A stretch of DNA of 64,000 nucleotides, from NCBI RefSeq assembly GCF_017745215.1, contig NZ_JAGHZV010000016.1:19991-83990 (forward strand), in the 5' to 3' direction. The notes beneath the pieces are model-generated. The model had not been told where the DNA came from and did no database searches. It saw only the letters and a program-made list of their open reading frames with translations. The number at the start of each line of letters is the position of its first letter. Positions within the stretch are counted from its first letter, which is position 1. The stretch comes from Sphingomonas sp. GTDB lineage: Bacteria > Pseudomonadota > Alphaproteobacteria > Sphingomonadales > Sphingomonadaceae. The position numbers were made by a program, and so were the translations under genes. Of the stretch, positions 1-64,000 are shown one piece after another.

Positions 1-215
1 CCGCCGGCGCGACGCGGATCGAAGGCAGGTTCGACCGCGGCGACCTGGTCGTCGTCGCCGGACCCGAAGGCACGCCTCTTGCTCGCGGCCTCGCCGAATA
101 TCCCAGCGACGATGCCGCACGCATCGCCGGCAAGCGCAGCGAGGAGCAGGCCGCGATCCTCGGCTATGCCCCGCGCGCGGCGCTTGTCCACCGCAACCAC
201 ATGGCACTGCTGTGA
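1..215 (+). CDS. proB: Glutamate 5-kinase, C-terminal end (partial)
   Basis: The reading frame is open from base 3 and its start lies outside the window. The visible 70 residues look like the PUA domain that closes glutamate 5-kinase: RGDLVVVAG, then ARGLAEYPSDDAARIAGKRS, ending HRNHMALL. ProB phosphorylates glutamate in the first step of proline synthesis in the cytoplasm. The stop TGA overlaps the GTG start of the next gene by 4 bases, so the two are probably cotranscribed. The kinase domain cannot be seen, so the call rests on the C-terminal pattern only. Confidence 0.8.
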   Translation, partial: AGATRIEGRFDRGDLVVVAGPEGTPLARGLAEYPSDDAARIAGKRSEEQAAILGYAPRAALVHRNHMALL

Positions 216-1117
216 GCGTGCTCGCGATCACCGGCGGCACGGGCTTCGTCGGCTCGCGGCTGATCGCGCTGGCGCTCGAGGCCGGCCACCGCGTCCGCGC
301 GCTCACCCGCCGCGAGCAGGCCGAGCGCGTGTCGGTAGACTGGATCCCCGGCGACCTGCACGACACCGCCGCGCTCGCCCGGCTGGCCGAGGGTGCCGAC
401 GCGGTCATCCACGTCGCCGGCGTGGTCAATGCGCCGACCCGCGAGGGCTTCGCCAGGGGCAATATCGACGGCACCCGCAACATGCTCGCCGCTGCCGAGG
501 CCGCTGGGGTGGCGCGCTTCGTCCACGTCTCCTCGCTCGCCGCGCGCGAACCGCAGCTCTCGTCCTATGGCTGGTCCAAGGCCGAGGCCGACAGGCTCGT
601 CGAGGCGAGCCCGCTCGACTGGACGATCGTCTGCCCGCCCGCGATCTTCGGTCCCGGCGACCTCGAGATGCTCGAGCTGTTCAGGCTCGCCGCCAAAGGC
701 CTTGCGCTCACCCCGCCGGGCGGCCGGCTGTCGGTGATCGAAGTCGGCGAGCTCGGCCGCCTCCTCCTCGCGCTGGCGCTCAGCGACTCCTACCGCCAGG
801 TGATCGACGTCGACGACGGCCGCGCGAACGGCTGGGACCACAAGGAGTTCGCTCGTGCGATCGGCACCGCGGTCGGCAAGCGCGTCGCCGCCTTCGCGCT
901 GCCGCGCCCGCTGATGATGGCCGGCGCCCAGCTCGACCGGCTCGTGCGCGGCAAGGGCGCCAAGCTCACCCCCGACCGCGTCGCCTATTTCTGCCACGAG
1001 GACTGGGTGGTCGACGCTGCGAAGCGCCCGCCCGCCAACCTCTGGCAGCCGCTGCGCACCACCGAGGACGCCCTCGCCGCGACCGCCGCCTGGTACCGCG
1101 ACCAGGGGCTGCTCTGA
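212..1117 (+). CDS. NAD-dependent epimerase/dehydratase-type SDR; candidate ceramide reductase (CerR-like)
   Basis: 301-residue extended short-chain dehydrogenase starting at GTG inside the proB stop (GTGA overlap). The N-terminal TGGTGFVG is the Rossmann NAD(P) loop, VHVSS near residue 107 supplies the catalytic serine, and SYGWSK gives the Tyr119/Lys123 pair. Family members reduce or epimerise many substrates. Caulobacter CerR, the ceramide reductase, belongs to this superfamily and sits beside spt and its ACP. Here the ACP and spt lie 3-4 kb downstream, so CerR is a reasonable guess from context. The proB overlap and the repeat that follows argue against simple cotranscription with spt. 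Fold is sure; substrate is inference. Confidence 0.75.
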   Translation: MSVLAITGGTGFVGSRLIALALEAGHRVRALTRREQAERVSVDWIPGDLHDTAALARLAEGADAVIHVAGVVNAPTREGFARGNIDGTRNMLAAAEAAGVARFVHVSSLAAREPQLSSYGWSKAEADRLVEASPLDWTIVCPPAIFGPGDLEMLELFRLAAKGLALTPPGGRLSVIEVGELGRLLLALALSDSYRQVIDVDDGRANGWDHKEFARAIGTAVGKRVAAFALPRPLMMAGAQLDRLVRGKGAKLTPDRVAYFCHEDWVVDAAKRPPANLWQPLRTTEDALAATAAWYRDQGLL

Positions 1118-1134
1118 AGCCATCACGCCGACGC

Positions 1135-1216
1135 CGTCATCCCGGCGAAAGCCGGGACCCAGGGCCGCGAGCGATGTCCTCCGTAACCCTGGGTCCCGGC
1201 TTTCGCCGGGATGACG
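1135..1216. repeat. Intergenic double-hairpin repeat, copy 1
   Basis: About 82 bp. The left arm CGTCATCCCGGCGAAAGCCG and the right arm CGGCTTTCGCCGGGATGACG are inverted copies around a semi-conserved centre (GCGAGCGATGTCCTCCGTAA). Each arm can itself fold as CCCGGC-GAAA-GCCGGG, a GAAA-tetraloop hairpin when read as RNA on one strand. It lies between convergent genes. Nine other full copies and two short ones occur in the window, always between genes. Confidence 0.95.
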
Positions 1217-1227
1217 GGTTGGTGGGA

Positions 1228-1653
1228 TTAAACGGGCGGCTTGGCCAGGAACAGGATCCAGAACAGGCCGTAGAAGATGATCGCCACCGCCACCGCGCCG
1301 GCGATCCACTTCACCACGCTCAGCAAAGTCCGGAACCCACCCGAAGCCGGAAACAACACCATCAGCACGCTCGCCGCCCCGGCGACCACCGCGGCATAGA
1401 AGCCCGGCACCTCGAACAGCCAGGGCCCCTTGACCCAGTCGTTCATCCACGGCGTCTCGGAGGCGTAGAGCCGCGCCACATAGGCCGCCGGATAGTTCTT
1501 CGCGCAGAAGCGCAGCGCGAACAGCAGCGTGACGCAGTAGAGCACCGTCACCGCCAGCGCGACGAGCTTCGACGGCACGTCGATCCGCCAGCGCAGCAGC
1601 AAGGTCGCCAGGCTCAGCACGCAGAGTACCGCAAGCACGATCAGGTCGGTCAT
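1228..1653 (-). CDS. Small four-helix membrane protein of unknown function
   Basis: 141 residues beginning MTDLIVLAVLC. Hydrophobic stretches near residues 3-20, 29-50, 85-105 and 113-135 suggest four membrane helices, with a short polar loop (SETPWMNDWVKG) between the second and third. I recognise no family. It starts 14 bases after the Pycsar-effector-like gene on the same strand, so the two are probably an operon and may act together in the inner membrane. The longer ORF listed through this region (1228..3990) is not a real gene; the ATG at 1653 is the sensible start. Confidence 0.75.
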   Translation of the reverse strand: MTDLIVLAVLCVLSLATLLLRWRIDVPSKLVALAVTVLYCVTLLFALRFCAKNYPAAYVARLYASETPWMNDWVKGPWLFEVPGFYAAVVAGAASVLMVLFPASGGFRTLLSVVKWIAGAVAVAIIFYGLFWILFLAKPPV

Positions 1654-1667
1654 TCGGCTTCTTCCCC

Positions 1668-2201
1668 TTAGCCCAGATACGGCCGAGCGACGTCGAGCAG
1701 GAACGCCGCGAAGCTCGCCACCAGCCCGGCCAGGAACACGCGATAGGCCCAGCCGAGCATCCGGTATTTCTTGCGCCGCAGCACCTGGCCGTTCTGGTAG
1801 ATGTCGCGCGCCATCAGCTCGAGGATGGTGCGGTCGCTCTGCGCGGCGTTGCGCAGTCCGGTAACGAACTCGGCTTCGGGCAGTTGCGTGAACGAGCCGA
1901 AGAACAGCAGGTTCAGCGGCGCGGGCTTTGCGTTCCGTCGCTTCCCCGCGCTCGGCAGCACCACCAGCATCGCGAGTACGGCGGAGACGAAGGCGAAGCC
2001 GCCGAGGATCGTCAGCGGCAGCGGCGGCAGCGCCCCGCGCGCCTGGCCGATCGCGAGCGTGAAGGTCAGGAAGGTCGCGCCCATCAGGATCGAGGCCTTT
2101 TGGTCGGCCATCTGGCTCAGCTGCAGGTGGATCGTCTGCGTGGTGCGCAGCATGTGGATATACTGCGGCGAATAGGCCGGCTCGGGCGCTTGCTCGTCCA
2201 T
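1668..2201 (-). CDS. Pycsar-effector-like transmembrane protein (former DUF5706)
   Basis: 177 residues. A cytoplasmic N-terminal segment (about 1-38) leads into SQMADQKASILMGATFLTFT, which resembles the start of the transmembrane effector domain of Pycsar systems. A hydrophobic hairpin follows (about 40-85), then an amphipathic part and a last helix near 150-170. In Pycsar defence a pyrimidine cyclase makes cCMP or cUMP and the membrane effector disrupts the membrane. No cyclase gene is seen beside this one; its partner is the small membrane protein just downstream. It may therefore be a domesticated or housekeeping relative rather than a working phage-defence effector. Confidence 0.6.
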   Translation of the reverse strand: MDEQAPEPAYSPQYIHMLRTTQTIHLQLSQMADQKASILMGATFLTFTLAIGQARGALPPLPLTILGGFAFVSAVLAMLVVLPSAGKRRNAKPAPLNLLFFGSFTQLPEAEFVTGLRNAAQSDRTILELMARDIYQNGQVLRRKKYRMLGWAYRVFLAGLVASFAAFLLDVARPYLG

Positions 2202-2277
2202 CGCGTGGACCTCCCCCTGTCGCCGCGGAGCTTCGCATGCCCGTACGCCGCGCGCAATTCCGTCCTAGAATGAAGCC

Positions 2278-3828
2278 ATGTGGACCGCGCCGATCAAGCT
2301 CATCATCTGGGACCTCGACGACACGCTGTGGCGGGGCACGCTCGCCGACGGCGACGACGTGACCCTCCACGAGACCCGCGCCGAGCTGGTCCGCGCCTTC
2401 AACGCGCGCGGCGTCGTCTCGGCGATCTGCTCGAAGAACGACCCTGGTGCCGCCCGCACCAGGCTGGTCGAGCTCGGCCTGTGGGACGAGTTCGTCTTCC
2501 CGCGCATCGCCTTCGCGCCCAAGCCCGAGGCGATCCGCGAGATCATCGTCGACATGCAGCTGCGCCCCGCCAACGTCCTCTTCGTCGACGACAATCCGAT
2601 CAACCTCGGCGAAGTCCGCCACTGCCTCCCCGAGATCCAGACGCTCGACGCCACCGCGCCCGACGCCGACGACCAGCTCGCCGGCCTGCTCGCGCTCCAG
2701 ACGGGCGCGCGCAGCCGCATCGACGACTATCGCATGCTCGAAGCACGCGTCCGCGACCGCGCCGCCGCGCCGACGCTCTCGAACGAGGATTTCCTCCGTT
2801 CGTGCGCGATCAGGGCCTGCGCGCCGCAGCGGATGGACAATCTCGAATTCGCCCCGCGCATCGCCGAGCTGATCAACCGTTCGAACCAGCTCAACTACAC
2901 CCAGTCGCGCGTCGACCAGGCCGATCTCGAGCGCGACATCATCGACGTCGTCGGCTTCGACAGCTGGTCGATCTTCGCCTGGGACCAATATGGCCGCCAC
3001 GGCCTGATCGGCTTCGCGATGGTCGACCGCAAGGCCGGCGCGCTCAAGCATTTCACCTTCTCGTGCCGGATCATGCACATGGGGCTCGAGGAATATGCCC
3101 TCGCCAAGGTGCGCGAGCTGTGGCCCGCGATCGACACCAGCGCCTGGGACGGCCGCTTCAGCCGCACCGCGCCGGACTGGATCGCCGACGCCGACTTCAA
3201 CGACGCGCAGATCCGCGCGAGCCTGCGCGCCGACCAGTCGGCCCCCGCGGCCGAACCCGCGATCCGCATCATGTTCGACTGCCAGTCGGCCGGCATCGCG
3301 CATTTCAGCCGCTTCCGTCCCGCGATCGAGTTCGACAACCACCCGCGGCTCTTCGCGATGCGGATGATGGACGACGGCAGCTTCGCCGAGCAGCAGTTCC
3401 CGCCCTTCCTCGTCTATGGCGCGACGGTCGACTATCTCGACGTGCGCTGGCCGGGGAAGTGGCATCTCATCGACCTCGGCCTCTACGAGACCTGCGTGAT
3501 CCGCACCTGCATCTTGCTGCTCGAGCGCGGCCTGCGCATGCTCGTCGTGCTGCCGCCGGAGGAAGCCGAGGAATCCAAATGGCGCCGCGGGCTCAACCAC
3601 ACCCCCGAGCGCGCGCGCCGCTTCAACGCGATCTGGCGCAAGGCGGCGCGCGAAAACCCCGCGCACGTCTATGTCCTCGAGGTCGCACACCTCCTCGACG
3701 ACCCCGACGAGATGGCCGATGTGACGCATTATCACGCGAGCCTGCTCAAGAAGATCGCCGACCAGCTCGACGGCTGGATCCAGGACGTGGCCTTTCCTAA
3801 AGGCGAGGATCGCGCCGAAGCGGCCTGA
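2278..3828 (+). CDS. HAD-IIIC (FkbH-like) protein with a C-terminal SGNH-like domain
   Basis: 516 residues. HAD motifs are visible: WDLDDTLW (Asp12, Asp14), SAICSKND (Ser/Lys 52-53), Lys82 in FAPKPE, and LFVDDNP (Asp104/105). The middle section has FTFSCRIMHMGLEEYAL near residue 260, as in FkbH proteins. From about 330 to the end is a second domain closing with DVTHYHASLLKKIADQL, reminiscent of the Asp-His end of SGNH hydrolases. FkbH proteins dephosphorylate 1,3-bisphosphoglycerate and load glyceryl units on an acyl carrier protein. An ACP gene lies 193 bp downstream, followed by spt. The true substrate is unknown; a role in sphingolipid or surface-lipid assembly is inference. Confidence 0.7.
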   Translation: MWTAPIKLIIWDLDDTLWRGTLADGDDVTLHETRAELVRAFNARGVVSAICSKNDPGAARTRLVELGLWDEFVFPRIAFAPKPEAIREIIVDMQLRPANVLFVDDNPINLGEVRHCLPEIQTLDATAPDADDQLAGLLALQTGARSRIDDYRMLEARVRDRAAAPTLSNEDFLRSCAIRACAPQRMDNLEFAPRIAELINRSNQLNYTQSRVDQADLERDIIDVVGFDSWSIFAWDQYGRHGLIGFAMVDRKAGALKHFTFSCRIMHMGLEEYALAKVRELWPAIDTSAWDGRFSRTAPDWIADADFNDAQIRASLRADQSAPAAEPAIRIMFDCQSAGIAHFSRFRPAIEFDNHPRLFAMRMMDDGSFAEQQFPPFLVYGATVDYLDVRWPGKWHLIDLGLYETCVIRTCILLLERGLRMLVVLPPEEAEESKWRRGLNHTPERARRFNAIWRKAARENPAHVYVLEVAHLLDDPDEMADVTHYHASLLKKIADQLDGWIQDVAFPKGEDRAEAA

Positions 3829-3843
3829 GCCCAAATTTCCAAC

Positions 3844-3925
3844 CGTCATCCCGGCGAAAGCCGGGACCCAGGGCCACGAGCGACGTCCTGCTTGGCCCTG
3901 GGTCCCGGCTTTCGCCGGGATGACG
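3844..3925. repeat. Intergenic double-hairpin repeat, copy 2
   Basis: Same structure as the copy at 1135. Centre reads CCACGAGCGACGTCCTGCTT, the same orientation as copy 1. It separates the HAD-IIIC gene from the ACP gene, so it probably forms structure in the intergenic RNA or ends the upstream transcript. Confidence 0.95.
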
Positions 3926-4021
3926 ACTTGAAGGGTGGCCACTCTCCCCCGCCCCACCAGCGTCCCCTTTGCGCCGCATTCGCTTGGCACTGCCGGGCGA
4001 TACCGTTAAGGACCCGACCCC

Positions 4022-4264
4022 ATGAGCGACCGCCAGAGCATTTTCGAGACCGTTTCGGGTCTGATCGAGCCTTTCAACAAGAAGGGCGTGGCGCTGGCCG
4101 ACGGCACCACCTTCGCCGGCGACCTGGAGTGGGACAGCCTGACGGTGATGGATTTCGTCGCCGCGATCGAGGACGAGTTCGACATCATCATCACGATGAA
4201 CATGCAGGCCGAGATCGAGACCGTCGGCCAGCTCGTGGATGCGGTGCAGAAGCTGAAGGCCTGA
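4022..4264 (+). CDS. Acyl carrier protein of the sphingolipid locus
   Basis: 80 residues, normal ACP length. The phosphopantetheine site is LEWDSLTVMDF, with Ser39 as the attachment residue. Acidic helix II (AAIEDEFDI) follows as expected. The stop is one base before the ATG of spt, so translation is probably coupled. Caulobacter likewise carries a dedicated ACP beside spt in its sphingolipid gene set. The likely role is to carry the long-chain acyl group that serine palmitoyltransferase condenses with serine. It is distinct from the housekeeping ACP of fatty acid synthesis, which normally sits with fab genes. Confidence 0.9.
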   Translation: MSDRQSIFETVSGLIEPFNKKGVALADGTTFAGDLEWDSLTVMDFVAAIEDEFDIIITMNMQAEIETVGQLVDAVQKLKA

Positions 4265-4265
4265 C

Positions 4266-5528
4266 ATGACCGACGCGATCCAGACTGCCGACGCGACGCC
4301 GCTCAACCCGGCGCCGATCGCGCCCGAGCGCGACCTGATGAGCAAGTTCGACCCGCTGATCAACGAGCGGCAGAAGCTGCTCGACAGCGGTGTCACCGAT
4401 CCCTTCGCGATCGTGATGGACGAAGTGAAGTCGCCCACGCTCGCGGTGATCAAGGGCCGCGAGACAATCCTCCTCGGCACCTACAACTACATGGGCATGA
4501 CCTTCGACCCGGACGTGATCCAGGCCGGCAAGGACGCGCTCGACCAGTTCGGCTCGGGCACCAACGGCAGCCGCATGCTCAACGGCACCTTCCGCGACCA
4601 TATGGCCGCCGAGCAGGCGCTGCGCGACTTCTACGGCACCACCGGCGCGATCGTCTTCTCGACCGGCTACCAAGCCAATCTGGGCATGATCTCGACGCTC
4701 GCCGGCAAGGGCGAGTACGTCATCCTCGACGCCGACAGCCATGCCTCGATCTACGACGGCTGCTCGATGGGCAATGCCGAGATCGTCCGCTTCCGCCACA
4801 ACAGCGTCGAGGATCTCGACAAGCGCCTCGGCCGCCTGCCCGCGGAGCCGGGCAAGCTGGTGGTGCTCGAGGGCGTCTATTCGATGCTCGGCGACATCGC
4901 GCCGCTGAAGGAAATGGTCGAGGTCTCGAAGAAGCACGGCTGCATGGTGCTGGTCGACGAGGCGCATTCGATGGGCTTCTTCGGCCCCAACGGTCGCGGC
5001 GTCTATGAGGCGCAGGGGGTCGAGGACCAGGTCGACTTCGTCGTCGGCACCTTCTCCAAGTCGGTGGGCACGGTCGGCGGCTTCTGCGTGTCGAACCATC
5101 CCAAGTTCGAGGCGATCCGCCTCGCCTGCCGGCCCTACATCTTCACCGCCTCGCTGCCCCCCTCGGTGGTCGCAACCGCGGCGACCTCGATCCGCAAGCT
5201 GATGCACGCGCACAACAAGCGCCAGCACCTCTGGGAGAACGCAAGGCGCGTCCACGGCGGGCTCAAGGAAATGGGCTTCAAGCTCGGCACCGAGACTCCG
5301 GACAGCGCGATTATCGCCGTGATTCTCGAGGATCAGGAGCGCGCGGTGATGATGTGGCAGGCACTTCTCGAGAGCGGCCTCTACGTCAACATGGCCCGCC
5401 CCCCCGCCACGCCGGCGGGCACCTATCTGCTGCGCTGCTCGCTCTGCGCCGAGCACACCTCGGAGCAGGTCGAGCAGATCCTCGGCATGTTCAAGGCTGC
5501 AGGCCAGGCGACCGGCGCGATCGGCTGA
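4266..5528 (+). CDS. spt: Serine palmitoyltransferase
   Basis: 420 residues, the same length as the soluble Sphingomonas paucimobilis enzyme. It is a PLP-dependent alpha-oxoamine synthase that condenses serine with a long acyl thioester to 3-ketodihydrosphingosine, the first step of sphingolipid synthesis, in the cytoplasm. Landmarks fall at the known positions: ADSH gives His159 (stacks on PLP), VDEAH gives Asp231 and His234, and GTFSKSVG gives Lys265 (Schiff base). RPPATPAGT near the C-terminus is the substrate loop. It follows its ACP with a one-base gap. Sphingomonads use glycosphingolipids in place of LPS, which makes this a key envelope gene. Confidence 0.97.
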   Translation: MTDAIQTADATPLNPAPIAPERDLMSKFDPLINERQKLLDSGVTDPFAIVMDEVKSPTLAVIKGRETILLGTYNYMGMTFDPDVIQAGKDALDQFGSGTNGSRMLNGTFRDHMAAEQALRDFYGTTGAIVFSTGYQANLGMISTLAGKGEYVILDADSHASIYDGCSMGNAEIVRFRHNSVEDLDKRLGRLPAEPGKLVVLEGVYSMLGDIAPLKEMVEVSKKHGCMVLVDEAHSMGFFGPNGRGVYEAQGVEDQVDFVVGTFSKSVGTVGGFCVSNHPKFEAIRLACRPYIFTASLPPSVVATAATSIRKLMHAHNKRQHLWENARRVHGGLKEMGFKLGTETPDSAIIAVILEDQERAVMMWQALLESGLYVNMARPPATPAGTYLLRCSLCAEHTSEQVEQILGMFKAAGQATGAIG

Positions 5529-5556
5529 AGACGCTGCCGCTGTCCTGTCCTTGGAT

Positions 5557-5637
5557 CGTCATCCCGGCGAAAGCCGGGACCCAGGGCCGCGAGCGACGTC
5601 TTCCGTAGCCCCGGGTCCCGGCTTTCACCGGATGACG
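5557..5637. repeat. Intergenic double-hairpin repeat, copy 3
   Basis: About 81 bp, downstream of spt. The right arm is diverged (TTTCACCGGATGACGG instead of TTTCGCCGGGATGACG), so its inner hairpin is weakened. Same centre orientation as copies 1 and 2. Confidence 0.9.
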
Positions 5638-5752
5638 GTTGAGGGGCCGCAAGCCGTTCCCGCAGTAAATTGCTCGGCCCGGAAGCCGAAATCGGTGACG
5701 GTCCGCGTGCACACGGTTTGACCCGGTCGAGTTCGAAGCTAGAACCAAGTGC

Positions 5753-7684
5753 ATGAGCGGCAATGGAGACGAGGCGCTGGCGAGGCAGCTCGACTGGCGC
5801 GCGATCCTGCTTGGCGTGCTCGCCCTGCTGGGCGCGCTGGTGCTCGTTGCGCTCGTCAACCTCCAGATGTCGACCGACCGCGAGCGCGACGAAGCGCTCG
5901 CCAAGCAGGCGCGAACCTATGAAGTGATCATCCGCGCCGGCCAGCTCTCGACCACCATCGCCCAGGCCGAGAGCTCGCTCGGCCGCTACGTGGTCAGCGC
6001 CGACAAGGCGATCGGCCGGCAATATGCCGATGCGATGGGCCGCGCCACCGACCAGATCGAGCGGCTCGACGCGACGACGCGCGACGATCCCGCGCTCCAG
6101 CAGCGGATCGGCGCACTGCGCAGCGCCTTCAACGCGCGGAGCAAGGAACTCAACGAGACCGCGCTCTATTCGGTGTTCAAGCGCGACCGCGACGCGCTCG
6201 GCGCCTATTATCAGGTCAGCGACACCCAGGCGCGCGCGGCGCTCGAGACGCGGCTCACCGCGGTGGTCGATCGCGAGCGCGACCTGCTCGGCCAGCGCAA
6301 GCTCGAAGCGGCAGCGCTGCTGGCCAGCTCGCGCACCACCACGACCGTGCTCGCGATCTTCGGCCTGCTCACCGTGCTCGGCTCGATCGTGCTCGGCGCG
6401 CTGATGGTCCAGGCGGTCCGCGAGCGTGCGCACGCCGATGCCGACGCCGCGGCCTCTGCCGCGCGCGCCGGGCAGCTCCACGAAGCCGTGGTCGAGGCGA
6501 CTGCGCAGCTTCGCGAGGAGGCCCGCGAGCGCGAACAGGCCGAGGAGCGGCTGCGCCAGAGCCAGAAGATGGAAGCGGTCGGTCAGCTCACCGGCGGGAT
6601 TGCGCATGATTTCAACAACATGCTCGCCGTCGTCCTCGGCGGGCTCGAGCTTGCAAAGCGTCACCTCCACCAGGGTGGCACCGACGCGGCGCGGCACATC
6701 GAGAATGCGATGGAAGGCGCCAATCGCGCGGCCACGCTCACGCGCCGCCTGCTCGTCTTCTCGCGCGAAGAGGCGCTGCTCCCCGCGTCGGTCGAGGCAG
6801 GCAAGGTGATCCACGGCATGTCCGATCTGCTCGATCGGACGCTCGGCGACCAGGTCACGGTCGAGACGCGCGACCAGGGGCTCGGCTGGCGCGTGTGGAT
6901 CGACCGGCACCAGCTCGAGAATACGCTCCTCAACCTCGCGGTGAATGCGCGCGACGCGATGGACGGGCGCGGCACCCTCACCATCGCTACCGGCGGTGCG
7001 GCGCTCGGCGAGAATGAAGTCGGCGAGAATGCGGCGGGCGATTACGTCGTCATCACCGTGTCGGATACCGGCAGCGGCATGACCCCCGAAGTGCTCGAGC
7101 GCGTGTTCGAGCCCTTCTTCACCACCAAGCCGGTCGGCAAGGGCACGGGGCTCGGGCTCAGCCAGATCTTCGGCTTCGTCCGCCAGTCGGGCGGCGAGAT
7201 CGCGATCGATACCGAGATCGGCCTCGGCACCTCGGTGAAGCTCTATCTGCCGCGCTACACCGGCGAAGCGGTCGCCGAGGAGGACGCCGAGGCGCATGTC
7301 GAAGCCGAGGGAGGCGAGCGGGTGCTCGACATCCTGGTGGTCGAGGATGATCCGCGCGTTCTCAACGCCACGGTCAGCGCGCTCACCGAGCTCGGCCATC
7401 GCGTGACATCGATCGACGATCCGCTCGCCGCGCCGGCGGCGATCGACCGGCTCGAATCGCTCGACCTGGTCGTCTCGGACGTGCTGATGCCCGGCCAGAC
7501 CGGCCCCGAGATGATCGCGGCGCTGGAGCCGCGGCTCGCGGGCGTCGGCGTGCTGTTCCTCACCGGCTTCGCGGGCGAGGCCGGGGCGGACGCGTTCGGC
7601 GGCCATCCGGTGCTGCGCAAGCCCTATACCATGGCGGCATTGGCCCGCGCCGTCGCTGCGGCAGCCGCGCCGCGCAGCATGTGA
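5753..7684 (+). CDS. Membrane hybrid histidine kinase with CHASE3-like sensor and receiver domain
   Basis: 643 residues. A membrane helix near 17-37 and another near 200-222 enclose a helical periplasmic domain of CHASE3 type (about 40-198). A coiled segment follows, then the kinase core: H-box GGIAHDFNNM with His285, N-box NLAVNARDAM, G boxes DTGSGM and GTGLGLS. A receiver domain occupies the last 125 residues with phospho-acceptor Asp576 in VVSDVLMPG. Class and order match hybrid kinases that pass phosphate to an internal receiver. There is no output domain and no response regulator gene beside it, so the target is unknown. It lies between spt and lptF; a link to envelope sensing is only a guess. 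Confidence 0.85.
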   Translation: MSGNGDEALARQLDWRAILLGVLALLGALVLVALVNLQMSTDRERDEALAKQARTYEVIIRAGQLSTTIAQAESSLGRYVVSADKAIGRQYADAMGRATDQIERLDATTRDDPALQQRIGALRSAFNARSKELNETALYSVFKRDRDALGAYYQVSDTQARAALETRLTAVVDRERDLLGQRKLEAAALLASSRTTTTVLAIFGLLTVLGSIVLGALMVQAVRERAHADADAAASAARAGQLHEAVVEATAQLREEAREREQAEERLRQSQKMEAVGQLTGGIAHDFNNMLAVVLGGLELAKRHLHQGGTDAARHIENAMEGANRAATLTRRLLVFSREEALLPASVEAGKVIHGMSDLLDRTLGDQVTVETRDQGLGWRVWIDRHQLENTLLNLAVNARDAMDGRGTLTIATGGAALGENEVGENAAGDYVVITVSDTGSGMTPEVLERVFEPFFTTKPVGKGTGLGLSQIFGFVRQSGGEIAIDTEIGLGTSVKLYLPRYTGEAVAEEDAEAHVEAEGGERVLDILVVEDDPRVLNATVSALTELGHRVTSIDDPLAAPAAIDRLESLDLVVSDVLMPGQTGPEMIAALEPRLAGVGVLFLTGFAGEAGADAFGGHPVLRKPYTMAALARAVAAAAAPRSM

Positions 7685-7820
7685 TTTCCGCCAGCCGTCC
7701 CATTGGCCGCAACTTTGCTGCTGACGCCCTCGGGAACCGCCTCTATAGCCCTGCGTCATACGCCTGCGGGTCCATCCCAGTCCCGCCGGGCCCAGGCAGT
7801 AAAGGCACAAGCCGCAGCGC

Positions 7821-9023
7821 ATGAATTCGATCGATCGCTATATGGCGCGGCTGATCGCGGTGCCCTTGATCTCCACCCTCGTCATCGCTGCGATGCTGCT
7901 GGTGCTGGACCGCATGCTGCGCCTGTTCGACTTCGTCGCGACCGAGGGCGGGCCGATCAGCGCGGTGTGGCGGATGCTCGCCAACCTGCTCCCCGAATAT
8001 CTCGGCCTGGCCGTGCCGATCGGGCTGATGCTGGGCGTGCTGCTCGCCTTCCGCCGCCTCGCGACCTCCTCGGAGCTCGACGTGATGCGCGCGGTGGGCT
8101 TGAGCTACACCCGGCTGCTGCGGGTGCCCTTCATCTATGCCGTGGCACTGGCCGCGGTGAACCTCGGCATCGTCGGCTTCCTCCAGCCCTATGCCCGCTA
8201 CAATTACGAGGGGCTGCGCTTCGAGCTGCGTACCGGCGCGCTCGGCGCTTCGATCAAGGTCGGCGAGTTCACGCAGTTCGGCAGCCGGATGACGCTGCGG
8301 ATCGAGAGCAGCCAGAAGGACGGGCGCGAGCTTTCGGGCATCTTCGTCCACGCCACCGCCAAGGACGGCACCTGGTATTCGGTCTCGGCGCGCAACGGCA
8401 CCTTCCTGCGCACCGACAATCCCGACGAGATCGTCTTCCACCTCACCAACGGCACGCTGATCCAGAAGGGCAAGGATTCGCCGGTGCCGCGCGTGCTGAC
8501 CTTCACCACGCACAACCTGCCGATCGCGCTCCCGAAATACGAGACCTTCCGAACGCGCGGCGGGCGCAACCTCGAGCTGACCCTGCCCGAGCTCGCGCGG
8601 ATCGGCGGCGATCCCAAGGCCTCGACCGAGCTGCGCGACACCAGCCGCGCCGCCTTCCACTATCGCATCGCCGAGATCGCCTCGATGTTCCTGCTGCCCT
8701 TCCTCGGCGCGGCGCTCGGCATCCCGCCCAAGCGCTCGACCTCGGCGCTCGGCGTGTTCCTCTCGATCATCCTCATCGTGACCTATCACAAGGTCAACGA
8801 ATATGGGCAGGCGTTCGGCGGCCTGGGGCGGGTGGACCCGATCATCTCGCAATGGGTGCCGTTCGCCGCCTTCGCGGGGCTGGTGTTCTGGATGTACTAT
8901 ACCGTCGCCTACGTCCCCGGCGGCCAGCCGATCGGCGCGCTCGAGCGCGGCTTCGCCAAGCTCAGCGCCTTCGTGATCCGCCACCTGCCCTTCCGCCGCG
9001 ACCTGGGAGCCAAGCCGGCATGA
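7821..9023 (+). CDS. lptF: LptF-type permease of the lipid export ABC transporter
   Basis: 400 residues of the YjgP/YjgQ family. The start MNSIDRYMARLIAVPLISTL leads into the first membrane helix. Two further helices (about 60-120) precede a periplasmic beta-jellyroll segment (about 130-265), then three C-terminal helices (about 285-375). LptF and LptG with ATPase LptB lift a lipid out of the inner membrane into the periplasmic LptCAD bridge. The stop overlaps the lptG start (ATGA). Sphingomonads lack classical LPS, and this pair lies between spt and a candidate ceramide synthase gene, so the cargo may be glycosphingolipid (inference). Confidence 0.9.
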   Translation: MNSIDRYMARLIAVPLISTLVIAAMLLVLDRMLRLFDFVATEGGPISAVWRMLANLLPEYLGLAVPIGLMLGVLLAFRRLATSSELDVMRAVGLSYTRLLRVPFIYAVALAAVNLGIVGFLQPYARYNYEGLRFELRTGALGASIKVGEFTQFGSRMTLRIESSQKDGRELSGIFVHATAKDGTWYSVSARNGTFLRTDNPDEIVFHLTNGTLIQKGKDSPVPRVLTFTTHNLPIALPKYETFRTRGGRNLELTLPELARIGGDPKASTELRDTSRAAFHYRIAEIASMFLLPFLGAALGIPPKRSTSALGVFLSIILIVTYHKVNEYGQAFGGLGRVDPIISQWVPFAAFAGLVFWMYYTVAYVPGGQPIGALERGFAKLSAFVIRHLPFRRDLGAKPA

Positions 9024-10129
9024 GCGCGCTCGGCAATTTCGCCAACTTCTTCCCGTCGCGGACCATCTCGCTGTACATGGTGAAGATGTTCATGATCCGC
9101 ACCTTCGCCATCCTGGCGGCGCTCGTGCTGGTCCTCCAGATGCTCGACCTGCTCTCGGAATCGGGCAAGATCCTCGCGGTGCCGGGCAATGGCGATGGCG
9201 AGATCTGGCGCTACGTCAGCATGCGCACGCCCGAGATCATCTCGCGCTTCCTGCCCTTCTCGGCGCTGCTCGGCACGATCATCACGCTCTCGCAGCTCAA
9301 CCAGAACAGCGAAGTCGTCGCGATGAAGAGCTCGGGGCTCTCGGCGCACCAGGTGCTCGCGCCGCTGATCGTCGCGGGACTGGGCGTGGCGATCGTCTCC
9401 TTCGCGTTCAACGAGCGGATCGTGGCCCGCGCGACCGCGACGCTGGAGGCGTGGAAGGCGGTCGACTACAACAGGCTCCCGGTCGACCATGGCGATCGCA
9501 GCAACGTGTGGGTGCGCAGCGGCGACGACCTGATCCAGGTCGAGCAGATCAACGGGCGCGGCGACGCCGCGCGGCTGCGTGGGATCACGATCAACGAGCG
9601 CGACAAGGGCGCGCTCACCTCGATGATCATGGCCGACAGCGGCACGCGCGAGGGAAAGGGCTGGCGGCTGCAGAACGCCCGGCGCTTCGACGTGATGACA
9701 GGCAAGCTCACGCCGCTCGGCACGGTGCATGCCGCCGACGGGGTGCGGCCCGACCAGTTCACGCTGGCGCAGGTCGATGCGGATTCGCTGTCGTTCATCG
9801 GCCTGTCGGAGGCGATCACCGACCTCAAGGCCGCCGGCCGCCAGACCGACGCGCTCGAAGGCGCGCTGTGGCACAAATTCTCGGGGCCGCTTTCGGCGGT
9901 GCTGATGCCCTTGCTGGGCGCCGTGGCGGCGTTCGGCATCGCGCGTTCGGGCAAGCTGTTCCTGCGCGCGGTGGTCGGGATGGCGCTGGGCTTCCTCTAT
10001 TTCGTCGCGGACAATTTCGCGCTCGCGATGGGCAACCTCGGTGCCTATTGGCCCTTCCTCGCCGCCTGGGGACCGTTCCTGCTGTTCCTGATGATCGGCG
10101 AAGCGGTGCTGCTGCGGACCGAGGAATAG
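9020..10129 (+). CDS. lptG: LptG-type permease of the lipid export ABC transporter
   Basis: 369 residues starting at the ATG that overlaps the lptF stop by 4 bases, which is why the longer ORF from 7703 is rejected. Membrane helices lie near 20-45, 65-85 and 105-125, a periplasmic domain runs about 130-270, and three helices close the protein (SAVLMPLLGAVAAFGIARSG onward). FFPSRTISLYMVKMFMIRT at the start is typical of LptG. It should pair with LptF as a heterodimer that docks LptB and LptC. No lptB, lptC or lptA is seen nearby. Confidence 0.92.
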   Translation: MSALGNFANFFPSRTISLYMVKMFMIRTFAILAALVLVLQMLDLLSESGKILAVPGNGDGEIWRYVSMRTPEIISRFLPFSALLGTIITLSQLNQNSEVVAMKSSGLSAHQVLAPLIVAGLGVAIVSFAFNERIVARATATLEAWKAVDYNRLPVDHGDRSNVWVRSGDDLIQVEQINGRGDAARLRGITINERDKGALTSMIMADSGTREGKGWRLQNARRFDVMTGKLTPLGTVHAADGVRPDQFTLAQVDADSLSFIGLSEAITDLKAAGRQTDALEGALWHKFSGPLSAVLMPLLGAVAAFGIARSGKLFLRAVVGMALGFLYFVADNFALAMGNLGAYWPFLAAWGPFLLFLMIGEAVLLRTEE

Positions 10130-10138
10130 TCCGCTGAC

Positions 10139-10220
10139 CGTCACTCCGGCGACAGTCGGGGCCCAGAGTTACGGAGGACGTCGCTCGCGGTCCTGGCACC
10201 CGGCTTTCGCCGGGATGACG
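10139..10220. repeat. Intergenic double-hairpin repeat, copy 4 (reverse orientation)
   Basis: Centre reads TTACGGAGGACGTCGCTCGC, the reverse complement of the centre in copy 1, so this copy is inverted. Its left arm is diverged (TCACTCCGGCGACAGTCGGG). It lies between the convergent lptG and desaturase genes. Confidence 0.9.
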
Positions 10221-10299
10221 ACCGAAGAGGGTGCGAACATGAAAAAGGCCGGAGCATCGCCGCCCCGGCCCCCGTTCCTGAAAACCCGGCCCTGAAAGC

Positions 10300-11400
10300 T
10301 CAGCGCGCGATCATCGTGCTCCGCACCAGCCGGACGACCAGCCCGGGCAGCCCCGGATAGCTCGCCTTGTGGTAGGCCGAGTCCCGCCCAAGCGCCTCGC
10401 TCAACCGGCGGTGTGCCTCGCCCAGCGCGTGATAGGGCACGCCCGGCAGCAGGTGATGGAGCGCATGGTAGCGCAGCCCCACCGGCGCCCAGAGCAAGGG
10501 CAGCATCCCCGGCGGCGGCACGTTGACCGAGTCGAGATATTGCGCGGTCACGCTCATCGGCTCGCCTTCATTCTCCCAGAGATGCGCGACGAGCGTGCGA
10601 ACCTGGTTGATCACCGCGCCCACCGCGAACACGCCGAGATACGTCAGGAAGGCGCGCACCGGGATCACGTCGGCGACCACCATCGCGACCAGCGCGATCG
10701 CCCAGAGGCTGGTCGCGACCTCGAGCGCGAGCCAAAGCCGCTTCGCCTCGCCCTCGGGCGCGCGGCGGCGGAAGGCGGGGTTGATCGCCAGCGCCGAATA
10801 GCGTTCGACCACCAGCTTGCGCACCGGCGGGAAGACCAGCGAGAGCGGCGCGAACACCGCGAAGCGCACGATCAGCGCGACCGGCGCCAGCGCGGCGAGC
10901 AGCACGAACACCGGCACCGTCCAGGGCTTCATCAGCGCGAGCGGCAGATATTCGGGGTCCTCCGCGGTGCCGTAGCGGGTGCGGGCGTGGTGGAGGTTGT
11001 GCACGCCTTCGTACATGAACGAAGGCGCCATCGTCGGGATGCCGATCACCAGGTTCCAGTAGAGCCGAAACCCGGGCACCGCCGAATGCTTGATGTGCGA
11101 GACTTCGTGGATGAAGCTGCCCGCGCGGTAGAGCGCCAGCGCCGAGACGAGGCCCGCGACGATCGCCCAGCCGAGCGGCAGCATGATCGCGGCGCAGAGC
11201 GCGCCCCAGCCGACGATCACCGACAGCGTGAGATCGGTCCAATAGACCCAGGGCTTGGGCGCGTTGAGGTCACGCGTCAGGTCGGCGGCGGCGCGCAGCA
11301 TCGCCTTGTCCTCGGCGCGGCGGACATCGGCAGCCGTCCGCGAAGACGCCTTGCCTGCGTCCGCGTCATGCCATTCGAAAGCGACGATACCACTGGTCAT
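10300..11400 (-). CDS. Membrane fatty acid desaturase
   Basis: 366 residues from the ATG at 11400. Three histidine boxes of the membrane di-iron desaturase/hydroxylase superfamily are clear: HEVSH, HNLHH and HALHH, set among hydrophobic segments. These enzymes insert double bonds (or hydroxyls) into lipid acyl chains in the inner membrane. It is divergent from the candidate ceramide synthase gene with 151 bp between starts, so they may share regulation. Sphingomonads make unsaturated and cyclopropane long-chain sphingoid bases, and this desaturase could supply that double bond (inference); an ordinary phospholipid desaturase is the alternative. Confidence 0.85.
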   Translation of the reverse strand: MTSGIVAFEWHDADAGKASSRTAADVRRAEDKAMLRAAADLTRDLNAPKPWVYWTDLTLSVIVGWGALCAAIMLPLGWAIVAGLVSALALYRAGSFIHEVSHIKHSAVPGFRLYWNLVIGIPTMAPSFMYEGVHNLHHARTRYGTAEDPEYLPLALMKPWTVPVFVLLAALAPVALIVRFAVFAPLSLVFPPVRKLVVERYSALAINPAFRRRAPEGEAKRLWLALEVATSLWAIALVAMVVADVIPVRAFLTYLGVFAVGAVINQVRTLVAHLWENEGEPMSVTAQYLDSVNVPPPGMLPLLWAPVGLRYHALHHLLPGVPYHALGEAHRRLSEALGRDSAYHKASYPGLPGLVVRLVRSTMIAR

Positions 11401-11551
11401 ACTGGCCCCTTGCCCGGAGATAGTGGCTAGATGGTGGCATGGGAAGGGGTGCGCCCGGCCCGCCTGCCTCACCGCCGCCCTTCTCTAGGCGCTTGACACG
11501 GCCTCGCGCGAGCGAGACTGGATCCGCCGCGCAAAGACGAGGACCCATCAC

Positions 11552-12721
11552 TTGGCACAAGCCGCACCGACCGTCCGCCCGATCTCGATCGACAACAAGG
11601 CGGACAAGAAGGCCTATATCGACCTGGCCTATCGCCTCAACGCCAAGGATCCCGCCTGGGTGCCGCCGCTGCGCGACGAAGTGGCGGGGATGATCGATCC
11701 CAAGAAGAACGGCTGGTTCAGCCATGCCGAGAACCAGCTGTTCCTCGCCGAGCGCGACGGCCGCGTCGTGGGGCGCATCTCGGCGCACATCGACTTCCTC
11801 GCGCTCGAGCAGCCGCCCGAGCAGGGCTTCGGCCCCGGCACCGGCTTCTGGGGCATGATCGAGGCCGAGGACGAGGCGACCGCGCAGGCGCTGATCGCCG
11901 CCGCCGAGGGCTGGCTCAAGGCCAAGGGCATGACGCGCGCGCTCGGCCCCGTCAGCCTCTCGGTCTGGGAGGAGCCCGGCCTGCTGGTGAAGGGCCATGA
12001 ACAGTCGCCGACGATCATGATGGGGCACAACCTGCCCGAATATCAGGGCTGGATCGAAGCGCTGGGCTACGAGCGCGCGAAGACGCTGCTCACCTATGAG
12101 CTCGACGTGTCGAAGGAATTCCCGCCCGTCGTCCAGCGCATCGTCAGCTCGGGCGAGAAGAACCCGCGGATCAGGATCCGCATGGTCGACAAGAGCAAGT
12201 TCGCCGAGGAAGCGCAGGTGATCCTCGACATCATGAACGACGCCTGGTCGGGCAACTGGGGCTTCGTGCCGCTCACCCAGCGCGAAGTCGACGATGTCGG
12301 CAAGAAGATGAAGCCGATCGTCTTCGAGGAAATGATCCGCATCGCCGAGTACGACGGCAAGCCCGTGGCCTTCATGATCACGCTGCCGGACATGAACGAG
12401 GCGATCAAGCCGTTCAACGGCAAGCTCTTCCCGTTCAACTTCCTCAAGCTGCTGTGGTGGCTCAGGAAGCCGATGGTCCACACCGCGCGCGTGCCGCTGA
12501 TGGGCGTGGTGAAGGAGCTGCAGACCAGCCGGCTTGCCAGCCAGCTCGCCTTCATGATGATCTCCTACATCCGCCGCGCGACCGTGGCGAAGTACGGCGC
12601 CAGGCGCGGCGAGATCGGCTGGATCCTCGAGGACAATATCGGGATGAAGTCGATCGCCGAAGCGATCGAGAGCCGCGTGAACCGCGAATATGTCATCTAC
12701 GAAAAGCCGCTGACGGCCTGA
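11552..12721 (+). CDS. GNAT-like N-acyltransferase; candidate bacterial ceramide synthase (bCerS-like)
   Basis: 389 residues, start TTG with GAGGA about 12 bases upstream. The N-terminal half has features of the GNAT fold (NQLFLAERDGRVVGRISAHI; then AEGWLKAKGMTRALGPVS), and the C-terminal half is a second acyltransferase-like part ending in GEIGWILEDNIGMKSIAEAI. In Caulobacter the ceramide synthase, which N-acylates the sphingoid base, is a protein of this GNAT-like type encoded near spt. Location 6 kb from spt and divergent from a desaturase supports the same role here. No substrate information is visible in the sequence, so the functional name is inference from family memory and context. 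Confidence 0.65.
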   Translation: MAQAAPTVRPISIDNKADKKAYIDLAYRLNAKDPAWVPPLRDEVAGMIDPKKNGWFSHAENQLFLAERDGRVVGRISAHIDFLALEQPPEQGFGPGTGFWGMIEAEDEATAQALIAAAEGWLKAKGMTRALGPVSLSVWEEPGLLVKGHEQSPTIMMGHNLPEYQGWIEALGYERAKTLLTYELDVSKEFPPVVQRIVSSGEKNPRIRIRMVDKSKFAEEAQVILDIMNDAWSGNWGFVPLTQREVDDVGKKMKPIVFEEMIRIAEYDGKPVAFMITLPDMNEAIKPFNGKLFPFNFLKLLWWLRKPMVHTARVPLMGVVKELQTSRLASQLAFMMISYIRRATVAKYGARRGEIGWILEDNIGMKSIAEAIESRVNREYVIYEKPLTA

Positions 12722-12754
12722 ATTGTCCGCGGCTTTCGGTACGGCTTCCGCGGC

Positions 12755-12790
12755 CGGGCGTGCCGTGGATGGGGGACCACGACACGCCCG
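12755..12790. terminator. Hairpin between convergent genes
   Basis: CGGGCGTG-c-CGTGG pairs with CCACG-a-CACGCCCG around an 8-base loop: a 13-bp stem with one mismatch. It starts 34 bases after the acyltransferase stop and before the convergent secreted-protein gene. No T-run follows, so termination strength is uncertain. Confidence 0.5.
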
Positions 12791-12797
12791 TCGCAAG

Positions 12798-12827
12798 CCG
12801 GCAGCGCGAACGCGAGGGCGCTGCCGG
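12798..12827. terminator. Second hairpin between convergent genes
   Basis: CCGGCAGCGC and GCGCTGCCGG form a perfect 10-bp stem with a 10-base loop, 14 bases before the stop of the minus-strand gene. It probably ends the minus-strand transcript or blocks read-through. No T-run is present. Confidence 0.5.
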
Positions 12828-12841
12828 AAGGTCGTGCCGGC

Positions 12842-13117
12842 TCAGCGAGCCTGAAGGTCCAGCGGATCGACGCCGTCTTCCTTGATCCAGCGCTCGCGGG
12901 TCTTGCAGGTCTGGTGGCCGATGCGCGAACCGGTGGTGAACTGCTTCACGCAGATCATGCGCGACTTGGAGACCTCGGCCTTTTCCTGGGTCTTGGCGAC
13001 GGGCGCCTTGTCGCCGTCGGGCGACGCGGCGAAGGCGGGGGTCATCGTGCCGGCGAGCAGCGCAGCGGCGGCGATGGTGGCGGCGGTGCGGGTGGCGCGG
13101 CCGAACGTGGCGGTCAT
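12842..13117 (-). CDS. Small secreted protein, conserved-looking, function unknown
   Basis: 91 residues. A signal peptide (about 1-30) ends AGTMTPAFA, giving a mature protein of about 60 residues. This has two cysteines in MICVKQFTTGSRIGHQTCKT that could form a disulfide, then RERWIKEDGVDP. The start at 13117 is chosen over the longer ORF because AGGGAG lies 7-12 bases upstream and the signal peptide then begins correctly. The upstream region (13118-13353) is AT-rich near 13195-13235 and probably holds the promoter. I know similar small proteins from sphingomonads but no function. Confidence 0.75.
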   Translation of the reverse strand: MTATFGRATRTAATIAAAALLAGTMTPAFAASPDGDKAPVAKTQEKAEVSKSRMICVKQFTTGSRIGHQTCKTRERWIKEDGVDPLDLQAR

Positions 13118-13353
13118 GTCTCTAACTCCCTCTCTGCTTCCTCCAGGCCAGGGGGGTCTCGGCCTGTACCCAAGGAATTGCATCGAGCGTGCCAGTTTAT
13201 GATTTACTTTAATATCAATATCTTAGCTTAAACGAGAAGGCAGTGACGGTGCTATAGTACAGTAAATCACGCCAGCTTTTGGGAAAGCCCGCCGATGAGG
13301 CGGACGGAGGCGCGCAATGGCGAGCGGTTTTCCGAAAGGGGCCCGGGCCGCAA

Positions 13354-14148
13354 TCAGAAGCGGCGGGCGATTCCGGCGTAGATCTCGGTGTCCGCGGCGT
13401 CGTGGTTGAGCCCCAGCGCGCCACCCACGTCGAGCTGGAGATCGTCCGAGACCGACCAGGCGAACGAGCCCCCGGCATAGCCCTGTGTCGTCCCGCCCGC
13501 GGGATCCTCGTCGCGGATCCACTGGCCCTCGAGCGTGAAGGACAGCGCCGAGGTGAGCGGCACGCCGAGCCCGACGACTTCGCTCGCCTGGAAATGGCGG
13601 CCATGCCCGTCGCCGTCGACCGCGGCGGCGAGCGTCGCGGTGCTCTGGATCGAGAAGTCGCCCGGAAGCGCGAGGCTGGCCGGAATGGCGAGCGCGGCGC
13701 TCCAGTCCCCTGCCCCGGCCGGCGCCTTGCCGACCGGCAGCATCACCAGCGGCTCGAGCGTGATCGAGAAGCCGCTGCCGTCTGGATGGACGAGGTTCTT
13801 GCGCAGGCCGAGCGTCAGGTCGCCCACCGCGCTGCCGGTAGCCACGCCGCCAGCATCGCGGACACGCTCGCGGACATAGGGGGTCCAGCCGATCTCGGCT
13901 TCGAAGCTGGTGCCGATCCCGGCGCGGACGAGCGTGTCGGCGAGCGTGATCGTGTCGGTCACCGCGCCGCCGCTCCTGTCATGCTGCCAGTCGGCAAGGC
14001 CCGTCTCGACCGAGACGCGGCCCGGCGCAATCGTGCAGGGCGTGTCGCCCAGGCCGGGGCGCGCGGGGCAATAGTCGCGCTCCTCCTGCGCCATCGCGGG
14101 GGTCGCGGCGGCCAGGGCGAGAGGTCCAACGATCCAGATCGGCTTCAT
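13354..14148 (-). CDS. Outer-membrane beta-barrel transporter-like protein (phenol MetA-pathway type)
   Basis: 264 residues beginning MKPIWIVGPLALAAATPAMA, a signal peptide. The mature part alternates polar and aromatic residues and closes with IYAGIARRF, a C-terminal Phe typical of outer-membrane barrels. The pattern VSVETGLADWQHDRSG and VGDLTLGLRKNL resembles the family named after MetA of phenol degradation, thought to be outer-membrane channels of unknown substrate. It lies 37 bp after xthA on the same strand; cotranscription is possible but no functional link is evident. Confidence 0.65.
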   Translation of the reverse strand: MKPIWIVGPLALAAATPAMAQEERDYCPARPGLGDTPCTIAPGRVSVETGLADWQHDRSGGAVTDTITLADTLVRAGIGTSFEAEIGWTPYVRERVRDAGGVATGSAVGDLTLGLRKNLVHPDGSGFSITLEPLVMLPVGKAPAGAGDWSAALAIPASLALPGDFSIQSTATLAAAVDGDGHGRHFQASEVVGLGVPLTSALSFTLEGQWIRDEDPAGGTTQGYAGGSFAWSVSDDLQLDVGGALGLNHDAADTEIYAGIARRF

Positions 14149-14185
14149 CGCGATGCTCCAGTCTCCTGGACGCATCATAGCAGGC

Positions 14186-14956
14186 TCAGCGCAGCTGCAC
14201 CCAGGTCGGCGCATGATCGCTCGCCTTCTCGCGGCCGCGATAGTCCTTGTCGACTCCGGCGTTGAGGAAGCGGTCGGCGGCGATCGGGCTCAGCAGCAGG
14301 TGATCGATGCGGAAGCCCGCGTCGCGCTGCCAGGCGCCGGCCTGATAGTCCCAGAAGGTCCAGACCCCGCCCTGGGGGAAGCGCGTGCGCAGCGAATCGG
14401 TCCAGCCCTGCGCGAGCAGGCCGCGGTAGCGATCGCGCGCCTCCGGCTGCATCAGCGCATCCTCGGCCATCGCGCGAACCGAGAAGGTGTCATCGTCGTT
14501 AGGGATGACATTGTAGTCGCCGGCAAGCACCACCGGCCGCTCCTCGGCGAGCAGCGCAAGGGCGCGGTCCTGCAGCCGCTCCATCCATTTGAGCTTATAG
14601 TCGAACTTGGGGCCGGGCTGCGGATTGCCGTTGGGCAGGTAGATCGACGCGACGATCAGGTCGCCGACCTCGCATTCGATGTAGCGACTGTGCGCGTCGT
14701 CGGGATCGCCCGCGAGCCCGCGCTGGCGCTCGACCGGCTGCTGGCCCTTCGCCAGCACCGCGACGCCGTTGAAACCCTTCTGGCCGTGCCAGACCGCGCC
14801 ATAGCCGGCGGCCTCGATGTCCTTGGTGGGGATGCCCTCGTCGGCGCTCTTGAGCTCCTGGAGGCACACCACGTCGGGCTGCTGCTCGGCGAGATATTCG
14901 AGCAGCCGCTCGAGCCGGGCCTTGATGCCGTTGACGTTGTAGGTGACGAGCTTCAA
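14186..14956 (-). CDS. xthA: Exodeoxyribonuclease III (AP endonuclease)
   Basis: 256 residues, normal length. Motifs of the endonuclease/exonuclease/phosphatase fold: TYNVNGIKARLERL, VVCLQELKS (metal-binding Glu), SIYLPNGNP, AGDYNVIP (Asp-Asn pair), FRIDHLLLS and KASDHAPTW (catalytic Asp-His). It repairs abasic sites and removes 3-prime blocks in DNA. It lies 10 bases downstream of erpA on the same strand. The erpA-xthA neighbourhood is common in alphaproteobacteria, where dgt and argS often follow; here those genes are about 20 kb away. Confidence 0.95.
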   Translation of the reverse strand: MKLVTYNVNGIKARLERLLEYLAEQQPDVVCLQELKSADEGIPTKDIEAAGYGAVWHGQKGFNGVAVLAKGQQPVERQRGLAGDPDDAHSRYIECEVGDLIVASIYLPNGNPQPGPKFDYKLKWMERLQDRALALLAEERPVVLAGDYNVIPNDDDTFSVRAMAEDALMQPEARDRYRGLLAQGWTDSLRTRFPQGGVWTFWDYQAGAWQRDAGFRIDHLLLSPIAADRFLNAGVDKDYRGREKASDHAPTWVQLR

Positions 14957-14966
14957 CGCGGCGCGC

Positions 14967-15302
14967 TCAGACCGAGAAGCTCGACCCGCAGCCGCAGCCC
15001 GAGGCGGCGTTGGGGTTGTCGACGCGGAACGCCGCGCCGCCGAGCGATTCGACGAAGTCGACGCTGGCGCCGCGGACGAGGTCGAGGCTGATCGAATCGA
15101 CCACCAGCTTCACGCCGTCGGTCTCGGCGACGATATCGTCGCCCTCGATCCCCTCGGCGAAGCCGAACTTGTACTGGAAGCCCGAGCAGCCGCCGCCTTC
15201 GACCGAGAGGCGGAGGATCGCGGGCTTGCTGGTCTTCGCCGCGATCACGGCGACGCGCGCGGCGGCGGCGGGCGTGAGCGCGATGTCGGCGACGGTGGTC
15301 AT
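14967..15302 (-). CDS. erpA: Iron-sulfur cluster insertion protein ErpA
   Basis: 111 residues of the HesB/IscA A-type carrier family. The three cluster-binding cysteines are at Cys39 (GGGCSGFQY) and Cys103/Cys105 (SGCGCGSSF). It receives Fe-S clusters and passes them to apoproteins in the cytoplasm. The start at 15302 is preferred because the longer ORF runs into the intergenic repeat. Two or more A-type carriers usually exist per genome, so ErpA versus IscA is a family-level choice; the gene neighbourhood with xthA favours ErpA. Confidence 0.88.
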   Translation of the reverse strand: MTTVADIALTPAAAARVAVIAAKTSKPAILRLSVEGGGCSGFQYKFGFAEGIEGDDIVAETDGVKLVVDSISLDLVRGASVDFVESLGGAAFRVDNPNAASGCGCGSSFSV

Positions 15303-15358
15303 GCGGGGGAGATAGTGGCGTGCGGGGCGAAGGGCAACCAGCCACCGCGCTCCATGAC

Positions 15359-15440
15359 CGTCATCCCGGCGAAAGCCGGGACCCAGGGTCACGAGCGATG
15401 CGGCTTGCTGCCCTGGGTCCCGGCTTTCGCCGGGATGACG
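15359..15440. repeat. Intergenic double-hairpin repeat, copy 5
   Basis: Same structure as the copy at 1135, with perfect outer arms and a centre CACGAGCGATGCGGCTTGCT. It lies between the M23 peptidase gene and erpA, both on the minus strand. Confidence 0.95.
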
Positions 15441-15529
15441 GCATCAGTATCGGGATTAGAAGTTCGCCAAAACGACGGAGGCCGCCTCTTCGGGCGGCCT
15501 CTCGCTCCTCTCCTGCTGGACTCGGAAAC

Positions 15530-16717
15530 TCAGTCGGCGGCGGGGCCGCCCATCGCGCCCTTCTGCTGGATCGCGGCGAGATAGCCGCCGTTCTGCAGGA
15601 AGGGCACCGGGTTCACCGCCTTGCCGTCGACGCGCACCTCGTAGTGGAGGTGACTGCCGGTCGAGCGGCCGGTCGAGCCCATCAGGCCGATCAGCTGGCC
15701 GCGCTTCACCTTGGTGTTCTCGCCGATCAGGATCTTCGACATATGGCCGTAGCGCGTCGAGATGCCGTGGCCGTGGCTGATCTCGACCATGTTGCCATAG
15801 CCGCCGACGCGGCCGGCGCGCGCGACGACGCCATCGGCCGTCGCATAGATCGGCGTGCCGAGCGCCCCGGGGATGTCGACGCCCGGATGCATCGCCGCCG
15901 AGCCGCGGAACGGATCCGAACGCACCCCGAAGGTGCTCGAAAACGTGATGTTCTCGACCGGCTGGAGCGACGGGATCGAGATCACCGTCTGCTCGAGGTT
16001 GTCGAGCTTCTGCCAGGTGAGGAACAGCGAGCGGAACTGCGCGTCGGCATCGGCCGCAGCCGTATCGCCGCCATCGCCGTCGGCCGCTTCAAGCGGACCG
16101 CCCATGCCGCCCTGGACGATCGGGAAGCCGCCCTCGAAGCGCTGCGGATCGAGGCCGAGGCCGCGAATCTTCGCCGCGGTCTGGCTGTAGCGCGCGTTGA
16201 GCACTGCCTGCGCCTTGCCGGCGAGCGCCAGCTGGCGGCTCTCGAGCTTGCGCAGCGGCGCGAGGACTTCCTCGGCGATCGCGCTGGTCTTGTTCGCGGC
16301 GTCGGGGATCGGCTGGTTGATCTTGGCGCGATCGGCGTTGCCGGTCAGCGCGGCGGAGATCAGCGCCTGGTTGTGCTCGACGCGCGCGGCGTGCGCCTTG
16401 ACCGAGGCCTTGGCGGCCTCGACGTCGTCCTGCATCTTCTGGACCTGCTTGGCCATCTCGGCCATCTGCGCCTGGGGCGAAGTGTCCTTGCCGGCCACGC
16501 CGCTCACCGAGATCGCGCCGACCATCGCCTGCGCCACGCCATAGCCCGAGAAGAGCACGGTGACGGCGCCCACGCAGGCGACCACCGCCTGGGTGCGCCC
16601 GGCGATGCTGAAGCGCTTCAGGTCGCGTCCGTCGTGAAAGATGAAGTCTCGCGTCGTGAACAGGGCGCGGATGCGGTCCGCGAGCCGCGCCTGTTTGCTG
16701 TACGATGCGTTAGCCAT
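15530..16717 (-). CDS. M23-family murein endopeptidase, membrane-anchored
   Basis: 395 residues from ATG 16717. A short cytoplasmic N-terminus is followed by one membrane helix (about 45-70, VVACVGAVTVLFSGYGVA), a coiled-coil segment (about 85-135, QMAEMAKQVQKMQDDVEAAK), and a C-terminal LytM domain. Zinc ligands are present: HPGVD (His and Asp) and SHLHYEVR (HxH). This predicts an active peptidoglycan endopeptidase in the periplasm. Coiled coil plus LytM resembles EnvC and DipM-like division factors, although here all zinc ligands are kept. GGCCTC...GAGGCC-type sequence near 15480-15505 just downstream may form a terminator. Confidence 0.88.
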   Translation of the reverse strand: MANASYSKQARLADRIRALFTTRDFIFHDGRDLKRFSIAGRTQAVVACVGAVTVLFSGYGVAQAMVGAISVSGVAGKDTSPQAQMAEMAKQVQKMQDDVEAAKASVKAHAARVEHNQALISAALTGNADRAKINQPIPDAANKTSAIAEEVLAPLRKLESRQLALAGKAQAVLNARYSQTAAKIRGLGLDPQRFEGGFPIVQGGMGGPLEAADGDGGDTAAADADAQFRSLFLTWQKLDNLEQTVISIPSLQPVENITFSSTFGVRSDPFRGSAAMHPGVDIPGALGTPIYATADGVVARAGRVGGYGNMVEISHGHGISTRYGHMSKILIGENTKVKRGQLIGLMGSTGRSTGSHLHYEVRVDGKAVNPVPFLQNGGYLAAIQQKGAMGGPAAD

Positions 16718-16838
16718 GAGTCCCCGGCAAACCAAGGAAGACAGCGCCGGTTGATCCCAGCGTCAGCCTTCGAATTTCACTATGTCGAACGCAGCCCCTC
16801 CGCGTCGCGACCCCTGCCACGACTTTTGGTATGGGAAC

Positions 16839-17633
16839 TCATTGGGCCGCAAGTGGTTGGTAATAATCGCGCGTCAAACCGGCTGAGTCGCGCGCCGAGT
16901 CGTTGAACGGTGGCTTAACCAGCCCGCGGAAATGGCGCTCGACCAGCTCGCGCCACTTGGTTTCGGGCACGAAACTTTCGCGCGCGCAGCCCGATTCGAA
17001 CCAATATGTCCCTGCCCGAACATGGCGGACCTCGTCGTTGAGAATCCGTGTGAGGATTCGGGCGCTGGCTGCATCGCCGACAGCCGAAAGCCGATCGATC
17101 GTCGAGGGCGTGACGTCGAGCCCGCGCGCCTCCAGCACCATCGGCACGATCGCGAGCCGCGCGAGCACGTCGTGCGCCGTCGCGGTCGCGGCGTCCCACA
17201 GCCCGTCGTGCGCAGGCAGCGCACCGTAGCGGCTGCCGAGCTGCTTCAGCCGCCGGTCGAGCAGCGCGAAGTGCATCGCCTCGTCGGCGCCCACGCCGAA
17301 CCAGTCGTCGACGAACGCTCGCGGGAAATGCGCGCCGAACCGTCCGGCCATGTCGAACGCCAAGTCGATCGCGACGAACTCGATGTGCGCCAGCGCATGG
17401 ATCAGCGCGATGCGGCTGCGTTCCGATCCCGCCTTGCCACGCTTGGGCATGCGGTTGGGCGGGAGCAGCTCGGGCTCGGCCGGGCGCGCCGGGCGATCGG
17501 GCATGGCGACGTCGAAGTCATGCGCCAGCCGGCCCATCCGCCAGCCGCGCGCAGCCGCTCGCGCCGCCATCACCTTGTCGCGCGGGTCGGCCGCCGCGAG
17601 GACGGCTCGCGCCGCCTCAGCGACGCTGCGCAT
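16839..17633 (-). CDS. DUF455 ferritin-like protein
   Basis: 264 residues. Helical, with the di-iron type signatures of the ferritin-like fold: EFVAIDLAFD, DEAMHF (ExxH) and NDEVRHV (ExxH). The family is widespread in proteobacteria and its function is not settled. The ATG at 17633 shares one base with the TGA of bcp (TGATG), so it is translationally coupled to the thiol peroxidase gene, suggesting a link to oxidative stress or metal handling (inference). The longer ORF start would run back through bcp and is rejected. Confidence 0.8.
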   Translation of the reverse strand: MRSVAEAARAVLAAADPRDKVMAARAAARGWRMGRLAHDFDVAMPDRPARPAEPELLPPNRMPKRGKAGSERSRIALIHALAHIEFVAIDLAFDMAGRFGAHFPRAFVDDWFGVGADEAMHFALLDRRLKQLGSRYGALPAHDGLWDAATATAHDVLARLAIVPMVLEARGLDVTPSTIDRLSAVGDAASARILTRILNDEVRHVRAGTYWFESGCARESFVPETKWRELVERHFRGLVKPPFNDSARDSAGLTRDYYQPLAAQ

Positions 17634-18106
17634 CAGCCGTGGCCCAGGTCGCGCACGGCTTCGAGCACGTCGATCGCATGGCCGGGCACGCGCACCCGGC
17701 GCCAGGCGCGCACGAGCTTGCCCTCGGCGTCGAACAGGAAGGTCGAGCGGTCGATCCCCATGTATTTCTTGCCGTAGAGCGACTTCTCGACCCACACGCC
17801 GAACGCCTGCATCGCCTTGTCGTCGGTATCCGTCGCGAGCGGCACGGTGAGGTCGTATTTCGAGATGAACTTCTGATGCTTGATCGCGCCGTCCTTCGAG
17901 ACGCCGAGCACCGCCGCGCCGAGCGCTTCGAACTCGGGCATCAGCGCCGAGAAGTCCTGCGCCTCGCGCGTGCAGCCCGAGGTATCGTCCTTGGGGTAGA
18001 AATAGAGCACGAACGGCTTGCCGACGCAGTCGCGCAGCGCGATCTTGCCGCCCGCAGGCGTGTCGAGCTCGATCGCCGGAATCTTGTCGCCCTCTTCGAT
18101 TGCCAT
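17633..18106 (-). CDS. bcp: Thioredoxin-dependent thiol peroxidase (bacterioferritin comigratory protein)
   Basis: 157 residues of the peroxiredoxin Q/BCP type. FYPKDDTSGCTREAQDF carries peroxidatic Cys45. The position five residues later, where many homologues have the resolving cysteine, is Gln, so this looks like a one-Cys member unless Cys27 helps. It reduces hydroperoxides in the cytoplasm with thioredoxin. The ATG at 18106 overlaps the glnE TGA (TGATG), and the next gene overlaps in the same way, so glnE-bcp-DUF455 form a tight operon. Confidence 0.93.
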   Translation of the reverse strand: MAIEEGDKIPAIELDTPAGGKIALRDCVGKPFVLYFYPKDDTSGCTREAQDFSALMPEFEALGAAVLGVSKDGAIKHQKFISKYDLTVPLATDTDDKAMQAFGVWVEKSLYGKKYMGIDRSTFLFDAEGKLVRAWRRVRVPGHAIDVLEAVRDLGHG

Positions 18107-20799
18107 CAGCGTTTCACCTTGCCTCGTACCGACTGCCAGCACGCGCGCACCTCCTGCCGCGTGCGCTCGAACTGCGCAACCGTCTCGTCCCAGGTCGCAA
18201 GCCCGAGCGCGCGCGCGATCAGCGCCTGCGTGGCCGCGCCCGGCACCTGGCTGTCGGGCGCCACCAGCCGAAGCACGACGAGCAGGCGCGAGAGGAACTC
18301 ATAGGCGGGGCGCATGCCCGGCTTGAGCTTCCTCGCCGCTGCGAGCGCGTCGATCGCGCGGCCGAGGTCGGGGTCGAAGCCCTTGCGGCTGGCGAGCTGG
18401 ATCGTGTGGACCGCGAACTCGAGGTCGACGAGCCCGCCGTCGAGCAGCTTGGCGTCGAGCGGGCCGGCCGGCGGCTTGTGGGTGGCAATCTCGTGGCGCA
18501 TCTTCACCGCGTCGGCGGCGATGTCGCGCTTGGGCCGCTTGCCGTCGAGCACGCGGCGGATGACCTGGACGACCGCCTCGCGCGCCGCCGGCGAGCCGTG
18601 GATCGGGCGAGCGCGGGTCAGCGCCATATGCTCCCAGGTCCAGGCTTCCTGCTCCTGGTAGCGGCGAAAGCCCTCGAGCGAGACGACCAGCGTGCCCTGC
18701 GCGCCCGACGGCCGCAGCCGCGTGTCGACTTCGTAGAGCGGGCCCGAGGCGGTCGGCATTGCCAGCGCGCCGCTCAGCCGCTGTGCGAGCCGATTATAGT
18801 AAGTCACTGCGCCAAGCGGCTTTTGTCCGTCGCTCTCGGCGAGATAGTCGCCGGTGAAGAGATAGATGAGGTCGAGGTCGGAAGCATGGGTCAGTGCCCC
18901 GCCGCCGAGCCGGCCGAGCGCGAGGATGACGAGCTCGCTGTTCGGCACCTTGCCGTGGCTGCGCTCGAACTCCTCCGCCGTGGCGGCGGCGAGCGTCTGG
19001 ATCGCCGCCTCGGCGACACGGGCATAGCCGGCCGAGACCTCGAGCGGGTCCGACGTCCCCGCGACGATCTGCGCGCCCAGCGCGAAGCGTTTCTCGCCGA
19101 CCAGCCGGCGGACGCGCTCGAGCAGCCGCTGGTAATCGTCGCCCCGCTCGCCCGCACGCATTTCGGCGGCGATGTCGTCCACCGACGCGACGGGCTCGAG
19201 CGCGCTCGCATCGATCAGCCCGTCGAGCAGCTCGGCGCGGCGGCTGAGCCGGTCGGCGAGCGTTGGCGCCAGCGCCAGGATCGCGCCGAGCAGCCGGGCG
19301 AGCGGCGGCTGCGCTTCGAGCAGGCGGAGGAAGTTGATCGCGCTCGGCAGCTTCGAGAGCATCGCATCGAAGCGCGCGATCGCCGCGGCGCTGTCCGGCC
19401 CTTCGGCGAAGGCCTTGACCAGCCCGGGCAGCACCGCCTCGAGCGCCTCGCGCGCCGCCGGGCTGCGCAGCGCCGGATAGGTGCCCGAGCGCCAGCCGTC
19501 GATCAGCCGCTGCGCGGTGGCGGGGTCGGCGAGTCCGGCCTCGGCGAGCGCCACGGCCATTGCCTCGCCGCCCGTGGGCAGTTGCGAGCCCCCCTCGCCC
19601 GCCAGTCCGTCATAGACGCGGCCGACGCATTCGACATGCGGGCGCAGCCGTGCGACCAGCGCCGCGCCATCGGCCATGCCGTCGAGCCGCGCGACATTGT
19701 CGAGCGTCGCCGGATCGGGCGGCAGCCGGTGGGTCTGCAGGTCGTCGACCATCTGCAGCCGGTGCTCGATCGTGCGCAGCTCGGTGTAGGCCCTAGACAG
19801 CGCCTGCGCCTCGACCCCGTCGACCCACCCCGCTTCGGCGAGCGCGGCGAGCGCGTCGCGGGTGGCGGGCGCGCGCAGGCCGGGATCGCGGCCGCCGTGG
19901 ATCAGCTGGTGGATCTGCGCGAAGAACTCGACTTCGCGGATGCCGCCGCGCCCGCGCTTGAGGTCATAGCCCGGGCCGAACACCTGCCCGCGCGAATGAT
20001 GGTCGCGGATGCGATGCGAGATGTCTCGGATCTCGCGGATCGCGCCATAGTCGAGCGCGCGGCGCCACACGAACGGGCGGATCGCGGCGAGGAAGCTCTC
20101 CCCCAGCGCAGTGTCGCCGGCGCAGGCGCGTGCCCGGATGAAGGCGGCGCGCTCCCAGGGCAGCGCCTGCGATTCATAATAGCTGATCGCCGCCTCGACC
20201 GGCAGCACGATCGGCGTTACTTCGGGCGACGGGCGCAGCCGCAGGTCGACGCGGAAGACATAGCCCTCGCCGTCGCGCTCCTGCATCAGGGCGACCACCC
20301 GGCGGCCGATGCGCACCGCGGCTTCCTCGGGCGCCTCGCGCTCGCGCGCCGGCAGCGTCGCGGGATCGAAGACCAGGATCGGGTCGATGTCCGACGAATA
20401 GTTGAGCTCGCGGCTGCCGAGCTTGCCGAGCGCGATCGCCGCGAAGCCGCGCGGCTCGGCGTCGGGGGTGCGCTCGCGGATCGCCGCGCGGATCGCACGG
20501 CCCAGCGCCTGGTCGGCGAAGTCGCTGAGCACGTTGGTGACGCGCGTGAGGTCATAGGCACCAGAGAGATCGCCCAGCGCGACGAGCAGCGCGAGCCGCC
20601 GACGCTCGCGCCGGAGCGCCGCGCCTTCGCTGGGCGCGTCCACACCCGCCCGCGCCGCCGCGATCGGATCGGCGAGCAGCGCGGGCGCGTCGGCGACCAG
20701 CGCGGGCTCGCGGTCGATCAGCTGGGCAAGGAACGGCGCGTGCGCGCGCGCGCGCGCGATTGCCGCATCGAGATCGGCTTGCTGGGGTGTCGAAACCAT
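18106..20799 (-). CDS. glnE: Bifunctional glutamine synthetase adenylyltransferase/adenylyl-removing enzyme
   Basis: 897 residues from ATG 20799 (an ATG at 20847 would add 16 residues). Two nucleotidyltransferase domains are visible, each with the Gly-Ser...Asp-x-Asp pattern: SRELNYSSDIDPILVFD in the N-terminal half (removal of AMP) and GALTHASDLDLIYLFTGD in the C-terminal half (addition of AMP). GFDPDLGRAID lies near the end. It tunes glutamine synthetase to nitrogen supply in answer to PII. It is the first gene of a minus-strand operon with bcp and the DUF455 gene, and divergent from the small NepR-like gene. Confidence 0.95.
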   Translation of the reverse strand: MVSTPQQADLDAAIARARAHAPFLAQLIDREPALVADAPALLADPIAAARAGVDAPSEGAALRRERRRLALLVALGDLSGAYDLTRVTNVLSDFADQALGRAIRAAIRERTPDAEPRGFAAIALGKLGSRELNYSSDIDPILVFDPATLPAREREAPEEAAVRIGRRVVALMQERDGEGYVFRVDLRLRPSPEVTPIVLPVEAAISYYESQALPWERAAFIRARACAGDTALGESFLAAIRPFVWRRALDYGAIREIRDISHRIRDHHSRGQVFGPGYDLKRGRGGIREVEFFAQIHQLIHGGRDPGLRAPATRDALAALAEAGWVDGVEAQALSRAYTELRTIEHRLQMVDDLQTHRLPPDPATLDNVARLDGMADGAALVARLRPHVECVGRVYDGLAGEGGSQLPTGGEAMAVALAEAGLADPATAQRLIDGWRSGTYPALRSPAAREALEAVLPGLVKAFAEGPDSAAAIARFDAMLSKLPSAINFLRLLEAQPPLARLLGAILALAPTLADRLSRRAELLDGLIDASALEPVASVDDIAAEMRAGERGDDYQRLLERVRRLVGEKRFALGAQIVAGTSDPLEVSAGYARVAEAAIQTLAAATAEEFERSHGKVPNSELVILALGRLGGGALTHASDLDLIYLFTGDYLAESDGQKPLGAVTYYNRLAQRLSGALAMPTASGPLYEVDTRLRPSGAQGTLVVSLEGFRRYQEQEAWTWEHMALTRARPIHGSPAAREAVVQVIRRVLDGKRPKRDIAADAVKMRHEIATHKPPAGPLDAKLLDGGLVDLEFAVHTIQLASRKGFDPDLGRAIDALAAARKLKPGMRPAYEFLSRLLVVLRLVAPDSQVPGAATQALIARALGLATWDETVAQFERTRQEVRACWQSVRGKVKR

Positions 20800-20840
20800 G
20801 ACCTGCGGCGCCTTGCCCCAATCAATCCCTGCAATGTCAA

Positions 20841-20865
20841 GCAACAAATATGGAGAACGACCGTT
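20841..20865 (+). promoter_or_regulatory. Possible sigma-EcfG promoter upstream of the NepR-like gene
   Basis: GCAAC-N16-CGTT, one mismatch from the general stress promoter GGAAC-N16/17-CGTT. The CGTT is only 8 bases before ATG 20874, so a transcript from here would be nearly leaderless. Spacing is right, but a one-mismatch motif this short can occur by chance. Confidence 0.35.
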
Positions 20866-20873
20866 TTAGGGGC

Positions 20874-21059
20874 ATGGCACGCGAAGACGCCTTTCTTGAT
20901 GCAGATCAGCACCAGCCCGGCCTCCGGGTCGAGCGCCCGCGCGCGGGCGACGCGATCGGCTTTGCGCTCCGCGATGCCTATGCCGGCGAGCGCGGCTTGC
21001 CTGACGATATGATGGCGATGCTCCGGCGGCTCGACGTGCCCGGGCCGCACGCGGGCTGA
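20874..21059 (+). CDS. Second NepR-like small protein (putative anti-sigma factor)
   Basis: 61 residues from ATG 20874 (an ATG at 20850 would add 8). The C-terminal part, AIGFALRDAYAGERGLPDDM then MAMLRRLD, aligns by eye with the core of the neighbouring NepR (VGAALREAYDETLGESIPDE then MLELLKKLG): the same G-x-A-L-R-x-A-Y helix, a loop two residues shorter, then P-D-x-M and L-x-x-L. NepR proteins hold sigma factor EcfG inactive until phosphorylated PhyR takes them away. It is divergent from glnE and convergent with ecfG, 67 bp from the ecfG stop. Family assignment is by pattern only; start and expression are uncertain. Confidence 0.55.
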   Translation: MAREDAFLDADQHQPGLRVERPRAGDAIGFALRDAYAGERGLPDDMMAMLRRLDVPGPHAG

Positions 21060-21085
21060 TCCCGCACTCAATGTTCTCACGTAAA

Positions 21086-21117
21086 GCCGTCATCCCGACG
21101 AAAGCCGGGATGACGGC
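21086..21117. repeat. Short single-hairpin form of the intergenic repeat
   Basis: GCCGTCATCCCG and CGGGATGACGGC form a 12-bp stem around ACGAAAGC. It matches the outer ends of the 80-bp repeat with the middle missing. It lies between the convergent NepR-like gene and ecfG and can serve as a two-way terminator structure, though no long T-run follows. Confidence 0.85.
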
Positions 21118-21126
21118 AATCGGAAA

Positions 21127-21780
21127 TCAGCGCTCGCGGCTGAGGTCGTCGACCTGCCCCATGATCGCGTCGAGCGCGCTCTCGCCTGACGGAAGCCCGG
21201 ACTCGCGCCGCGACGGCAGGCTGCCATCGTTCAGCAGCGCCTCCAGCGCCACGCGGCCGCGCGCGACGCGGCTCTTGATCGTGCCGACCGCGACCTGGCA
21301 GATTTCGGCCGCCTCCTCATAGGCGAAGCCGCCCGCGCCCACGAGGATCAGCGCCTCGCGCTGCGGCTGTGGCAGATGGAGCAGCGCGCGCTGCATGTCC
21401 GAGAGCTCGACGTGCTTGTCCTGGCTCGCCGGCGCCGCCAGCAGCCGGTCGGCGACCAAATCGTCCCACTCGCCCTTGAAGCGCGAGCGGCGCATCTGGC
21501 TGAGGTAGAGGTTGCGCAGGATGATGAAGGTCCAGGCGCGCATGTTGGTGCCGGCCTGGAAGCGCTTGCGCGCGGCCCAGGCCTTGAGCAGCGTCTCCTG
21601 CACCAGGTCGTCCGCCAGGTCGCGGCTGCCCGAGAGCGAGCGGCCGAAGGCCCGCAGGTGCGGGATGACCTGCGCCAGCTGCTGCTTGAACTCGGGATCC
21701 GACAGGGAGACATGCTCCACGGGCGTATTCTCGCCGGCGGCTTCCTCGTTCTCGTCCACGGATTTTTCGGGCTGAGTCAT
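21127..21780 (-). CDS. ecfG: General stress sigma factor EcfG
   Basis: 217 residues from ATG 21780. Sigma-2 region: LADDLVQETLLKAW followed by FQAGTNMRAWTFIILRNLYL. Sigma-4 region: LILVGAGGFAYEEAAEICQV with GTIKSRVARGR. Size and sequence fit the EcfG (ECF15) group that directs the alphaproteobacterial general stress response. In unstressed cells it is bound by NepR; phosphorylated PhyR releases it. phyR and nepR lie next door. No EcfG-type promoter is seen in front of it; TTGGCA-N17-TAGGTT near 21824-21853 on the minus strand could be a housekeeping promoter. Promoters with its GGAAC-N16/17-CGTT motif occur nearby. Confidence 0.93.
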   Translation of the reverse strand: MTQPEKSVDENEEAAGENTPVEHVSLSDPEFKQQLAQVIPHLRAFGRSLSGSRDLADDLVQETLLKAWAARKRFQAGTNMRAWTFIILRNLYLSQMRRSRFKGEWDDLVADRLLAAPASQDKHVELSDMQRALLHLPQPQREALILVGAGGFAYEEAAEICQVAVGTIKSRVARGRVALEALLNDGSLPSRRESGLPSGESALDAIMGQVDDLSRER

Positions 21781-21876
21781 GCGATTCCATCGATTTGGCC
21801 GCGCGCCCGGGCGGCCGGAATTGAACCTAGGCGCGGCAGCGGCGCTTGCCAATTGCATCGTCCGACGCCCCCTCGC

Positions 21877-22014
21877 TCAAAGCAGGTAATAGATGAGGAG
21901 GAAGGCGATGATGACCAGCGCGAGGCCGAAGCCCAGGATGTAGCGAGTCATGTGCGGGGTAGCGCCGGCGCGGGCGTCTTCCGTGTCGATCTGCATGGGT
22001 TCCTTCTCCGCCAT
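21877..22014 (-). CDS. 45-residue single-span membrane protein in the stress locus
   Basis: Too short for the ORF track. MAEKEPMQIDTEDARAGATP is followed by HMTRYILGF and a 20-residue hydrophobic end (LALVIIAFLLIYYLL), so it is a small tail-anchored inner-membrane protein. It lies between phyR and ecfG on the same strand. GGACC-N16-CGTT at 22023-22047 (minus strand) is one mismatch from the sigma-EcfG motif. An imperfect inverted repeat (AACCGTTTTGGG / CCCAAACGGTT, 22033-22075) separates it from phyR. Function unknown. Confidence 0.6.
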   Translation of the reverse strand: MAEKEPMQIDTEDARAGATPHMTRYILGFGLALVIIAFLLIYYLL

Positions 22015-22094
22015 GCCACACCAACGCGCGCAAACCGTTTTGGGTCCGTATCAGGTGGAACTCGCCCAAACGGTTCGCCGCGCCCGCGCTACCG

Positions 22095-22898
22095 TCAGCC
22101 GTGCGCCGGAACGGTGGCCTGATCGAAGAACAGCGCCTGCGCGATCGTGGTCTTCACCGTCTCGCGCTGGAAGGGCTTGGTGATCAGGAAGGTCGGCTCG
22201 GGCCGCTCGCCGGTGAGCAGCCGCTCGGGGAAGGCCGTGATGAAGATCACCGGCACCGAGAATTCGGCGAGGATGTCCTTCACGGCGTCGATGCCGGAGC
22301 TGTCGTCGGCGAGCTGGATGTCGGCGAGCACCAGGCCGGGCCGTTCCTCCATCGCCAGCGCCACCGCTTCGTCGCGCGTGACGGCGACGCCGGTCACGTC
22401 GTGGCCCATGTCGCGCACGATCGTCTCGAGGTCCATCGCGATCAGCGGCTCGTCCTCGATGATCAGCACGCGCGTGCGCGTCTGGCGTTCGATTTCCGAA
22501 ATCGCCTCGGCGACCAGCCCCGAGACGTCGCCCGCGGTCCGGCCGATCAGCATTGCGGTATCCTCCGTGGTAAAACCCTCCATCGCGGTCAGCAGCAACG
22601 CTTGGCGCGAAAGCGGCGCGAGGCGAGCGAGGCGGCGCCGGGCGATCGCCTCGGGCTCGCTCACGTCGCCGGCATCCTCGTCATGCTCGTCGAGGTGCGT
22701 GGTCTGCCAGATCGCCTGGAAGGTGCGGTAGAGCCCCAGCCGGGCATCGATGTCGCGCGGGAATTCGTCCGGCGCGGCCACGATCGCCTCGAGCGTGGCG
22801 CGGACGTAGCGATCGCCCTCCACCTGGCTGCCGGTGAGCGCGCGCGCATAGCGGCGCAGGAAGGGAAGGTGCGGCGCAAGCTGCTGTCCAAGCGACAT
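22095..22898 (-). CDS. phyR: PhyR, anti-anti-sigma response regulator of the general stress response
   Basis: 267 residues. The N-terminal part (about 1-135) imitates an ECF sigma factor (LPFLRRYARALTGSQVEGDR; ALLLTAMEGFTTEDTAMLIG), and the C-terminal part (about 143-262) is a receiver with phospho-acceptor Asp193 in LVLADIQLADD and acidic residues IIEDEP. When phosphorylated, PhyR binds NepR and frees EcfG. The gene is divergent from nepR, with a 247-bp region between them. AGGGAG about 12 bases upstream is the likely ribosome site. Size and domain order match PhyR closely. Confidence 0.96.
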   Translation of the reverse strand: MSLGQQLAPHLPFLRRYARALTGSQVEGDRYVRATLEAIVAAPDEFPRDIDARLGLYRTFQAIWQTTHLDEHDEDAGDVSEPEAIARRRLARLAPLSRQALLLTAMEGFTTEDTAMLIGRTAGDVSGLVAEAISEIERQTRTRVLIIEDEPLIAMDLETIVRDMGHDVTGVAVTRDEAVALAMEERPGLVLADIQLADDSSGIDAVKDILAEFSVPVIFITAFPERLLTGERPEPTFLITKPFQRETVKTTIAQALFFDQATVPAHG

Positions 22899-23011
22899 AG
22901 TGAACTGTTTCTCCCTGGGGGACGGCCAGCTTTTGTCGCGCTCCCGCCCCCGCATTGCAATTGCCTTCATGCCCTTCCGCACATGCCCCTGCACGGAATC
23001 GCATCGGGTGT

Positions 23012-23036
23012 GGAACAAACGAGCCGCTGTTTGGTT
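23012..23036 (+). promoter_or_regulatory. Possible sigma-EcfG promoter for nepR-phyP
   Basis: GGAAC-N16-GGTT: a perfect -35 and one mismatch in the -10 (consensus CGTT), in the phyR-nepR intergenic region. A start near 23042 would give a leader of about 100 bases with hairpins before nepR. Autoregulation of GSR genes by EcfG is common. Confidence 0.5.
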
Positions 23037-23072
23037 TCATGCCCCATACGCCGCCATGCGCGGCACTCGCCA

Positions 23073-23096
23073 CCGACGAGCGCTTGTGCTCGTCGG
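23073..23096 (+). other. Perfect hairpin in the nepR leader
   Basis: CCGACGAGC and GCTCGTCGG form a perfect 9-bp stem with loop GCTTGT. It lies 50 bases upstream of the nepR start. A smaller hairpin (GCCGC/GCGGC, 23050-23064) precedes it. Further down, CCCCC at 23115-23119 can pair with the GGGGGG at 23139-23144 just before the start codon, so the leader may control translation. Confidence 0.5.
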
Positions 23097-23145
23097 CAAC
23101 AGTTTATATCCGAGCCCCCGGCCGGTCCGGGTTCCTCAGGGGGGA

Positions 23146-23319
23146 ATGGTGCGTTCCGCGAAAAAGACCGTGAAGAAGCAGGATAGTACAGCGCAAGGCG
23201 GAACGAACGGGCGCAAAGGCGGAGGCTCCGTCGGCGCCGCGTTGCGGGAAGCCTATGACGAGACGCTGGGCGAATCGATTCCTGACGAGATGCTCGAGCT
23301 GCTGAAGAAGCTCGGCTGA
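23146..23319 (+). CDS. nepR: NepR, anti-sigma factor of EcfG
   Basis: 57 residues. A basic, flexible N-terminus (VRSAKKTVKKQDS) is followed by the NepR core VGAALREAYDETLGESIPDE and MLELLKKLG, the two helices that bind EcfG or the sigma-like half of PhyR. GGGGGG ends one base before the ATG, unusually close, so translation might start at the next codon (GTG). It is divergent from phyR and 9 bases upstream of the phyP-like gene, forming a two-gene unit. Confidence 0.9.
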   Translation: MVRSAKKTVKKQDSTAQGGTNGRKGGGSVGAALREAYDETLGESIPDEMLELLKKLG

Positions 23320-23328
23320 CGCCTGGCG

Positions 23329-24903
23329 ATGACTCCTTCCAACCCGGAGACGCGCGGCAAGGGTGCAGCGGGTCTCCTGGCGCGCATGCCAACGGGCGCG
23401 AAGGTGTTCGCCATTCTGGTCGTCGCGCTGCTGCCGCTCGCGCTGATCGCGCTCATCACCACGCTCCAGACCACGCGCGAGGCCGACCTCGATGCGCGCG
23501 CGCGGCTGCACGCCGCCGCTGAGGAGAGTTCGGGCGTGCTCGCCAATACGCTCGCCAACCAAATCCCCGAGCTTCGCGACGCGCTCGCCGCGCTCGAGGC
23601 GAGCCCGGCCGACGCGCCGAGCTGCATGCGCGTCCTGGGTGCCTATGGTGCGCTCAGCGCCGCGGGCGTGCGGATCGCCATCACCGGCCGGCGCGGCGAG
23701 CAGCTTTGCGGCCAGCGCCTTTCGATTTCCGGCACCACGGTGCTGCGCGCAGGCCAGGTCGAAGCGACCATCGTCGACGAAGCGCTGGTGCTGCGCGTCG
23801 GGGGTACGCGCGGCGGCATCGCCACGGCCTATTACCCTTCCACCGCGCTTGCCGCGATCGCGCGGCCGAGCGGCTTCGTCCCCGATTACGGCGCGACGCT
23901 GGTGAAGGAGGACGAGCGGCTCGAACTGCGCGCGCTCGCCAGCACCGGCACGCTCGGCCGCAACGAGCGCGTCAATACGCCGCTCGGCATCGACGGGCTC
24001 GTGCTCGAGATGACGATGCCCGGCGCGCAGCTCACGCGCCCGCTGGTCATCGCGATGGTGATGCTCGTGCTGATGTGGATCACCGCGGCGGGAATCAGCT
24101 GGTTCGTGGTCGACCGGCTGCTGATCCGCCCGCTGCGACGGCTGCGCCGCGAAGTCAGCGCCTATGTGCCCGGCGAAGTGATCGATCCCGCCTGGTCGGG
24201 CGCGATGCCCGCACAGGAGATCCGCGAGCTCGGCAACACCTTCCGCGGCATCAGCCAGACGGTGAAGGACCATGAGGCGGGGCTCGCCGAGGGGCTGGTG
24301 CGCCAGACCAAGCTGACCCGCGAGGTCCATCACCGCGTGAAGAACAACCTCCAGGTCATCGCCAGCCTGATCAATTTCCACGCGCGCGGCGCCAGGAGCG
24401 CCGAGGCGAGCGACGCCTATGCCTCGATCCAGCGCCGCGTCGATGCGCTCGCGGTGGTGCACCGCCACCATTATGCCGAGATCGAAGTCAACCGCGGGCT
24501 CGAGCTCCGCTCGGTGATCGGCGAACTCGCCTCGAGCATCCGCGCGACGGCGCCCGAACATGCCTCGGGCTTCGGCATCACGCTCGAGATCGAACCCTAT
24601 CTCGTCTCGCAGGACACCGCGATCGCCGTGGCCTTCCTGCTCACCGAGCTGCTCGAGCTGGCGATCACCTGCAGCGACAGCGCGCAGGTCCGCATCAGCG
24701 TGAAGCCCGAGGCCGAGCCCGATCGCGCGCTGCTGCGCGTCACCTCGCCCGCGCTGGTCGAAAGCGCGCAACTCGAGGAGCTGCTCGAGACGCGCCACGG
24801 CCGCATCATCGCGGGGCTCGCGCGGCAGCTGCGCACGCGGCTCCACCACGAGCCGCTGACCGGCGCCTATGAAGCGACGATCGCCGTCACCGGCCACGCC
24901 TGA
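23329..24903 (+). CDS. PhyP-like HisKA_2 sensor protein with degenerate ATPase domain
   Basis: 524 residues. Membrane helices near 27-47 and 235-260 bound a periplasmic domain of about 190 residues; a HAMP-like linker follows (WFVVDRLLIRPLRRLRREVS). The dimerisation/phosphotransfer part keeps EVHHRVKNNLQVIASLINFH with His334/His335. The following ATP-binding domain is worn: the N-box position reads FLLTELLELAITCS with no Asn, the G1 position reads VTSPALVES, and no Gly-rich G2 loop is left. It should not bind ATP normally, which fits the negative regulator PhyP (thought to act as a PhyR phosphatase) described in Sphingomonas at this locus. Confidence 0.85.
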   Translation: MTPSNPETRGKGAAGLLARMPTGAKVFAILVVALLPLALIALITTLQTTREADLDARARLHAAAEESSGVLANTLANQIPELRDALAALEASPADAPSCMRVLGAYGALSAAGVRIAITGRRGEQLCGQRLSISGTTVLRAGQVEATIVDEALVLRVGGTRGGIATAYYPSTALAAIARPSGFVPDYGATLVKEDERLELRALASTGTLGRNERVNTPLGIDGLVLEMTMPGAQLTRPLVIAMVMLVLMWITAAGISWFVVDRLLIRPLRRLRREVSAYVPGEVIDPAWSGAMPAQEIRELGNTFRGISQTVKDHEAGLAEGLVRQTKLTREVHHRVKNNLQVIASLINFHARGARSAEASDAYASIQRRVDALAVVHRHHYAEIEVNRGLELRSVIGELASSIRATAPEHASGFGITLEIEPYLVSQDTAIAVAFLLTELLELAITCSDSAQVRISVKPEAEPDRALLRVTSPALVESAQLEELLETRHGRIIAGLARQLRTRLHHEPLTGAYEATIAVTGHA

Positions 24904-24932
24904 ACTTTTTTCGAAAAATTTTGAACTACGCG

Positions 24933-24957
24933 GGAACCAGGACCCACAGAGGACGTT
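24933..24957 (+). promoter_or_regulatory. Perfect sigma-EcfG promoter
   Basis: GGAAC-N16-CGTT, an exact match to the general stress consensus, 30 bases after the phyP stop. No protein gene follows closely; the next features are two hairpins with C-rich loops, so it probably drives a small RNA starting near 24964. Confidence 0.8.
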
Positions 24958-24962
24958 CTACA

Positions 24963-25068
24963 CCCCGGATAGTGACCATTTGCCCCCCCGCTCTCGCTAT
25001 CCAAGACATGGGCCCGGAAGCGTCAACCCTCCCCCCCCCGGTGACGCTTCCGGGCCTAACATTTTCCA
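24963..25068 (+). ncRNA. Candidate general-stress small RNA with two C-rich loops (GsrN-like)
   Basis: Begins about 6 bases after a perfect sigma-EcfG promoter. Hairpin 1: GGATAGTG/CGCTATCC (24967-25002, one G-U pair) with loop ACCATTTGCCCCCCCGCTCT. Hairpin 2: GGCCCGGAAGCGTCA/TGACGCTTCCGGGCC (25011-25056, perfect 15 bp) with loop ACCCTCCCCCCCCCGG, followed by TAACATTTT, a possible weak terminator. No convincing ORF fits. In Caulobacter the sRNA GsrN is driven by the stress sigma factor and uses a C-rich loop to bind mRNAs such as katG. Promoter, C-rich loops and place in the stress locus all fit a counterpart. The ends are estimates. Confidence 0.7.
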
Positions 25069-25111
25069 GCAGCATCGTTTTTCCACTCGCCGCAGGGCTC
25101 GGCCCATGCGC

Positions 25112-25137
25112 GGAACGATTTGCTGCGGCCGCGCATT
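25112..25137 (+). promoter_or_regulatory. Possible sigma-EcfG promoter of the entericidin gene
   Basis: GGAAC-N17-CATT, one mismatch from the consensus CGTT. A start near 25143 would give a leader of about 30 bases before the ATG at 25175, a normal layout. Confidence 0.5.
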
Positions 25138-25174
25138 GAGTGCGCGCCATCCCAGTTCCCAAAGGAGAGTATCG

Positions 25175-25312
25175 ATGCGCAAGATTTTGGGCTTGACCCT
25201 CACCGCCACTGCCGCGCTGCTGCTGACGGCGTGCAACACCGTCGAAGGCGTCGGGAAGGACGTGCGTTCGGCCGGCGATACGGTCGCCAAGACCGCCGAC
25301 GACGCCAAGTAA
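25175..25312 (+). CDS. Entericidin A/B family lipoprotein
   Basis: 45 residues, shorter than most ORF cut-offs. The signal LGLTLTATAALLLTAC ends in the lipobox LTAC, so Cys20 is lipidated. The mature peptide is NTVEGVGKDVRSAGDTVAKT ending DDAK. Entericidins are small envelope lipoproteins; the B form of E. coli is induced by stress and osmolarity. AAAGGAGAG sits 5-13 bases before the ATG. A sigma-EcfG-like promoter lies upstream and a strong hairpin terminator downstream. Location at the end of the stress locus fits a stress-induced envelope protein. Confidence 0.88.
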   Translation: MRKILGLTLTATAALLLTACNTVEGVGKDVRSAGDTVAKTADDAK

Positions 25313-25324
25313 GAAATACCGAAG

Positions 25325-25348
25325 GCCCCTCCCCCATGCGGGAGGGGC
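25325..25348. terminator. Hairpin terminator between entericidin and tatC genes
   Basis: GCCCCTCCC and GGGAGGGGC, a perfect 9-bp stem with a 6-base loop, between convergent genes and reaching the tatC stop codon. It can act on both strands. Confidence 0.7.
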
Positions 25349-26124
25349 TATTCCGCAGCGGCTTCCTTGGCTTCGGCCTCCACCTCCCGCTCGCGCCGCC
25401 GGCGCGTGAACCATATTCCCAACAGCGACAGGAAATAGAGGCCGCACAGCGGCACGGCGAGCAACAGCTGCGAGCCGACGTCGGGCGGCGTAAGCACCGC
25501 CGCGATCCCGAACGCGCCGACCACCGCATAGCGCCAGGCGCCCTTCAGCTGCTCATAGGTCACGATCCCCGAGCGCTCGAGCAGCATCAGCAGCACGGGC
25601 AGCAGGAACGAAAGCCCGAAGCCGAAGATGAACTGCATGATGAAGCCGAGGTACTTGCTGACATCGGGCATCGCCTGCTGATGCACGGGACCGAGGTCGC
25701 CCTGGAAGCTGAGCAGGAACTTCAGCGCGGTGGGGATCGCGACATAATAGGCCATCGCCGCGCCGGTCAGGAACAGGATCGGCGTCGCCAGCAGGAACGG
25801 CAGCAGCGCGCTCTTTTCGCGCCGGTAGAGCCCAGGCGCGATGAACTGCCACAGCTGGTTGGCGATGATCGGGAACGACAGCATCAGCCCGGCGAAGAAG
25901 GCGACCTTCACTTCGACGAGGAAGCCGCCGTAGATCTCGGTGTTGATGATCGTCACTTGCCCCGCGCTGCCCAGCGGCGCGACGAGGAAGGCGAGGATCG
26001 GCCGAGCAAAGACCATGCACAGGGCGAAGCAGATGACGAGCGCCGCGACCGACCAGAGCAGCCGCCGACGAAGCTCGAGCAGATGTTCGAGCAGCGGCGC
26101 CTGGGTATCGTCGATATCGTTCAC
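25348..26124 (-). CDS. tatC: Twin-arginine translocase subunit TatC
   Basis: 258 residues with six membrane segments. Family marks: the N-terminal LLEHLLELRRRLLW (binds the twin-arginine signal), FWQFIAPGLYRREK-like LWQFIAPGLYRREKS, and LTPPDVGSQLLLAVPL in the C-terminal half. It is the receptor core of the Tat pathway that exports folded proteins. It overlaps the tatB stop (ATGA) and ends the minus-strand run nagZ-scpA-scpB-tatA-tatB-tatC. The DUF1501 gene in this window carries a Tat-type signal and is a plausible client. Confidence 0.97.
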   Translation of the reverse strand: MNDIDDTQAPLLEHLLELRRRLLWSVAALVICFALCMVFARPILAFLVAPLGSAGQVTIINTEIYGGFLVEVKVAFFAGLMLSFPIIANQLWQFIAPGLYRREKSALLPFLLATPILFLTGAAMAYYVAIPTALKFLLSFQGDLGPVHQQAMPDVSKYLGFIMQFIFGFGLSFLLPVLLMLLERSGIVTYEQLKGAWRYAVVGAFGIAAVLTPPDVGSQLLLAVPLCGLYFLSLLGIWFTRRRREREVEAEAKEAAAE

Positions 26125-26606
26125 GGCTGAGCCTTGGCGCGGGGCTTGCGCGGCTTGGGCGCCGGGGATGCGGACATATCCTGGACCGCCGCCTTGGGCT
26201 TGGCGGCCCGGCGCCTTGGGGCGGGCGCGACAACCTCGGACTCCGCCGGGGCGACCGGCTCGGGCGGGATGTGAATCAGCGGCTGCTCGACCATCACCGG
26301 CTCGGGATCGGCGGCCTCCGGGCCCGTATCCGAATGCCCGATCAGCGCGTGCGGCGCATTCAGCGACGGCTGGGGAAATTCGCGCATGATGCGCTCATTC
26401 TCGGCCTTCCACTGCTTCTCCATCTCGGCGAGCTCGGCCTCGCGCACCATCGCGTCGAAGCCCGAACGGAACTGGCGCGCGACTCCCCGCGCGCGGCCGA
26501 CCCATTTTCCGGCCAGCCGCATGGCCTTGGGAAGGTCCTTGGGCCCGATTACCACCAGCGCCACCACGGCGACGACCAGCAACTCGGCAGGGTTGAAATC
26601 CAGCAT
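26121..26606 (-). CDS. tatB: Sec-independent translocase subunit TatB
   Basis: 161 residues. A single N-terminal membrane helix (LLVVAVVALVVIGPKDLPKA, with the hinge Gly-Pro) is followed by an amphipathic helix and a long charged tail rich in Pro, Ala and Lys (RRRAAKPKAA; KPRKPRAKAQP). This is longer than E. coli TatA and typical of alphaproteobacterial TatB. It joins TatC in the signal-recognition complex. Its stop overlaps the tatC start. Confidence 0.95.
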   Translation of the reverse strand: MLDFNPAELLVVAVVALVVIGPKDLPKAMRLAGKWVGRARGVARQFRSGFDAMVREAELAEMEKQWKAENERIMREFPQPSLNAPHALIGHSDTGPEAADPEPVMVEQPLIHIPPEPVAPAESEVVAPAPRRRAAKPKAAVQDMSASPAPKPRKPRAKAQP

Positions 26607-26660
26607 TCAGCGATTAGCCCGGCAGGCGCGCATCATAATCGGCGCGCGGAAACGAAGCGC

Positions 26661-26894
26661 TCAGCGCTGCTCCTCGCGGACGCGCTCGGCGTCGCGGTCG
26701 ACCTGCGGCTCGGGCGCGGCCTTGCCTTCGATCCGCGCGGCAGGCTTGGCCTCGTCGTCCTCGGACATGCCCTTCTTGAAGTTCTTGATGCCCTTGGCGA
26801 CGTCGCCCATCATGTTCGAGAAACGCCCGCCGCCCAGCACCAGGATCGCGATGCCGGCGAACAGAAGCCAGTGCATCAGGCTGAAACCACCCAT
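26661..26894 (-). CDS. tatA: Sec-independent translocase subunit TatA
   Basis: 77 residues. N-terminal membrane helix HWLLFAGIAILVLGGGRFSN, then amphipathic helix MMGDVAKGIKNFKKGMSED, then a short acidic tail. TatA multimerises to form the translocation pore. It lies 27 bases after scpB and 54 bases before tatB. The usual hinge Phe-Gly is replaced by the common Gly-Gly-Gly-Arg-Phe form seen in alphaproteobacteria. Confidence 0.95.
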   Translation of the reverse strand: MGGFSLMHWLLFAGIAILVLGGGRFSNMMGDVAKGIKNFKKGMSEDDEAKPAARIEGKAAPEPQVDRDAERVREEQR

Positions 26895-26921
26895 TTCAAA
26901 TCTCCTCGATTCCGGGTGTAT

Positions 26922-27524
26922 CTAGTCATCTTCCTCGACAGTTTCCACCTCGGTCGACTCGCTTTCGTCGATCATGAGGTGCTCCATTGCGAGATCGACC
27001 GGATCGAGCAGGCCCGCGGCGCGCAGGTCCTCGATCCCCGGCAGGTCGCGGCGGCTCTCCAGCCCGAAGTGCGTGAGGAAGCCCGCGGTGGTGGCGTACG
27101 TCAGCGGACGGCCCGGCACTTCGCGGCGTCCGGCGGGGCGCACCCAGCCCGCCTCCATCAGCACGTCGATCGTGCCCTTGGAGATCTGCACGCCGCGAAT
27201 CGCTTCGATCTCGGCGCGGGTGACGGGCTCGTGATAGGCGATGATCGCCAGCGTCTCGATGCCCGCCCGGCTGAGCTTGCGGCGCTCCTCGCGGTCGCGG
27301 CGGAGCAGGTGGGCCAGGTCCGCGGCGGTCTGGAAATGCCAGCGGTTGCCGCGGCAGACCAGCTCGATGCCGCGCCCCGCATAGAGCCCCTGCAGCACTT
27401 CGAGCGCCCCCGCCACATCGGCCTCGGCGCCGACGTGCGCGCGAATCTCCTCGACGCTCACCGGCGATTCGGAAGCGAAGATTACGGCCTCCACCGCGCG
27501 TGACAGGTCGTCGGGCGCGATCAT
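26922..27524 (-). CDS. scpB: Segregation and condensation protein B
   Basis: 200 residues. Winged-helix repeats are visible: AVEAVIFASESPVSVEEI at the start, then TLAIIAYHEPVTRAEIEAIR and the second wing TYATTAGFLTHFGLESRRDL. ScpB dimers bind the ScpA kleisin and the SMC head to condense chromosomes. The ATG at 27524 overlaps the scpA stop by 4 bases. An acidic tail (ESTEVETVEEDD) ends the protein. Confidence 0.95.
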   Translation of the reverse strand: MIAPDDLSRAVEAVIFASESPVSVEEIRAHVGAEADVAGALEVLQGLYAGRGIELVCRGNRWHFQTAADLAHLLRRDREERRKLSRAGIETLAIIAYHEPVTRAEIEAIRGVQISKGTIDVLMEAGWVRPAGRREVPGRPLTYATTAGFLTHFGLESRRDLPGIEDLRAAGLLDPVDLAMEHLMIDESESTEVETVEEDD

Positions 27525-28255
27525 GCGCTCGCCTTGAGGTAGAGCGGCGCGAACGCCGACTTCTGGCGCAGCTCGAGCCGCCCCTGGCGCGCGAGCTCGA
27601 GCGCGGCGACGAACGACGAAGCGAGCGCCGACTTGCGATAGCTGCCGCTCGCGCCTTCGGGGAGGAAGGTCTCGATCGTGCTCCACTCGATCCGCGCGCC
27701 GATCAGCTGCGAGACGCGCTCGATCGCTTCCTCCAGCGTCATCACGTCGCGCTGCGCGACCACGTGCATCACCGGCCGGGTGCGCGCGCTGATCCGGCCA
27801 TAGGCAGCGATCAGGTCGTAGATCTCGGCCTCCCAGCGCGCCTTGCGGAGCAGCTTGAGCCCCTCGGGCGCGCCACGCGAGAAGACGTCGCGCCCCATCC
27901 GGTCGCGCGCGACCAGCCGGGCGCCCGCCTCGCGCATCGCGTTCAACCGTTCGAGGCGCAACTGGAGCCGCAGCGCCAATTCCTCCGGGCTCGGCGTCTC
28001 CTCGGGGTTGCGCGGCAACAGCAGCGCCGATTTGAGGTAAGCCAGCCACGCCGCCATCACGAGATAGTCCGCCGCCAGCTCGAGCTTGAGCGCGCGCGCC
28101 TCGTTCACGAAGGCGAGATACTGTTCGACGAGCTGGAGGATCGAAATCTGGCGCAGGTCGACCTTCTGGTTGCGCGCGAGCGCGAGCAGCACGTCGAGCG
28201 GGCCTTCCCAGCCGTCGATGTCCAGCTTCAGCGTCCCCTCGGTGTCGGCGTCCAT
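27521..28255 (-). CDS. scpA: Segregation and condensation protein A (kleisin)
   Basis: 244 residues. Begins MDADTEGTLKLDIDGWEGPLDVLLALARNQ in its first 30 residues, with GWEGPLDVLL as the family hallmark; the C-terminal kleisin segment is SYRKSALASSFVAALELARQ with a winged end. It bridges SMC heads together with ScpB. Start at 28255 is chosen because the upstream part of the ORF is the intergenic repeat. In many alphaproteobacteria nagZ comes directly upstream; here a cytochrome gene on the other strand intervenes. Confidence 0.95.
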   Translation of the reverse strand: MDADTEGTLKLDIDGWEGPLDVLLALARNQKVDLRQISILQLVEQYLAFVNEARALKLELAADYLVMAAWLAYLKSALLLPRNPEETPSPEELALRLQLRLERLNAMREAGARLVARDRMGRDVFSRGAPEGLKLLRKARWEAEIYDLIAAYGRISARTRPVMHVVAQRDVMTLEEAIERVSQLIGARIEWSTIETFLPEGASGSYRKSALASSFVAALELARQGRLELRQKSAFAPLYLKASA

Positions 28256-28320
28256 CCCGGGGTTTAAGCAGGGCGGCACGCGCTTGTCACGGGCCAGCAA
28301 GGTAAGCTCCCTCCCCCTAA

Positions 28321-28401
28321 CGTCATCCCGGCGAAAGCCGGGACCCAAGGCAGCAAACCGCGTCGCCCGTGGCTCTGGGTCCCGGCTTTCGCCGGGATGA
28401 C
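28321..28401. repeat. Intergenic double-hairpin repeat, copy 6
   Basis: Arms as in the copy at 1135; the centre is diverged (CAGCAAACCGCGTCGCCCGT). It lies between the divergent scpA and cytochrome genes, on the left side of the cytochrome insertion. Confidence 0.93.
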
Positions 28402-28544
28402 CGCCAGGAGGCCGGTCGCGCCATTTCGGCGACGATCGCGCATGACCCGCGCCCGGCCACCGCTTATCGTGACGTTCGCGGAAAGATACCGCGGGTCGCG
28501 CTCAACGAACGCTGGAACGGCAGCACAGCCTCTCTGGGGAGGGA

Positions 28545-30290
28545 ATGGCGATGCGCAGGCTTTTGGGTTTGACGATCGGCTCGCTCGCGCTGGCGGCGAG
28601 CGCGGCGCTCTGGGCACCTTCGGCAAAGGCGCAGGTGGCGTGCCTGCCGGGATCGGACGTCTTCTGCCTCGACCAGGGCAGCAAATGGACCAACGCCACC
28701 CGCAAGGCCTTCTACAGCACCGATCAGGGCTCGCAGCTGATGCCCTACGCCTGGCTCAAGGCGCTGAAGACGCCCGACGGCCAGCCCTTCCTCTTCGACA
28801 AGCTCGCGCGCTTCGGCTATCTGCCCGATCCGTTCCGCGCCGACCTGCCGATCGGCTTCACCACCAGCGCGAACACCTCGAAGGTCTGGGTCGGGATGAC
28901 CTGCGCGGCCTGCCATACGCGGCAGATCGCGCGCGGCGGCTTCCAGTTCCGCGTCGACGGCGGCCCGGCGATCTCTGACTTCCGCGCGTTGCTCTCCGAC
29001 CTGCTCGACGCAGTGAACGTGGTGCGCACCGACGACACGGCCTTCGCTGCCTTCGCCAAGTCGGTGCTCGGCGCCTGGGCGTCGAACTCGGCCAAGGCCA
29101 AGCTCAAGGAGGACGTCGAGCTCTGGTATCTCCGCGAGAACACCATGCGCGAGCGCGCCTATCCCACCGCGGACATCTGGGGCCTGGGCCGGCTCGACGC
29201 CGTGGCGATGATCTTCAATCGGCTGACCGGCCTCGATCTCGGGCCGCCGCCGAGCTACCTCATCCCCGACAACATCAAGCCCGCCGATGCGCCGGTCCGC
29301 TATCCGTTCCTGTGGAACGCGGCGATCCAGGACAAGACGCAGTGGCCCGGCTTCGCGGGCAACGGCACCGCGCTCCTCGGCCTCGCGCGCAACACCGGCG
29401 AAGTCTATGGCGTGTTCGCCACCTTCCATCCGGCCGAAGACTTCTTCAAGATCGGCAACATCAACTACAACGCCAACAATTCGGCGAACTGGCCCGGGCT
29501 GCGCGCGGTGGAAGAGCTGATCAAGAAGATCGGCGCGCCGAAGTGGCCCGCGCAATTCCCGATCATCACCGCGCTGATCCCGCGCGGCGAGGAAGTCTAC
29601 AAGGCCAATTGCGCCTCGTGCCACAACCTTGCGCCGCCCAAGGCCGGCGAGCCGGGCTTCCCCAACGTGCCGACCTGGGCAACCCCGGTTCAGGACGTCG
29701 GCACCGACAGCCGCGAGTACGATATCCTCAAGCGCGAGGCCGATCCCGGCGTGCTCGCCAAGACGAGCTCGCGGCTGTTCCCCAAGCTCCAGGTCACCAA
29801 CCCCTCGCCGGCGTTCGACCTGCTCAAATATTCGGTGATCGGCTCGATCCTCCAGTCCTGGTCCTTTGCGCCGGCGCTGGTGACCGACTTCCGCGACTCG
29901 CACTGGACCTTCAAGACCGTGGGAATCGACAAGGCGAAGGACCTGCTGGAGGACGCGATCACGCTGCAGGACACCGGCAACCAGATCAAATATGAATCGC
30001 GGGTGATGTTCGGCATCTGGGCGGCGGCGCCCTATCTCCACAACGGCTCGGTACCGACGCTGTGGGACCTGCTCCAGCCCGCCGACCAGCGGCCGGCGAC
30101 CTTCAAGGTGGGGCCGGAGTTCGATCCGCTGAAGATCGGCGTCGCGGCCGACCAGCCGGGCAGCTATACGCGCACGACGACGGGCTGCGAGGACCGCAAC
30201 TCGGGCAACAGCCGCTGCGGCCACGAGTTCGGCACCAACTTGCCCATTGACGACAAGCGCGCGCTGATCGAATTCATGAAGACGCAATAG
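28545..30290 (+). CDS. RoxA-like dihaem cytochrome c, periplasmic
   Basis: 581 residues. A signal peptide (about 1-30, ends SAKA) is followed by two haem c motifs, CAACH (Cys120-His124) and CASCH (Cys356-His360). The late part has MFGIWAAAPYLHNGSVPTLW and DLLQPADQRP, as in the RoxA/dihaem peroxidase-like family. RoxA cleaves rubber with oxygen, but most relatives have no known substrate. It should be exported by Sec and matured by the Ccm machinery. It lies alone on the plus strand between scpA and nagZ, flanked by repeat copies on both sides, so it looks like a later insertion into a conserved series. Confidence 0.85.
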   Translation: MAMRRLLGLTIGSLALAASAALWAPSAKAQVACLPGSDVFCLDQGSKWTNATRKAFYSTDQGSQLMPYAWLKALKTPDGQPFLFDKLARFGYLPDPFRADLPIGFTTSANTSKVWVGMTCAACHTRQIARGGFQFRVDGGPAISDFRALLSDLLDAVNVVRTDDTAFAAFAKSVLGAWASNSAKAKLKEDVELWYLRENTMRERAYPTADIWGLGRLDAVAMIFNRLTGLDLGPPPSYLIPDNIKPADAPVRYPFLWNAAIQDKTQWPGFAGNGTALLGLARNTGEVYGVFATFHPAEDFFKIGNINYNANNSANWPGLRAVEELIKKIGAPKWPAQFPIITALIPRGEEVYKANCASCHNLAPPKAGEPGFPNVPTWATPVQDVGTDSREYDILKREADPGVLAKTSSRLFPKLQVTNPSPAFDLLKYSVIGSILQSWSFAPALVTDFRDSHWTFKTVGIDKAKDLLEDAITLQDTGNQIKYESRVMFGIWAAAPYLHNGSVPTLWDLLQPADQRPATFKVGPEFDPLKIGVAADQPGSYTRTTTGCEDRNSGNSRCGHEFGTNLPIDDKRALIEFMKTQ

Positions 30291-30316
30291 GGGGGATCGC
30301 CCTCCCCCCTTTTCTC

Positions 30317-30352
30317 ACCGTCATCCCGGGGCAAGCCGGGATGACGGTTTTT
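30317..30352 (+). terminator. Intrinsic terminator made from a short form of the repeat
   Basis: ACCGTCATCCCGG pairs with CCGGGATGACGGT around GGCAAG and is followed by a run of T (TTTTTTG). This is an intrinsic terminator for the cytochrome gene. The stem is the same sequence as the outer ends of the 80-bp repeat, so a repeat remnant has become the terminator. Confidence 0.85.
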
Positions 30353-30370
30353 TGTTTCAGGCGACGGGCT

Positions 30371-31378
30371 TCAGGCCAGCGCGAGCAGCGCGTCGCGCTT
30401 GGCGACGAGTTCTTCGAAGCCGCCGGGCTGCGGACCGGCGGTGATCGTCGCCATCGCGCGGTCGAGCCGGGCGAGCATCGCTGGCGAGGCGTCGCCGATG
30501 CGGCCGGCGATCTCGACCATCTCGTCCATCCGCGCCCAGCAATCGAGCACGACGTCGCAGCCCGCGGCGAGCGCCGCCGCTGCCTTCTCGCCCGCGGTGC
30601 CCGAGAGCGCCTTCATGTCGATGTCGTCGGTCATCAGCAGTCCGTCGAAGCCGATCCGGCCGCGGATGATCTCGTTCACCACCGTGGGGCTCAGCGTTGC
30701 CGGGCGCTCGGCGTCCCACGCCTCGAAGACGACGTGGCAAGTCATCCCCATCGGCGCATCGCTGAGGCTGGCGAAGGGCGCGATGTCAGTCTCGAGCTCC
30801 TCGGCCGATGCGCTCACGCGAGGCAGTTCGAGGTGGCTGTCGACCAGCGCGCGGCCGTGGCCCGGCATGTGCTTGACGATCCCCACCACGCCGGCGCGGC
30901 GCAGCCCCTCGATCACGGCCTGGCCGAGCGCGGCGACGCGCATCGGCTCGCTGCCGAGCGAACGGTCGCCGATGACGTTGCTCGTCTCGGGGCGGCGGAC
31001 GTCGAGCAGCGGCAGCGCGTCGACGTTGACGCCCACCTCGGCGAGCATCAGCCCAAGCGCATGCGCATTGGCGCGCGCCGCCTCGACCGCAGAGACTGGG
31101 GCGACCTCGTAGAGCGCGTCGAACACCGCGGGCGCGGGGAACGCCGGCCATTCGGGCGGTTGCATCCGTGCGACGCGGCCGCCTTCCTGGTCGATCAGGA
31201 TCGGCACGTCGTCGCGGCCGGAGAGGGTGCGCAGGCTGTCGGTGAGCGCGCGCATCTGGGCGCGGTCGGCGCAGTTGCGCTTGAACAGGATATAGCCGAG
31301 CGGGTCGGTTTCCTTGAAGAAATCGCGCTCCCCGGCGGTGAGCTCGAGGCCGGCGAGGCCGAAGATGACGGGCTTCAT
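30371..31378 (-). CDS. nagZ: Beta-N-acetylhexosaminidase (cell-wall recycling)
   Basis: 335 residues of glycoside hydrolase family 3, NagZ size. DQEGGRVARMQPPEWPAFPA and GIVKHMPGHG (catalytic His loop) with SHLELPRV match the family, and LMTDDIDMKAL contains the nucleophile Asp. It removes GlcNAc from anhydromuropeptides in the cytoplasm during peptidoglycan recycling. It follows the SPOR-protein and argS genes on the same strand, separated from the SPOR gene by a repeat. Confidence 0.95.
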   Translation of the reverse strand: MKPVIFGLAGLELTAGERDFFKETDPLGYILFKRNCADRAQMRALTDSLRTLSGRDDVPILIDQEGGRVARMQPPEWPAFPAPAVFDALYEVAPVSAVEAARANAHALGLMLAEVGVNVDALPLLDVRRPETSNVIGDRSLGSEPMRVAALGQAVIEGLRRAGVVGIVKHMPGHGRALVDSHLELPRVSASAEELETDIAPFASLSDAPMGMTCHVVFEAWDAERPATLSPTVVNEIIRGRIGFDGLLMTDDIDMKALSGTAGEKAAAALAAGCDVVLDCWARMDEMVEIAGRIGDASPAMLARLDRAMATITAGPQPGGFEELVAKRDALLALA

Positions 31379-31407
31379 GGAAGCGCCTTAGCCAATCCCA
31401 TTTAAGT

Positions 31408-31489
31408 CGTCATCCCGGCGAAAGCCGGGACCCAGGGCCACGAGCGACGTCCTCTGTTGCCCTGGGTCCCGGCTTTCGCCGGGATGACG
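31408..31489. repeat. Intergenic double-hairpin repeat, copy 7
   Basis: Near-perfect arms as in the copy at 1135; centre CCACGAGCGACGTCCTCTGT in the forward orientation. It separates the SPOR gene from nagZ. Confidence 0.95.
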
Positions 31490-31514
31490 ATTTAGAGAGG
31501 TCGGGCCGCAGCCC

Positions 31515-32213
31515 TCAATTCGCCACGTAGCAGCGCTCGCCCGCGGCGCTCAGCTTCGCGCAAATGTCCTTCGCCTGGCCGTTGCTGCCGGCGTTGACCC
31601 GCAGCCGATACACCGGCTTGCCGTTCGCGGTGCCGCGCTCGATCGACTTGCCCAGCCCCGCGATCTGGCTGAACCGGCCCGAAAGCCGCTGCCAAGCCGC
31701 ATCCGCGCCCTGCTGGTCGGGGAAGGCGCCGAGCTGGATCAGCGCCCCCGAACCGGCGCTCGCAGGCGCCTTGGCCTCCAGCGTGCCCGCGCTCTCCGGC
31801 ACCGCGACGCTCGCGGTGGCCGTGCCGGTCACCGGCGTGGCCGTGGCCTGGGGCGCGGTCTTGCCCTGCACGGGCGCCTCGGGCCCCTCGGCCATCGCGA
31901 CATTGCCGTCGGCGGCCGCATCATTGCCCGTCGCGACGTCGCCAACGCCGTCGAACTTCTGGCCTGCGTCGTTGTCGGGGATCTTATAGTCGCCCGCCGG
32001 TGCTGCGATCAGCTCGCCGTTGCCGCTCAGCCCCTGCTGCTTCTGGTACCACCAGAAGCCGAACACGCCTGCGGCGACCACCGCCAGCACCAGCACCACC
32101 AGCAGCAGGATCCGCCCCACCGACGGACCCTCGCGATAATCCTCCTCGACGGTCTCCAGCCAGGGCAGCCGGTCGTCGTCGCCGAACCCCGCTCCGCCGC
32201 GATTGCTGCTCAT
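31515..32213 (-). CDS. SPOR-domain membrane protein
   Basis: 232 residues. An acidic cytoplasmic N-terminus (about 1-30) is followed by one membrane helix (ILLLVVLVLAVVAAGVFGFW), a low-complexity Ala/Pro/Thr/Val linker (about 60-150), and a C-terminal SPOR domain (ALIQLGAFPDQQGADAAWQR to CAKLSAAGERCYVAN). SPOR domains bind glycan strands lacking stem peptides at the division site. The gene starts 3 bases after the argS stop. This argS-SPOR-nagZ order is usual in alphaproteobacteria. Confidence 0.9.
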   Translation of the reverse strand: MSSNRGGAGFGDDDRLPWLETVEEDYREGPSVGRILLLVVLVLAVVAAGVFGFWWYQKQQGLSGNGELIAAPAGDYKIPDNDAGQKFDGVGDVATGNDAAADGNVAMAEGPEAPVQGKTAPQATATPVTGTATASVAVPESAGTLEAKAPASAGSGALIQLGAFPDQQGADAAWQRLSGRFSQIAGLGKSIERGTANGKPVYRLRVNAGSNGQAKDICAKLSAAGERCYVAN

Positions 32214-32216
32214 CCG

Positions 32217-33941
32217 TCACATCTCCTCGACGGCATCGACCCCCATGATGCCGAGACCGTTACGAACTATCTGCCCGATCGCTCGCGCCAAATAAAGCCG
32301 AGCGCAGGTTAACTGGGGCTGATCGGCGATCAGGAAACGGCGGGACGGATCGTCCTTGCCGAGATTCCACGCGGAATGGAACTCGGCCGCCAAGTCGTAG
32401 AGATAGAAGGCGATCCGATGCGGCTCGCGCGCCGCGGCGGCGCCTTCGACGACGCGCGGGAATTGCGCGGCGAGCTTCATCAGCGAAAGCTCCTGTGTAT
32501 CAAGCAGAGACAGGTCCGCCGAAGCACAGTCGATCCCGGCTTCGGCAGTCCGCCGCCCGAGCGAAGCAACGCGCGCATGGCAATATTGGACATAGAAGAC
32601 CGGATTGTCCTTCGATGCCTCGACGACCTTGGCGAAATCGAAGTCCATCTGCGCATCGGCCTTGCGCGTGAGCATGGTAAAGCGGACGACGTCTTTGCCG
32701 ACTTCGTTCACCACGTCGGCGAGCGTGACGAAATTGCCGGCCCGCTTCGACATCTTCACCGGCTCGCCCGCGCGAAGCAGCCGCACCATCTGGACGAGCT
32801 TGACGTCGAACCGCGTCCTGCCCCCGGTCAGCGCCTGCACCGCCGCGACGATCCGCTTGACCGTGCCGGCGTGGTCGGCGCCCCAGATGTCGATCAGCGC
32901 ATCGGCATTCTGCGCCTTCTGGAAATGATAGGCGAGGTCGGCGCCGAAATAAGTCCAGGCGCCGTTCGACTTCTTGATCGGCCGGTCCTGGTCGTCACCG
33001 AACTGCGTCGAGCGGAACAGCGGCAGCTCGACCGGCTCCCAATCCTCGGGCGTCTCGCCCTTGGGCGCCTCGAGCATCCCGTCATAGACGAAGCCATGCT
33101 CGCGCAGCCACGCCTCCGCCGCCTCGGGCTTGCCCGCGGCCTGGAGTTCGGCTTCCGACGAAAAGAGATCGTGGTGGATGCCGAGCAGCGCGAGATCGGC
33201 CTTGATCAGCGCCATCATCGACGCGACCGCGGCCTGGCGGAACAGCACCAGCCATTCGCTCTCGGGCCGGCCGACGTACTTGTCGCCGAACTCCCGCGCG
33301 AGCGCCTGGCCCACCGGCTTCAGATAGTCGCCCGGATAGAGGCCCTCGGGAACCTCGCCGATGGCCTCGCCCAGCGCCTCGCGGTAGCGCAGGTGCGCCG
33401 AGCGCGCGAGCACGTCGACCTGGCCGCCGGCATCGTTGACATAATATTCGCGGATCACCCTGGCGCCCGTGAACTCGAGCAGGCTGGCGAGCGCATCGCC
33501 CACCACCGCGCCGCGGCAATGGCCCATGTGCATCGGCCCCGTCGGGTTCGCCGAGACATATTCGACATTGACCGTCGTCCCCGCACCCGCGGTCGAGCGG
33601 CCATAGCCATCGCCCGCCTCGAGGATCGCAGTGAGCTCGCCGCGCCAGCTGTCGTCGGCGAGGGTCATGTTGATGAACCCCGGCCCGGCGACCGACACCG
33701 CGGCGACTTCGTCGAGCTTCGCGAGCTCGGCGGCGATCGCCTCGGCGAGGGCGCGCGGGTTGGTGCCCGCGGGCTTGGCGAGCACCATCGCGGCGTTGGT
33801 GGCGAGGTCGCCATGGCTCGCGTCGCGCGGCGGCTCGACCGTGACCGCGCGTCGCTCCAGCCCCGCCGGAAGCGTTCCGGTGGCGACAAGGGCGTCGAGC
33901 GCGGCATCGAGATGCGCGGCAAAGCGGGCGTAGAGAGTCAC
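32217..33941 (-). CDS. argS: Arginyl-tRNA synthetase
   Basis: 574 residues, class I synthetase. The HIGH motif appears as [14 protein letters not shown], the KMSKS motif as [16 protein letters not shown], and the C-terminal anticodon-binding domain contains [16 protein letters not shown]. The N-terminal additional domain (about 1-110) is present. Length matches ArgRS. The upstream region to the DUF1501 gene contains a repeat copy. Confidence 0.97.
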
Positions 33942-34051
33942 TGCGGGTCCATCGCTGGGGGTTGGAAAGGCGCCGATCTAGCGATGGGGGGGCGGTTCGT
34001 CCACCTGCGGTGGGTGCGAGAGGATGAAGCGCTTGCCACAATCGACTCAAT

Positions 34052-34133
34052 CGTCATCCCGGCGAAAGCCGGGACCCAGGGCCAAGCAGGACATCGCTCG
34101 CGGCCCTGGGTCCCGGCTTTCGCCGGGATGACG
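34052..34133. repeat. Intergenic double-hairpin repeat, copy 8 (reverse orientation)
   Basis: Perfect outer arms as in the copy at 1135, with an inverted centre (CCAAGCAGGACATCGCTCGC). It lies between argS and the DUF1501 gene, at the border of a segment that interrupts the usual dgt-argS order. Confidence 0.95.
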
Positions 34134-34150
34134 TTCGTAGCTTAGCGACG

Positions 34151-35320
34151 TCAAGCCCGCGCCAGCCCGTCGATCCAGGCCGTCCCCGGTACCTCCGGGA
34201 ACAGCGCCCTCGCCACCCGAGGCCCCTCGATCCCGTAATGCCCGCCGACCGCACTCGCGATCACGCTGTCGAGCCCGGTGGTGGGCTTCAAATCACGGCC
34301 CTCGAACAGCGCCGCATCGCCCAGCCCCGGCCAGTCGGCGACCACGCGGCCGCCGTTCACCGCGCCGCCCATCAGCATCGCCAGCGAGCCGGTGCCATGG
34401 TCGGTCCCGCCCGTCCCATTGACCTTCACGGTCCGCCCGAACTCGGTCGCGACCACCACCATCGTATCGGCCCAGAGCGGCCCCAGCCCCTCCTTCAGCG
34501 CGCCGATCATCCCGTCGAGCCCGCGCAGCTGCGCGCCGAGCCGCCCGCGCTGCTGGGCGTGCGTGTCCCAGCCGCCGGTCTCGATCATCGCCACGCGCGC
34601 GCCATTCTCCGCCGCGAGCAGCTTGGCGGCGAGCGCGCCGGTCGCTGCGGCGTTCTGCCCGTTGCCCGCGGCCATGTCGCTGGTGAGCATCCGCGTCGCG
34701 GTCGCCTCGGCCCAGGCCGCGTGGAGCTGCGGGTCGCCCGCATACATCTGCGTCACCCGTCCCAGCAGGTCGTCCGAAGCATCGGGCAGCGCAGAGGGCG
34801 CATAGCTCGCGACGTCGACCGGCCCGCGCAGCGCGAGCGGGATCGTCGCCGCCACCGCGATCGCCTTGGTGTCGGCTGGCGGGAGCAGCGTGAGCATGCG
34901 GTTCAGCCAGCCGTCCTTGACTGAATAGGCCGCGTTCCCACCCGTCTCGAGCACATTCTGCCCGTCGAAATGCGAGCGGTCGCGATAGGGCGAGGCCACC
35001 GCATGGACGAACAGCGCCTCGCGCGCAGCATAGAGCTTCGCGACGTTCGCCATCCCCGGATGCAGCGCGAACATCGAATCGAGCCTGGGCGCAGTGGCGA
35101 AATCGGCCGCCAGGTCGCCGCGCTGGCTCACGAACGCCGGGTCGCCCACCGGCGCGAGCGTGCCGAGCCCGTCGGCGGCGCCGCGCTGGATGATGAAGAC
35201 GAAGCGCCGATGAGTCGCGGCGCGCGCCACCGTCATCGTCGCGCCGAGGCTGGAGGACAGCGCCAGCGTCGCGCCGGTGGCGACGAGCAGCTTGCGCCGG
35301 GTGAAGATCGGGTGAGCCAT
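34151..35320 (-). CDS. DUF1501 protein with twin-arginine signal
   Basis: 389 residues. The N-terminus FTRRKLLVATGATLALSSSL is a Tat-type signal (Thr-Arg-Arg-Lys-Leu-Leu), so it is probably exported folded by the TatABC system encoded nearby. The mature part has alkaline-phosphatase-superfamily-like features: FVFIIQRGAADGL, DRSHFDGQNVLE, and VVVATEFGRTVKVNG with TDHGTG near the end, possible metal ligands. Function is unknown. It starts 3 bases after the DUF1800 gene, and DUF1800-DUF1501 pairs recur across many bacteria, which suggests the two work together in the periplasm. Confidence 0.88.
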   Translation of the reverse strand: MAHPIFTRRKLLVATGATLALSSSLGATMTVARAATHRRFVFIIQRGAADGLGTLAPVGDPAFVSQRGDLAADFATAPRLDSMFALHPGMANVAKLYAAREALFVHAVASPYRDRSHFDGQNVLETGGNAAYSVKDGWLNRMLTLLPPADTKAIAVAATIPLALRGPVDVASYAPSALPDASDDLLGRVTQMYAGDPQLHAAWAEATATRMLTSDMAAGNGQNAAATGALAAKLLAAENGARVAMIETGGWDTHAQQRGRLGAQLRGLDGMIGALKEGLGPLWADTMVVVATEFGRTVKVNGTGGTDHGTGSLAMLMGGAVNGGRVVADWPGLGDAALFEGRDLKPTTGLDSVIASAVGGHYGIEGPRVARALFPEVPGTAWIDGLARA

Positions 35321-35323
35321 GGC

Positions 35324-36835
35324 CTATCTCCGCATGAATTCGGGGGCGACGAGCATCAGCGCGAGGCCCTGGCCTGGGCTTTCGGCGCGCGCGATCGACT
35401 GGGCGGTCGACTCGCTAAGCGATCCGGGGAAGAGTTCGGCAGCGCGCTGGCGGGCGTCGATGAGGTTGTTGGTCCGCGCCGAGAAGCGCTCGGCCGCCTC
35501 GACCCGGCGCATGATCGCATCGGGCCCTGCCCAGCTCGCCGCGACGTCGTCATAGCCCGCCGGCGAGCCCGGCTGCCACACCGGCTGGCCGAGCTGGCGC
35601 ATCAGTCCGGTGACCGCGAGCGGCTGGAGCTGGCGCGTTCCAAGCGCGCGGAAAGCCGAGACGCTCCACTCCCACGGCGTCTTGAACTTGACCGGCTCGC
35701 TCGTCCAGCACTCGCGGGAATCGACCAGCACGTGATAGATGGTCGGCAGATCGCCGCCCGACTTGAGGAACGCCCGCTCCAGCCGCTCGATCAGCGGCGC
35801 AGGCGGATCGTCGGCTGCGAAGTGGCGCGCGAGCTTGGTGGCGACGTGCCGCGCCGTCGCGGGATGCGTCGCGAGATGGTCGAGCACCGCCTGAGCCTGG
35901 CCCTCGCCCGCCTCGTCCCACTGGCGGCCGAGAATCGTGCGCGCACCCGGCTCGTGCAGCCGCTCGGCGAAGACGAAGCTGCCCGGCGTGCCGTCGGTGC
36001 CCGCGAAGCGCGCACCGGCGCCCCTGCCCAGCCCCGCGACGGTCCAGCCGGTCATCGCGCGGGCGAATTCGGTCACGTCGGCCTGGGTATAGCCGGTGCG
36101 CACGCCCAGCGTGTGGAGCTCAAGGATCTCGCGCGCGAGATTCTCGTTGAGCCCGAGCTTCTGCGCACCGGCTCGCCGCGCGGCGAACCGGCCGGCCATG
36201 CTGTTCGGCCCCACCGATTGCGCCTGGTCGAGGTAGAGCAGCATCGCCGGGTGCCGCTCGACCGCGTTCAGCATGTCGCCGAAGCGGCCGAGCACATGCG
36301 GGCGGATCGCTTCCATCTCGACCATGCCCGAGAGGCCGACGACGGTGAGCTTGTCGGCCGAAACCGCGAAATGGTTCGCCCAGAAATGCACCAGCCGCTC
36401 GACGAAGGGCGCGGGCGTGTCGAGCGCGATGGTCGCGCGCGCGGCGACGGCGCCGGCATAATATTGCCGGCCCTGGCGCTGCGCGAACTGCCGCGCTTCG
36501 GCGACCGGATCGCGCGTCGCGGGGTCCTTCTTCGCGGCCATCGCCCTGCCCGGCGCGTCGCCCATCGCCGGGTCGCCACCCTGCATCGCGGGCGGCGCAT
36601 AGCCCGGCGGCTGCGGCGCATCGGCCCGGTCGCGGCGGAGCGCGCGGAGCTGCTGGAGATAGTCGCCCAGTTCGGCGGCGATACGGCTCGACGGCGCAAG
36701 CCCCGCGACCGGCTGCGGCTTCGGATCGTAGCGCGCGAACTGGCCCTTCAGCCAGGCGCGAGGCTCGCCGATCGGTCCCTCCCCCGCGCGGGCGCCGAGC
36801 CCGAAGCGATTGAGCGCGATACTGGTGTCGGACAT
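35324..36835 (-). CDS. DUF1800 family protein
   Basis: 503 residues beginning MSDTSIALNRFGLGARAGEG, the typical opening (ALNRFGLG) of DUF1800. Further marks are RLVHFWANHFAVSADK, NENLAREILELHTLGVRTGY and FARAMTGWTV. No signal peptide is evident. Function unknown. It is the first gene of a two-gene unit with the DUF1501 gene. The unit plus the small secreted-protein gene upstream lies between argS and dgt, genes that are neighbours in related genomes. Confidence 0.9.
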   Translation of the reverse strand: MSDTSIALNRFGLGARAGEGPIGEPRAWLKGQFARYDPKPQPVAGLAPSSRIAAELGDYLQQLRALRRDRADAPQPPGYAPPAMQGGDPAMGDAPGRAMAAKKDPATRDPVAEARQFAQRQGRQYYAGAVAARATIALDTPAPFVERLVHFWANHFAVSADKLTVVGLSGMVEMEAIRPHVLGRFGDMLNAVERHPAMLLYLDQAQSVGPNSMAGRFAARRAGAQKLGLNENLAREILELHTLGVRTGYTQADVTEFARAMTGWTVAGLGRGAGARFAGTDGTPGSFVFAERLHEPGARTILGRQWDEAGEGQAQAVLDHLATHPATARHVATKLARHFAADDPPAPLIERLERAFLKSGGDLPTIYHVLVDSRECWTSEPVKFKTPWEWSVSAFRALGTRQLQPLAVTGLMRQLGQPVWQPGSPAGYDDVAASWAGPDAIMRRVEAAERFSARTNNLIDARQRAAELFPGSLSESTAQSIARAESPGQGLALMLVAPEFMRR

Positions 36836-37069
36836 GGCGGCATCCCCTGGCGCTTCTACGACCGTGGACCTGCGAATAACGCGCGGCTGTCGCAGAAGTT
36901 TGTCACGATCCCGCTCCGCCCCGCCGCCGAAACGCCCTATCGTTGCAGAAATTGCAATCCACGCCGCAATCTTTGCGGTTGAGACAATTGCTGCGTCGCA
37001 ACATTTTCATACCCAAGAACAATAAGAAGGATGCTGATCTGGCTCTTTTGATCATCAAGGAGAAAGATC

Positions 37070-37366
37070 ATGACTCGTTATTTCCTCGGCGCTGCCGCCG
37101 CACTCTCGCTCGCTATCGCTGCTCCGGCTCTCGCCGGCGACGATGTCCACAGCTTCACGCATGAAGGCATCACCTACAGCTATACGACGACCAAGGTTGA
37201 CAACGTTGTCGTTCTCGAGGGCACGGCGCGTCCGATCGGCGGCAAGTTCCATCTCGAAGTCCGCAACGGCCGCGTGACGGGCTTCGTGGGCAATGCCCGC
37301 GTGTCGTTCCTGGTGCGCGACGTCGTCGACCTGCCCGAGAGCGTTAAGGTCGCCGCTTCGCGCTGA
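37070..37366 (+). CDS. Small secreted protein of unknown function
   Basis: 98 residues. A signal peptide (about 1-22, ends APALAGD) precedes a 76-residue mature part rich in beta-type sequence: HEGITYSYTTTKVDNVVVLE, GGKFHLEVRNGRVTGFVGNA, VSFLVRDV. No cysteines. AAGGAGAAAG sits 4-13 bases before the ATG. The region 36950-37070 is notably AT-rich against the GC-rich background and probably holds the promoter. A strong terminator follows. I recall similar small periplasmic proteins in sphingomonads but no function. Confidence 0.8.
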   Translation: MTRYFLGAAAALSLAIAAPALAGDDVHSFTHEGITYSYTTTKVDNVVVLEGTARPIGGKFHLEVRNGRVTGFVGNARVSFLVRDVVDLPESVKVAASR

Positions 37367-37408
37367 GCGCGGGCGACCAGCCGGCCATGAAATCGGCCGT
37401 GTGAATCT

Positions 37409-37449
37409 GGGCGTGTCGCGTGTGCCCCTCGCGGCACGCCCCGATTTTT
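37409..37449 (+). terminator. Intrinsic terminator of the small secreted-protein gene
   Basis: GGGCGTG-t-CGCG pairs with CGCG-g-CACGCCC around TGTGCCCCT and is followed by CGATTTTT. Stem plus T-run 42 bases after the stop codon is a standard terminator layout. Confidence 0.85.
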
Positions 37450-37631
37450 GGTCCGCTTGCGATGTTGGATATGGTCTGCTTACGTTCCGACGTCGCTCTT
37501 TGAACTGTCGGATCCTGCGAGTCGAAACGAGGCGCAATTCCGCGCACGGGTCGTGACTCTTGTGACTTTTGCCGGATCGGGAGCCGATCCGCCCCGGCGC
37601 CCATGGAAAAATTTTCGGCCGCCCGCCCCAG

Positions 37632-38798
37632 CTAGAACCCCTCGGGCAGCTCGATCTCGCCCACGGCTTCGCGGTAGCGCGCGATCGCATAGCGGTCGGT
37701 CATCCCCGCGATGAAGTCGGCGATGTGACGGCTCCGCCCGGGCTCGGCTTCGGGAAGCGCCGCGCGCCATTCCTCGGGCATCAGCCCCGGATCGGCGCGA
37801 TAGGCCGCGAACAGCCCCGAGACGATCGCCCGCGCCGCATCCGCCGCCGTCAGCTGGTTGGGGTGGTGGTAAAGGTTCGCATACATGAAGCGCTTCAGGC
37901 CCCGCTCGGCCTCGCGCATCGGATCGGAGAAGGCGGCGATCGCCTGGCCCGCCGCGCGCACGTCGGCGGCGCTGTCGATCCCCAGCCCTTCGATCCGCCC
38001 GCGCGTCGCGTCGATCAGGTCGTTGACCATCCGGCCGATCTGGCTGCGCACCAGTTCGCCGATCCTCTGCTTGAGCCCCGCCCCCGCGCATGCCGCCTCG
38101 ACGTCGCGCCAGCCTTCCGCCAGCATCGGCACTTCGAACAGCTGGTCGAGCGTCAGCAGCCCGGCGCGCAGGCCATCGTCGATGTCGTGGTTGTCATAGG
38201 CGATGTCGTCGGCGATCGCCGCGACCTGGGCCTCCAGCGACGAATAATGCGCCAGTTCCAGCGGAAAGGCAGCGTCGGCCTCGGCGAGCGCCCATTGCGG
38301 CTCATGGATCGGGCCATTGTGCTTGGCGAGGCCTTCGAGCGTCTCCCAGCTGAGGTTCAGCCCGTTCCAGCGCGGATAGGTGCGCTCCAGCGTCATCAGC
38401 ACGCGCAGCGTATGGCCGTTGTGGTCGAAGCCGCCATGGTCGCGGAGCGCTTCCTCCAGCGCATCCTCGCCGGCATGGCCGAAGGGCGGGTGGCCGATAT
38501 CGTGCGCGAGGCACAGCGCTTCGGTGAGGTCCTCGTTGAGCCCGAGCGCGCGCGCGATCGTCCGCCCGATCTGCGCGACTTCGAGGCTGTGGGTCAATCG
38601 CACGCGGAAATGGTCGCCGTCGGGCGCCATGAACACCTGGGTCTTGTGCCTGAGCCGGCGGAAGCCCGCCGAGTGGATGATCCGGTCGCGGTCGCGCTGG
38701 AAGGCATCGCGGGGGCCGCGCGCGGTCGCCGTGCGCTCGTCGTGGAGGCGGCCGCGGCTGGCGTCCGGCCGGGATGCCCAGGGCGCGGGGTCGCTCAC
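37632..38798 (-). CDS. dgt: Deoxyguanosinetriphosphate triphosphohydrolase-like protein
   Basis: 388 residues of the HD superfamily. HD ligands: [35 protein letters not shown] (His-Asp) and the later [20 protein letters not shown] (Asp). [11 protein letters not shown] is the usual early segment. It hydrolyses dNTPs to nucleoside and triphosphate. The start overlaps the stop of the TPR/SPOR gene by 4 bases. The short type found in alphaproteobacteria is often called dGTPase-like because substrate range differs. Confidence 0.93.
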
Positions 38799-40543
38799 TT
38801 GAGCGCCAGCTTTTCGATCTTCTGCCCCGCCTCGCTGGTGAAGACGAACGCCGAGATGCCCGCCTTGCGCAGCTGGTTGACGAAACCCTGCGCCTCGTCG
38901 TCGCTCTTGAACGGCCCCGCGAGCAGCCGGTTGGTCGCGCGCAGCGGCGTCGTCCAGGCGGTGCGGCCCTTGAACGCGGCGGGCGCGTCCTTGCTCAGCC
39001 GCTTCCAGGCGCCGGGCAGCGCATCCTCGTTCGCCCCGCCCGCGACCTGGACCCAGATGCGCGCGGGCTCGGCCTTCTTGGGATCGGGCTTGGGCGGGGT
39101 CTTCTTCGCCTTGGGGTCGGGCTTGGCCGCTGCCTTGGGGTCTTTCGCGTCGGGCTTGGCCGGCAGAGGCTTGGCAGCGGCGGGCTTCTCTGCCGCGGCG
39201 ACGCGCACCGGCTCGGGCCTCGCCGATGCGGCCGCGGCCGGCGGCACGGTCAGGGCCTCACGCTCCGAATCGGGGACCGAGATGTTGTTGATGATCGCGG
39301 CGAGCACCGAATCCTCCTCGCCGGCCTTCGCCGCCGGCTTCGCGGCGGGCTTGGCCGCGGTCGGGCGCGCGACGAGCTGGACGGGCGCCGCCTCGGTGAC
39401 GTCGTCGTCACCGCTCGGCTCCTCCGTGCGAGGCACCGGGCGCGCGGTGATCCGGGTACGCTGGGTCGAGCCCGAGGACGGCGGCGGCAGCGGCACCGGA
39501 TCGGGCGGCGGCGCGACATAGACCGGCGGCGGCGGCAGCGGTTCGCGCCGTGCGAGCTGCACCGGCTGCGGCGGGGGCGGAGGCGGCGGCGTCGCCGCGC
39601 GCGTCATCGCGGCGAGGTCGCCCTGCCCCTTGCGCGAGCGGCTGCTCCGCCCCGCGACGGGCCCCGACACCGGCGGCGGCGCCGCACCCGGCGGCGGCGC
39701 AGCGGTCAGCTGAGTCGAGGCGAGCCGCGGCACGGGCACATAGGCCGGCACCGACGGCGCGGTCCGCGCATCTTCGCGCCGGACGGCAGTGGGCGAAAGC
39801 TCGCCGAAATGGACGGCGAAGGCGCGGTCGATCACGCTCATTCCTTCCAGCCGGCGGAGGAAGGGCAGCAGGCTCTGCGCCATGTTGCCCGGCAGCATCG
39901 AGGTGGCGATCGACTCGGCACCCGCCATGTCGCCGTTCATCGCGAGGATGAAGGCGCGCGTCCGCCACGCCGCGCGGTCGCTGCGGCGGAGCAAAGGATC
40001 GAGCTGCTCCATCGCCTTGTCGGGCTCGCCGGTGATGCCGAGCGACAGCGCATAGCGGCGCAGCGTCTCGTCGTCGCGCCCCTGCGCGAGTGCGAGCTGG
40101 TAATCCTTCTGCGCGAGCTGGGGCGCGCCGAGCAGGTCGTAGGCGAAGCCGCGGTCGCTCGCGAAGCGCGCCACCGGCAGCCCGCGCGCCTCGGCGGCCT
40201 GGAACATGCGGAGCGCCTCGCCCGGCCGCTCCATCCGCACCATCACCATCGCGCGGCCGGCGATGATCCGCGGATTGGACGGGTCGACGCTCTCGGCGCG
40301 CGCGAAGAAGCCGAGCGCCGCGGCGAACTCGCTCAGCCGGGCGCTCGCCTCGCCCGCGACCAGCAGCGCTTCGAGGTCGCGCGGATTGGCAGCGAGCACG
40401 CGCATCTGGTCGGCGAGCCGATCGGCATCGCCGTTATGCGGCTGCACGACTTCGGACTGCGCGAGCGCGGGCGGCGCGCAGGCAGCAACCAGGGCCAGCG
40501 CGAGCGCCACGCCGCCGGAGAGGGAGATTCGCTTCATTGCCAT
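38795..40543 (-). CDS. Secreted TPR and SPOR-domain protein
   Basis: 582 residues from ATG 40543 (ATG 40537 is equally possible). A signal peptide (about 5-32, ending APPALAQ) is followed by a tetratricopeptide-like helical part (about 35-270: [40 protein letters not shown]), a long Pro/Ala/Lys-rich linker (about 290-490), and a C-terminal SPOR domain ([20 protein letters not shown] to [18 protein letters not shown]). It is probably periplasmic or outer-membrane-near and binds septal peptidoglycan. It lies between dgt and the dcw cluster, a fitting place for a division-related protein, though its role is unknown. Confidence 0.85.
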
Positions 40544-40582
40544 CGGACCAGTGGATGAGGGCCCTTCGATTGAACCTGATCC

Positions 40583-40663
40583 ATCATCCCGGCGAAAGCC
40601 GGGACCCAGGGCAACGAGCGAGGTCATCCGCAACCCTGGGTCCCGGCTTTCGCCGGGATGACG
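40583..40663. repeat. Intergenic double-hairpin repeat, copy 9
   Basis: Arms as in the copy at 1135 (left arm begins CATCATCC), centre CAACGAGCGAGGTCATCCGC. It marks the downstream border of the dcw cluster; no copy is found inside that 18-kb cluster. Confidence 0.93.
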
Positions 40664-40753
40664 GCTGAAGGAGGATCGTAGCTCACGCCGCTGAACCGCC
40701 AATGGCATGCCGCGCGCGGTACGGCGAACCGCACCGCGCGAACGGCGAATGCC

Positions 40754-42283
40754 TTATTGGTTGTTCTGGCTGCGCAGGAACCGCGGGATGTCCAGCGGAT
40801 CCTTGTCGTCGTCGTCCGACTTGGAGCCGCGCGACACCGCCGCCATCCGCTCGAACAACGTGCCGCCCGACTTACGCGCAGGCTTCTCCGCCGGGACGGG
40901 CGCCGCGGGCTCGTCGTCGCCGCCGGTCAGCCAGCGGCGGCGCGTGGCGATCTCGGGCTCGCGCGGCTCGGCCGCGTCGGCGGCGAGGTCCTCGGGCTTC
41001 TCGAGGCCGTCGTCGACCGCCGAGTCGCTGCCGAGCACCAGCTCGTCGGACTCGGCCGCTTCGACCGGCGCGGCTTCGGGCTCGGCAGTGCTGAAGCCGG
41101 GCTCGGGCGCCGCTTCGGCGACGGGCTCGGCCGCCGTGTCGTCGAAGGTTCGGACCGGCTCGGGAGCCGGCGCGGGCTCGGGCTCGACCGGCGCGGCAGC
41201 CTGCTCGGCCGTGGGCGCGGCCGGGGCGGGCTCGGCGCCCACGGTGCGGCGCGGACCGGCGAAGGAGAAGACGCGCGGCTGCTCGGCGGCCGGCGCCGCG
41301 ACGGGCATCGGCTTGGCGTCGGCGTCGATGCCGGTGGCGACCACCGACACGCGGATCTTGCCCTCGAGCTCGGGATTGAACGCCGAGCCCCAGATGATGT
41401 TGGCGTCGGGATCGACCAGCTCGCGGATGTGGTTCGCGGCTTCGTCGACTTCGAGCAGGCGCATGTCCTCGCCGCCGGTGATCGAGACGATCACGCCCTT
41501 GGCACCGTTCATCGACACGCCGTCGAGCAGCGGATTGGCGATCGCCTTCTGCGCGGCGATGATCGCGCGATCGTCGCCCTCGGCCTCGCCGGTGCCCATC
41601 ATCGCCTTGCCCATCTCCTGCATCACTGCGCGGATGTCGGCGAAGTCGAGGTTGATGAGGCCGGGCATCACCATCAGGTCGGTGATGCCGCGCACGCCCT
41701 GCTGGAGCACTTCGTCGGCCAGCTCGAAGGCTTCCTTGAAGGTCGTGTTGGCGTTGGCGATCAGGAAGAGGTTCTGGTTGGGGATGACGATGAGCGTGTC
41801 GACGTACTTCTGAAGCTCCTCGATCCCCGCCTCGGCGGCGGCGGCGCGGCGGCGGCCCTCGAAGGCGAAGGGCTTGGTGACCACGCCGACGGTGAGGATG
41901 CCCATGTCGCGCGCCATCTTGGCGATGACCGGGGCGGCGCCGGTGCCGGTGCCGCCGCCCATGCCCGCGGCGAGGAACACCATGTGCGCGCCCTCGAGCG
42001 ACTTCTTGACCGACTCGATCGTCTCCTCGGCGGCGGCGCGGCCGATCTCGGGCCGCGAGCCCGCGCCCAGGCCCTGGGTGATCTTCGCGCCGAGCTGGAT
42101 GCGGTGCGCGGCGGCCGAAGTCTTGAGCGCCTGCGCGTCGGTGTTCGCCACCAGGAACTCGACGCCCTGGACGTCCGCGCGGATCATGTTCGCAATCGCA
42201 TTGCCGCCCGCGCCGCCGACGCCGATCACCGTGATCCGGGGCGTCAGCTCATCCACGTCCGGCGGCAGGAATTCGATACTCAT
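40754..42283 (-). CDS. ftsZ: Cell division protein FtsZ
   Basis: 509 residues. GTPase core with [18 protein letters not shown] and the tubulin signature [11 protein letters not shown]7-loop region [11 protein letters not shown]. After about residue 320 comes a long Ala/Glu/Pro-rich linker of about 170 residues, then the conserved C-terminal peptide [11 protein letters not shown] that binds FtsA. The long linker is usual in alphaproteobacteria. AAGGAGA precedes ATG 42283. It is the last gene of the dcw cluster and is separated from ftsA by 169 bp containing a hairpin, so it may have its own promoter. Confidence 0.98.
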
Positions 42284-42378
42284 GCCTTCAATCTCCTTAG
42301 ACGCTCGTGTCGGCGCGCCTTGGCGACTCGTTCTGCACCAACGCGGCAACCGACTCTAGTCAAATCCTACACTTCAAG

Positions 42379-42402
42379 CCGCTCCGGCCGGTGCCGGAGC
42401 GG
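42379..42402 (-). other. Hairpin between ftsA and ftsZ
   Basis: CCGCTCCGGC and GCCGGAGCGG form a perfect 10-bp stem with a 4-base loop. It is 50 bases after ftsA and 96 bases before ftsZ. No T-run follows on the minus strand, so it may be an attenuator, a processing site or an RNA-stabilising structure rather than a full terminator. Confidence 0.6.
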
Positions 42403-42452
42403 TTTGTTGTGGATTAGTTGCGGCCAGTGGATGGCACCGCGCGTCGACCCGC

Positions 42453-43715
42453 TCAGTAATTGGCCCGGAACGCCGCGACGAGGCGCGAGAAGACTGCGCC
42501 GACACTCGCGCGATGCACCATCTGGTGCGCCGGCTGGAGGTCGCGGATGTCGACCGGATCGGCCGCGGCGAAGCGCGCGAGCCCGACCATCGTCGCGAAG
42601 GCCGGGCCCGAATGCGCCTCGGGCAGCGCGGTCAGCCCGCGCGGGCGGCCGACGCGCACCGGGCAGTTGAGCACGCCCTGCGCATAGTCGGCGATCCCCT
42701 TCAGGTCGGCGCCGCCGCCGGTCAGCACGATCTGGCGGCCGACCTGGTCGGCGAAGCCCAGGGTGCGCAGCTCCTTCTGCACGTCCTGCAGCAGCCGCTC
42801 GAGCCGCAGCCGGATCACCGCGTTGAGCTGCGCCTTGGTGACCTTCGCCGCTTCGCCGCCATGCGCCTCGGGGTTGGCGGCGACGAGGTCGATCATCTCG
42901 TGGTTGTCGCGCGGGCTGATGTTCGCCGAGCCGTGGAAGCACTTGGTCCGCTCGGCCCAGTTGCGCGGCGCCGCGAAGGCCGAGGCGATGTCGTCGGTGA
43001 TGTCGGCCGAGCCCTGGCCGATCGAGGCGAGCCCGGTCAGCACGCCGCCCTGGAACACCGAGACGTTGGTCACGCCTGCGCCGACCTCGACCAGCGCGAC
43101 GCCGAGCTCGCGCTCCTCGTCGGTCAGGCAGGCGAGCCCCGTCGCGACGGGCGCGGCGATGATCGACTTCACTTCGAGGTGCGCCGAGCGGACGCAGAGG
43201 TCGAGGTTGCGCACCGGCGAGCCTTCGGTCGCGACGACATGGATGTCGACGCCGAGCCGGTCGGCATGCAGCCCGAGCGGGCGCTTGACCCCGGTCAGCC
43301 CGTCGAGCGTGTAGCGCGTCGGCTGGGCGTGGAGCACCATCTTGCCGCCGGGGTTGATCGCGTCACGCCCGGCCTTGAGCAGCTCGTCGATGTCGTTCTG
43401 CTCGACGCGGTGGCCGCCGAGGTCGACCTCGAGCTTGACGATGTCGGACACCAGCCCGCCCGCGGAGAAGCTGACCCAGACGTCCTCGATGTTGGTCCCC
43501 GCGATGCGCTCGGCCTGCTCGACCGCCTCGCGGATCGCCAGCTCGGTCGCGACCATGTCGGCGACATAGCCGCGCTTGACGCCGCGGCTCTCGCGCTGGC
43601 CGGTGCCGAGCACCACCAGTTCGCCATTGTCGGTCTTCTGCGCGATCAGCGCCGACACCTTGGACGAGCCGACGTCGATCGCCGTGATCAGCCCTTCGGG
43701 TGCTGCCTTGGCCAT
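42453..43715 (-). CDS. ftsA: Cell division protein FtsA
   Basis: 420 residues of the actin/Hsp70 fold. Phosphate-1 motif ITAIDVGSSKVSALIAQ, SHS2 insert region, and adenosine motif IVLTGGGADLKGIADYAQ. The C-terminal SAVFSRLVAAFRANY-type end (GAVFSRLVAAFRANY) is the amphipathic membrane-targeting helix. It tethers FtsZ to the membrane. Starts 6 bases after ftsQ. Confidence 0.97.
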   Translation of the reverse strand: MAKAAPEGLITAIDVGSSKVSALIAQKTDNGELVVLGTGQRESRGVKRGYVADMVATELAIREAVEQAERIAGTNIEDVWVSFSAGGLVSDIVKLEVDLGGHRVEQNDIDELLKAGRDAINPGGKMVLHAQPTRYTLDGLTGVKRPLGLHADRLGVDIHVVATEGSPVRNLDLCVRSAHLEVKSIIAAPVATGLACLTDEERELGVALVEVGAGVTNVSVFQGGVLTGLASIGQGSADITDDIASAFAAPRNWAERTKCFHGSANISPRDNHEMIDLVAANPEAHGGEAAKVTKAQLNAVIRLRLERLLQDVQKELRTLGFADQVGRQIVLTGGGADLKGIADYAQGVLNCPVRVGRPRGLTALPEAHSGPAFATMVGLARFAAADPVDIRDLQPAHQMVHRASVGAVFSRLVAAFRANY

Positions 43716-43721
43716 GGTTCC

Positions 43722-44702
43722 TTACCCCTCACGCTCAACTGAAGACGGTTTCGATTGCTGCTTCGCCGCCGGCGACGCCGTGGGCGACGGGATGGGCGAC
43801 GGCCCCGCGCTCGGCGCCGCGACCGGCACGACCGCAGGCGCCGCGGCGGCCTTGCGGATCACCAGCCGGTCGGGATCGCGCAGGTCGAACCCCTGGTAGC
43901 CGCGCCCGAGCAGCCGCTGGCTGGTGTCGAGCTCGGCGAACTTGATCAACGCCTTGGCGGCGTCATCGTCTCCCTCGGGGAGCATCAGCGTCTCGCCGGT
44001 GTCGAAGGTGAGGTTCCAGCGGCGGTTGCCGATCCAGGTCGCGGCCTTGACCATCGGACGCAGCATCGGCGCCGCCTCGAGCAGCGTGCGCCGCGCCAGC
44101 TCCTGGGTGTTGGCATTGTCGCCGACGAGCAGCGGCAGCGCGGGCATCGCTTCGCGCGAGACCGGCTCGATCGAGGCGCCATCGACGTCGATCAGCGTCA
44201 GCTGGCCGCCGGCATGCTGCCAGATCGCCGCCGGCTCGCGCTCGACGATGTGGATGACGAGCGTGTCGGGCAGCCGCCGCGAGACGCGCGCGTCGGCGAT
44301 CCAGGGATATTGGAGCAGCCGCTGGCGCACGCCTTCGAGGTCGATCAGCGGCATCGCGCGCGACTTCTGGTCGAGCGCCTGGGCATAGACGGTGTTGCGG
44401 TCCATGCGCTTCAAGCCGGTGATGTCGATCTTCGAGAGGCGGAAGCCCGCGTCGCCGACGATCTCGGCGGTCGCGACGCCCGCGGCGCTCAGCGCGCCGG
44501 TCCAGCTCGCGACCGCGAGCGCCGCGGTGCCGAACAGGATCACGATCGCCCAGCTCGTCACGCGCCGGATCGTCGCCTCGCTGACCGGGAGCGCCGCCAG
44601 CGCATGGTCGAGCGGGCCCGGGCGCGGGGCGCGCCGCTGCGGCGCGCGCTTCTTCGGCGTCGCACGGCGCGTCGTCGCGCTGCGCGTTGCCCGCTTGGTC
44701 AT
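43722..44702 (-). CDS. ftsQ: Cell division protein FtsQ
   Basis: 326 residues from ATG 44702, which overlaps the ddlB stop. A strongly basic cytoplasmic N-terminus (RSATTRRATPKKRAPQRRAP) precedes one membrane helix (about 45-70), then the POTRA domain (FRLSKIDITGLKRMDRNTVY) and the beta domain with YPWIADARVSRRLPDTLVIH, the classic FtsQ stretch. The C-terminal 50 residues are a Pro/Ala/Ser-rich tail. It links early and late divisome parts through FtsL and partners. Confidence 0.95.
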   Translation of the reverse strand: MTKRATRSATTRRATPKKRAPQRRAPRPGPLDHALAALPVSEATIRRVTSWAIVILFGTAALAVASWTGALSAAGVATAEIVGDAGFRLSKIDITGLKRMDRNTVYAQALDQKSRAMPLIDLEGVRQRLLQYPWIADARVSRRLPDTLVIHIVEREPAAIWQHAGGQLTLIDVDGASIEPVSREAMPALPLLVGDNANTQELARRTLLEAAPMLRPMVKAATWIGNRRWNLTFDTGETLMLPEGDDDAAKALIKFAELDTSQRLLGRGYQGFDLRDPDRLVIRKAAAAPAVVPVAAPSAGPSPIPSPTASPAAKQQSKPSSVEREG

Positions 44703-45619
44703 GCCATGGCCTCGTCGACGATCCGCTGCACCAGCTCTGCATAGCCGATTCCGCAATATTTTGCCTGCTCCGGAACAAGACTTAGCGGCGTCATCCCCGG
44801 CTGGGTGTTGACCTCGAGCAGGAACAGCCCGTCGACGCCCTGGCTGTCGTCCCAGCGGAAGTCCGAGCGCGAGGCGCCCTTGCAGCCGAGCAACCGGTGC
44901 GCCTCGCAGGCGATCCGCATGCAAGCCTCGGCGATCTCGTCGGGCACCTGCGCGGGGAAGACATGCTCGGTCATCCCGTCGGTGTATTTCGCGTCGTAAT
45001 CGTAGAAGCCGCTCCTGGGCTTCAATTCGGTAACGCCCAGCGCCTTGTCGCCGATCACCGCCGAGGTGAGCTCGCGGCCGCGGATATAGGGCTCGGCGAG
45101 CAGCTCGGGGAATTCCTGCCAGGGGCCCTTGGCTTGCGGACTGATCGGATTGCCGTAATTCCCCTCCGCGGTGACGATCGCGACGCCCACCGACGAGCCT
45201 TCGTTGACGGGTTTCAGCACATAGGGCCGCGGCAGCGGATCGTGCTGGTACAGCTCCTCGACCTGCACCATCCGGCCGCCGGGCATCGGGATGCCATGCG
45301 GCACGAGCGCGTTCTTGGTCAGCTGCTTGTCGATCGCGATCACCGAGGTGACGAGGCCCGAATGGGTGTATTTCAGCCCCATCAGGTCGAGCATGCCCTG
45401 CACGGTCCCGTCCTCGCCGGGGGTGCCGTGGAGCGCGTTGAACACGACGTCGGGCTTCGCTTCGTGGAGCTTCAGCGCCACGTCGCGGTCCATGTCGATC
45501 CGCGTGACCTTGTGCCCCAGGCTCTCGAGCGCATCCGCGACGCCGCCGCCCGACATCAGCGAGACGTCGCGCTCGTTGGACCAGCCGCCCATCAGCACTG
45601 CAACGTGGAGCTTGCTCAC
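44699..45619 (-). CDS. ddlB: D-alanine-D-alanine ligase
   Basis: 306 residues of the ATP-grasp family. VAVLMGGWSNERDVSLMSG is the Ddl opening, then FNALHGTPGEDGTVQGMLDL, PYVLKPVNEGSSVGVAIV and FLLEVNTQPGMTPLSLVPEQ. GTG start overlaps the murB stop (GTGA). It makes the D-Ala-D-Ala dipeptide for peptidoglycan stem peptides. The longer ORF start inside murB is rejected. Confidence 0.97.
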   Translation of the reverse strand: MSKLHVAVLMGGWSNERDVSLMSGGGVADALESLGHKVTRIDMDRDVALKLHEAKPDVVFNALHGTPGEDGTVQGMLDLMGLKYTHSGLVTSVIAIDKQLTKNALVPHGIPMPGGRMVQVEELYQHDPLPRPYVLKPVNEGSSVGVAIVTAEGNYGNPISPQAKGPWQEFPELLAEPYIRGRELTSAVIGDKALGVTELKPRSGFYDYDAKYTDGMTEHVFPAQVPDEIAEACMRIACEAHRLLGCKGASRSDFRWDDSQGVDGLFLLEVNTQPGMTPLSLVPEQAKYCGIGYAELVQRIVDEAMA

Positions 45620-46512
45620 CCGGTCACTCCCACGCGCTGAATCTCCCATTCCAAATTCACCCCCGAATGCGCCTTCACCTTGGCGCGGACCTCTTCGCCC
45701 AGCCCTTCGATGTCGGCGCTGGTCGCCTCGCCGAGGTTGAGCAGGAAGTTGCAATGCTTCTCAGAGACCTGCGCGTCGCCCTTGCGAAGCCCTCGGCAGC
45801 CCGCCGCGTCGATCACGGCCCAGGCCTTGGTGCCTTCCGGGTTCTTGAAGGTCGAGCCGCCGGTCTTCGAGCGCAGCGGCTGCGATTCCTCGCGCGCGGC
45901 GGCGATGCGGTCCATCTCGGCCTGGATCGCGGCGGGCTCGTCGATATGGCCGCGGAAGGCAGCGCTCACCACGATCGCGCCTTCGGGCAGCTCGCTGTGG
46001 CGATAGGTGTAGCCGAGCTGCTCGACGCCGAGGATCTTGCGCTGGCCCGAACGCAGCACGACTTCGCAGGACAGCAGCACGTCCTTGGTCTCGCGGCCAT
46101 AGGCGCCGCCGTTCATCCGCACGAAGCCCCCGACCGTGCCGGGGATCGAGCGCAGGAACTCGACCCCGCCGATCCCCCAGTCGCGCGCCTTGGACGAGAC
46201 GAGGATGCCCGAAGCGCCGCCGCCGCAGGCGAGCGTGGTCGAATCTTCCCGCACGACGCCGGCGAACGCCTTGCCCAGCCGCACCACCACGCCCAGCACG
46301 CCGCCGTCGCGCACGATCAGGTTCGAGCCCAGCCCCAGCCCCATCACCGGCACCGCGGGGTCGAGCTCGCGCAGGAAGTCGCTCAGGTCGCTGGCGTCCG
46401 CCGGCTCGAACAGCCACTCGGCCGCACCGCCGCTCTTGAACCAGACGAGCGGCGCCAGCGGCGCGTTGGCGGTCAGCTTGCCGCGGACCTTGGGGAGCAT
46501 GGCCAGGCTCAC
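45616..46512 (-). CDS. murB: UDP-N-acetylenolpyruvoylglucosamine reductase
   Basis: 298 residues. FAD-binding marks: [11 protein letters not shown]-type [44 protein letters not shown]; catalytic region [10 protein letters not shown] and [17 protein letters not shown]. It is the short (type II-like) MurB. The GTG start overlaps the murC stop by 4 bases (GTGA). Confidence 0.96.
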
Positions 46513-47927
46513 GCTGCCGCCTCGGCGCGCGCTTCGGCGATCGCATTCGCCAGCCCCGCCGCCCATTTGGTGATATCGCCCGCGCCGAGGCAGACGACCA
46601 TGTCGCCGGGCTGCACGACGTCGGCAAGCGCCCGCGCCAGCGCCGTCGCGTCGGCCACCGCCGTCGCCGAACGATGCCCGCGGCGCTTGACGCCCTCGAC
46701 CAGCGCCTCGGCCGAAACGCCCTCCACCGCCGCTTCGCCCGCGGCATAGACTGGGGTCACATAGACCATGTCGGCGTCGTTGAAGGCCTGGGCGAAGTCC
46801 TCCATCAGGTTGCCGAGCCGCGAATAGCGGTGCGGCTGCATCACCGCGATCACCCGACCCTCGGCGCTCTCGCGCGCGGCGGAAAGCACCGCGCGGATCT
46901 CGACCGGATGGTGGCCATAGTCGTCGATGATCGTGACGCCCTCGGTCTCGCCCACCTTGGTGAAGCGCCGCTTGACGCCGCCGAACTTGCCGAAGCCCTG
47001 CTGGATCGTCGCATCCTCGATCCCCAGCTCGAGCGCCACCCCGATCGCGGCGAGCGCGTTCTGGACATTGTGGCGGCCGGGCATCGGCAGCTCGACGCCT
47101 TCGATGGTCCGTGTCGAGCCGTCACGCTGGCGGATCACCGCATCGAAGCGATTGCCGCCCGGAAAAGGCGCGACATTGGTCCCGCGCACGTCGGCGGAGG
47201 CCGCGAAGCCATAGGTGACGATCCGCCGGTCGCGCACGCGCGGGATGATCGCCTGCACCTCGGGATGGTCGAGGCACAGCAGCGCCGCGCCGTAGAAGGG
47301 GACGTTCTCGACGAACTCGACGAACGCCGCCTTCACCCGATCGAAATCGCCATAATGGTCGAGATGCTCGGGATCGATGTTGGTGACGATCGCATAGGTG
47401 CCGTCGAGCCGGAGGAAGCTGCCGTCGCTCTCGTCGGCCTCGACCACCATCCAGTCGCTGTCGCCCAGCCGCGCGTTCGAGCCGTACTGGTTGATGATCC
47501 CGCCGTTGATCACCGTCGGGTCGACCCCGCCCGCGTCGAGCAGCGCCGCGACCATCGAGGTCGTCGTCGTCTTGCCGTGCGTTCCCGCCACCGCGACGGT
47601 GGACTTCAGCCGCATCAGCTCGGCGAGCATCTCGGCGCGGCGCACCACCGGGACGCGCCGCTCGTACGCGCATTCGACTTCGGGGTTGGTCCGCACGATC
47701 GCGGTCGAGACCACCACCACCGCGGCGTCGCCGAGGTTCTCGGCCTTGTGCCCGATCGTCACCTGGATCCCGCGGTCGCGCAGGCCCTGGACGACATAGC
47801 CGTCGGCCACGTCCGAGCCCTGAACCTTGTAGCCGAGGTTGTGCATCACCTCGGCGATGCCGGACATGCCGATGCCGCCGATGCCGACGAAGTGGATCGT
47901 GCCGATGTCGGTCGCGACGCCCTTCAC
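46509..47927 (-). CDS. murC: UDP-N-acetylmuramate-L-alanine ligase
   Basis: 472 residues. Mur ligase marks: [20 protein letters not shown] at the start, ATP loop [39 protein letters not shown] and [14 protein letters not shown]. It adds the first stem-peptide residue. Starts 4 bases inside the murG stop. All hallmarks are intact. Confidence 0.98.
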
Positions 47928-49075
47928 GCAAAGGCCTCCCGGCCGGAGAGCGCCGCCTTGCGGACGCCGACGGGCGCGGTCGGCGCGTCGATCGACTCGA
48001 CCAGGTCGGCGAGGTCGCGCGCGGCATTGGGCCGGCCGCAGCTCCAGGCGCGCTTGGCGGCATTCTCGAGCGACTGCGGCTCGAGCCCGAGCTTCTGGAT
48101 CTGCTTGGCGAGCTCGGTGGGCGTGAAGTTGCGCTGGGCGATCGTCCGCGCGCCGCCCGCCTCGGTGATCTCGCGCGCGTTCGCGGTCTGGTGGTCGTCG
48201 GTCGCGCTCGGCAGCGGCACGAGGATCGCCGGACGGCCCGCCGCGGTCAGCTCCGAGATCGTCGAGGCGCCGGCGCGCGCGATCACGATATGCGCCCAGG
48301 CGAGATGCTCGGGGAGATCGGGCAGATAGGTCGCGACCTCCGCCGGGATGGCGTGGGCCTGGTACTTGGCGCGGACGTGCTCGATGTCCTCGATCCGCGC
48401 CTGGTGCGTCACCTGCATCCGGCGGCGGAAATGGACCGGGAGCAGCGCCAGCCCGTCGGGCACCACCTGGCTCAGGATCGTCGCGCCCTGGCTGCCGCCG
48501 GTGACGAGCACGCGGAAGATGCCTTCCTCGTCAAGCATCGGATAGGGCCGCGACCTGAGCGCCAGCACCGCCTCGCGCACCGGATTGCCGACCATGTGGG
48601 TCTTGGCCGCCCAGCCCTTCTTCATCCGCTCGACTTTTTCGTACGAGGTGGCGATCGCGCTCACCCGGTCGCCGACGAAGCGGTTGACGCGGCCGAGGAT
48701 AGCGTTCTGCTCGTGGACGATCGTCGGCACGCCGAGCCGGAACGCCGCGAGCAGCGAAGGCAGCGCCGGATAGCCGCCGAAGCCGATCACGCACGAGGGC
48801 TCGAGCTCCTTGTAGAGCTTGAGCGCCATGCTGCGCCCCGCCATCATCTTGCCCGCCGCGCGGAACCAGCCGAGCGGCCCGCCGCCCAGCCGCCCGGCCG
48901 GGAGCACATGCGTCTCGACGTCCTCGAACAGCCCCGGGAAGCGCACGCCGCGGTCGTCGCTCACCAGCACGACGTGATGGCCGCGCGACGCGAGCTCGAC
49001 ACCGAGCGCCGCCGCCGGCACCATGTGCCCGCCGGTTCCGCCCGCCGCGAGGACATAGGTTCGTGCCTTGGTCAT
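47924..49075 (-). CDS. murG: UDP-GlcNAc-lipid I N-acetylglucosaminyltransferase
   Basis: 383 residues from ATG 49075, which overlaps the ftsW stop; ATG 49087 would add 4 residues. GT28 family: [19 protein letters not shown] near the N-terminus, [15 protein letters not shown], and the C-terminal [20 protein letters not shown] that binds the UDP sugar. It converts lipid I to lipid II on the inner face of the membrane. Confidence 0.98.
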
Positions 49076-50319
49076 GAAGCCTTCCATCGCACCGTATAGG
49101 GAGAGCGTTTGAGATACGGGTTTCGCCGCGTGAAAGCGAGCAGCAGCCCCATGCCGATCGACAGCGCGATCATCGACGAGCCGCCGTAGCTGATGAACGG
49201 CAGCGTCATCCCCTTAGACGGCGCGAGCCCGGTATTCACCGCCATGTTGATCGTCGCCTGGATGCCGAACTGCGCCGCCAGCCCTGCCGCGGCGAGCAGC
49301 TTGAACGCATCCTCCTCGTCGATCAGCTTCAGGAACACGCGCAGCACCATCGCGAGATACAGCGTGGCGATCACCGCGCACGCCAACAGGCCGAACTCCT
49401 CGCCCACCACCGAGAAGATATAGTCCGTATGCGCCTCGGGAAGCCGGAACTTCACGGTGCCGCCCCCCGGACCTGTCCCGAAAAAGCCGCCTGCGCTGAG
49501 CGTCGCATGCGCCATGTCGATCTGGTAGCGGTCGACCAGCGCGGCTTCCTTGCTGGGGAACAGGAAATTGTCGATGCGGATGCGCGCGGTGTCGTAGAAG
49601 AGATAGGCCGCGACCACGCCGCCCAGCGCGCTGCCGAACAAGCCCCCGATCGCCAGCGGCGACGCGCCCGAGATCATCAGCAGGATCACCCACACCGCGC
49701 CGAACACCATCGTCTGGCCGAAGTCGGGCTGGAGCATCAGCAGCACGCCCACCACCGCGGTGAGCCCGCCGGTGATCCACTGCATCGGCAGCGCCGGATC
49801 GGCGGCGCGCAGCGAGAGCATCCAGGCGATGCTCGTGATGAAGAGCGGCTTCAGGAACTCAGAGGGCTGGAGCTCGGCGACACCGAAGTCGATCCAGCGC
49901 ACCGATCCGTTCACTTCGCTGCCGATGAAGGGCAGCAGCGCGAGCAGCAGAAGGAACACCCCTGCCCCGGCCAGCGCGAGCCGCCGCGCGACCGCGACCG
50001 GCATCATCGAGACGATGAACATCACCGGCACCGAGACGGCGACCCACACCAGCTGGCGCCAGAAATAATACATCGACGCCATCTGGTGGGTCGCGTCCGA
50101 ATAGCGCCGCGCGCTGGCCGGCGACGCGGCGGCGACCGCGACGAGGCCGATCGCCATCAGCAGCAGCGCCATCAGCAGCAGCACGCGGTCGACTTCCCAG
50201 AACCACATGCCGGTGCGCGAGCGATCGGTGCGCGCGAGCTGGGTCCCGCCGGAGCGGCGGCGGACCTGCGGCGCCTCGGGGGCGTCGATCGGCGCGGGCT
50301 CGTCGGTCGCGGCGCTCAT
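49072..50319 (-). CDS. ftsW: Septal peptidoglycan glycosyltransferase FtsW
   Basis: 415 residues from ATG 50319 (overlaps the murD stop). SEDS family with about ten membrane helices after a 45-residue cytoplasmic N-terminus. RWIDFGVAELQPSEFLKPLF and MTLPFISYGGSSMIALSIGM are signature stretches. It polymerises lipid II at the septum together with FtsI. The 807-aa ORF that continues upstream is a frame shadow across murD. Confidence 0.97.
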   Translation of the reverse strand: MSAATDEPAPIDAPEAPQVRRRSGGTQLARTDRSRTGMWFWEVDRVLLLMALLLMAIGLVAVAAASPASARRYSDATHQMASMYYFWRQLVWVAVSVPVMFIVSMMPVAVARRLALAGAGVFLLLLALLPFIGSEVNGSVRWIDFGVAELQPSEFLKPLFITSIAWMLSLRAADPALPMQWITGGLTAVVGVLLMLQPDFGQTMVFGAVWVILLMISGASPLAIGGLFGSALGGVVAAYLFYDTARIRIDNFLFPSKEAALVDRYQIDMAHATLSAGGFFGTGPGGGTVKFRLPEAHTDYIFSVVGEEFGLLACAVIATLYLAMVLRVFLKLIDEEDAFKLLAAAGLAAQFGIQATINMAVNTGLAPSKGMTLPFISYGGSSMIALSIGMGLLLAFTRRNPYLKRSPYTVRWKAS

Positions 50320-51605
50320 CCCAGCGCCTCCACCGCGGCGCGGAATGCGCGGCCGCGTGCCTCGTAATCGCTGAACTGGTCGAACGACGCGCAGGCAGGG
50401 GAAAGCAGTACCGTCTCGCCGGGCTGTGCCTCGGCCGCGGCGTGGCGGACCGCGGTGGCGAGGTCGCCCGATTGCTCCACCGCCATCTCGGGGGCGAGCA
50501 GCGTCTCGAACATCGGCCCAGCCTCGCCGATCGTATAGGCTTTGGCGACATGGCCGAAGCTGGGGCGGCAGGCGTCGAGGTCGTCGGTCTTGGCGAGCCC
50601 GCCGAGGATCCAGCGGATGCGTGGGAACGAGGCGAGCGCGGGCGCGGTCGAGGTCGGATTGGTCGCCTTGCTGTCGTTGACGAACAGCACGCCGTTCCGC
50701 GTCGCCACTCGCTCCATCCGGTGCGGCAGGCCGGGATAGGTTCTGAGCCCCTCGTCGATCGCCTCGTTCGCAACGCCAATCGCTTCGCAGGCGGCGATCG
50801 CGGCGAGCGCGTTCTGCGCGTTGTGCGGGCCCTGGAGCGACGGCCAGCGCGACTGGTCCATGCACACGCCCGGCGCGATCTTCGTCACGTCCTCCGCCCG
50901 GCCGGCGCGGGCGAGGCGCTTCGCGATCTCCGCGCTCGGCCCGTCGCCGATCCCGATCACCGCGGCATGGCCCGGCGACTGCATCCGGAACAGCCGCTCC
51001 TTCGAGGCGGCATAGCCCGCGAAGCCGTCGTAGCGATCGAGATGGTCGGGCGTGATGTTGAGCAGCACCGCGACGTCGCAGTCGAGGCTGGAAGTCAGGT
51101 CGATCTGGTAGCTCGACAGCTCGAGGACGTAGACGCCGCCCTCCGGCAATGGGTCCTGCCCCAGGATCGGCAGCCCGATGTTGCCGCCCAGCTGTGCAGG
51201 AATGCCGGCGGCCTCGATGATATGATGGATCAGCGCCGTGGTGGTCGACTTGCCGTTGGTGCCGGTGATGCCGATCGCCTTGTGCGCCGGCAGCTCGGCG
51301 CGCGCCCGGGCGAACAGCTCGATGTCGCCGATCACCGGCACGCCCGCCGCCGCTGCGCGCGCCACGATCGGATGCTTGTTGAGCGGCACGCCCGGCGAGA
51401 CGACCACGCCGTCGAATCCCGCCAGGTCGATCTCCAGCGGATCGGCGAGCTCGGCGCCGGGCGCCTTGGCCCTCGCCTCTTCCTTCGAATCCCATGCGAC
51501 GACGCTCGCGCCGCTCGCCAGCAGCGCGTCCACGGTGGCGATCCCGGAGCGTGCCAACCCGAGGACCGCATAGCGTTTGCCGCGCCAGGCAGCCGAGGTG
51601 ATCAT
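50316..51605 (-). CDS. murD: UDP-N-acetylmuramoylalanine-D-glutamate ligase
   Basis: 429 residues. [20 protein letters not shown] opens the protein; ATP loop [20 protein letters not shown]; then [20 protein letters not shown] and [14 protein letters not shown]. It adds D-glutamate to UDP-MurNAc-Ala. Overlaps the mraY stop by 4 bases. Confidence 0.98.
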
Positions 51606-52672
51606 CGCAGCTTGAGCGTCGCCAGTCCCGCGAGCGCCAGCACGAACGCGATGATCCAGAAGCGGATCACCACGGTCGGCTCGGACCAGCCCAGCTGCTC
51701 GAAATGATGGTGGATCGGCGCCATGCGGAACACGCGCTTGCCGGTGCGCTTGAAGAAGAAGACCTGGATGATGACGCTGAGCGCCTCCATCACGAACAGC
51801 CCGCCGATGATGCCGAGCACCAGCTCATGGTGCGCGACCACCGCGATCGTCCCCAGCGCGCCGCCCAGCGCCAAGCTGCCGGTATCGCCCATGAACACCG
51901 CCGCCGGCGGCGCGTTGAACCAGAGGAAGGCCAGCCCCGCCCCCACCATCGCCCCGCAGAAGATCGCGAGGTCGCCCGCACCCGGCACGTGCGGGATGCC
52001 GAGATAGGTGGCGAACACCTTGTTGCCGGCCAGGTAGACGATCAGCATGAACGCAAGGCTGGCGATGATCACCGGCATCGTCGCCAGCCCGTCGAGCCCG
52101 TCGGTGAGGTTCACGGCGTTGCCGAACGCCACGATCGTGAAGGCCGCGAAGACGATGTAGAAATAGCCGAGGTCCGGATGGATCCAGCTGAAGAAGGGCA
52201 CATAGAGGTGCGTGCCGTTCTGCGCGATCACGATCCAGCTCGCGATCCCCGCCACCGCGAACTCGCCCGCCAGCCGCACCCGGCCCGAGACGCCCGCGGT
52301 CTTCTGCTTCCGCACCTTGTCGTAATCGTCGAGGAAGCCGATCATCCCGAAGCCGAAGGTGACGAACATGCACGCCCAGACATAGGGGTTGCTGAGGTCC
52401 ATCCACAGCAGCAGCGAGAGCATCAGGCTGGTCAGGATCATCAGCCCGCCCATCGTCGGCGTGCCGCGCTTGGCGAGGTGGCTCTGCGGCCCGTCGTCGC
52501 GGATCGGCTGCCCCTTGCCCTGGCGCACGCGCAGCCAGCCGATGAACTTCGGCCCGATCAAGAGGCCGATGAACAGCGCCGTCGCCACCGCCCCGCCGGT
52601 GCGGAAGGAGAGATAGCGGAACAGATTGAAGATGCCGGGAAAGCCCAGCCAATCGGCAATCAGGTAGAGCAT
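51602..52672 (-). CDS. mraY: Phospho-N-acetylmuramoyl-pentapeptide transferase
   Basis: 356 residues, about ten membrane helices. [31 protein letters not shown] (Asp-Asp), [16 protein letters not shown] and [19 protein letters not shown] are the conserved cytoplasmic loops; [14 protein letters not shown] near the end has the triple His. Makes lipid I. Start overlaps the murF stop by 13 bases. Confidence 0.98.
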
Positions 52673-54039
52673 GGTTGCCTTTCCGCCAGCGCTGCGACCA
52701 CGCTCGACAGCCGCACGCCATTCGACCCCTTGATGAGAACCACGTCGCCAGGCGCCAGCAAATCCTCCAGCCGGTCGCGCGCCGCCGCGGCATCGGGCAC
52801 ATGGACGAAATCGACATGGCCCTCAAGCGCGTTTGCGAGGCTGGCCATCGCTTCGCCGACCAGGATGGCCTGCTGGACGCCCGCCGCCTCGATCGGACCC
52901 GAAAGCTCGGCGTGATAGGCGTCCGAATGCTCGCCCAGCTCGCGCATCTCGCCGAGCACGGCGATCCGCCGCCCGCGCTCATGGCCGAGCACTTCGAGCG
53001 TCGCGCGCATCGAGGCCGGGTTGGCGTTGTAGCTCTCGTCGATCACCAGCGCTTCGCCGTCCCCGACCGGGACGGTGAGCCGCGCGCCGCGCCCGCCGAT
53101 CCCGCCGAGCTCGGCAAGCGCAAGCCCCGCGAGCTCGAGGTCGGCGCCCACCGCGTCGACCGCGGCGAGCACGCCCATCGAATTGGCGACCCAATGCATC
53201 CCCGGCTGCGAGATGGTGAAGCTCAGCTCGCGCTGCCCCATCCGCGCGGTGACGAAGGTGCCGCCGCTCCGGATCCGCATCGTCTCGATCGCGCGGACGT
53301 CGGCGCCCTCGTTGAGCCCGAAGGTGACGATGTGCGCGGCGAAGGGCTTGGCCGCGGCGACCAGCCGGTCGCGGTGCGGGCTGTCGAAGGGGATCACCGC
53401 AGTGCCGCCGGGCTGGAGCCCCTGGAAGATTTCGCCCTTGGCGTCGGCGATTGCGCTCTCGTCCTTGAAGAAGGCGGTGTGCGCCGGCGCAATGGTGGTG
53501 ACCATCGCCACATGAGGCCGCACCAGCCGCGTCAGCGCCGCCAGTTCGCCGGCGTGGTTCATCCCCATCTCGAACACGCCATAACGGGCGTCACGCGGCA
53601 TGCGCGCGAGGCTCAGCGGCACGCCGGTGTGGTTGTTGTAGCTCTTGACCGAGCGATGCGCGCAGCCAGGGTCGTTGCGGTCGAGCGCGGCGAACAGCGC
53701 TTCCTTGGTGCCGGTCTTGCCGACCGAGCCGGTGACGCCGATCACCTTGCCGCCCATCCGCCTGCGAGCGGCGCTCCCCAGCGCTTCGAGCGCGGCCATC
53801 GTGTCCTCGACGCTGACATGGGGATGCGACGTCTCCTCCGAGACCACCGCCCCAGCCGCGCCGTTCGCGAACGCCTGGCCGAGGAAGCGATGCCCGTCCG
53901 AGCTTTCGCCCTTCATCGCGAGGAACAGGTCGCCGGCCCCCACTTCGCGCGAATCGAAGGTCACGCCCGAGGCTTCGAACGCAGCCGATGCCGTGCCGCC
54001 GGTCGCCTGCGCAATCTCGTCGGACGTCCACAGCCTCAC
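52660..54039 (-). CDS. murF: UDP-N-acetylmuramoyl-tripeptide-D-alanyl-D-alanine ligase
   Basis: 459 residues if translation starts at GTG 54039, which overlaps the murE stop (GTGA) as elsewhere in this cluster; ATG 54048 adds 3 residues. [20 protein letters not shown] is the MurF N-terminal motif, the ATP loop is [20 protein letters not shown], and [16 protein letters not shown] and [20 protein letters not shown] are further family marks. Adds D-Ala-D-Ala to the stem peptide. Confidence 0.97.
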
Positions 54040-55451
54040 GCCACGCACTCCCTCGCCACGCTCACATCGTCGAACGGCAGGACGAGATCGCCGACGATCT
54101 GCCCCTGCTCATGCCCCTTGCCCGCGAGCAGCACGATGTCCTCGGGCTCGGCCAAGTCGATCGCCGCGGAGAAAGCCTCGCGCCGATCACCGATCTCGAC
54201 CGCGTTGGGCGCACCCTTCAGGATCGCGGCGCGGATCGCCGCGGGGTCCTCGGTGCGCGGATTGTCGTCGGTGACGATCACCACGTCGGCGCCCTGCGCC
54301 GCGACCTGCCCCATCGGTTCGCGCTTGCCGGGGTCGCGGTCGCCACCCGCGCCGAGCACGAGGATCAGCCGGCCGTGGGTGTGCGGCTTGAGCGCGGCGA
54401 TCGCCGCCTCGATCGCATCGGGCGTGTGCGCATAGTCGACATAGACCGGCGCGCCATTGGGCTTGATCACCGCGCGCTCGAGGCGTCCCCGCACCGGCTG
54501 GAGCCGCGCGAGATTGGCGATCGTCTGCGCGACGTCGCCGCCGGTCGCGATCACCAGCCCCGCCGCGACCAGCGCATTGGCGGCCTGATAGGCGCCAATC
54601 AGCGGCAGGTTGACCTTGTGCGCCTTCCCCTCGGCTTCGATCGTGAGCATCTGCCCGAGCAGGGTCGGCTCGCGCGCGACCAGTCGCAGCGCATCGCCAT
54701 GCTCGCCGACCAGCAGGATGCGATTGCCGCGCTGCCGCGCCAGATCCTCGACGCGCTCGGAATTGGGATCGTCGGCCCAGATCACCGCCGCGCCATCCGC
54801 GTCGAGCACTTCGGAGAAGAGGCGCAGCTTGGCAGTGAAATAGGTCGCCATGTCGCCGTGATAGTCGAGATGGTCGCGGCTGAGGTTGGTGAATGCCGCC
54901 GCGCGCACCGCCAGTCCCTCGGTGCGATATTGCGAGAGGCCGTGGCTCGACGCCTCGAAGGCGACATGCGTCACGCCCTCGCGCGCCAGCCCCGCGGCGT
55001 TGGAGAGGAAGGTCACCACGTCGGGCGTGGTCAGCCCCGTGGTCACACGATCGTCGGCCGTCGTCACGCCGAGCGTGCCGATCGACGCGGCGTGGAACCC
55101 CGCCATCCGCCACAATTGGCGCGTCATCTCGACGGTCGAGGTCTTGCCGTTGGTCCCCGTCACCGCCACCGCGACTTCGGGAAACGGTGCGAAGAACTGT
55201 GCCGCCGCCCGGGCGAAGCGCTCGCGCGGATTGCTGTCGGCGATATGCACCGCCCCCTCGACCACCGCCTCGGGCCGCGCCACCACCGCGATCGCGCCCG
55301 CCTGCACCGCCGCCGGGATGAAGTCCTCGCCGTTGACGCGCAGCCCCTGGAAGGCGCCGAACACCGTACCGGGCGCCACCTTGCGGTGATCGATCGCGAA
55401 GCCGGTGACCACCGCCGCCTCGTCGCCGCCCGTGATCGCGCCAAGCTTCAT
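54036..55451 (-). CDS. murE: UDP-MurNAc-Ala-Glu:diaminopimelate ligase
   Basis: 471 residues. ATP loop VAVTGTNGKTSTVEMTRQLW, EASSHGLSQYRTEGLAVRAA, NLSRDHLDYHGDM and the C-terminal TDDNPRTEDPAAIRAAIL with DNPR, the motif that selects meso-diaminopimelate. Overlaps the ftsI stop by 4 bases. Confidence 0.98.
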   Translation of the reverse strand: MKLGAITGGDEAAVVTGFAIDHRKVAPGTVFGAFQGLRVNGEDFIPAAVQAGAIAVVARPEAVVEGAVHIADSNPRERFARAAAQFFAPFPEVAVAVTGTNGKTSTVEMTRQLWRMAGFHAASIGTLGVTTADDRVTTGLTTPDVVTFLSNAAGLAREGVTHVAFEASSHGLSQYRTEGLAVRAAAFTNLSRDHLDYHGDMATYFTAKLRLFSEVLDADGAAVIWADDPNSERVEDLARQRGNRILLVGEHGDALRLVAREPTLLGQMLTIEAEGKAHKVNLPLIGAYQAANALVAAGLVIATGGDVAQTIANLARLQPVRGRLERAVIKPNGAPVYVDYAHTPDAIEAAIAALKPHTHGRLILVLGAGGDRDPGKREPMGQVAAQGADVVIVTDDNPRTEDPAAIRAAILKGAPNAVEIGDRREAFSAAIDLAEPEDIVLLAGKGHEQGQIVGDLVLPFDDVSVARECVA

Positions 55452-57160
55452 TCGGACCCCGCCTTGAGCGGATCGGCGACGCCCTGCACCAGCGGCAGCA
55501 CGTCGCGCAGGTCGATCTCGCGGCTGGCGTCGGGGATCACCCCCAGGATCGCGCCGGTGCGCGTCACCACGCGGCTGACGACCGGAGCCGCGGTCCAGGC
55601 CGCGGTGGTGAGTCCGTGAGTCTCGGCATTGCCGATGGGAGAATCGAGCATGGCAAGCACCACATAGCGCGGTGCGTCGATCGGGAAAGCCGCCGCGAAG
55701 GTCGAAACATTACTCTTGCGATTGTAACCACCGCCCTGCGCCACTTCCGCGGTCCCCGTCTTGCCGCCGACGCGGAAGCCGGGCGCCTCGCCCTTCTTGC
55801 CGGTGCCGTAGAGCACGATGAGGCGCAGCATCTGGCGCATCCGCGCGCTCGTCGCCGGGCTGAACACCTGCTCGCCCCGGGGCGCCTTGCCCGGTGCGAT
55901 CCTCATCAGCGTCGCCGGGCGCCAGATCCCGCCGTTGACCAGCGCGGCATAAGCGGTCGCGAGGTGCAGCGGCGTCACCGCGATGCCGTGCCCATAGGCC
56001 GTCGTCATCACCGTCGTCCGCGCCCAATAGCCCGGCCACAAGGGCCGCGCGGCATAGGGCAGCTCGATCGCCGGGCGCTTGTCGAAATGGAGCTTGCGGA
56101 ACATCGCCTGCTGGCGCGCCGCCCCCACTTCGTCCGCCAGCCGCGCCGTCGCGATGTTCGACGAGAAGATCAGCGTCTCGGGGATGTTGAGCCAGCGGTT
56201 CTGCGCGTCGCTGCGGTCGTCGTGGATGGTGAAGCGTCCGACCTGGAGCGGCTTGGTCGCGTCCAGCCGGTGCGCCATCGAGGTCACCACGCCGGTATCG
56301 ATCGCATTGGCGACCGAGATCGGCTTGAAGGTCGATCCCAGCTCGTAGACGCTCTGCGTCATGTTGTTGCGCGGCACCGGGCCCGCGATCGCGTTGGGAT
56401 TGAAGCTGGGCAGCGAGACCAGCGCCATGATCTCGCCGGTGTCGACGTCGAGGATCACCCCCGCCGCGCCCTTGGCCTGGAGGCTGGTCATCGCGTTCGA
56501 GAGTTCGCTCTCCAGCGCCGCCTGGACGCGCACGTCGATCGAGAGCGGCACCGGCGTGTCGCGCCCCGCTGCGCTCAAGAGCTGCTCGTTGAGCACGCCT
56601 TCCATCCCCGCCGCGCCCCGGCCCTTGTCGTCGAGGAAGCCGAGCACCTGCCCCGCCAGCGTGCCCTGCGGATAGAAACGGTCGGGCTCGCGCATCAGCT
56701 CGATGCCCGGCTCGCCCAGCGCATTGGCGGCGCGGACCACGTCGGCCGGCGCGCGGCGCTTGAGCCAGGCGAAGCGCGCGCTCGAATTGAGCAGCGCATA
56801 ATATTGGCCTTCGCTGCGCCCCGGGAACAGCTTCGCGAGCTTGCCCGCCAGCTCGGCCTTGTTGCCGATCACCTGGTTGGGGTGGATCGCGATCGACCAG
56901 CCGTCGACCGTGCGCGCGAGGGGCTTGCCATTGCGGTCGACGATGTCGCCGCGCGCCGGACGCAACCCCGCGGCGGGATCGGCCGGCGGCGCGGGCGCCG
57001 CGGACAGCGCCAGCACCCCCAGCTTGATCACGATCGCCAGCATCCCCGCGCCGAACAGCGCGGCGAGCATCACCAGCCGTACATGGGCGATCGCGACGAG
57101 CGATTGCCGGGGCCCGCCCGGTCGGCGCGCATGCGCCGGCGGTGCGACGACGATGCTCAA
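55448..57160 (-). CDS. ftsI: Septal transpeptidase FtsI (PBP3)
   Basis: 570 residues. One membrane helix near 33-55 after a short cytoplasmic part, then the class B dimerisation domain (RGDIVDRNGKPLART) and the transpeptidase domain. Active-site motifs: STFK (ELGSTFKPISVANAID), SSN (LIFSSNIATARLAD) and KTGT (GGKTGTAEVAQ). It crosslinks septal peptidoglycan as FtsW partner. The ATG overlaps the ftsL stop. Confidence 0.97.
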   Translation of the reverse strand: MSIVVAPPAHARRPGGPRQSLVAIAHVRLVMLAALFGAGMLAIVIKLGVLALSAAPAPPADPAAGLRPARGDIVDRNGKPLARTVDGWSIAIHPNQVIGNKAELAGKLAKLFPGRSEGQYYALLNSSARFAWLKRRAPADVVRAANALGEPGIELMREPDRFYPQGTLAGQVLGFLDDKGRGAAGMEGVLNEQLLSAAGRDTPVPLSIDVRVQAALESELSNAMTSLQAKGAAGVILDVDTGEIMALVSLPSFNPNAIAGPVPRNNMTQSVYELGSTFKPISVANAIDTGVVTSMAHRLDATKPLQVGRFTIHDDRSDAQNRWLNIPETLIFSSNIATARLADEVGAARQQAMFRKLHFDKRPAIELPYAARPLWPGYWARTTVMTTAYGHGIAVTPLHLATAYAALVNGGIWRPATLMRIAPGKAPRGEQVFSPATSARMRQMLRLIVLYGTGKKGEAPGFRVGGKTGTAEVAQGGGYNRKSNVSTFAAAFPIDAPRYVVLAMLDSPIGNAETHGLTTAAWTAAPVVSRVVTRTGAILGVIPDASREIDLRDVLPLVQGVADPLKAGSE

Positions 57161-57705
57161 CGCAGGGCCGAAAGCTCGGCTTCGCCCCGCTTCTTCAACT
57201 CCTCGAAGGTCTTGTCGTCGAGCATCGCGACAGCCTGGCGCACCTTCGGCTTGAGCTCGCCCTGCTGGGCGGTCCCGCGCGGCGTCTTCGACTCGACGTC
57301 ATCGCGCGACACCGACGCGGTCTGCACGGCCGGCGCCGCGACGATGCCGCCCGGCACCACCAGCTTGGCGGTCTGCTGCGGCGCGGCGCCCGGCTGCGTC
57401 GTCGCCGGTGCGGCGTCGAGGCTGGCGAGCGCCTGCTCGTCGGGGAGATACTGGCTCGCGGTCGGCGCGTTCAGGCCGAGCACCTTGCCGTTCCACTCGC
57501 CTAGCTGGAGCATGTTGGCGCGCGCGTCGAACTGCGTCTCCAGGTCGCGGATGTCCTTGTGCGCCTTGGCGATGCCGGCGTCGAGCGCCGCCAGCCGCGC
57601 GCGTTCGCCCGCGCCCTGCGACGTGGCCATATAGCTGCCGAGCGCCACCGCAACGGCACACCCGAACCAGCCCAGTCCCCTGAAGCCGTAGATTGCCACT
57701 GTCAT
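57157..57705 (-). CDS. ftsL: FtsL-like cell division protein
   Basis: 182 residues from ATG 57705, which overlaps the rsmH stop (ATGA); ATG 57723 would add 6. A membrane helix near 10-27 is followed by a coiled-coil-prone stretch ([20 protein letters not shown]) and a long tail to 182 residues. Sequence conservation of FtsL is weak; the call rests on topology and on its fixed place between rsmH and ftsI. It would join FtsQ and activate FtsWI. Confidence 0.85.
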
Positions 57706-58646
57706 GCTCCTTCGCTTGGCCACGGCGCTGCATCTGTGCGCCTGGCAACCCGAAGCGTCGCTGAACGCGCGCGCGGGTTTCTGTTAATCTCGTCGTCGCT
57801 GGGGCGGACCGCCTTCGCCGGCGTCTCGAAGCTCGGCGCGGCGCGCGCCGCCGTCTGCGGACGATGCCGGGAGCCCGCGGGCTCGCTGCCCGAGCGCTCG
57901 CGCAGGAACCGCTTCACGACGCGGTCTTCGAGACTGTGAAACGTCACCACTGCCAAACGCCCACCTGGCTTGAGAACACGCTCGGCAGCAGCCAGCCCTT
58001 CGGCCAGCTCGTCGAGCTCTCGATTGACGTGGATACGGACCGCCTGGAACGTCCGCGTCGCCGGATCCTTCTTATCGTACGGCTTAAATCCTAACGCCTT
58101 CCTAACCACGTTTGCCAGTTCGGAAGTCCGCGTAAGGGGGCGCGCGGAAACGATCGCGCGGGCGACGCGGCGGGCGCGCGGCTCCTCGCCATAGCGGTGC
58201 AGCACGTCGGCGATCTCGGCCTCGTCGGCTTCGTTCAGCCAGTCGGCCGCGCTCATCCCCTCGCCCGACATCCGCATGTCGAGCGGGCCGTCGCCCTGGA
58301 AGCTGAACCCGCGCTCGGCCTGGTCGAGCTGCATGCTCGACACGCCGATGTCCATCGTCACGCCGTCGACCGGCACGAAGCCGCGCCGCTCGAGCTCGGC
58401 CTCCATCGCGCTGAACGGCGCCTCGATCAGCGTGAGCCGTCCGGCGGACTCGGCCACGAGGGTTTGGCCGCCCTCGATCGCGCGGGGGTCGCGATCGAAG
58501 GCGGCCACCTCGGCACCCCGCTCGAGGATCCGTGCCGTATAGCCGCCCGCGCCGAAGGTCGCGTCGACGTGGCGCTCGCCCGCCCGGACGTCGAGCGCGG
58601 CGTCGACTTCGTCGATCAGCACGGGGATGTGGGGCGCCTCGCTCAC
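57702..58646 (-). CDS. rsmH: 16S rRNA m4C1402 methyltransferase RsmH
   Basis: 314 residues from GTG 58646 (overlaps the mraZ stop, GTGA). [40 protein letters not shown] (SAM loop), [24 protein letters not shown] and [20 protein letters not shown] are all present. Methylates C1402 in the ribosomal P site. The long ORF upstream to 58985 is a frame shadow of mraZ. Confidence 0.97.
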
Positions 58647-59131
58647 AGCGCGACTCCCTTCTGCTGGCAGAGGAATTCGCAGATCTCGCGGATGTCCTCG
58701 AACTCGGGGCCGGTCGTCGCCATCAGCACTTCGGGCGACCAGATCTCGAAGCTGTCGCCGGTGCCGCAGAAGAAGGCCCAGCGCCCGATCTTCGCCTTGG
58801 CGCGGAAGAAGGGCGAAAGGATGAAGCGGCCGCTGCCGTCGAACTGCGAACGCTCGACGGCGCCGAAGGCGCGACGCTTCGCACCCGCGGCGCCGTCCGA
58901 GCCCGCATCGAACATCGACTGGGAGGGATCGTCGATGCGGTCGTATTTCTGCTGCGACCAGCCCTGGTCGTGCGCGGTCAGGCAATTGGCATGCGGATGC
59001 TTGCCGACGACGACGGTCTTGAGGTCCGAGTTGCGCTCGATGGCGGCGCGCAGGTCAGCCGGGATCGCGACGCGGCCCTTGTCCTCGTCGACCGCCTGAA
59101 GCGCAAAGCCTTCGTACAGCTCCCTGGCCAC
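58643..59131 (-). CDS. mraZ: Transcriptional regulator MraZ
   Basis: 162 residues, GTG start at 59131 with GGGG about 10 bases upstream. It has the two AbrB-like repeats of MraZ, each with a DxxxR core: [20 protein letters not shown] and [20 protein letters not shown]. MraZ forms a ring and represses its own dcw operon. Three tandem GGG(A/C) boxes with 10-base period lie 140 bp upstream and are the likely operator. It is the first gene of the cluster. Confidence 0.95.
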
Positions 59132-59271
59132 CCTGACACACCCCGAACGTCAGGCACGCCGCTCCACGCTCCGAGAAGCGGCCCCTTTCGCCGCCACCCG
59201 GTCCCTCTGCGCTTCGCAATGAAAGCGGACGTACCCCGTATTTAGTCCGTCTTCCGTACGCCGAAGCGAAC

Positions 59272-59296
59272 GGGGATTCAATGGGCGAAACGGGGA
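59272..59296 (+). promoter_or_regulatory. Putative MraZ operator: three boxes with 10-base period
   Basis: GGGGA-N5-TGGGC-N5-GGGGA. MraZ of E. coli binds three direct TGGGN repeats separated by 5 bases. Number, spacing and position upstream of mraZ match; the first and third boxes have G for the leading T. As written, the boxes read on the strand opposite to mraZ. Confidence 0.6.
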
Positions 59297-59328
59297 TTAG
59301 CTGCCACTTTTCGCCATTTCTTGGCTTT

Positions 59329-59363
59329 GTTCTTTTATTGTTCTCGCAATTCTTCATTTGTTC
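59329..59363 (+). promoter_or_regulatory. Tandem LexA-type (SOS) boxes upstream of the dcw cluster
   Basis: GTTC-TTTTATT-GTTC (59329-59343) is an exact alphaproteobacterial LexA box (GTTC-N7-GTTC) with the usual AT-rich spacer. ATTC-TTCATTT-GTTC (59349-59363) is a second copy with one mismatch, exactly 20 bases on. They lie 200-230 bp upstream of mraZ in a 518-bp gene-free stretch. The nearest gene reading away from them is mraZ. Confidence 0.65.
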
Positions 59364-59545
59364 TCGGATTGCGGGCGGTTCCGGACTATCTTCGACGGCG
59401 GTTTTTTATATCGGTCCCGGAACGGGGTGGCGCTCGCGGCGCGGGGCGCGGCGGCTGGTCGCGCGGTTCGGGGCGAATCTACGCCTGCACCGACTCGCAG
59501 TCAAAGCGCAAAGCCGCAGAAATCCGCGAGTCGCCTCCCCCCAAC

Positions 59546-59626
59546 CGTCATCCCGGCGAAAGCCGGGACCCAGGGTTACAGAGGAATCGTTCACGGCCCG
59601 GGGTCCCGGCTTTCGCCTGGATGACG
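59546..59626. repeat. Intergenic double-hairpin repeat, copy 10 (reverse orientation)
   Basis: Arms as in the copy at 1135; right arm slightly diverged (TTTCGCCTGGATGACG). Inverted centre. With the regulatory boxes to its left it fills most of the 518-bp gap between mraZ and the small membrane-protein gene; the rest (59364-59545) shows no convincing gene. Confidence 0.93.
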
Positions 59627-59649
59627 GTTGAGGGAATGAGAACGCGAGC

Positions 59650-59946
59650 CTAGCGCTTGGACCCATCCGCCCCATTGGGCGTCTCGGGCGTCCCGGCGCT
59701 AGGCGCGACGCCCAGTTCGGCGAGCGGCTCCTCGCGGGTCTTGGCGACCATCACATTGCCGTCGGTGATGTTGGCGACCACCGCCGCGTTCGACGCGCCG
59801 ATCGCCTCGACAGGGTCATCGCGGTTGGCCGAAGTGAGCACCACGCTTCCCAGCCCGATCATGACGAGCACGAGCGCCAAGCCGGTGATCCCGACTCGCA
59901 CCCGCTGCATCGCTTGGGCGGTTTCCTCTGGCGAACCCGGCTTCAT
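59650..59946 (-). CDS. Small single-span membrane protein of unknown function
   Basis: 98 residues beginning MKPGSPEETAQAMQRVRVGI. One membrane helix (about 17-40, ITGLALVLVMIGLGSVVLTS) is followed by a periplasmic tail with no cysteines (AVVANITDGNVMVAKTREEP; ending TPNGADGSKR). It lies 59 bases after the cysteine synthase gene on the same strand. No family recognised; the composition (N-terminal cytoplasmic segment, one helix, short tail) suggests an envelope accessory protein. Confidence 0.65.
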   Translation of the reverse strand: MKPGSPEETAQAMQRVRVGITGLALVLVMIGLGSVVLTSANRDDPVEAIGASNAAVVANITDGNVMVAKTREEPLAELGVAPSAGTPETPNGADGSKR

Positions 59947-60005
59947 CTGTGGCTTAAATGTAACGCTTCGCCGCAAACTTGTCGAGCCCGGGCGATTCCG
60001 CTTGC

Positions 60006-60998
60006 TCAGTTGCGCGCGAGCCATTCCGGGACGGGAAGCCCCTTCGACTCCAGCCACTCGGCATTGTAAAGCGTTGAGAGATAACGAAACCCCGTGTCGC
60101 ACAGGATCGTCGCGATCCGCTTGCCCGGGCCCAGCTCGCGCGCCAGCTGCACCGCGCCGGCGACGTTGATCCCCGAGGAGAGCCCGAGGCACAGCCCCTC
60201 CTCCGCGAGCAGCCGGCGGACCCATTCGAGCCCTTCCTCGTCCGAGATGCGATACTGCGTGTCGACCGGCGCACCTTCGAGGTTGGCGGTGATCCGCCCC
60301 TGGCCGATCCCCTCGGCGACCGAGCTGCCCTCGGCCTTGAGCTCGCCATGCGCATAGTAGTTGTACAGCGCCGCGCCATAGGGATCGCTGAGCGCGATCG
60401 TCACGCCCTCGTCCTTGGCCTTGAGCCCCAGCCCCACGCCCGCGAGCGTGCCGCCGGTGCCGACCGCGCAGGTGAAGCCGTCGACGCGGCCCTCCATCTG
60501 CGTCCAGATCTCCTCGGCCGTGCCGGCGATGTGCGCCTTGCGGTTGGCGATGTTGTCGAACTGGTTGGCCCAGATCGCATTCGCCGTCTCCTCGGCGATG
60601 CGGCGCGAGGTGTGGACGAAATGGCCGGGGTTCGAATAGGCGGCGGCCGGCACCAGCACGAGCTCGGCGCCGAGCGCGCGCAGCGTGTCCATCTTCTCGC
60701 GGCTCTGCGTCTCGGGCATGACGATGATCGTCTTGTAGCCCTTGGCGTTGGCGACCAGCGCCAACCCGATCCCGGTATTGCCCGCCGTCCCCTCGACGAT
60801 CGTGCCCCCGGGCTGGATCAGCCCCTTCTCCTCGGCATCGTTGACGATGAACAGCGCCGCCCGATCCTTCACCGAGGCGCCGGGATTGGCGAATTCGCAC
60901 TTGCCGTAGATGTCGCAGCCGGTCGCCTCGCTCGGGCCCTTGAGGCGGACGAGCGGCGTGTTGCCGATGAGCGCGAGCGTGTCCTGAGTCACATGCAT
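60006..60998 (-). CDS. cysK: Cysteine synthase A (O-acetylserine sulfhydrylase)
   Basis: 330 residues of PLP fold type II. LIGNTPLVRLKGPSEATGCD, ANPGASVKDRAAL with the Schiff-base Lys, EGTAGNTGIGLALVA (substrate loop) and VGTGGTLAGVGLGLKAK (phosphate loop) are all present. It makes cysteine from O-acetylserine and sulfide in the cytoplasm. A cystathionine beta-synthase-like relative is possible since the families are close, but length and lack of a CBS domain fit CysK. The start at 60998 is the MHVTQDTL opening. Confidence 0.92.
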   Translation of the reverse strand: MHVTQDTLALIGNTPLVRLKGPSEATGCDIYGKCEFANPGASVKDRAALFIVNDAEEKGLIQPGGTIVEGTAGNTGIGLALVANAKGYKTIIVMPETQSREKMDTLRALGAELVLVPAAAYSNPGHFVHTSRRIAEETANAIWANQFDNIANRKAHIAGTAEEIWTQMEGRVDGFTCAVGTGGTLAGVGLGLKAKDEGVTIALSDPYGAALYNYYAHGELKAEGSSVAEGIGQGRITANLEGAPVDTQYRISDEEGLEWVRRLLAEEGLCLGLSSGINVAGAVQLARELGPGKRIATILCDTGFRYLSTLYNAEWLESKGLPVPEWLARN

Positions 60999-61054
60999 GG
61001 CCGCCAGATAGGCGCTTGCCCCCGCCTGCCGCAAGCAAGCCCGGCTATCCCCAA

Positions 61055-62455
61055 TCAATTGGCGGAGAAATAGGCGTACCAGAGGATCAGCAGCACCAGC
61101 CGAGGCGCGAAGGCCGATCGCGAGACCGCGCCGAGCGCCATCGCGATCGCCGCGAAGGCCGCGCCGGTGCCCGCCGCCAGCTCGAGCGGCAGCCAGTTCC
61201 CCGCAGTGCTCGCACGCACGATCCCCGGCGCGCCCATCGTCGCCGACCAGAGCGCGCCCGCCACCACGAAGGCGATGCGCCGCGCGATCGGCGAGACGCG
61301 CATCGTCCGCGTCAGCGCGAGCAGCTTGCCGCGCTCGCTCCGCCCGGCATGCGCGCTCAGCCCGAAGACGAGCAGCAGCAGCGCCGCCGGGCTCGCGACA
61401 TGGCGGAAGTCGACGATCGCGCTCGCCGCCGTCACGGCCAGGGCAAGCAACAGCCACAGCCGCCCGCCCGCGATCAGCCGCAACTCCTCGGCGAGCAGTC
61501 CCAGCACCGGCACCGCGGCGAACCGCGCGGGCGGCGCCGCCGGGTTGGCGGCCTTCGGCTTGCCCGGCGCGAGCAGCTTCGCGAGCCACCCCATCCGCCG
61601 ACGGCGCCGCGGCTTGTGCTGGGCATAGGCCAGCCCCGCGACCCCCGCGACCAGCACCGAAATCCCCAACCAGCCGAAGCGCGAGGCGATGTAGCCGTCG
61701 CTGTTCACCCCCGCCATCACGTCGAGCGCGATCTTCTTGCGCCCCACCGAGGAGGAGCCGATCGCGATATCGGTATCGCCCTTCTTCAGCGTGTAGGTGA
61801 GCGGCTGGACGAAGCCGGTGAAGTCGGTGAGGTTGTAGGCGATGCCCGTGCCCGGCTGCCCGCCGACGATCGGCACGATGATCGCCGCGAGCCAGAGGAT
61901 GAAGAACAGGAACTCGCCCCAGGCCCCGCGCGCGATCGGGACCGCGTCGAACAGCGTCCGTACCGCCGCGACGCCCGCCAGCGCGGGCGCTGCGATCAGC
62001 CAGAGCGTCGCCGCGATCACCAGCGGATCGAAGCCGCCGCGCGGCAGCATCAGCCAGCCCATCGGCCAGCCCGCCAGCGTCATCGCCGCGAGCACCGCCA
62101 TCAGGATCAGCGTGTCCGCCCCGAACCGCCCGAGCGCCATCGCGACGCGCGATCCCGCGGTGACTTCCTCGATTTGCCAGGGCTGGATCCGCGTGGTGTT
62201 GGCGCGGAGATAGAGGAAGGCCACCGGCAGCAGCAGCATCGAGATGACGATGCCCAGCGACACGCCGAGCACCGCGGAGGTCATCACCGGCGCCATGTCG
62301 TGCACCGCGATCACCGCACGCGGCTCGTCGCCCGAGGAGATCCACAGCCGCGCCTCGATCGGCGCGACGAGCAGCAACAGCCACAGCCCCCAGCTGCGCG
62401 AATAGCGCGCGAGCGAGGTGGCGAGCGACGAGCGCAGGACCGCGGGCGCGCTCAT
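61055..62455 (-). CDS. ABC-2 type transporter permease
   Basis: 466 residues with about ten to twelve hydrophobic segments in two clusters (about 20-260 and 320-460), parted by a basic cytoplasmic loop (HKPRRRRRMGWLAKLLAPGK). The periplasmic part near 220-260 has LKKGDTDIAIGSSS. I do not recognise the subfamily or the cargo. The ATG at 62455 overlaps the ATPase stop (ATGA), so the two subunits are coupled. An antibiotic, lipid or stress-related exporter is possible. Confidence 0.8.
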   Translation of the reverse strand: MSAPAVLRSSLATSLARYSRSWGLWLLLLVAPIEARLWISSGDEPRAVIAVHDMAPVMTSAVLGVSLGIVISMLLLPVAFLYLRANTTRIQPWQIEEVTAGSRVAMALGRFGADTLILMAVLAAMTLAGWPMGWLMLPRGGFDPLVIAATLWLIAAPALAGVAAVRTLFDAVPIARGAWGEFLFFILWLAAIIVPIVGGQPGTGIAYNLTDFTGFVQPLTYTLKKGDTDIAIGSSSVGRKKIALDVMAGVNSDGYIASRFGWLGISVLVAGVAGLAYAQHKPRRRRRMGWLAKLLAPGKPKAANPAAPPARFAAVPVLGLLAEELRLIAGGRLWLLLALAVTAASAIVDFRHVASPAALLLLVFGLSAHAGRSERGKLLALTRTMRVSPIARRIAFVVAGALWSATMGAPGIVRASTAGNWLPLELAAGTGAAFAAIAMALGAVSRSAFAPRLVLLILWYAYFSAN

Positions 62456-63090
62456 GCCGGGACGACGGCCCCACCTTCGACCCGCAGCACCTTGCCGTGC
62501 TGGGCGAGCGCTTCGATCGCATGCGAGGTCATGATCACGATGGCGTCGCGCGCCCGCTCGAGGATCAGCGCATTGACGCACCGCGCGGTCTCCGGATCGA
62601 GCTCGGAGGTCGGCTCGTCGAGCGCGAGCAGCTCGGGCTTGCCGAGCAGCGCCTGCGCGAAGATCAGCCGCCGCCGCATCCCGCCCGAGAAGGTGGCGAT
62701 GCGGTTGTTGATGTCGGGGTGGAGTCCGATCGCATCGGTGATCGCCGCGAACTGCCTGTCCGCCGCGCCGAGCGCCAGCCCCTTCAAGGCGGCGACGTGC
62801 ATCGCGAACTCGCGCGCGGTCAGGTCCTCGGGCAGGTCGACCGCCTGGGGCGCATAGCCGAGCGTCCGGCGCAGCGCACGCCGCGCGCGCGGCAGCGGCG
62901 TGCCGTCCCAGCGCATCCGCCCGGCGCTCGGTCCCTCGGCGGTGGCGATGATCCGGAGCAGCGTCGTCTTGCCCGCCCCGCTCGGCCCCGCGAGCAGGGT
63001 GAGCCCGGGCGCGAAAGCGTGCGTCACGCCCTCAAGCACGGCCTTGCGGCGATAGCGTTTGGCAATCCCTTCGAGTTCGAGCGCGGCCAT
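62452..63090 (-). CDS. ABC transporter ATP-binding protein
   Basis: 212 residues, a single ATPase domain. Walker A LLAGPSGAGKTTLLRII, Q-loop LGYAPQAVDLPEDLTAREFA, signature FSGGMRRRLIFAQALL, Walker B LLALDEPTSELDPET, H-loop IMTSHAIEAL. CAGGAGGACCC lies just before the ATG, a strong ribosome site. With the downstream permease it forms an ABC-2 exporter. A perfect 20-bp palindrome lies upstream, as seen with exporters under YtrA/GntR-type repressors, but no such repressor gene is in view. Confidence 0.92.
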   Translation of the reverse strand: MAALELEGIAKRYRRKAVLEGVTHAFAPGLTLLAGPSGAGKTTLLRIIATAEGPSAGRMRWDGTPLPRARRALRRTLGYAPQAVDLPEDLTAREFAMHVAALKGLALGAADRQFAAITDAIGLHPDINNRIATFSGGMRRRLIFAQALLGKPELLALDEPTSELDPETARCVNALILERARDAIVIMTSHAIEALAQHGKVLRVEGGAVVPA

Positions 63091-63108
63091 GGGTCCTCCT
63101 GCGGCACG

Positions 63109-63128
63109 TGTATTATTTGAATAATACA
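63109..63128. promoter_or_regulatory. Perfect 20-bp palindromic operator
   Basis: TGTATTATT-TG-AATAATACA, two 9-base arms with a 2-base centre, 18 bases upstream of the ABC ATPase start. It is very AT-rich in a GC-rich background and probably overlaps the promoter. Size and symmetry suit a dimeric GntR/YtrA-type repressor. Confidence 0.75.
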
Positions 63129-63408
63129 GTTCGTCAAGGGGAGCCGACCTTATGGAATCCCTATGCAGGGGGCCCTCGTCCCGTCTCGAAGCCCTATGCG
63201 GGGAAGCGCAAATCCATCCCCGGTCGACAACCCGAGACGGACCCATGACCCGATATGACTCTGATCCTCACTTGCGGCGTGGTCGCCCTCGCCGCGCTCG
63301 TCCTCATGCTGACGCTCCCCAGGGCGCCGGCTTCCGATCCCACCCGCGGCTTACGGGACCCCTGTCGCTGAAGCGCTTCCGGGCCGCGGTCGATGGGGAT
63401 GACCAGCG
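63129..63408. other. Region with no gene I can support
   Basis: Together with 63091-63128 this makes a gap of 318 bases. Short ORFs start at 63245 and 63255 (the latter gives a 38-residue peptide with one hydrophobic stretch, LTCGVVALAALVLMLTLP), but neither has a convincing ribosome site or known relative. The stretch may contain the promoter of the methyltransferase-like gene. Confidence 0.4.
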
Positions 63409-63885
63409 ATGATGACGACGCATTTCTCGTTCGCCGGGCTGCTCCGCTCGGCGCACCTCACCACCGCCGACTGCGAGGCGCGGCGGGGCCCGAGCCTCGA
63501 GCGCGTCTTCGCGATGTTGCGCGAGCACCGCGACGCCGGTCACCGCGCGATCCGCATCCTCGATCTCGGCTGCGGCGACGGCGAGCGGCTGCTCGCGGCG
63601 GTCGAGCGCGCGCACGAGCTGGGTTTCGTCGCGATCGAGGCGCGCGGGGTGAGCCGCTCGCTCCACGGCGTCCGCCGTGCCCGCCGCGCCGCGCGTCGAG
63701 GCCAGCACCCGACCTGGGGGGTGAGCTTCGAAGTCGCCGAGCCCATCGCCGCGCTCGCGGGCGAGCACGACGGCAGCGCCGACCTGATCCTGCTCGCGGA
63801 ACCCCTGCCCTATCCGGCGAGCCCGCTGGGCACGGCGCTGGGCCGCGTCAACGCGGGCGTGATCCTCGCTCCGCCCAGGTCCTAG
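63409..63885 (+). CDS. Small class I SAM-dependent methyltransferase-like protein
   Basis: 158 residues. IRILDLGCGDGERLLAAVER near residue 48 is a clear SAM-binding motif I; a plausible motif IV region is GSADLILLAEPLPYPAS. The protein is short and lacks the usual C-terminal strands, so it may be a minimal or cut-down enzyme. The TAG stop lies inside the CCTAGG next to the insertion element. Since that site would exist before insertion, the stop is native and the gene was probably not truncated by it. Substrate unknown. Confidence 0.6.
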   Translation: MMTTHFSFAGLLRSAHLTTADCEARRGPSLERVFAMLREHRDAGHRAIRILDLGCGDGERLLAAVERAHELGFVAIEARGVSRSLHGVRRARRAARRGQHPTWGVSFEVAEPIAALAGEHDGSADLILLAEPLPYPASPLGTALGRVNAGVILAPPRS

Positions 63886-63886
63886 G

Positions 63887-64000
63887 TGTTTGATCCCGCA
63901 GTGTGGTGGTACGTTTGACCATCACGCATGGTGGGAGGAGCTATGGGTCAGGTTCTACACGGGAGCGCCCGCACGACTGAGGCAGTCCGTCGAGCGATAC
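63887..64000 (+). mobile_element. IS481-family insertion sequence, left end (partial)
   Basis: The element appears to begin TGTTTGATCCCGCAGTGTGG at 63887, right after CCTAGG. IS481 elements of Bordetella insert at NCTAGN with a 6-bp duplication; C-CTAG-G fits. A transposase start follows 56 bases in. The right end lies outside the window. Confidence 0.8.
63943..64000 (+). CDS. IS481-family transposase, N-terminus (partial)
   Basis: ATG preceded by GGGAGGAGCT. The visible 19 residues are MGQVLHGSARTTEAVRRAI, which matches the usual opening of IS481-family transposases (MGQVLHGSA-TTEAVRRAIQ). These are DDE enzymes with an N-terminal helix-turn-helix. The frame runs off the window. Confidence 0.88.
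   Translation, partial: MGQVLHGSARTTEAVRRAI

Follow-up and report, generated by a model that had tools for sequence, protein, structure and literature searches.

An RNA arm of the alphaproteobacterial general stress response became known with GsrN (ccna_R0081) of the Caulobacteraceae, an RNA of about 100 nt that is made from a stress ECF-sigma promoter, exposes a C-rich 5' loop, acts on G-rich targets and usually lies near core stress-response genes (PMC5869019). Its expression depends on the stress sigma factor, it is cut to a 5' isoform and stabilised by Hfq, and its 3' hairpin serves as an intrinsic terminator. GsrN-like candidates were proposed in other Alphaproteobacteria, none was reported for the sphingomonad lineage, and Erythrobacter litoralis is named as a species without an apparent gsrN-like gene (PMC5869019). 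The transcripts of sigT and nepR co-purify with GsrN; regulation of sigma-T or NepR was not seen in Caulobacter (PMC5869019). For the Rhizobiales, the SmelA075/SmelA099 family has been described, which presents CCUCCUCCC loops in three or four hairpins (PMC3927594).

We analyzed a stretch of 64,000 nucleotides from Sphingomonas sp. (the window), in which an earlier note had pointed out a candidate small RNA beside the stress genes nepR and phyP. The window contains the genes of the general stress response, with ecfG and phyR on the minus strand and nepR and a PhyP-type HisKA_2 kinase on the plus strand. Pfam matches place the latter two just upstream of the candidate, as had been claimed, and 3' of phyP follow the RNA element, an entericidin-like lipoprotein gene and then tatC/tatB. 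We refer to the element of the window as type-A RNA and to a different C-rich RNA, which adjoins phyR elsewhere, as type-B RNA. The features are:

21127-21858, minus strand: ecfG, sigma factor gene (PF04542, PF08281)
22095-23018, minus strand: open reading frame of phyR, general stress response regulator (PF22029, PF22233, PF00072); the true start is probably at about 22900, inside this frame
23139-23144, plus strand: GGGGGG adjoining the nepR start on its 5' side, candidate site of pairing with the C-rich loops (start context)
23146-23319, plus strand: nepR, anti-sigma factor gene, likely start ATG at 23146 (PF18557, start context)
23329-24903, plus strand: phyP-type HisKA_2/HWE histidine kinase gene (PF07568, PF07536)
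24933-24957, plus strand: sigma-EcfG-type promoter GGAAC-N16-CGTT (exact match; spacer of 16 or 17 in 70/70 type-A copies)
24964-25068, plus strand: type-A small RNA gene, about 100 nt, ends predicted (covariance-model match of 118 bits; conservation)
24967-25002, plus strand: hairpin 1, 9-bp stem, CCCCCCC at 24983-24989 (fold; compensatory changes in 6 of 8 pairs counted)
25011-25056, plus strand: hairpin 2, 15-bp stem, loop ACCCUCCCCCCCCCGG (fold; compensatory changes in 13 of 15 pairs)
25112-25137, plus strand: EcfG-like promoter GGAAC-N17-CATT of the entericidin gene, downstream limit of the RNA unit (50 of 57 loci)
25175-25312, plus strand: entericidin A/B-like lipoprotein gene (PF08085)

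We propose, with a probability of roughly 0.7, that the type-A element encodes an RNA of about 100 nt which sigma-EcfG would transcribe under stress, and whose two structured, exposed C-rich loops would pair with G-rich sites in mRNAs, chiefly ribosome-binding sites. Both the transcription and the action by pairing are what we infer from the sequence.

The promoter starts 30 bases past the end of phyP. It is the exact GGAAC-N16-CGTT that the earlier note had read, and no credible protein gene lies behind it, the overlapping open reading frames being mechanical. A protein-coding reading of the element was rejected because the lengths of its C-runs differ by single bases among species. Coordinates and fold confirm the two claimed hairpins with C-rich loops: hairpin 1 joins 24967-24975 to 24994-25002 in 9 bp including one G.U pair, and hairpin 2 joins 25011-25025 to 25042-25056 in a perfect stem. 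The folding energy is -48.8 kcal/mol compared to -28.1 +/- 3.0 kcal/mol for shuffled sequences (z = -6.9). Taken alone the promoter pattern is not unusual, with 1.4 matches expected per 64-kb window, and the CCCCCCC run by itself is no rarer than chance. The transcript is predicted to reach from approximately 24964-24966 to approximately 25065, in agreement with the length and start that had been suggested before. Hairpin 2 is the probable 3' end or terminator of the RNA; the tail behind it consists of U to 46%, but UUUU occurs in 29 of 70 type-A copies. An Rfam scan of the window at the gathering level gave no match, and a permissive scan returned only RF02833 Scr3202 with 31 bits, below its gathering score of 52. 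Rfam holds no family that matches the type-A RNA.

The conservation of the element was evaluated with a covariance model built from 35 same-genus copies, of which the promoter is not a part. GGAAC-N16/17-NGTT is found 7-10 nt upstream of the RNA in 70 out of 70 type-A copies, compared to 0.9% of random control windows from the same loci. This presence of the promoter at the right place, outside the model, lifts the element above chance. Loop 1 holds six to ten C residues and loop 2 at least five in all 70 copies, with mean predicted unpaired probabilities of 0.89 and 0.99, respectively. The loop conservation is partly built in, because the covariance model contains the C-runs; the promoter test is free of this. 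In a MAFFT alignment that was not fitted to the structure, 19 out of 23 base pairs exhibit two-sided compensating changes, and 94.5% of the cells pair, compared to 30-43% once the partner is slid. Conserved promoter and loops in relatives, and hairpins with compensating changes, were among the checks proposed in the earlier note, and both gave a positive answer. As promoter, C-rich loops and compensating changes are conserved, the type-A element is very probably a stress-sigma-dependent small RNA. Judged by its sequences, it is a well-conserved RNA family for the sphingomonad lineage.

The entericidin gene possesses an EcfG-like promoter of its own in 50 out of 57 loci, with CATT as the -10 box in 44 of them, and the type-A RNA therefore represents a separate unit. 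In the window the -10 box of this promoter (25112-25137) reads CATT, compared to CGTT for the small RNA. The separate promoter bears on another explanation of the two hairpins, namely that they form a terminator or attenuator, either where the nepR-phyP message ends or in a 5' leader that controls the entericidin gene, without any action in trans. The position of the element between these genes in one direction would fit such a role, as would the very stable hairpin 2 with its U-rich tail. A terminator or leader, however, would not call for C-runs that stay constant in both loops while the stems below them turn over, and the element has an invariant promoter of its own in addition to the one that serves the entericidin gene further downstream. 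We regard this explanation as very improbable.

A DNA search recovered the type-A element from almost every same-genus genome tested; one same-genus assembly breaks inside a C-run of the element. With the covariance model, strong matches (E < 1e-7) were obtained in 106 out of 301 genomes, representing 35 of the 96 sampled genera of the family, among them Sphingomonas, Sphingosinicella, Sphingomicrobium, Stakelama, Hephaestia, Parasphingopyxis and Sphingorhabdus. The order-wide search with this model yielded no strong match outside the family (best E 0.006). Among distant genera the stems are almost wholly changed; what is kept is the promoter, the pair of C-rich loops and the position between phyP and the entericidin or tat genes. 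The order phyR-nepR-phyP-RNA-entericidin-tatC is preserved in most genera with type-A RNA, and phyR or phyP lies at most 3.5 kb from the RNA in approximately 19 of 27 diverse loci checked. Five genera without phyR carry neither type-A nor type-B RNA.

Weak matches of the model (E > 1e-5; L111-L122) were rejected as other C-rich hairpins with no promoter or stress genes nearby. In five of these loci (L112, L114, L117, L121, L122), from several genera, a C-rich-loop hairpin of the CCCCUCCCCC type immediately follows the stop codon of a gene with an SLDLVGKI-like motif at its end; it could be an RNA derived from a 3'-UTR, or a terminator.

Some individual copies may be recorded here. The plasmid search returned one type-A copy, on an 853-kb Sphingomonas replicon: in S. 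parapaucimobilis YK209 (L351, NZ_CP155750.1) this replicon, named a plasmid, bears the entire stress locus, including the RNA as well as tat and scp genes; the RNA carries no annotation there. In genome G286 there is an additional, diverged copy under an EcfG-type promoter of its own (L125:2800-2950), in which C7 of hairpin 1 is kept and the 3' hairpin is different. In genome G091 (L256:2000-2760) the order phyP-entericidin-tatC is kept with no RNA element in between, which is a natural loss of the type-A RNA.

A different conserved element was found beside phyR in 15 genomes without type-A RNA (L261-L275), mostly divergent from phyR. This type-B RNA begins with GGAAC-N16/17-CATT or a variant, followed by UGUCACCGCCGAGACCCCCCCUCCCGUCC and then a U-tailed terminator (e.g. 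L264:6804-6905, plus strand). It occurs in 102 out of 251 family genomes from 40 genera, and never shares a genome or genus with type-A RNA among the sampled genomes. Its base pairs are supported by covariation, more weakly than those of type-A, and its best Rfam neighbour is CC1840 of Caulobacter with 24 bits, compared to a cut-off of 50. Both types have an EcfG-like promoter, a C-rich loop and a site at the stress genes, phyR in the case of type-B, within the same bacterial family; sequence and fold differ, type-B presenting a single C-rich loop and a canonical U-tailed terminator. With a second type present in the family, it seems to count more that a genome has some C-rich stress RNA than which of them it has.

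The earlier note had regarded the element as the counterpart of GsrN, a claim that was supported for promoter, position and C-rich loop and not supported for sequence homology. A true GsrN ortholog by common descent, acting on katG and other mRNAs through the 5' C-rich loop, would explain the shared promoter type, the position at the stress genes, the length and the C-rich 5' loop, and would be in line with the GsrN-like candidates proposed elsewhere in the Alphaproteobacteria (PMC5869019). A search of 337 class genomes with the wider model R2, however, gave no strong match elsewhere; the one match at E = 6e-6 sits in a genome (G583) that has no PhyR match. No resemblance is obvious in the stem sequences or beside the loops. 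In sister genera a C-rich RNA of another kind is present, an indication that such RNAs were invented repeatedly or replaced. We rejected katG as a target: no run of at least five G was found in the katG leaders (up to 110 nt upstream) of ten same-genus genomes including that of the window, two of which have GGGG upstream of katG, so that katG, which GsrN is known to act on, is not predicted for the type-A RNA. Common descent with GsrN appears improbable. Since homology is not demonstrable and katG is not predicted, we would say that the type-A RNA works like GsrN, resembling it by analogy in function and place, without classing it as GsrN.

A different lead arises from nepR. In the window GGGGGG precedes its start, and its ribosome site AGGGGG(G), often combined with a TTG or GTG start, is unlike those of its neighbours (window 23139-23146; L126-L245). 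Among 94 nepR genes from type-A loci a run of at least four G occupies the ribosome-site position in 87 and a run of at least five G in 67, compared to 0-12% with at least five G for ecfG, phyR, phyP, the entericidin gene (ecn), tatA, tatB, tatC and scpA. Of 13 nepR genes from genera without type-A RNA one has a run of at least four G; the two nepR clades compared are set apart by their ancestry too and not by the RNA alone, and the start codons are predicted. The locus with the natural loss counts against the link, as its nepR keeps a G5 run. Duplex energies over 135-nt windows did not single out nepR, with scpA scoring as well. We name the nepR site only tentatively as the most likely conserved target of the type-A RNA. 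The earlier note had proposed binding of G-rich ribosome sites in general; to this nepR adds a conserved candidate, and the binding itself we infer.

Pairing would mask the nepR ribosome site, so that less NepR and, being encoded on the same message, probably less PhyP would be made. Lowered NepR would in turn strengthen EcfG activity, a positive feedback by which the type-A RNA may reinforce the stress response. Other G-rich ribosome sites would probably be bound as well. Another reading is that an EcfG-dependent C-rich RNA acts broadly on many such sites, or that its partner is a protein or a further RNA, nepR being no special target. In its favor, G6 occurs 4-13 nt before ATG at 129 places in the genome compared to 28 for the reversed pattern, and Rhizobiales are known to have RNAs whose diverged stems present C-rich anti-Shine-Dalgarno loops (PMC3927594). 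The reversed pattern is a weak control, because ribosome sites are G-rich anyway, and nepR does stand out among the nine neighbouring genes; we consider this reading rather unlikely. A genome-wide listing of targets by G6 near ATG was discarded as too unspecific, many inspected sites not being real gene starts. The complete proposal, in which sigma-EcfG would make an RNA that silences NepR translation via a co-conserved G-run, and the place of the stress RNA would be taken by two unrelated C-rich RNAs, each in other branches of one family, we put forward as a speculative possibility, less likely than not.

No report of the type-A RNA was found in the open-access literature searched on EcfG and small RNAs in sphingomonads, and the sphingomonad stress-regulon literature examined mentions no such RNA. 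The best Rfam match, Scr3202 of Streptomyces, likewise has two hairpins with C-rich loops; the score below the gathering level and the origin from a different phylum set it apart, and the shared layout is probably convergent. The SmelA075/SmelA099 family is similar in that C-rich anti-Shine-Dalgarno-like loops are kept on diverged stems (PMC3927594). It differs in its loop motif, which is absent from the type-A RNA with its two hairpins and loops of the C7 and CCCUC9 type, and the available part of the source mentions no EcfG promoter for that family.

Compared to GsrN, the type-A RNA has two C-rich loops instead of the one reported, a poorly U-tailed putative terminator, and no detectable homology in sequence or structure in searches with covariance models of the type-A RNA. 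It has no G-tract at katG, and the nepR ribosome site represents the better target lead. A stress-sigma promoter, a length of about 100 nt, a C-rich 5' loop and a position near the stress genes are common to both. The type-A family would provide the sphingomonad lineage with a conserved RNA for this arm, and the G-run of nepR offers a direct and cheap way to ask if RNAs of this kind exert feedback on the switch between sigma and anti-sigma factor, an effect that was sought and not seen with GsrN in Caulobacter.

Follow-up and report, generated by a model that had tools for sequence, protein, structure and literature searches.

A conserved distal LexA operator that probably acts on the MraZ-controlled dcw promoter of Alphaproteobacteria

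The LexA operator (SOS box) of Alphaproteobacteria is GTTC-N7-GTTC, and the MraZ operator of Escherichia coli consists of TGGGN repeats with a 10-bp period at the dcw promoter. Tapias and colleagues reportedly found in 2002 that LexA both activates and represses recA of Rhodobacter sphaeroides. The usual account of how SOS controls division invokes inhibitor proteins, SulA and SidA among them. Both of these are SOS division inhibitors, while DidA is SOS-independent (PMC4211646). In R. sphaeroides, mraZ is transcribed solely from a far-upstream start, and the 268-nt leader yields the sRNA UpsM (PMC5089854).

Here we compare these systems with the mraZ locus in a 64-kb stretch of Sphingomonas sp. 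DNA (64,000 nucleotides, hereafter the window). We recovered mraZ from 148 of 151 Sphingomonadaceae genomes; the family sample comprises 131 mraZ upstream regions, including one named relative from a close-relative search that returned one locus, and the class sample comprises 78 alphaproteobacterial mraZ upstream regions, one genome per family. In the window, the genes after mraZ are mraW/rsmH, one for a small protein at the place of ftsL, and one for an ftsI-type penicillin-binding protein. Because mraZ is on the minus strand, the LexA-type and MraZ-type boxes sit upstream of it:

55448-57160, minus strand: ftsI-type penicillin-binding protein (PF00905 and PF03717)
57157-57723, minus strand: open reading frame for a small protein, named from its ftsL position alone
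57702-58646, minus strand: mraW/rsmH, start approximate (PF01795, E = 2.6e-89)
58643-59131, minus strand: mraZ, first gene of the dcw cluster (PF02381, E = 1.9e-11)
59253-59258, minus strand: predicted -10, TACGGA, a weak element and poor match placed by analogy to relatives, 17 bp from the -35
59272-59295, TCCC/GCCC/TCCC on the mraZ strand: MraZ-type operator of three repeats with a 10-bp period, GGGGATTCAATGGGCGAAACGGGG, conserved in relatives
59276-59281, minus strand: predicted -35, TTGAAT, inside the MraZ repeats and aligned with the TTG-N17-TA promoter of relatives
59329-59343, plus-strand reading (GAAC-N7-GAAC on the mraZ strand): exact LexA-type operator GTTC-N7-GTTC, GTTCTTTTATTGTTC, supported by sequence, family, class and matrix
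59349-59363, plus-strand reading: second LexA-type operator with one mismatch (ATTC-N7-GTTC), ATTCTTCATTTGTTC, 20 bp from the first

No Pfam family matched the small protein at 57157-57723, and no Rfam RNA matched anywhere in the window, including the DNA between the LexA-type box and mraZ. A REP-like inverted repeat (CCGTCATCCCGGCGAAAGCCGGGACCC ... GGGTCCCGGCTTTCGCC, 59547-59629) lies between mraZ and its upstream gene.

The initial annotation had proposed an exact LexA box upstream of mraZ, a one-mismatch copy 20 bases away and an MraZ-binding architecture, and all three hold. The pattern GGGG-N6-TGGG-N6-GGGG at 59272-59295 occurs nowhere else in the window (0.12 expected), and only its middle repeat is exactly TGGG. 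CCC repeats every 10 bp downstream of the LexA box are conserved in the family and the class, and at least three G/C-run repeats at this period are found in the window, family and class alike. The arrangement matches the E. coli MraZ operator in its 10-bp-period repeats over the mraZ promoter and in adjoining mraZ. On the mraZ strand, the repeats run CCC in Alphaproteobacteria, whereas those in other members of the phylum run GGG, i.e. the operator is inverted. In the class, 46 of 78 genomes have a sigma-70-type promoter, TTGAC-N17/18-TAT, beneath the MraZ repeats, compared with 0 for a scrambled control. The repeats thus overlap the mraZ promoter in relatives, and by analogy with E. coli MraZ this fits autorepression. 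The window promoter is a prediction from alignment; a consensus promoter scan of the window returned no promoter at the predicted -35/-10. Some 20-35 bp before the dcw -35, class genomes such as L248, L292, L306, L312 and L322 also conserve a GGTTTTnCT stretch, possibly an UP element.

By itself, the GTTC-N7-GTTC pattern is weak evidence, with 3 sites in the window (1.1 expected) and 70 in the genome of origin (43 for a backward-pattern control). The sub-form GTTC-N5-WT-GTTC is more selective, occurring 21 times in this genome versus 0 for the backward control, and its members include the mraZ site as well as sites before recA, dinB, uvrA and an rmuC-like gene. The lexA gene of the same genome (C35:75421) has GTTCCTCGTCTGTTC just upstream. 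Nine probable SOS sites from the same genome served to build an SOS matrix, on which we ranked all 70 sites, as the initial annotation had suggested for recA and lexA: the mraZ site came 14th, above lexA (18th) and recA (19th), and it was 7th on a matrix made from recA and lexA only. The second box scored 13.0 bits on the recA/lexA matrix and 18.1 bits on the own-genome matrix.

Comparative evidence is far stronger. Of the 131 Sphingomonadaceae regions, 22 (17%) contain GAAC-N7-GAAC, at -206 to -282; each control spacing from 0 to 15 other than 7 gave 0-2 sites, and the GTTC-N7-GTTC orientation gave 1. Neither of the outcomes that the initial annotation had listed as refuting, a LexA score no better than background or a lack of conservation upstream of mraZ in other sphingomonads, was seen. 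One-mismatch boxes in the first 91 family regions numbered 24 at spacing 7 versus 0-9 at other spacings, and L042 and L050, the genomes nearest to that of the window, have one-mismatch boxes only. Across the class, 25 of 78 regions carry GAAC-N7-GAAC and 5 more carry GTTC-N7-GTTC (38% exact), with 0-4 at other spacings. In the remaining family and class genomes the box is degenerate or absent. A de novo motif search of the distal region in the class returned GAACANAANNNGAAC as its best motif. With a scanning matrix trained on lexA and recA boxes alone (cut-off 10 bits), 34 of 131 family and 36 of 78 class regions matched, compared with about 1 in dinucleotide shuffles and 0 in a control interval further upstream (-600 to -450). 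Taken together, the family, class and matrix results place the mraZ box far beyond chance. In a sample of the phylum outside the class, there was no LexA-type enrichment (CTGT-N8-ACAG, 1/27; the alphaproteobacterial box, 1/27), and an equivalent CTGT-N8-ACAG box there was rejected. CtrA sites (TTAA-N7-TTAA) were not enriched in the family and numbered 5 versus 2 in the class.

Within the same genomes, the mraZ boxes have the motif of the lexA and recA boxes, with shared half-sites, spacing and flanking preferences, and the direct repeat appears at spacing 7 only. As positive controls, GTTC-N7-GTTC precedes recA in 27 of 30 and lexA in 28 of 29 family genomes, and GAAC-N7-GAAC precedes lexA in 25 of 30 class genomes. 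The box also tracks the regulator: it occurs in 0 of 13 genomes without a full lexA match versus 28 of 58 with lexA (Fisher p = 6e-4), an association partly confounded with small reduced genomes. By motif identity, then, the box is a predicted LexA operator to which LexA would be expected to bind. Its occupant could instead be another LexA-like regulator that recognizes these half-sites, and several genomes do encode further LexA-like S24 proteins; given the motif identity and the absence of the box where lexA is missing, we consider this very unlikely.

Where the mraZ box departs from known LexA operators is in its position and its predicted target, a division and cell-wall cluster rather than DNA repair. 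It lies not on the promoter but 35-166 bp upstream of the -35 in the class (62-105 bp in the family and 62 bp in the window). In seven genomes of different families this distance is exactly 156 bp, and the DNA between box and -35 in these genomes is unrelated (30% ungapped identity) while the half-sites are kept. Such fixed spacing means that activation or looping could be tested directly by shifting the site. Helical phasing of exact boxes with the promoter is suggestive only (R = 0.31 at 10.45 bp, p ~0.02, uncorrected for relatedness), and for the class alone the optimum falls at 11.95 bp. A chance occurrence or functionless ancestral leftover would be in keeping with the weak significance of the single window site and with the many genomes from which the exact box is missing, but it is hardly credible in view of the specific spacing, orientation and position, the matrix match, the lexA association and the survival of half-sites amid unrelated DNA.

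The canonical LexA-repressed layout, with the operator on the -35/-10 or start site, was not found at the mraZ box. Promoter signal at this box, on both strands and in both family and class, was 9.5-10.0 versus 9.7-10.0 with shuffled flanks; the positive controls, the box of lexA (12.7) and the MraZ boxes (12.0), were clearly above their shuffles. A promoter at the box in divergent or antisense direction was likewise rejected, with no signal on either strand. These values bear on one of the two main rivals to activation or looping, in which LexA would repress a second, unseen distal dcw promoter at the box, so that SOS adds transcription into mraZ, perhaps with a longer leader. Repression is the usual role of LexA, the far-upstream mraZ start of R. 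sphaeroides means that distal dcw promoters exist (PMC5089854), and box positions of -206 to -380 are compatible with this. However, the sigma-70 signal is no higher than in shuffles, and the class lexA box has TTGAC just upstream, an ordinary repressor layout, whereas the mraZ box does not; we therefore regard repression of a distal promoter as unlikely. The proposal in the initial annotation that the dcw cluster is under direct SOS control is thus sustained as far as conserved LexA-type and MraZ-type sites go, but not as ordinary repression, since the box neither overlaps a promoter nor has one of its own; direct SOS control itself may apply in another form.

The gene upstream of mraZ differs between lineages and is mostly co-directional, which leaves the box without an obvious client other than mraZ; a divergent gene as its true client was rejected on the same grounds, the upstream gene often being rnpB. 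We found rnpB (RNase P RNA), in the same direction, directly upstream of mraZ in 9 of 20 scanned loci (L245, L248, L295, L300, L312, L316 and others), and in L316 the LexA-type box touches the rnpB 3' end. This would suit the second main rival, an insulator or roadblock in which LexA, bound where the upstream gene ends, blocks read-through into dcw until relieved in SOS. The upstream gene varies by lineage, yet the distance from box to dcw promoter is kept (156 bp, seven families), so we judge a roadblock quite improbable.

We consider it reasonably probable that LexA uses the conserved box as a distal operator and acts through it, from a distance, on the MraZ-controlled dcw (mraZ) promoter. 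In undamaged cells, LexA would probably sit on this operator, 60-165 bp ahead of the sigma-70 promoter, which MraZ is expected to repress through its own repeats. The influence of LexA on that promoter would most likely take the form of activation from upstream, or of DNA bending or looping, and cleavage of LexA during SOS would change dcw transcription. Judged from sequence, activation (damage leading to less dcw expression) or looping appears to fit the position better than repression. R. sphaeroides recA may serve as a precedent for an activating alphaproteobacterial LexA, at a different gene.

In 37 of 131 Sphingomonadaceae the mraZ upstream region also carries a DnaA box, TTATCCACA, in one orientation (reversed control, 0; other strand, 1). 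Its commonest place is 21-23 bp ahead of the LexA-type box; examples of the DnaA box are those of L058 (-257), L100 (-246) and L121 (-257), and the window lacks it. One tentative joint reading, possible but doubtful, is that upstream activation (or looping) by LexA, held at a fixed distance, is ancestral to the alphaproteobacterial dcw promoter, that SOS cleavage lowers expression of the whole dcw cluster, and that in sphingomonads the DnaA box adds information on replication status.

Taken singly, the LexA and MraZ operators are of known kinds. A literature search found no earlier description of LexA control of mraZ or dcw; the Caulobacter LexA regulon and comparisons of proteobacterial LexA lay outside its reach, so that priority is not certain. 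Like the UpsM leader of R. sphaeroides, the mraZ box would be an alphaproteobacterial case of control upstream of mraZ that is linked to stress, but the Rhodobacter control is RNA processing, and neither LexA nor SOS is mentioned there (PMC5089854). With SulA, SidA and DidA the mraZ box shares the link between DNA damage and division; those are inhibitor proteins, whereas the box would work through the transcription of division genes. If this is true, the dcw division and cell-wall genes would themselves be an SOS target across a whole bacterial class, and the box would be a widespread example of LexA sited away from any promoter. If the activation reading is also true, this would amount to a damage checkpoint without a dedicated inhibitor protein.

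Other strong LexA-type boxes were seen in the genome of origin. Those at L006, L008, L015, L033 and L037 neighbor glyoxalase-like, unknown-type, DNA-glycosylase-domain, RHS/YD-repeat and Uma2 nuclease-like genes. A further strong box, GTTCATCATATGTTC (L004:1501-1515; C2:8535-8549 in the genome), precedes a CBASS cGAMP synthase gene by about 70 bp, which suggests that this anti-phage system may be under SOS control.
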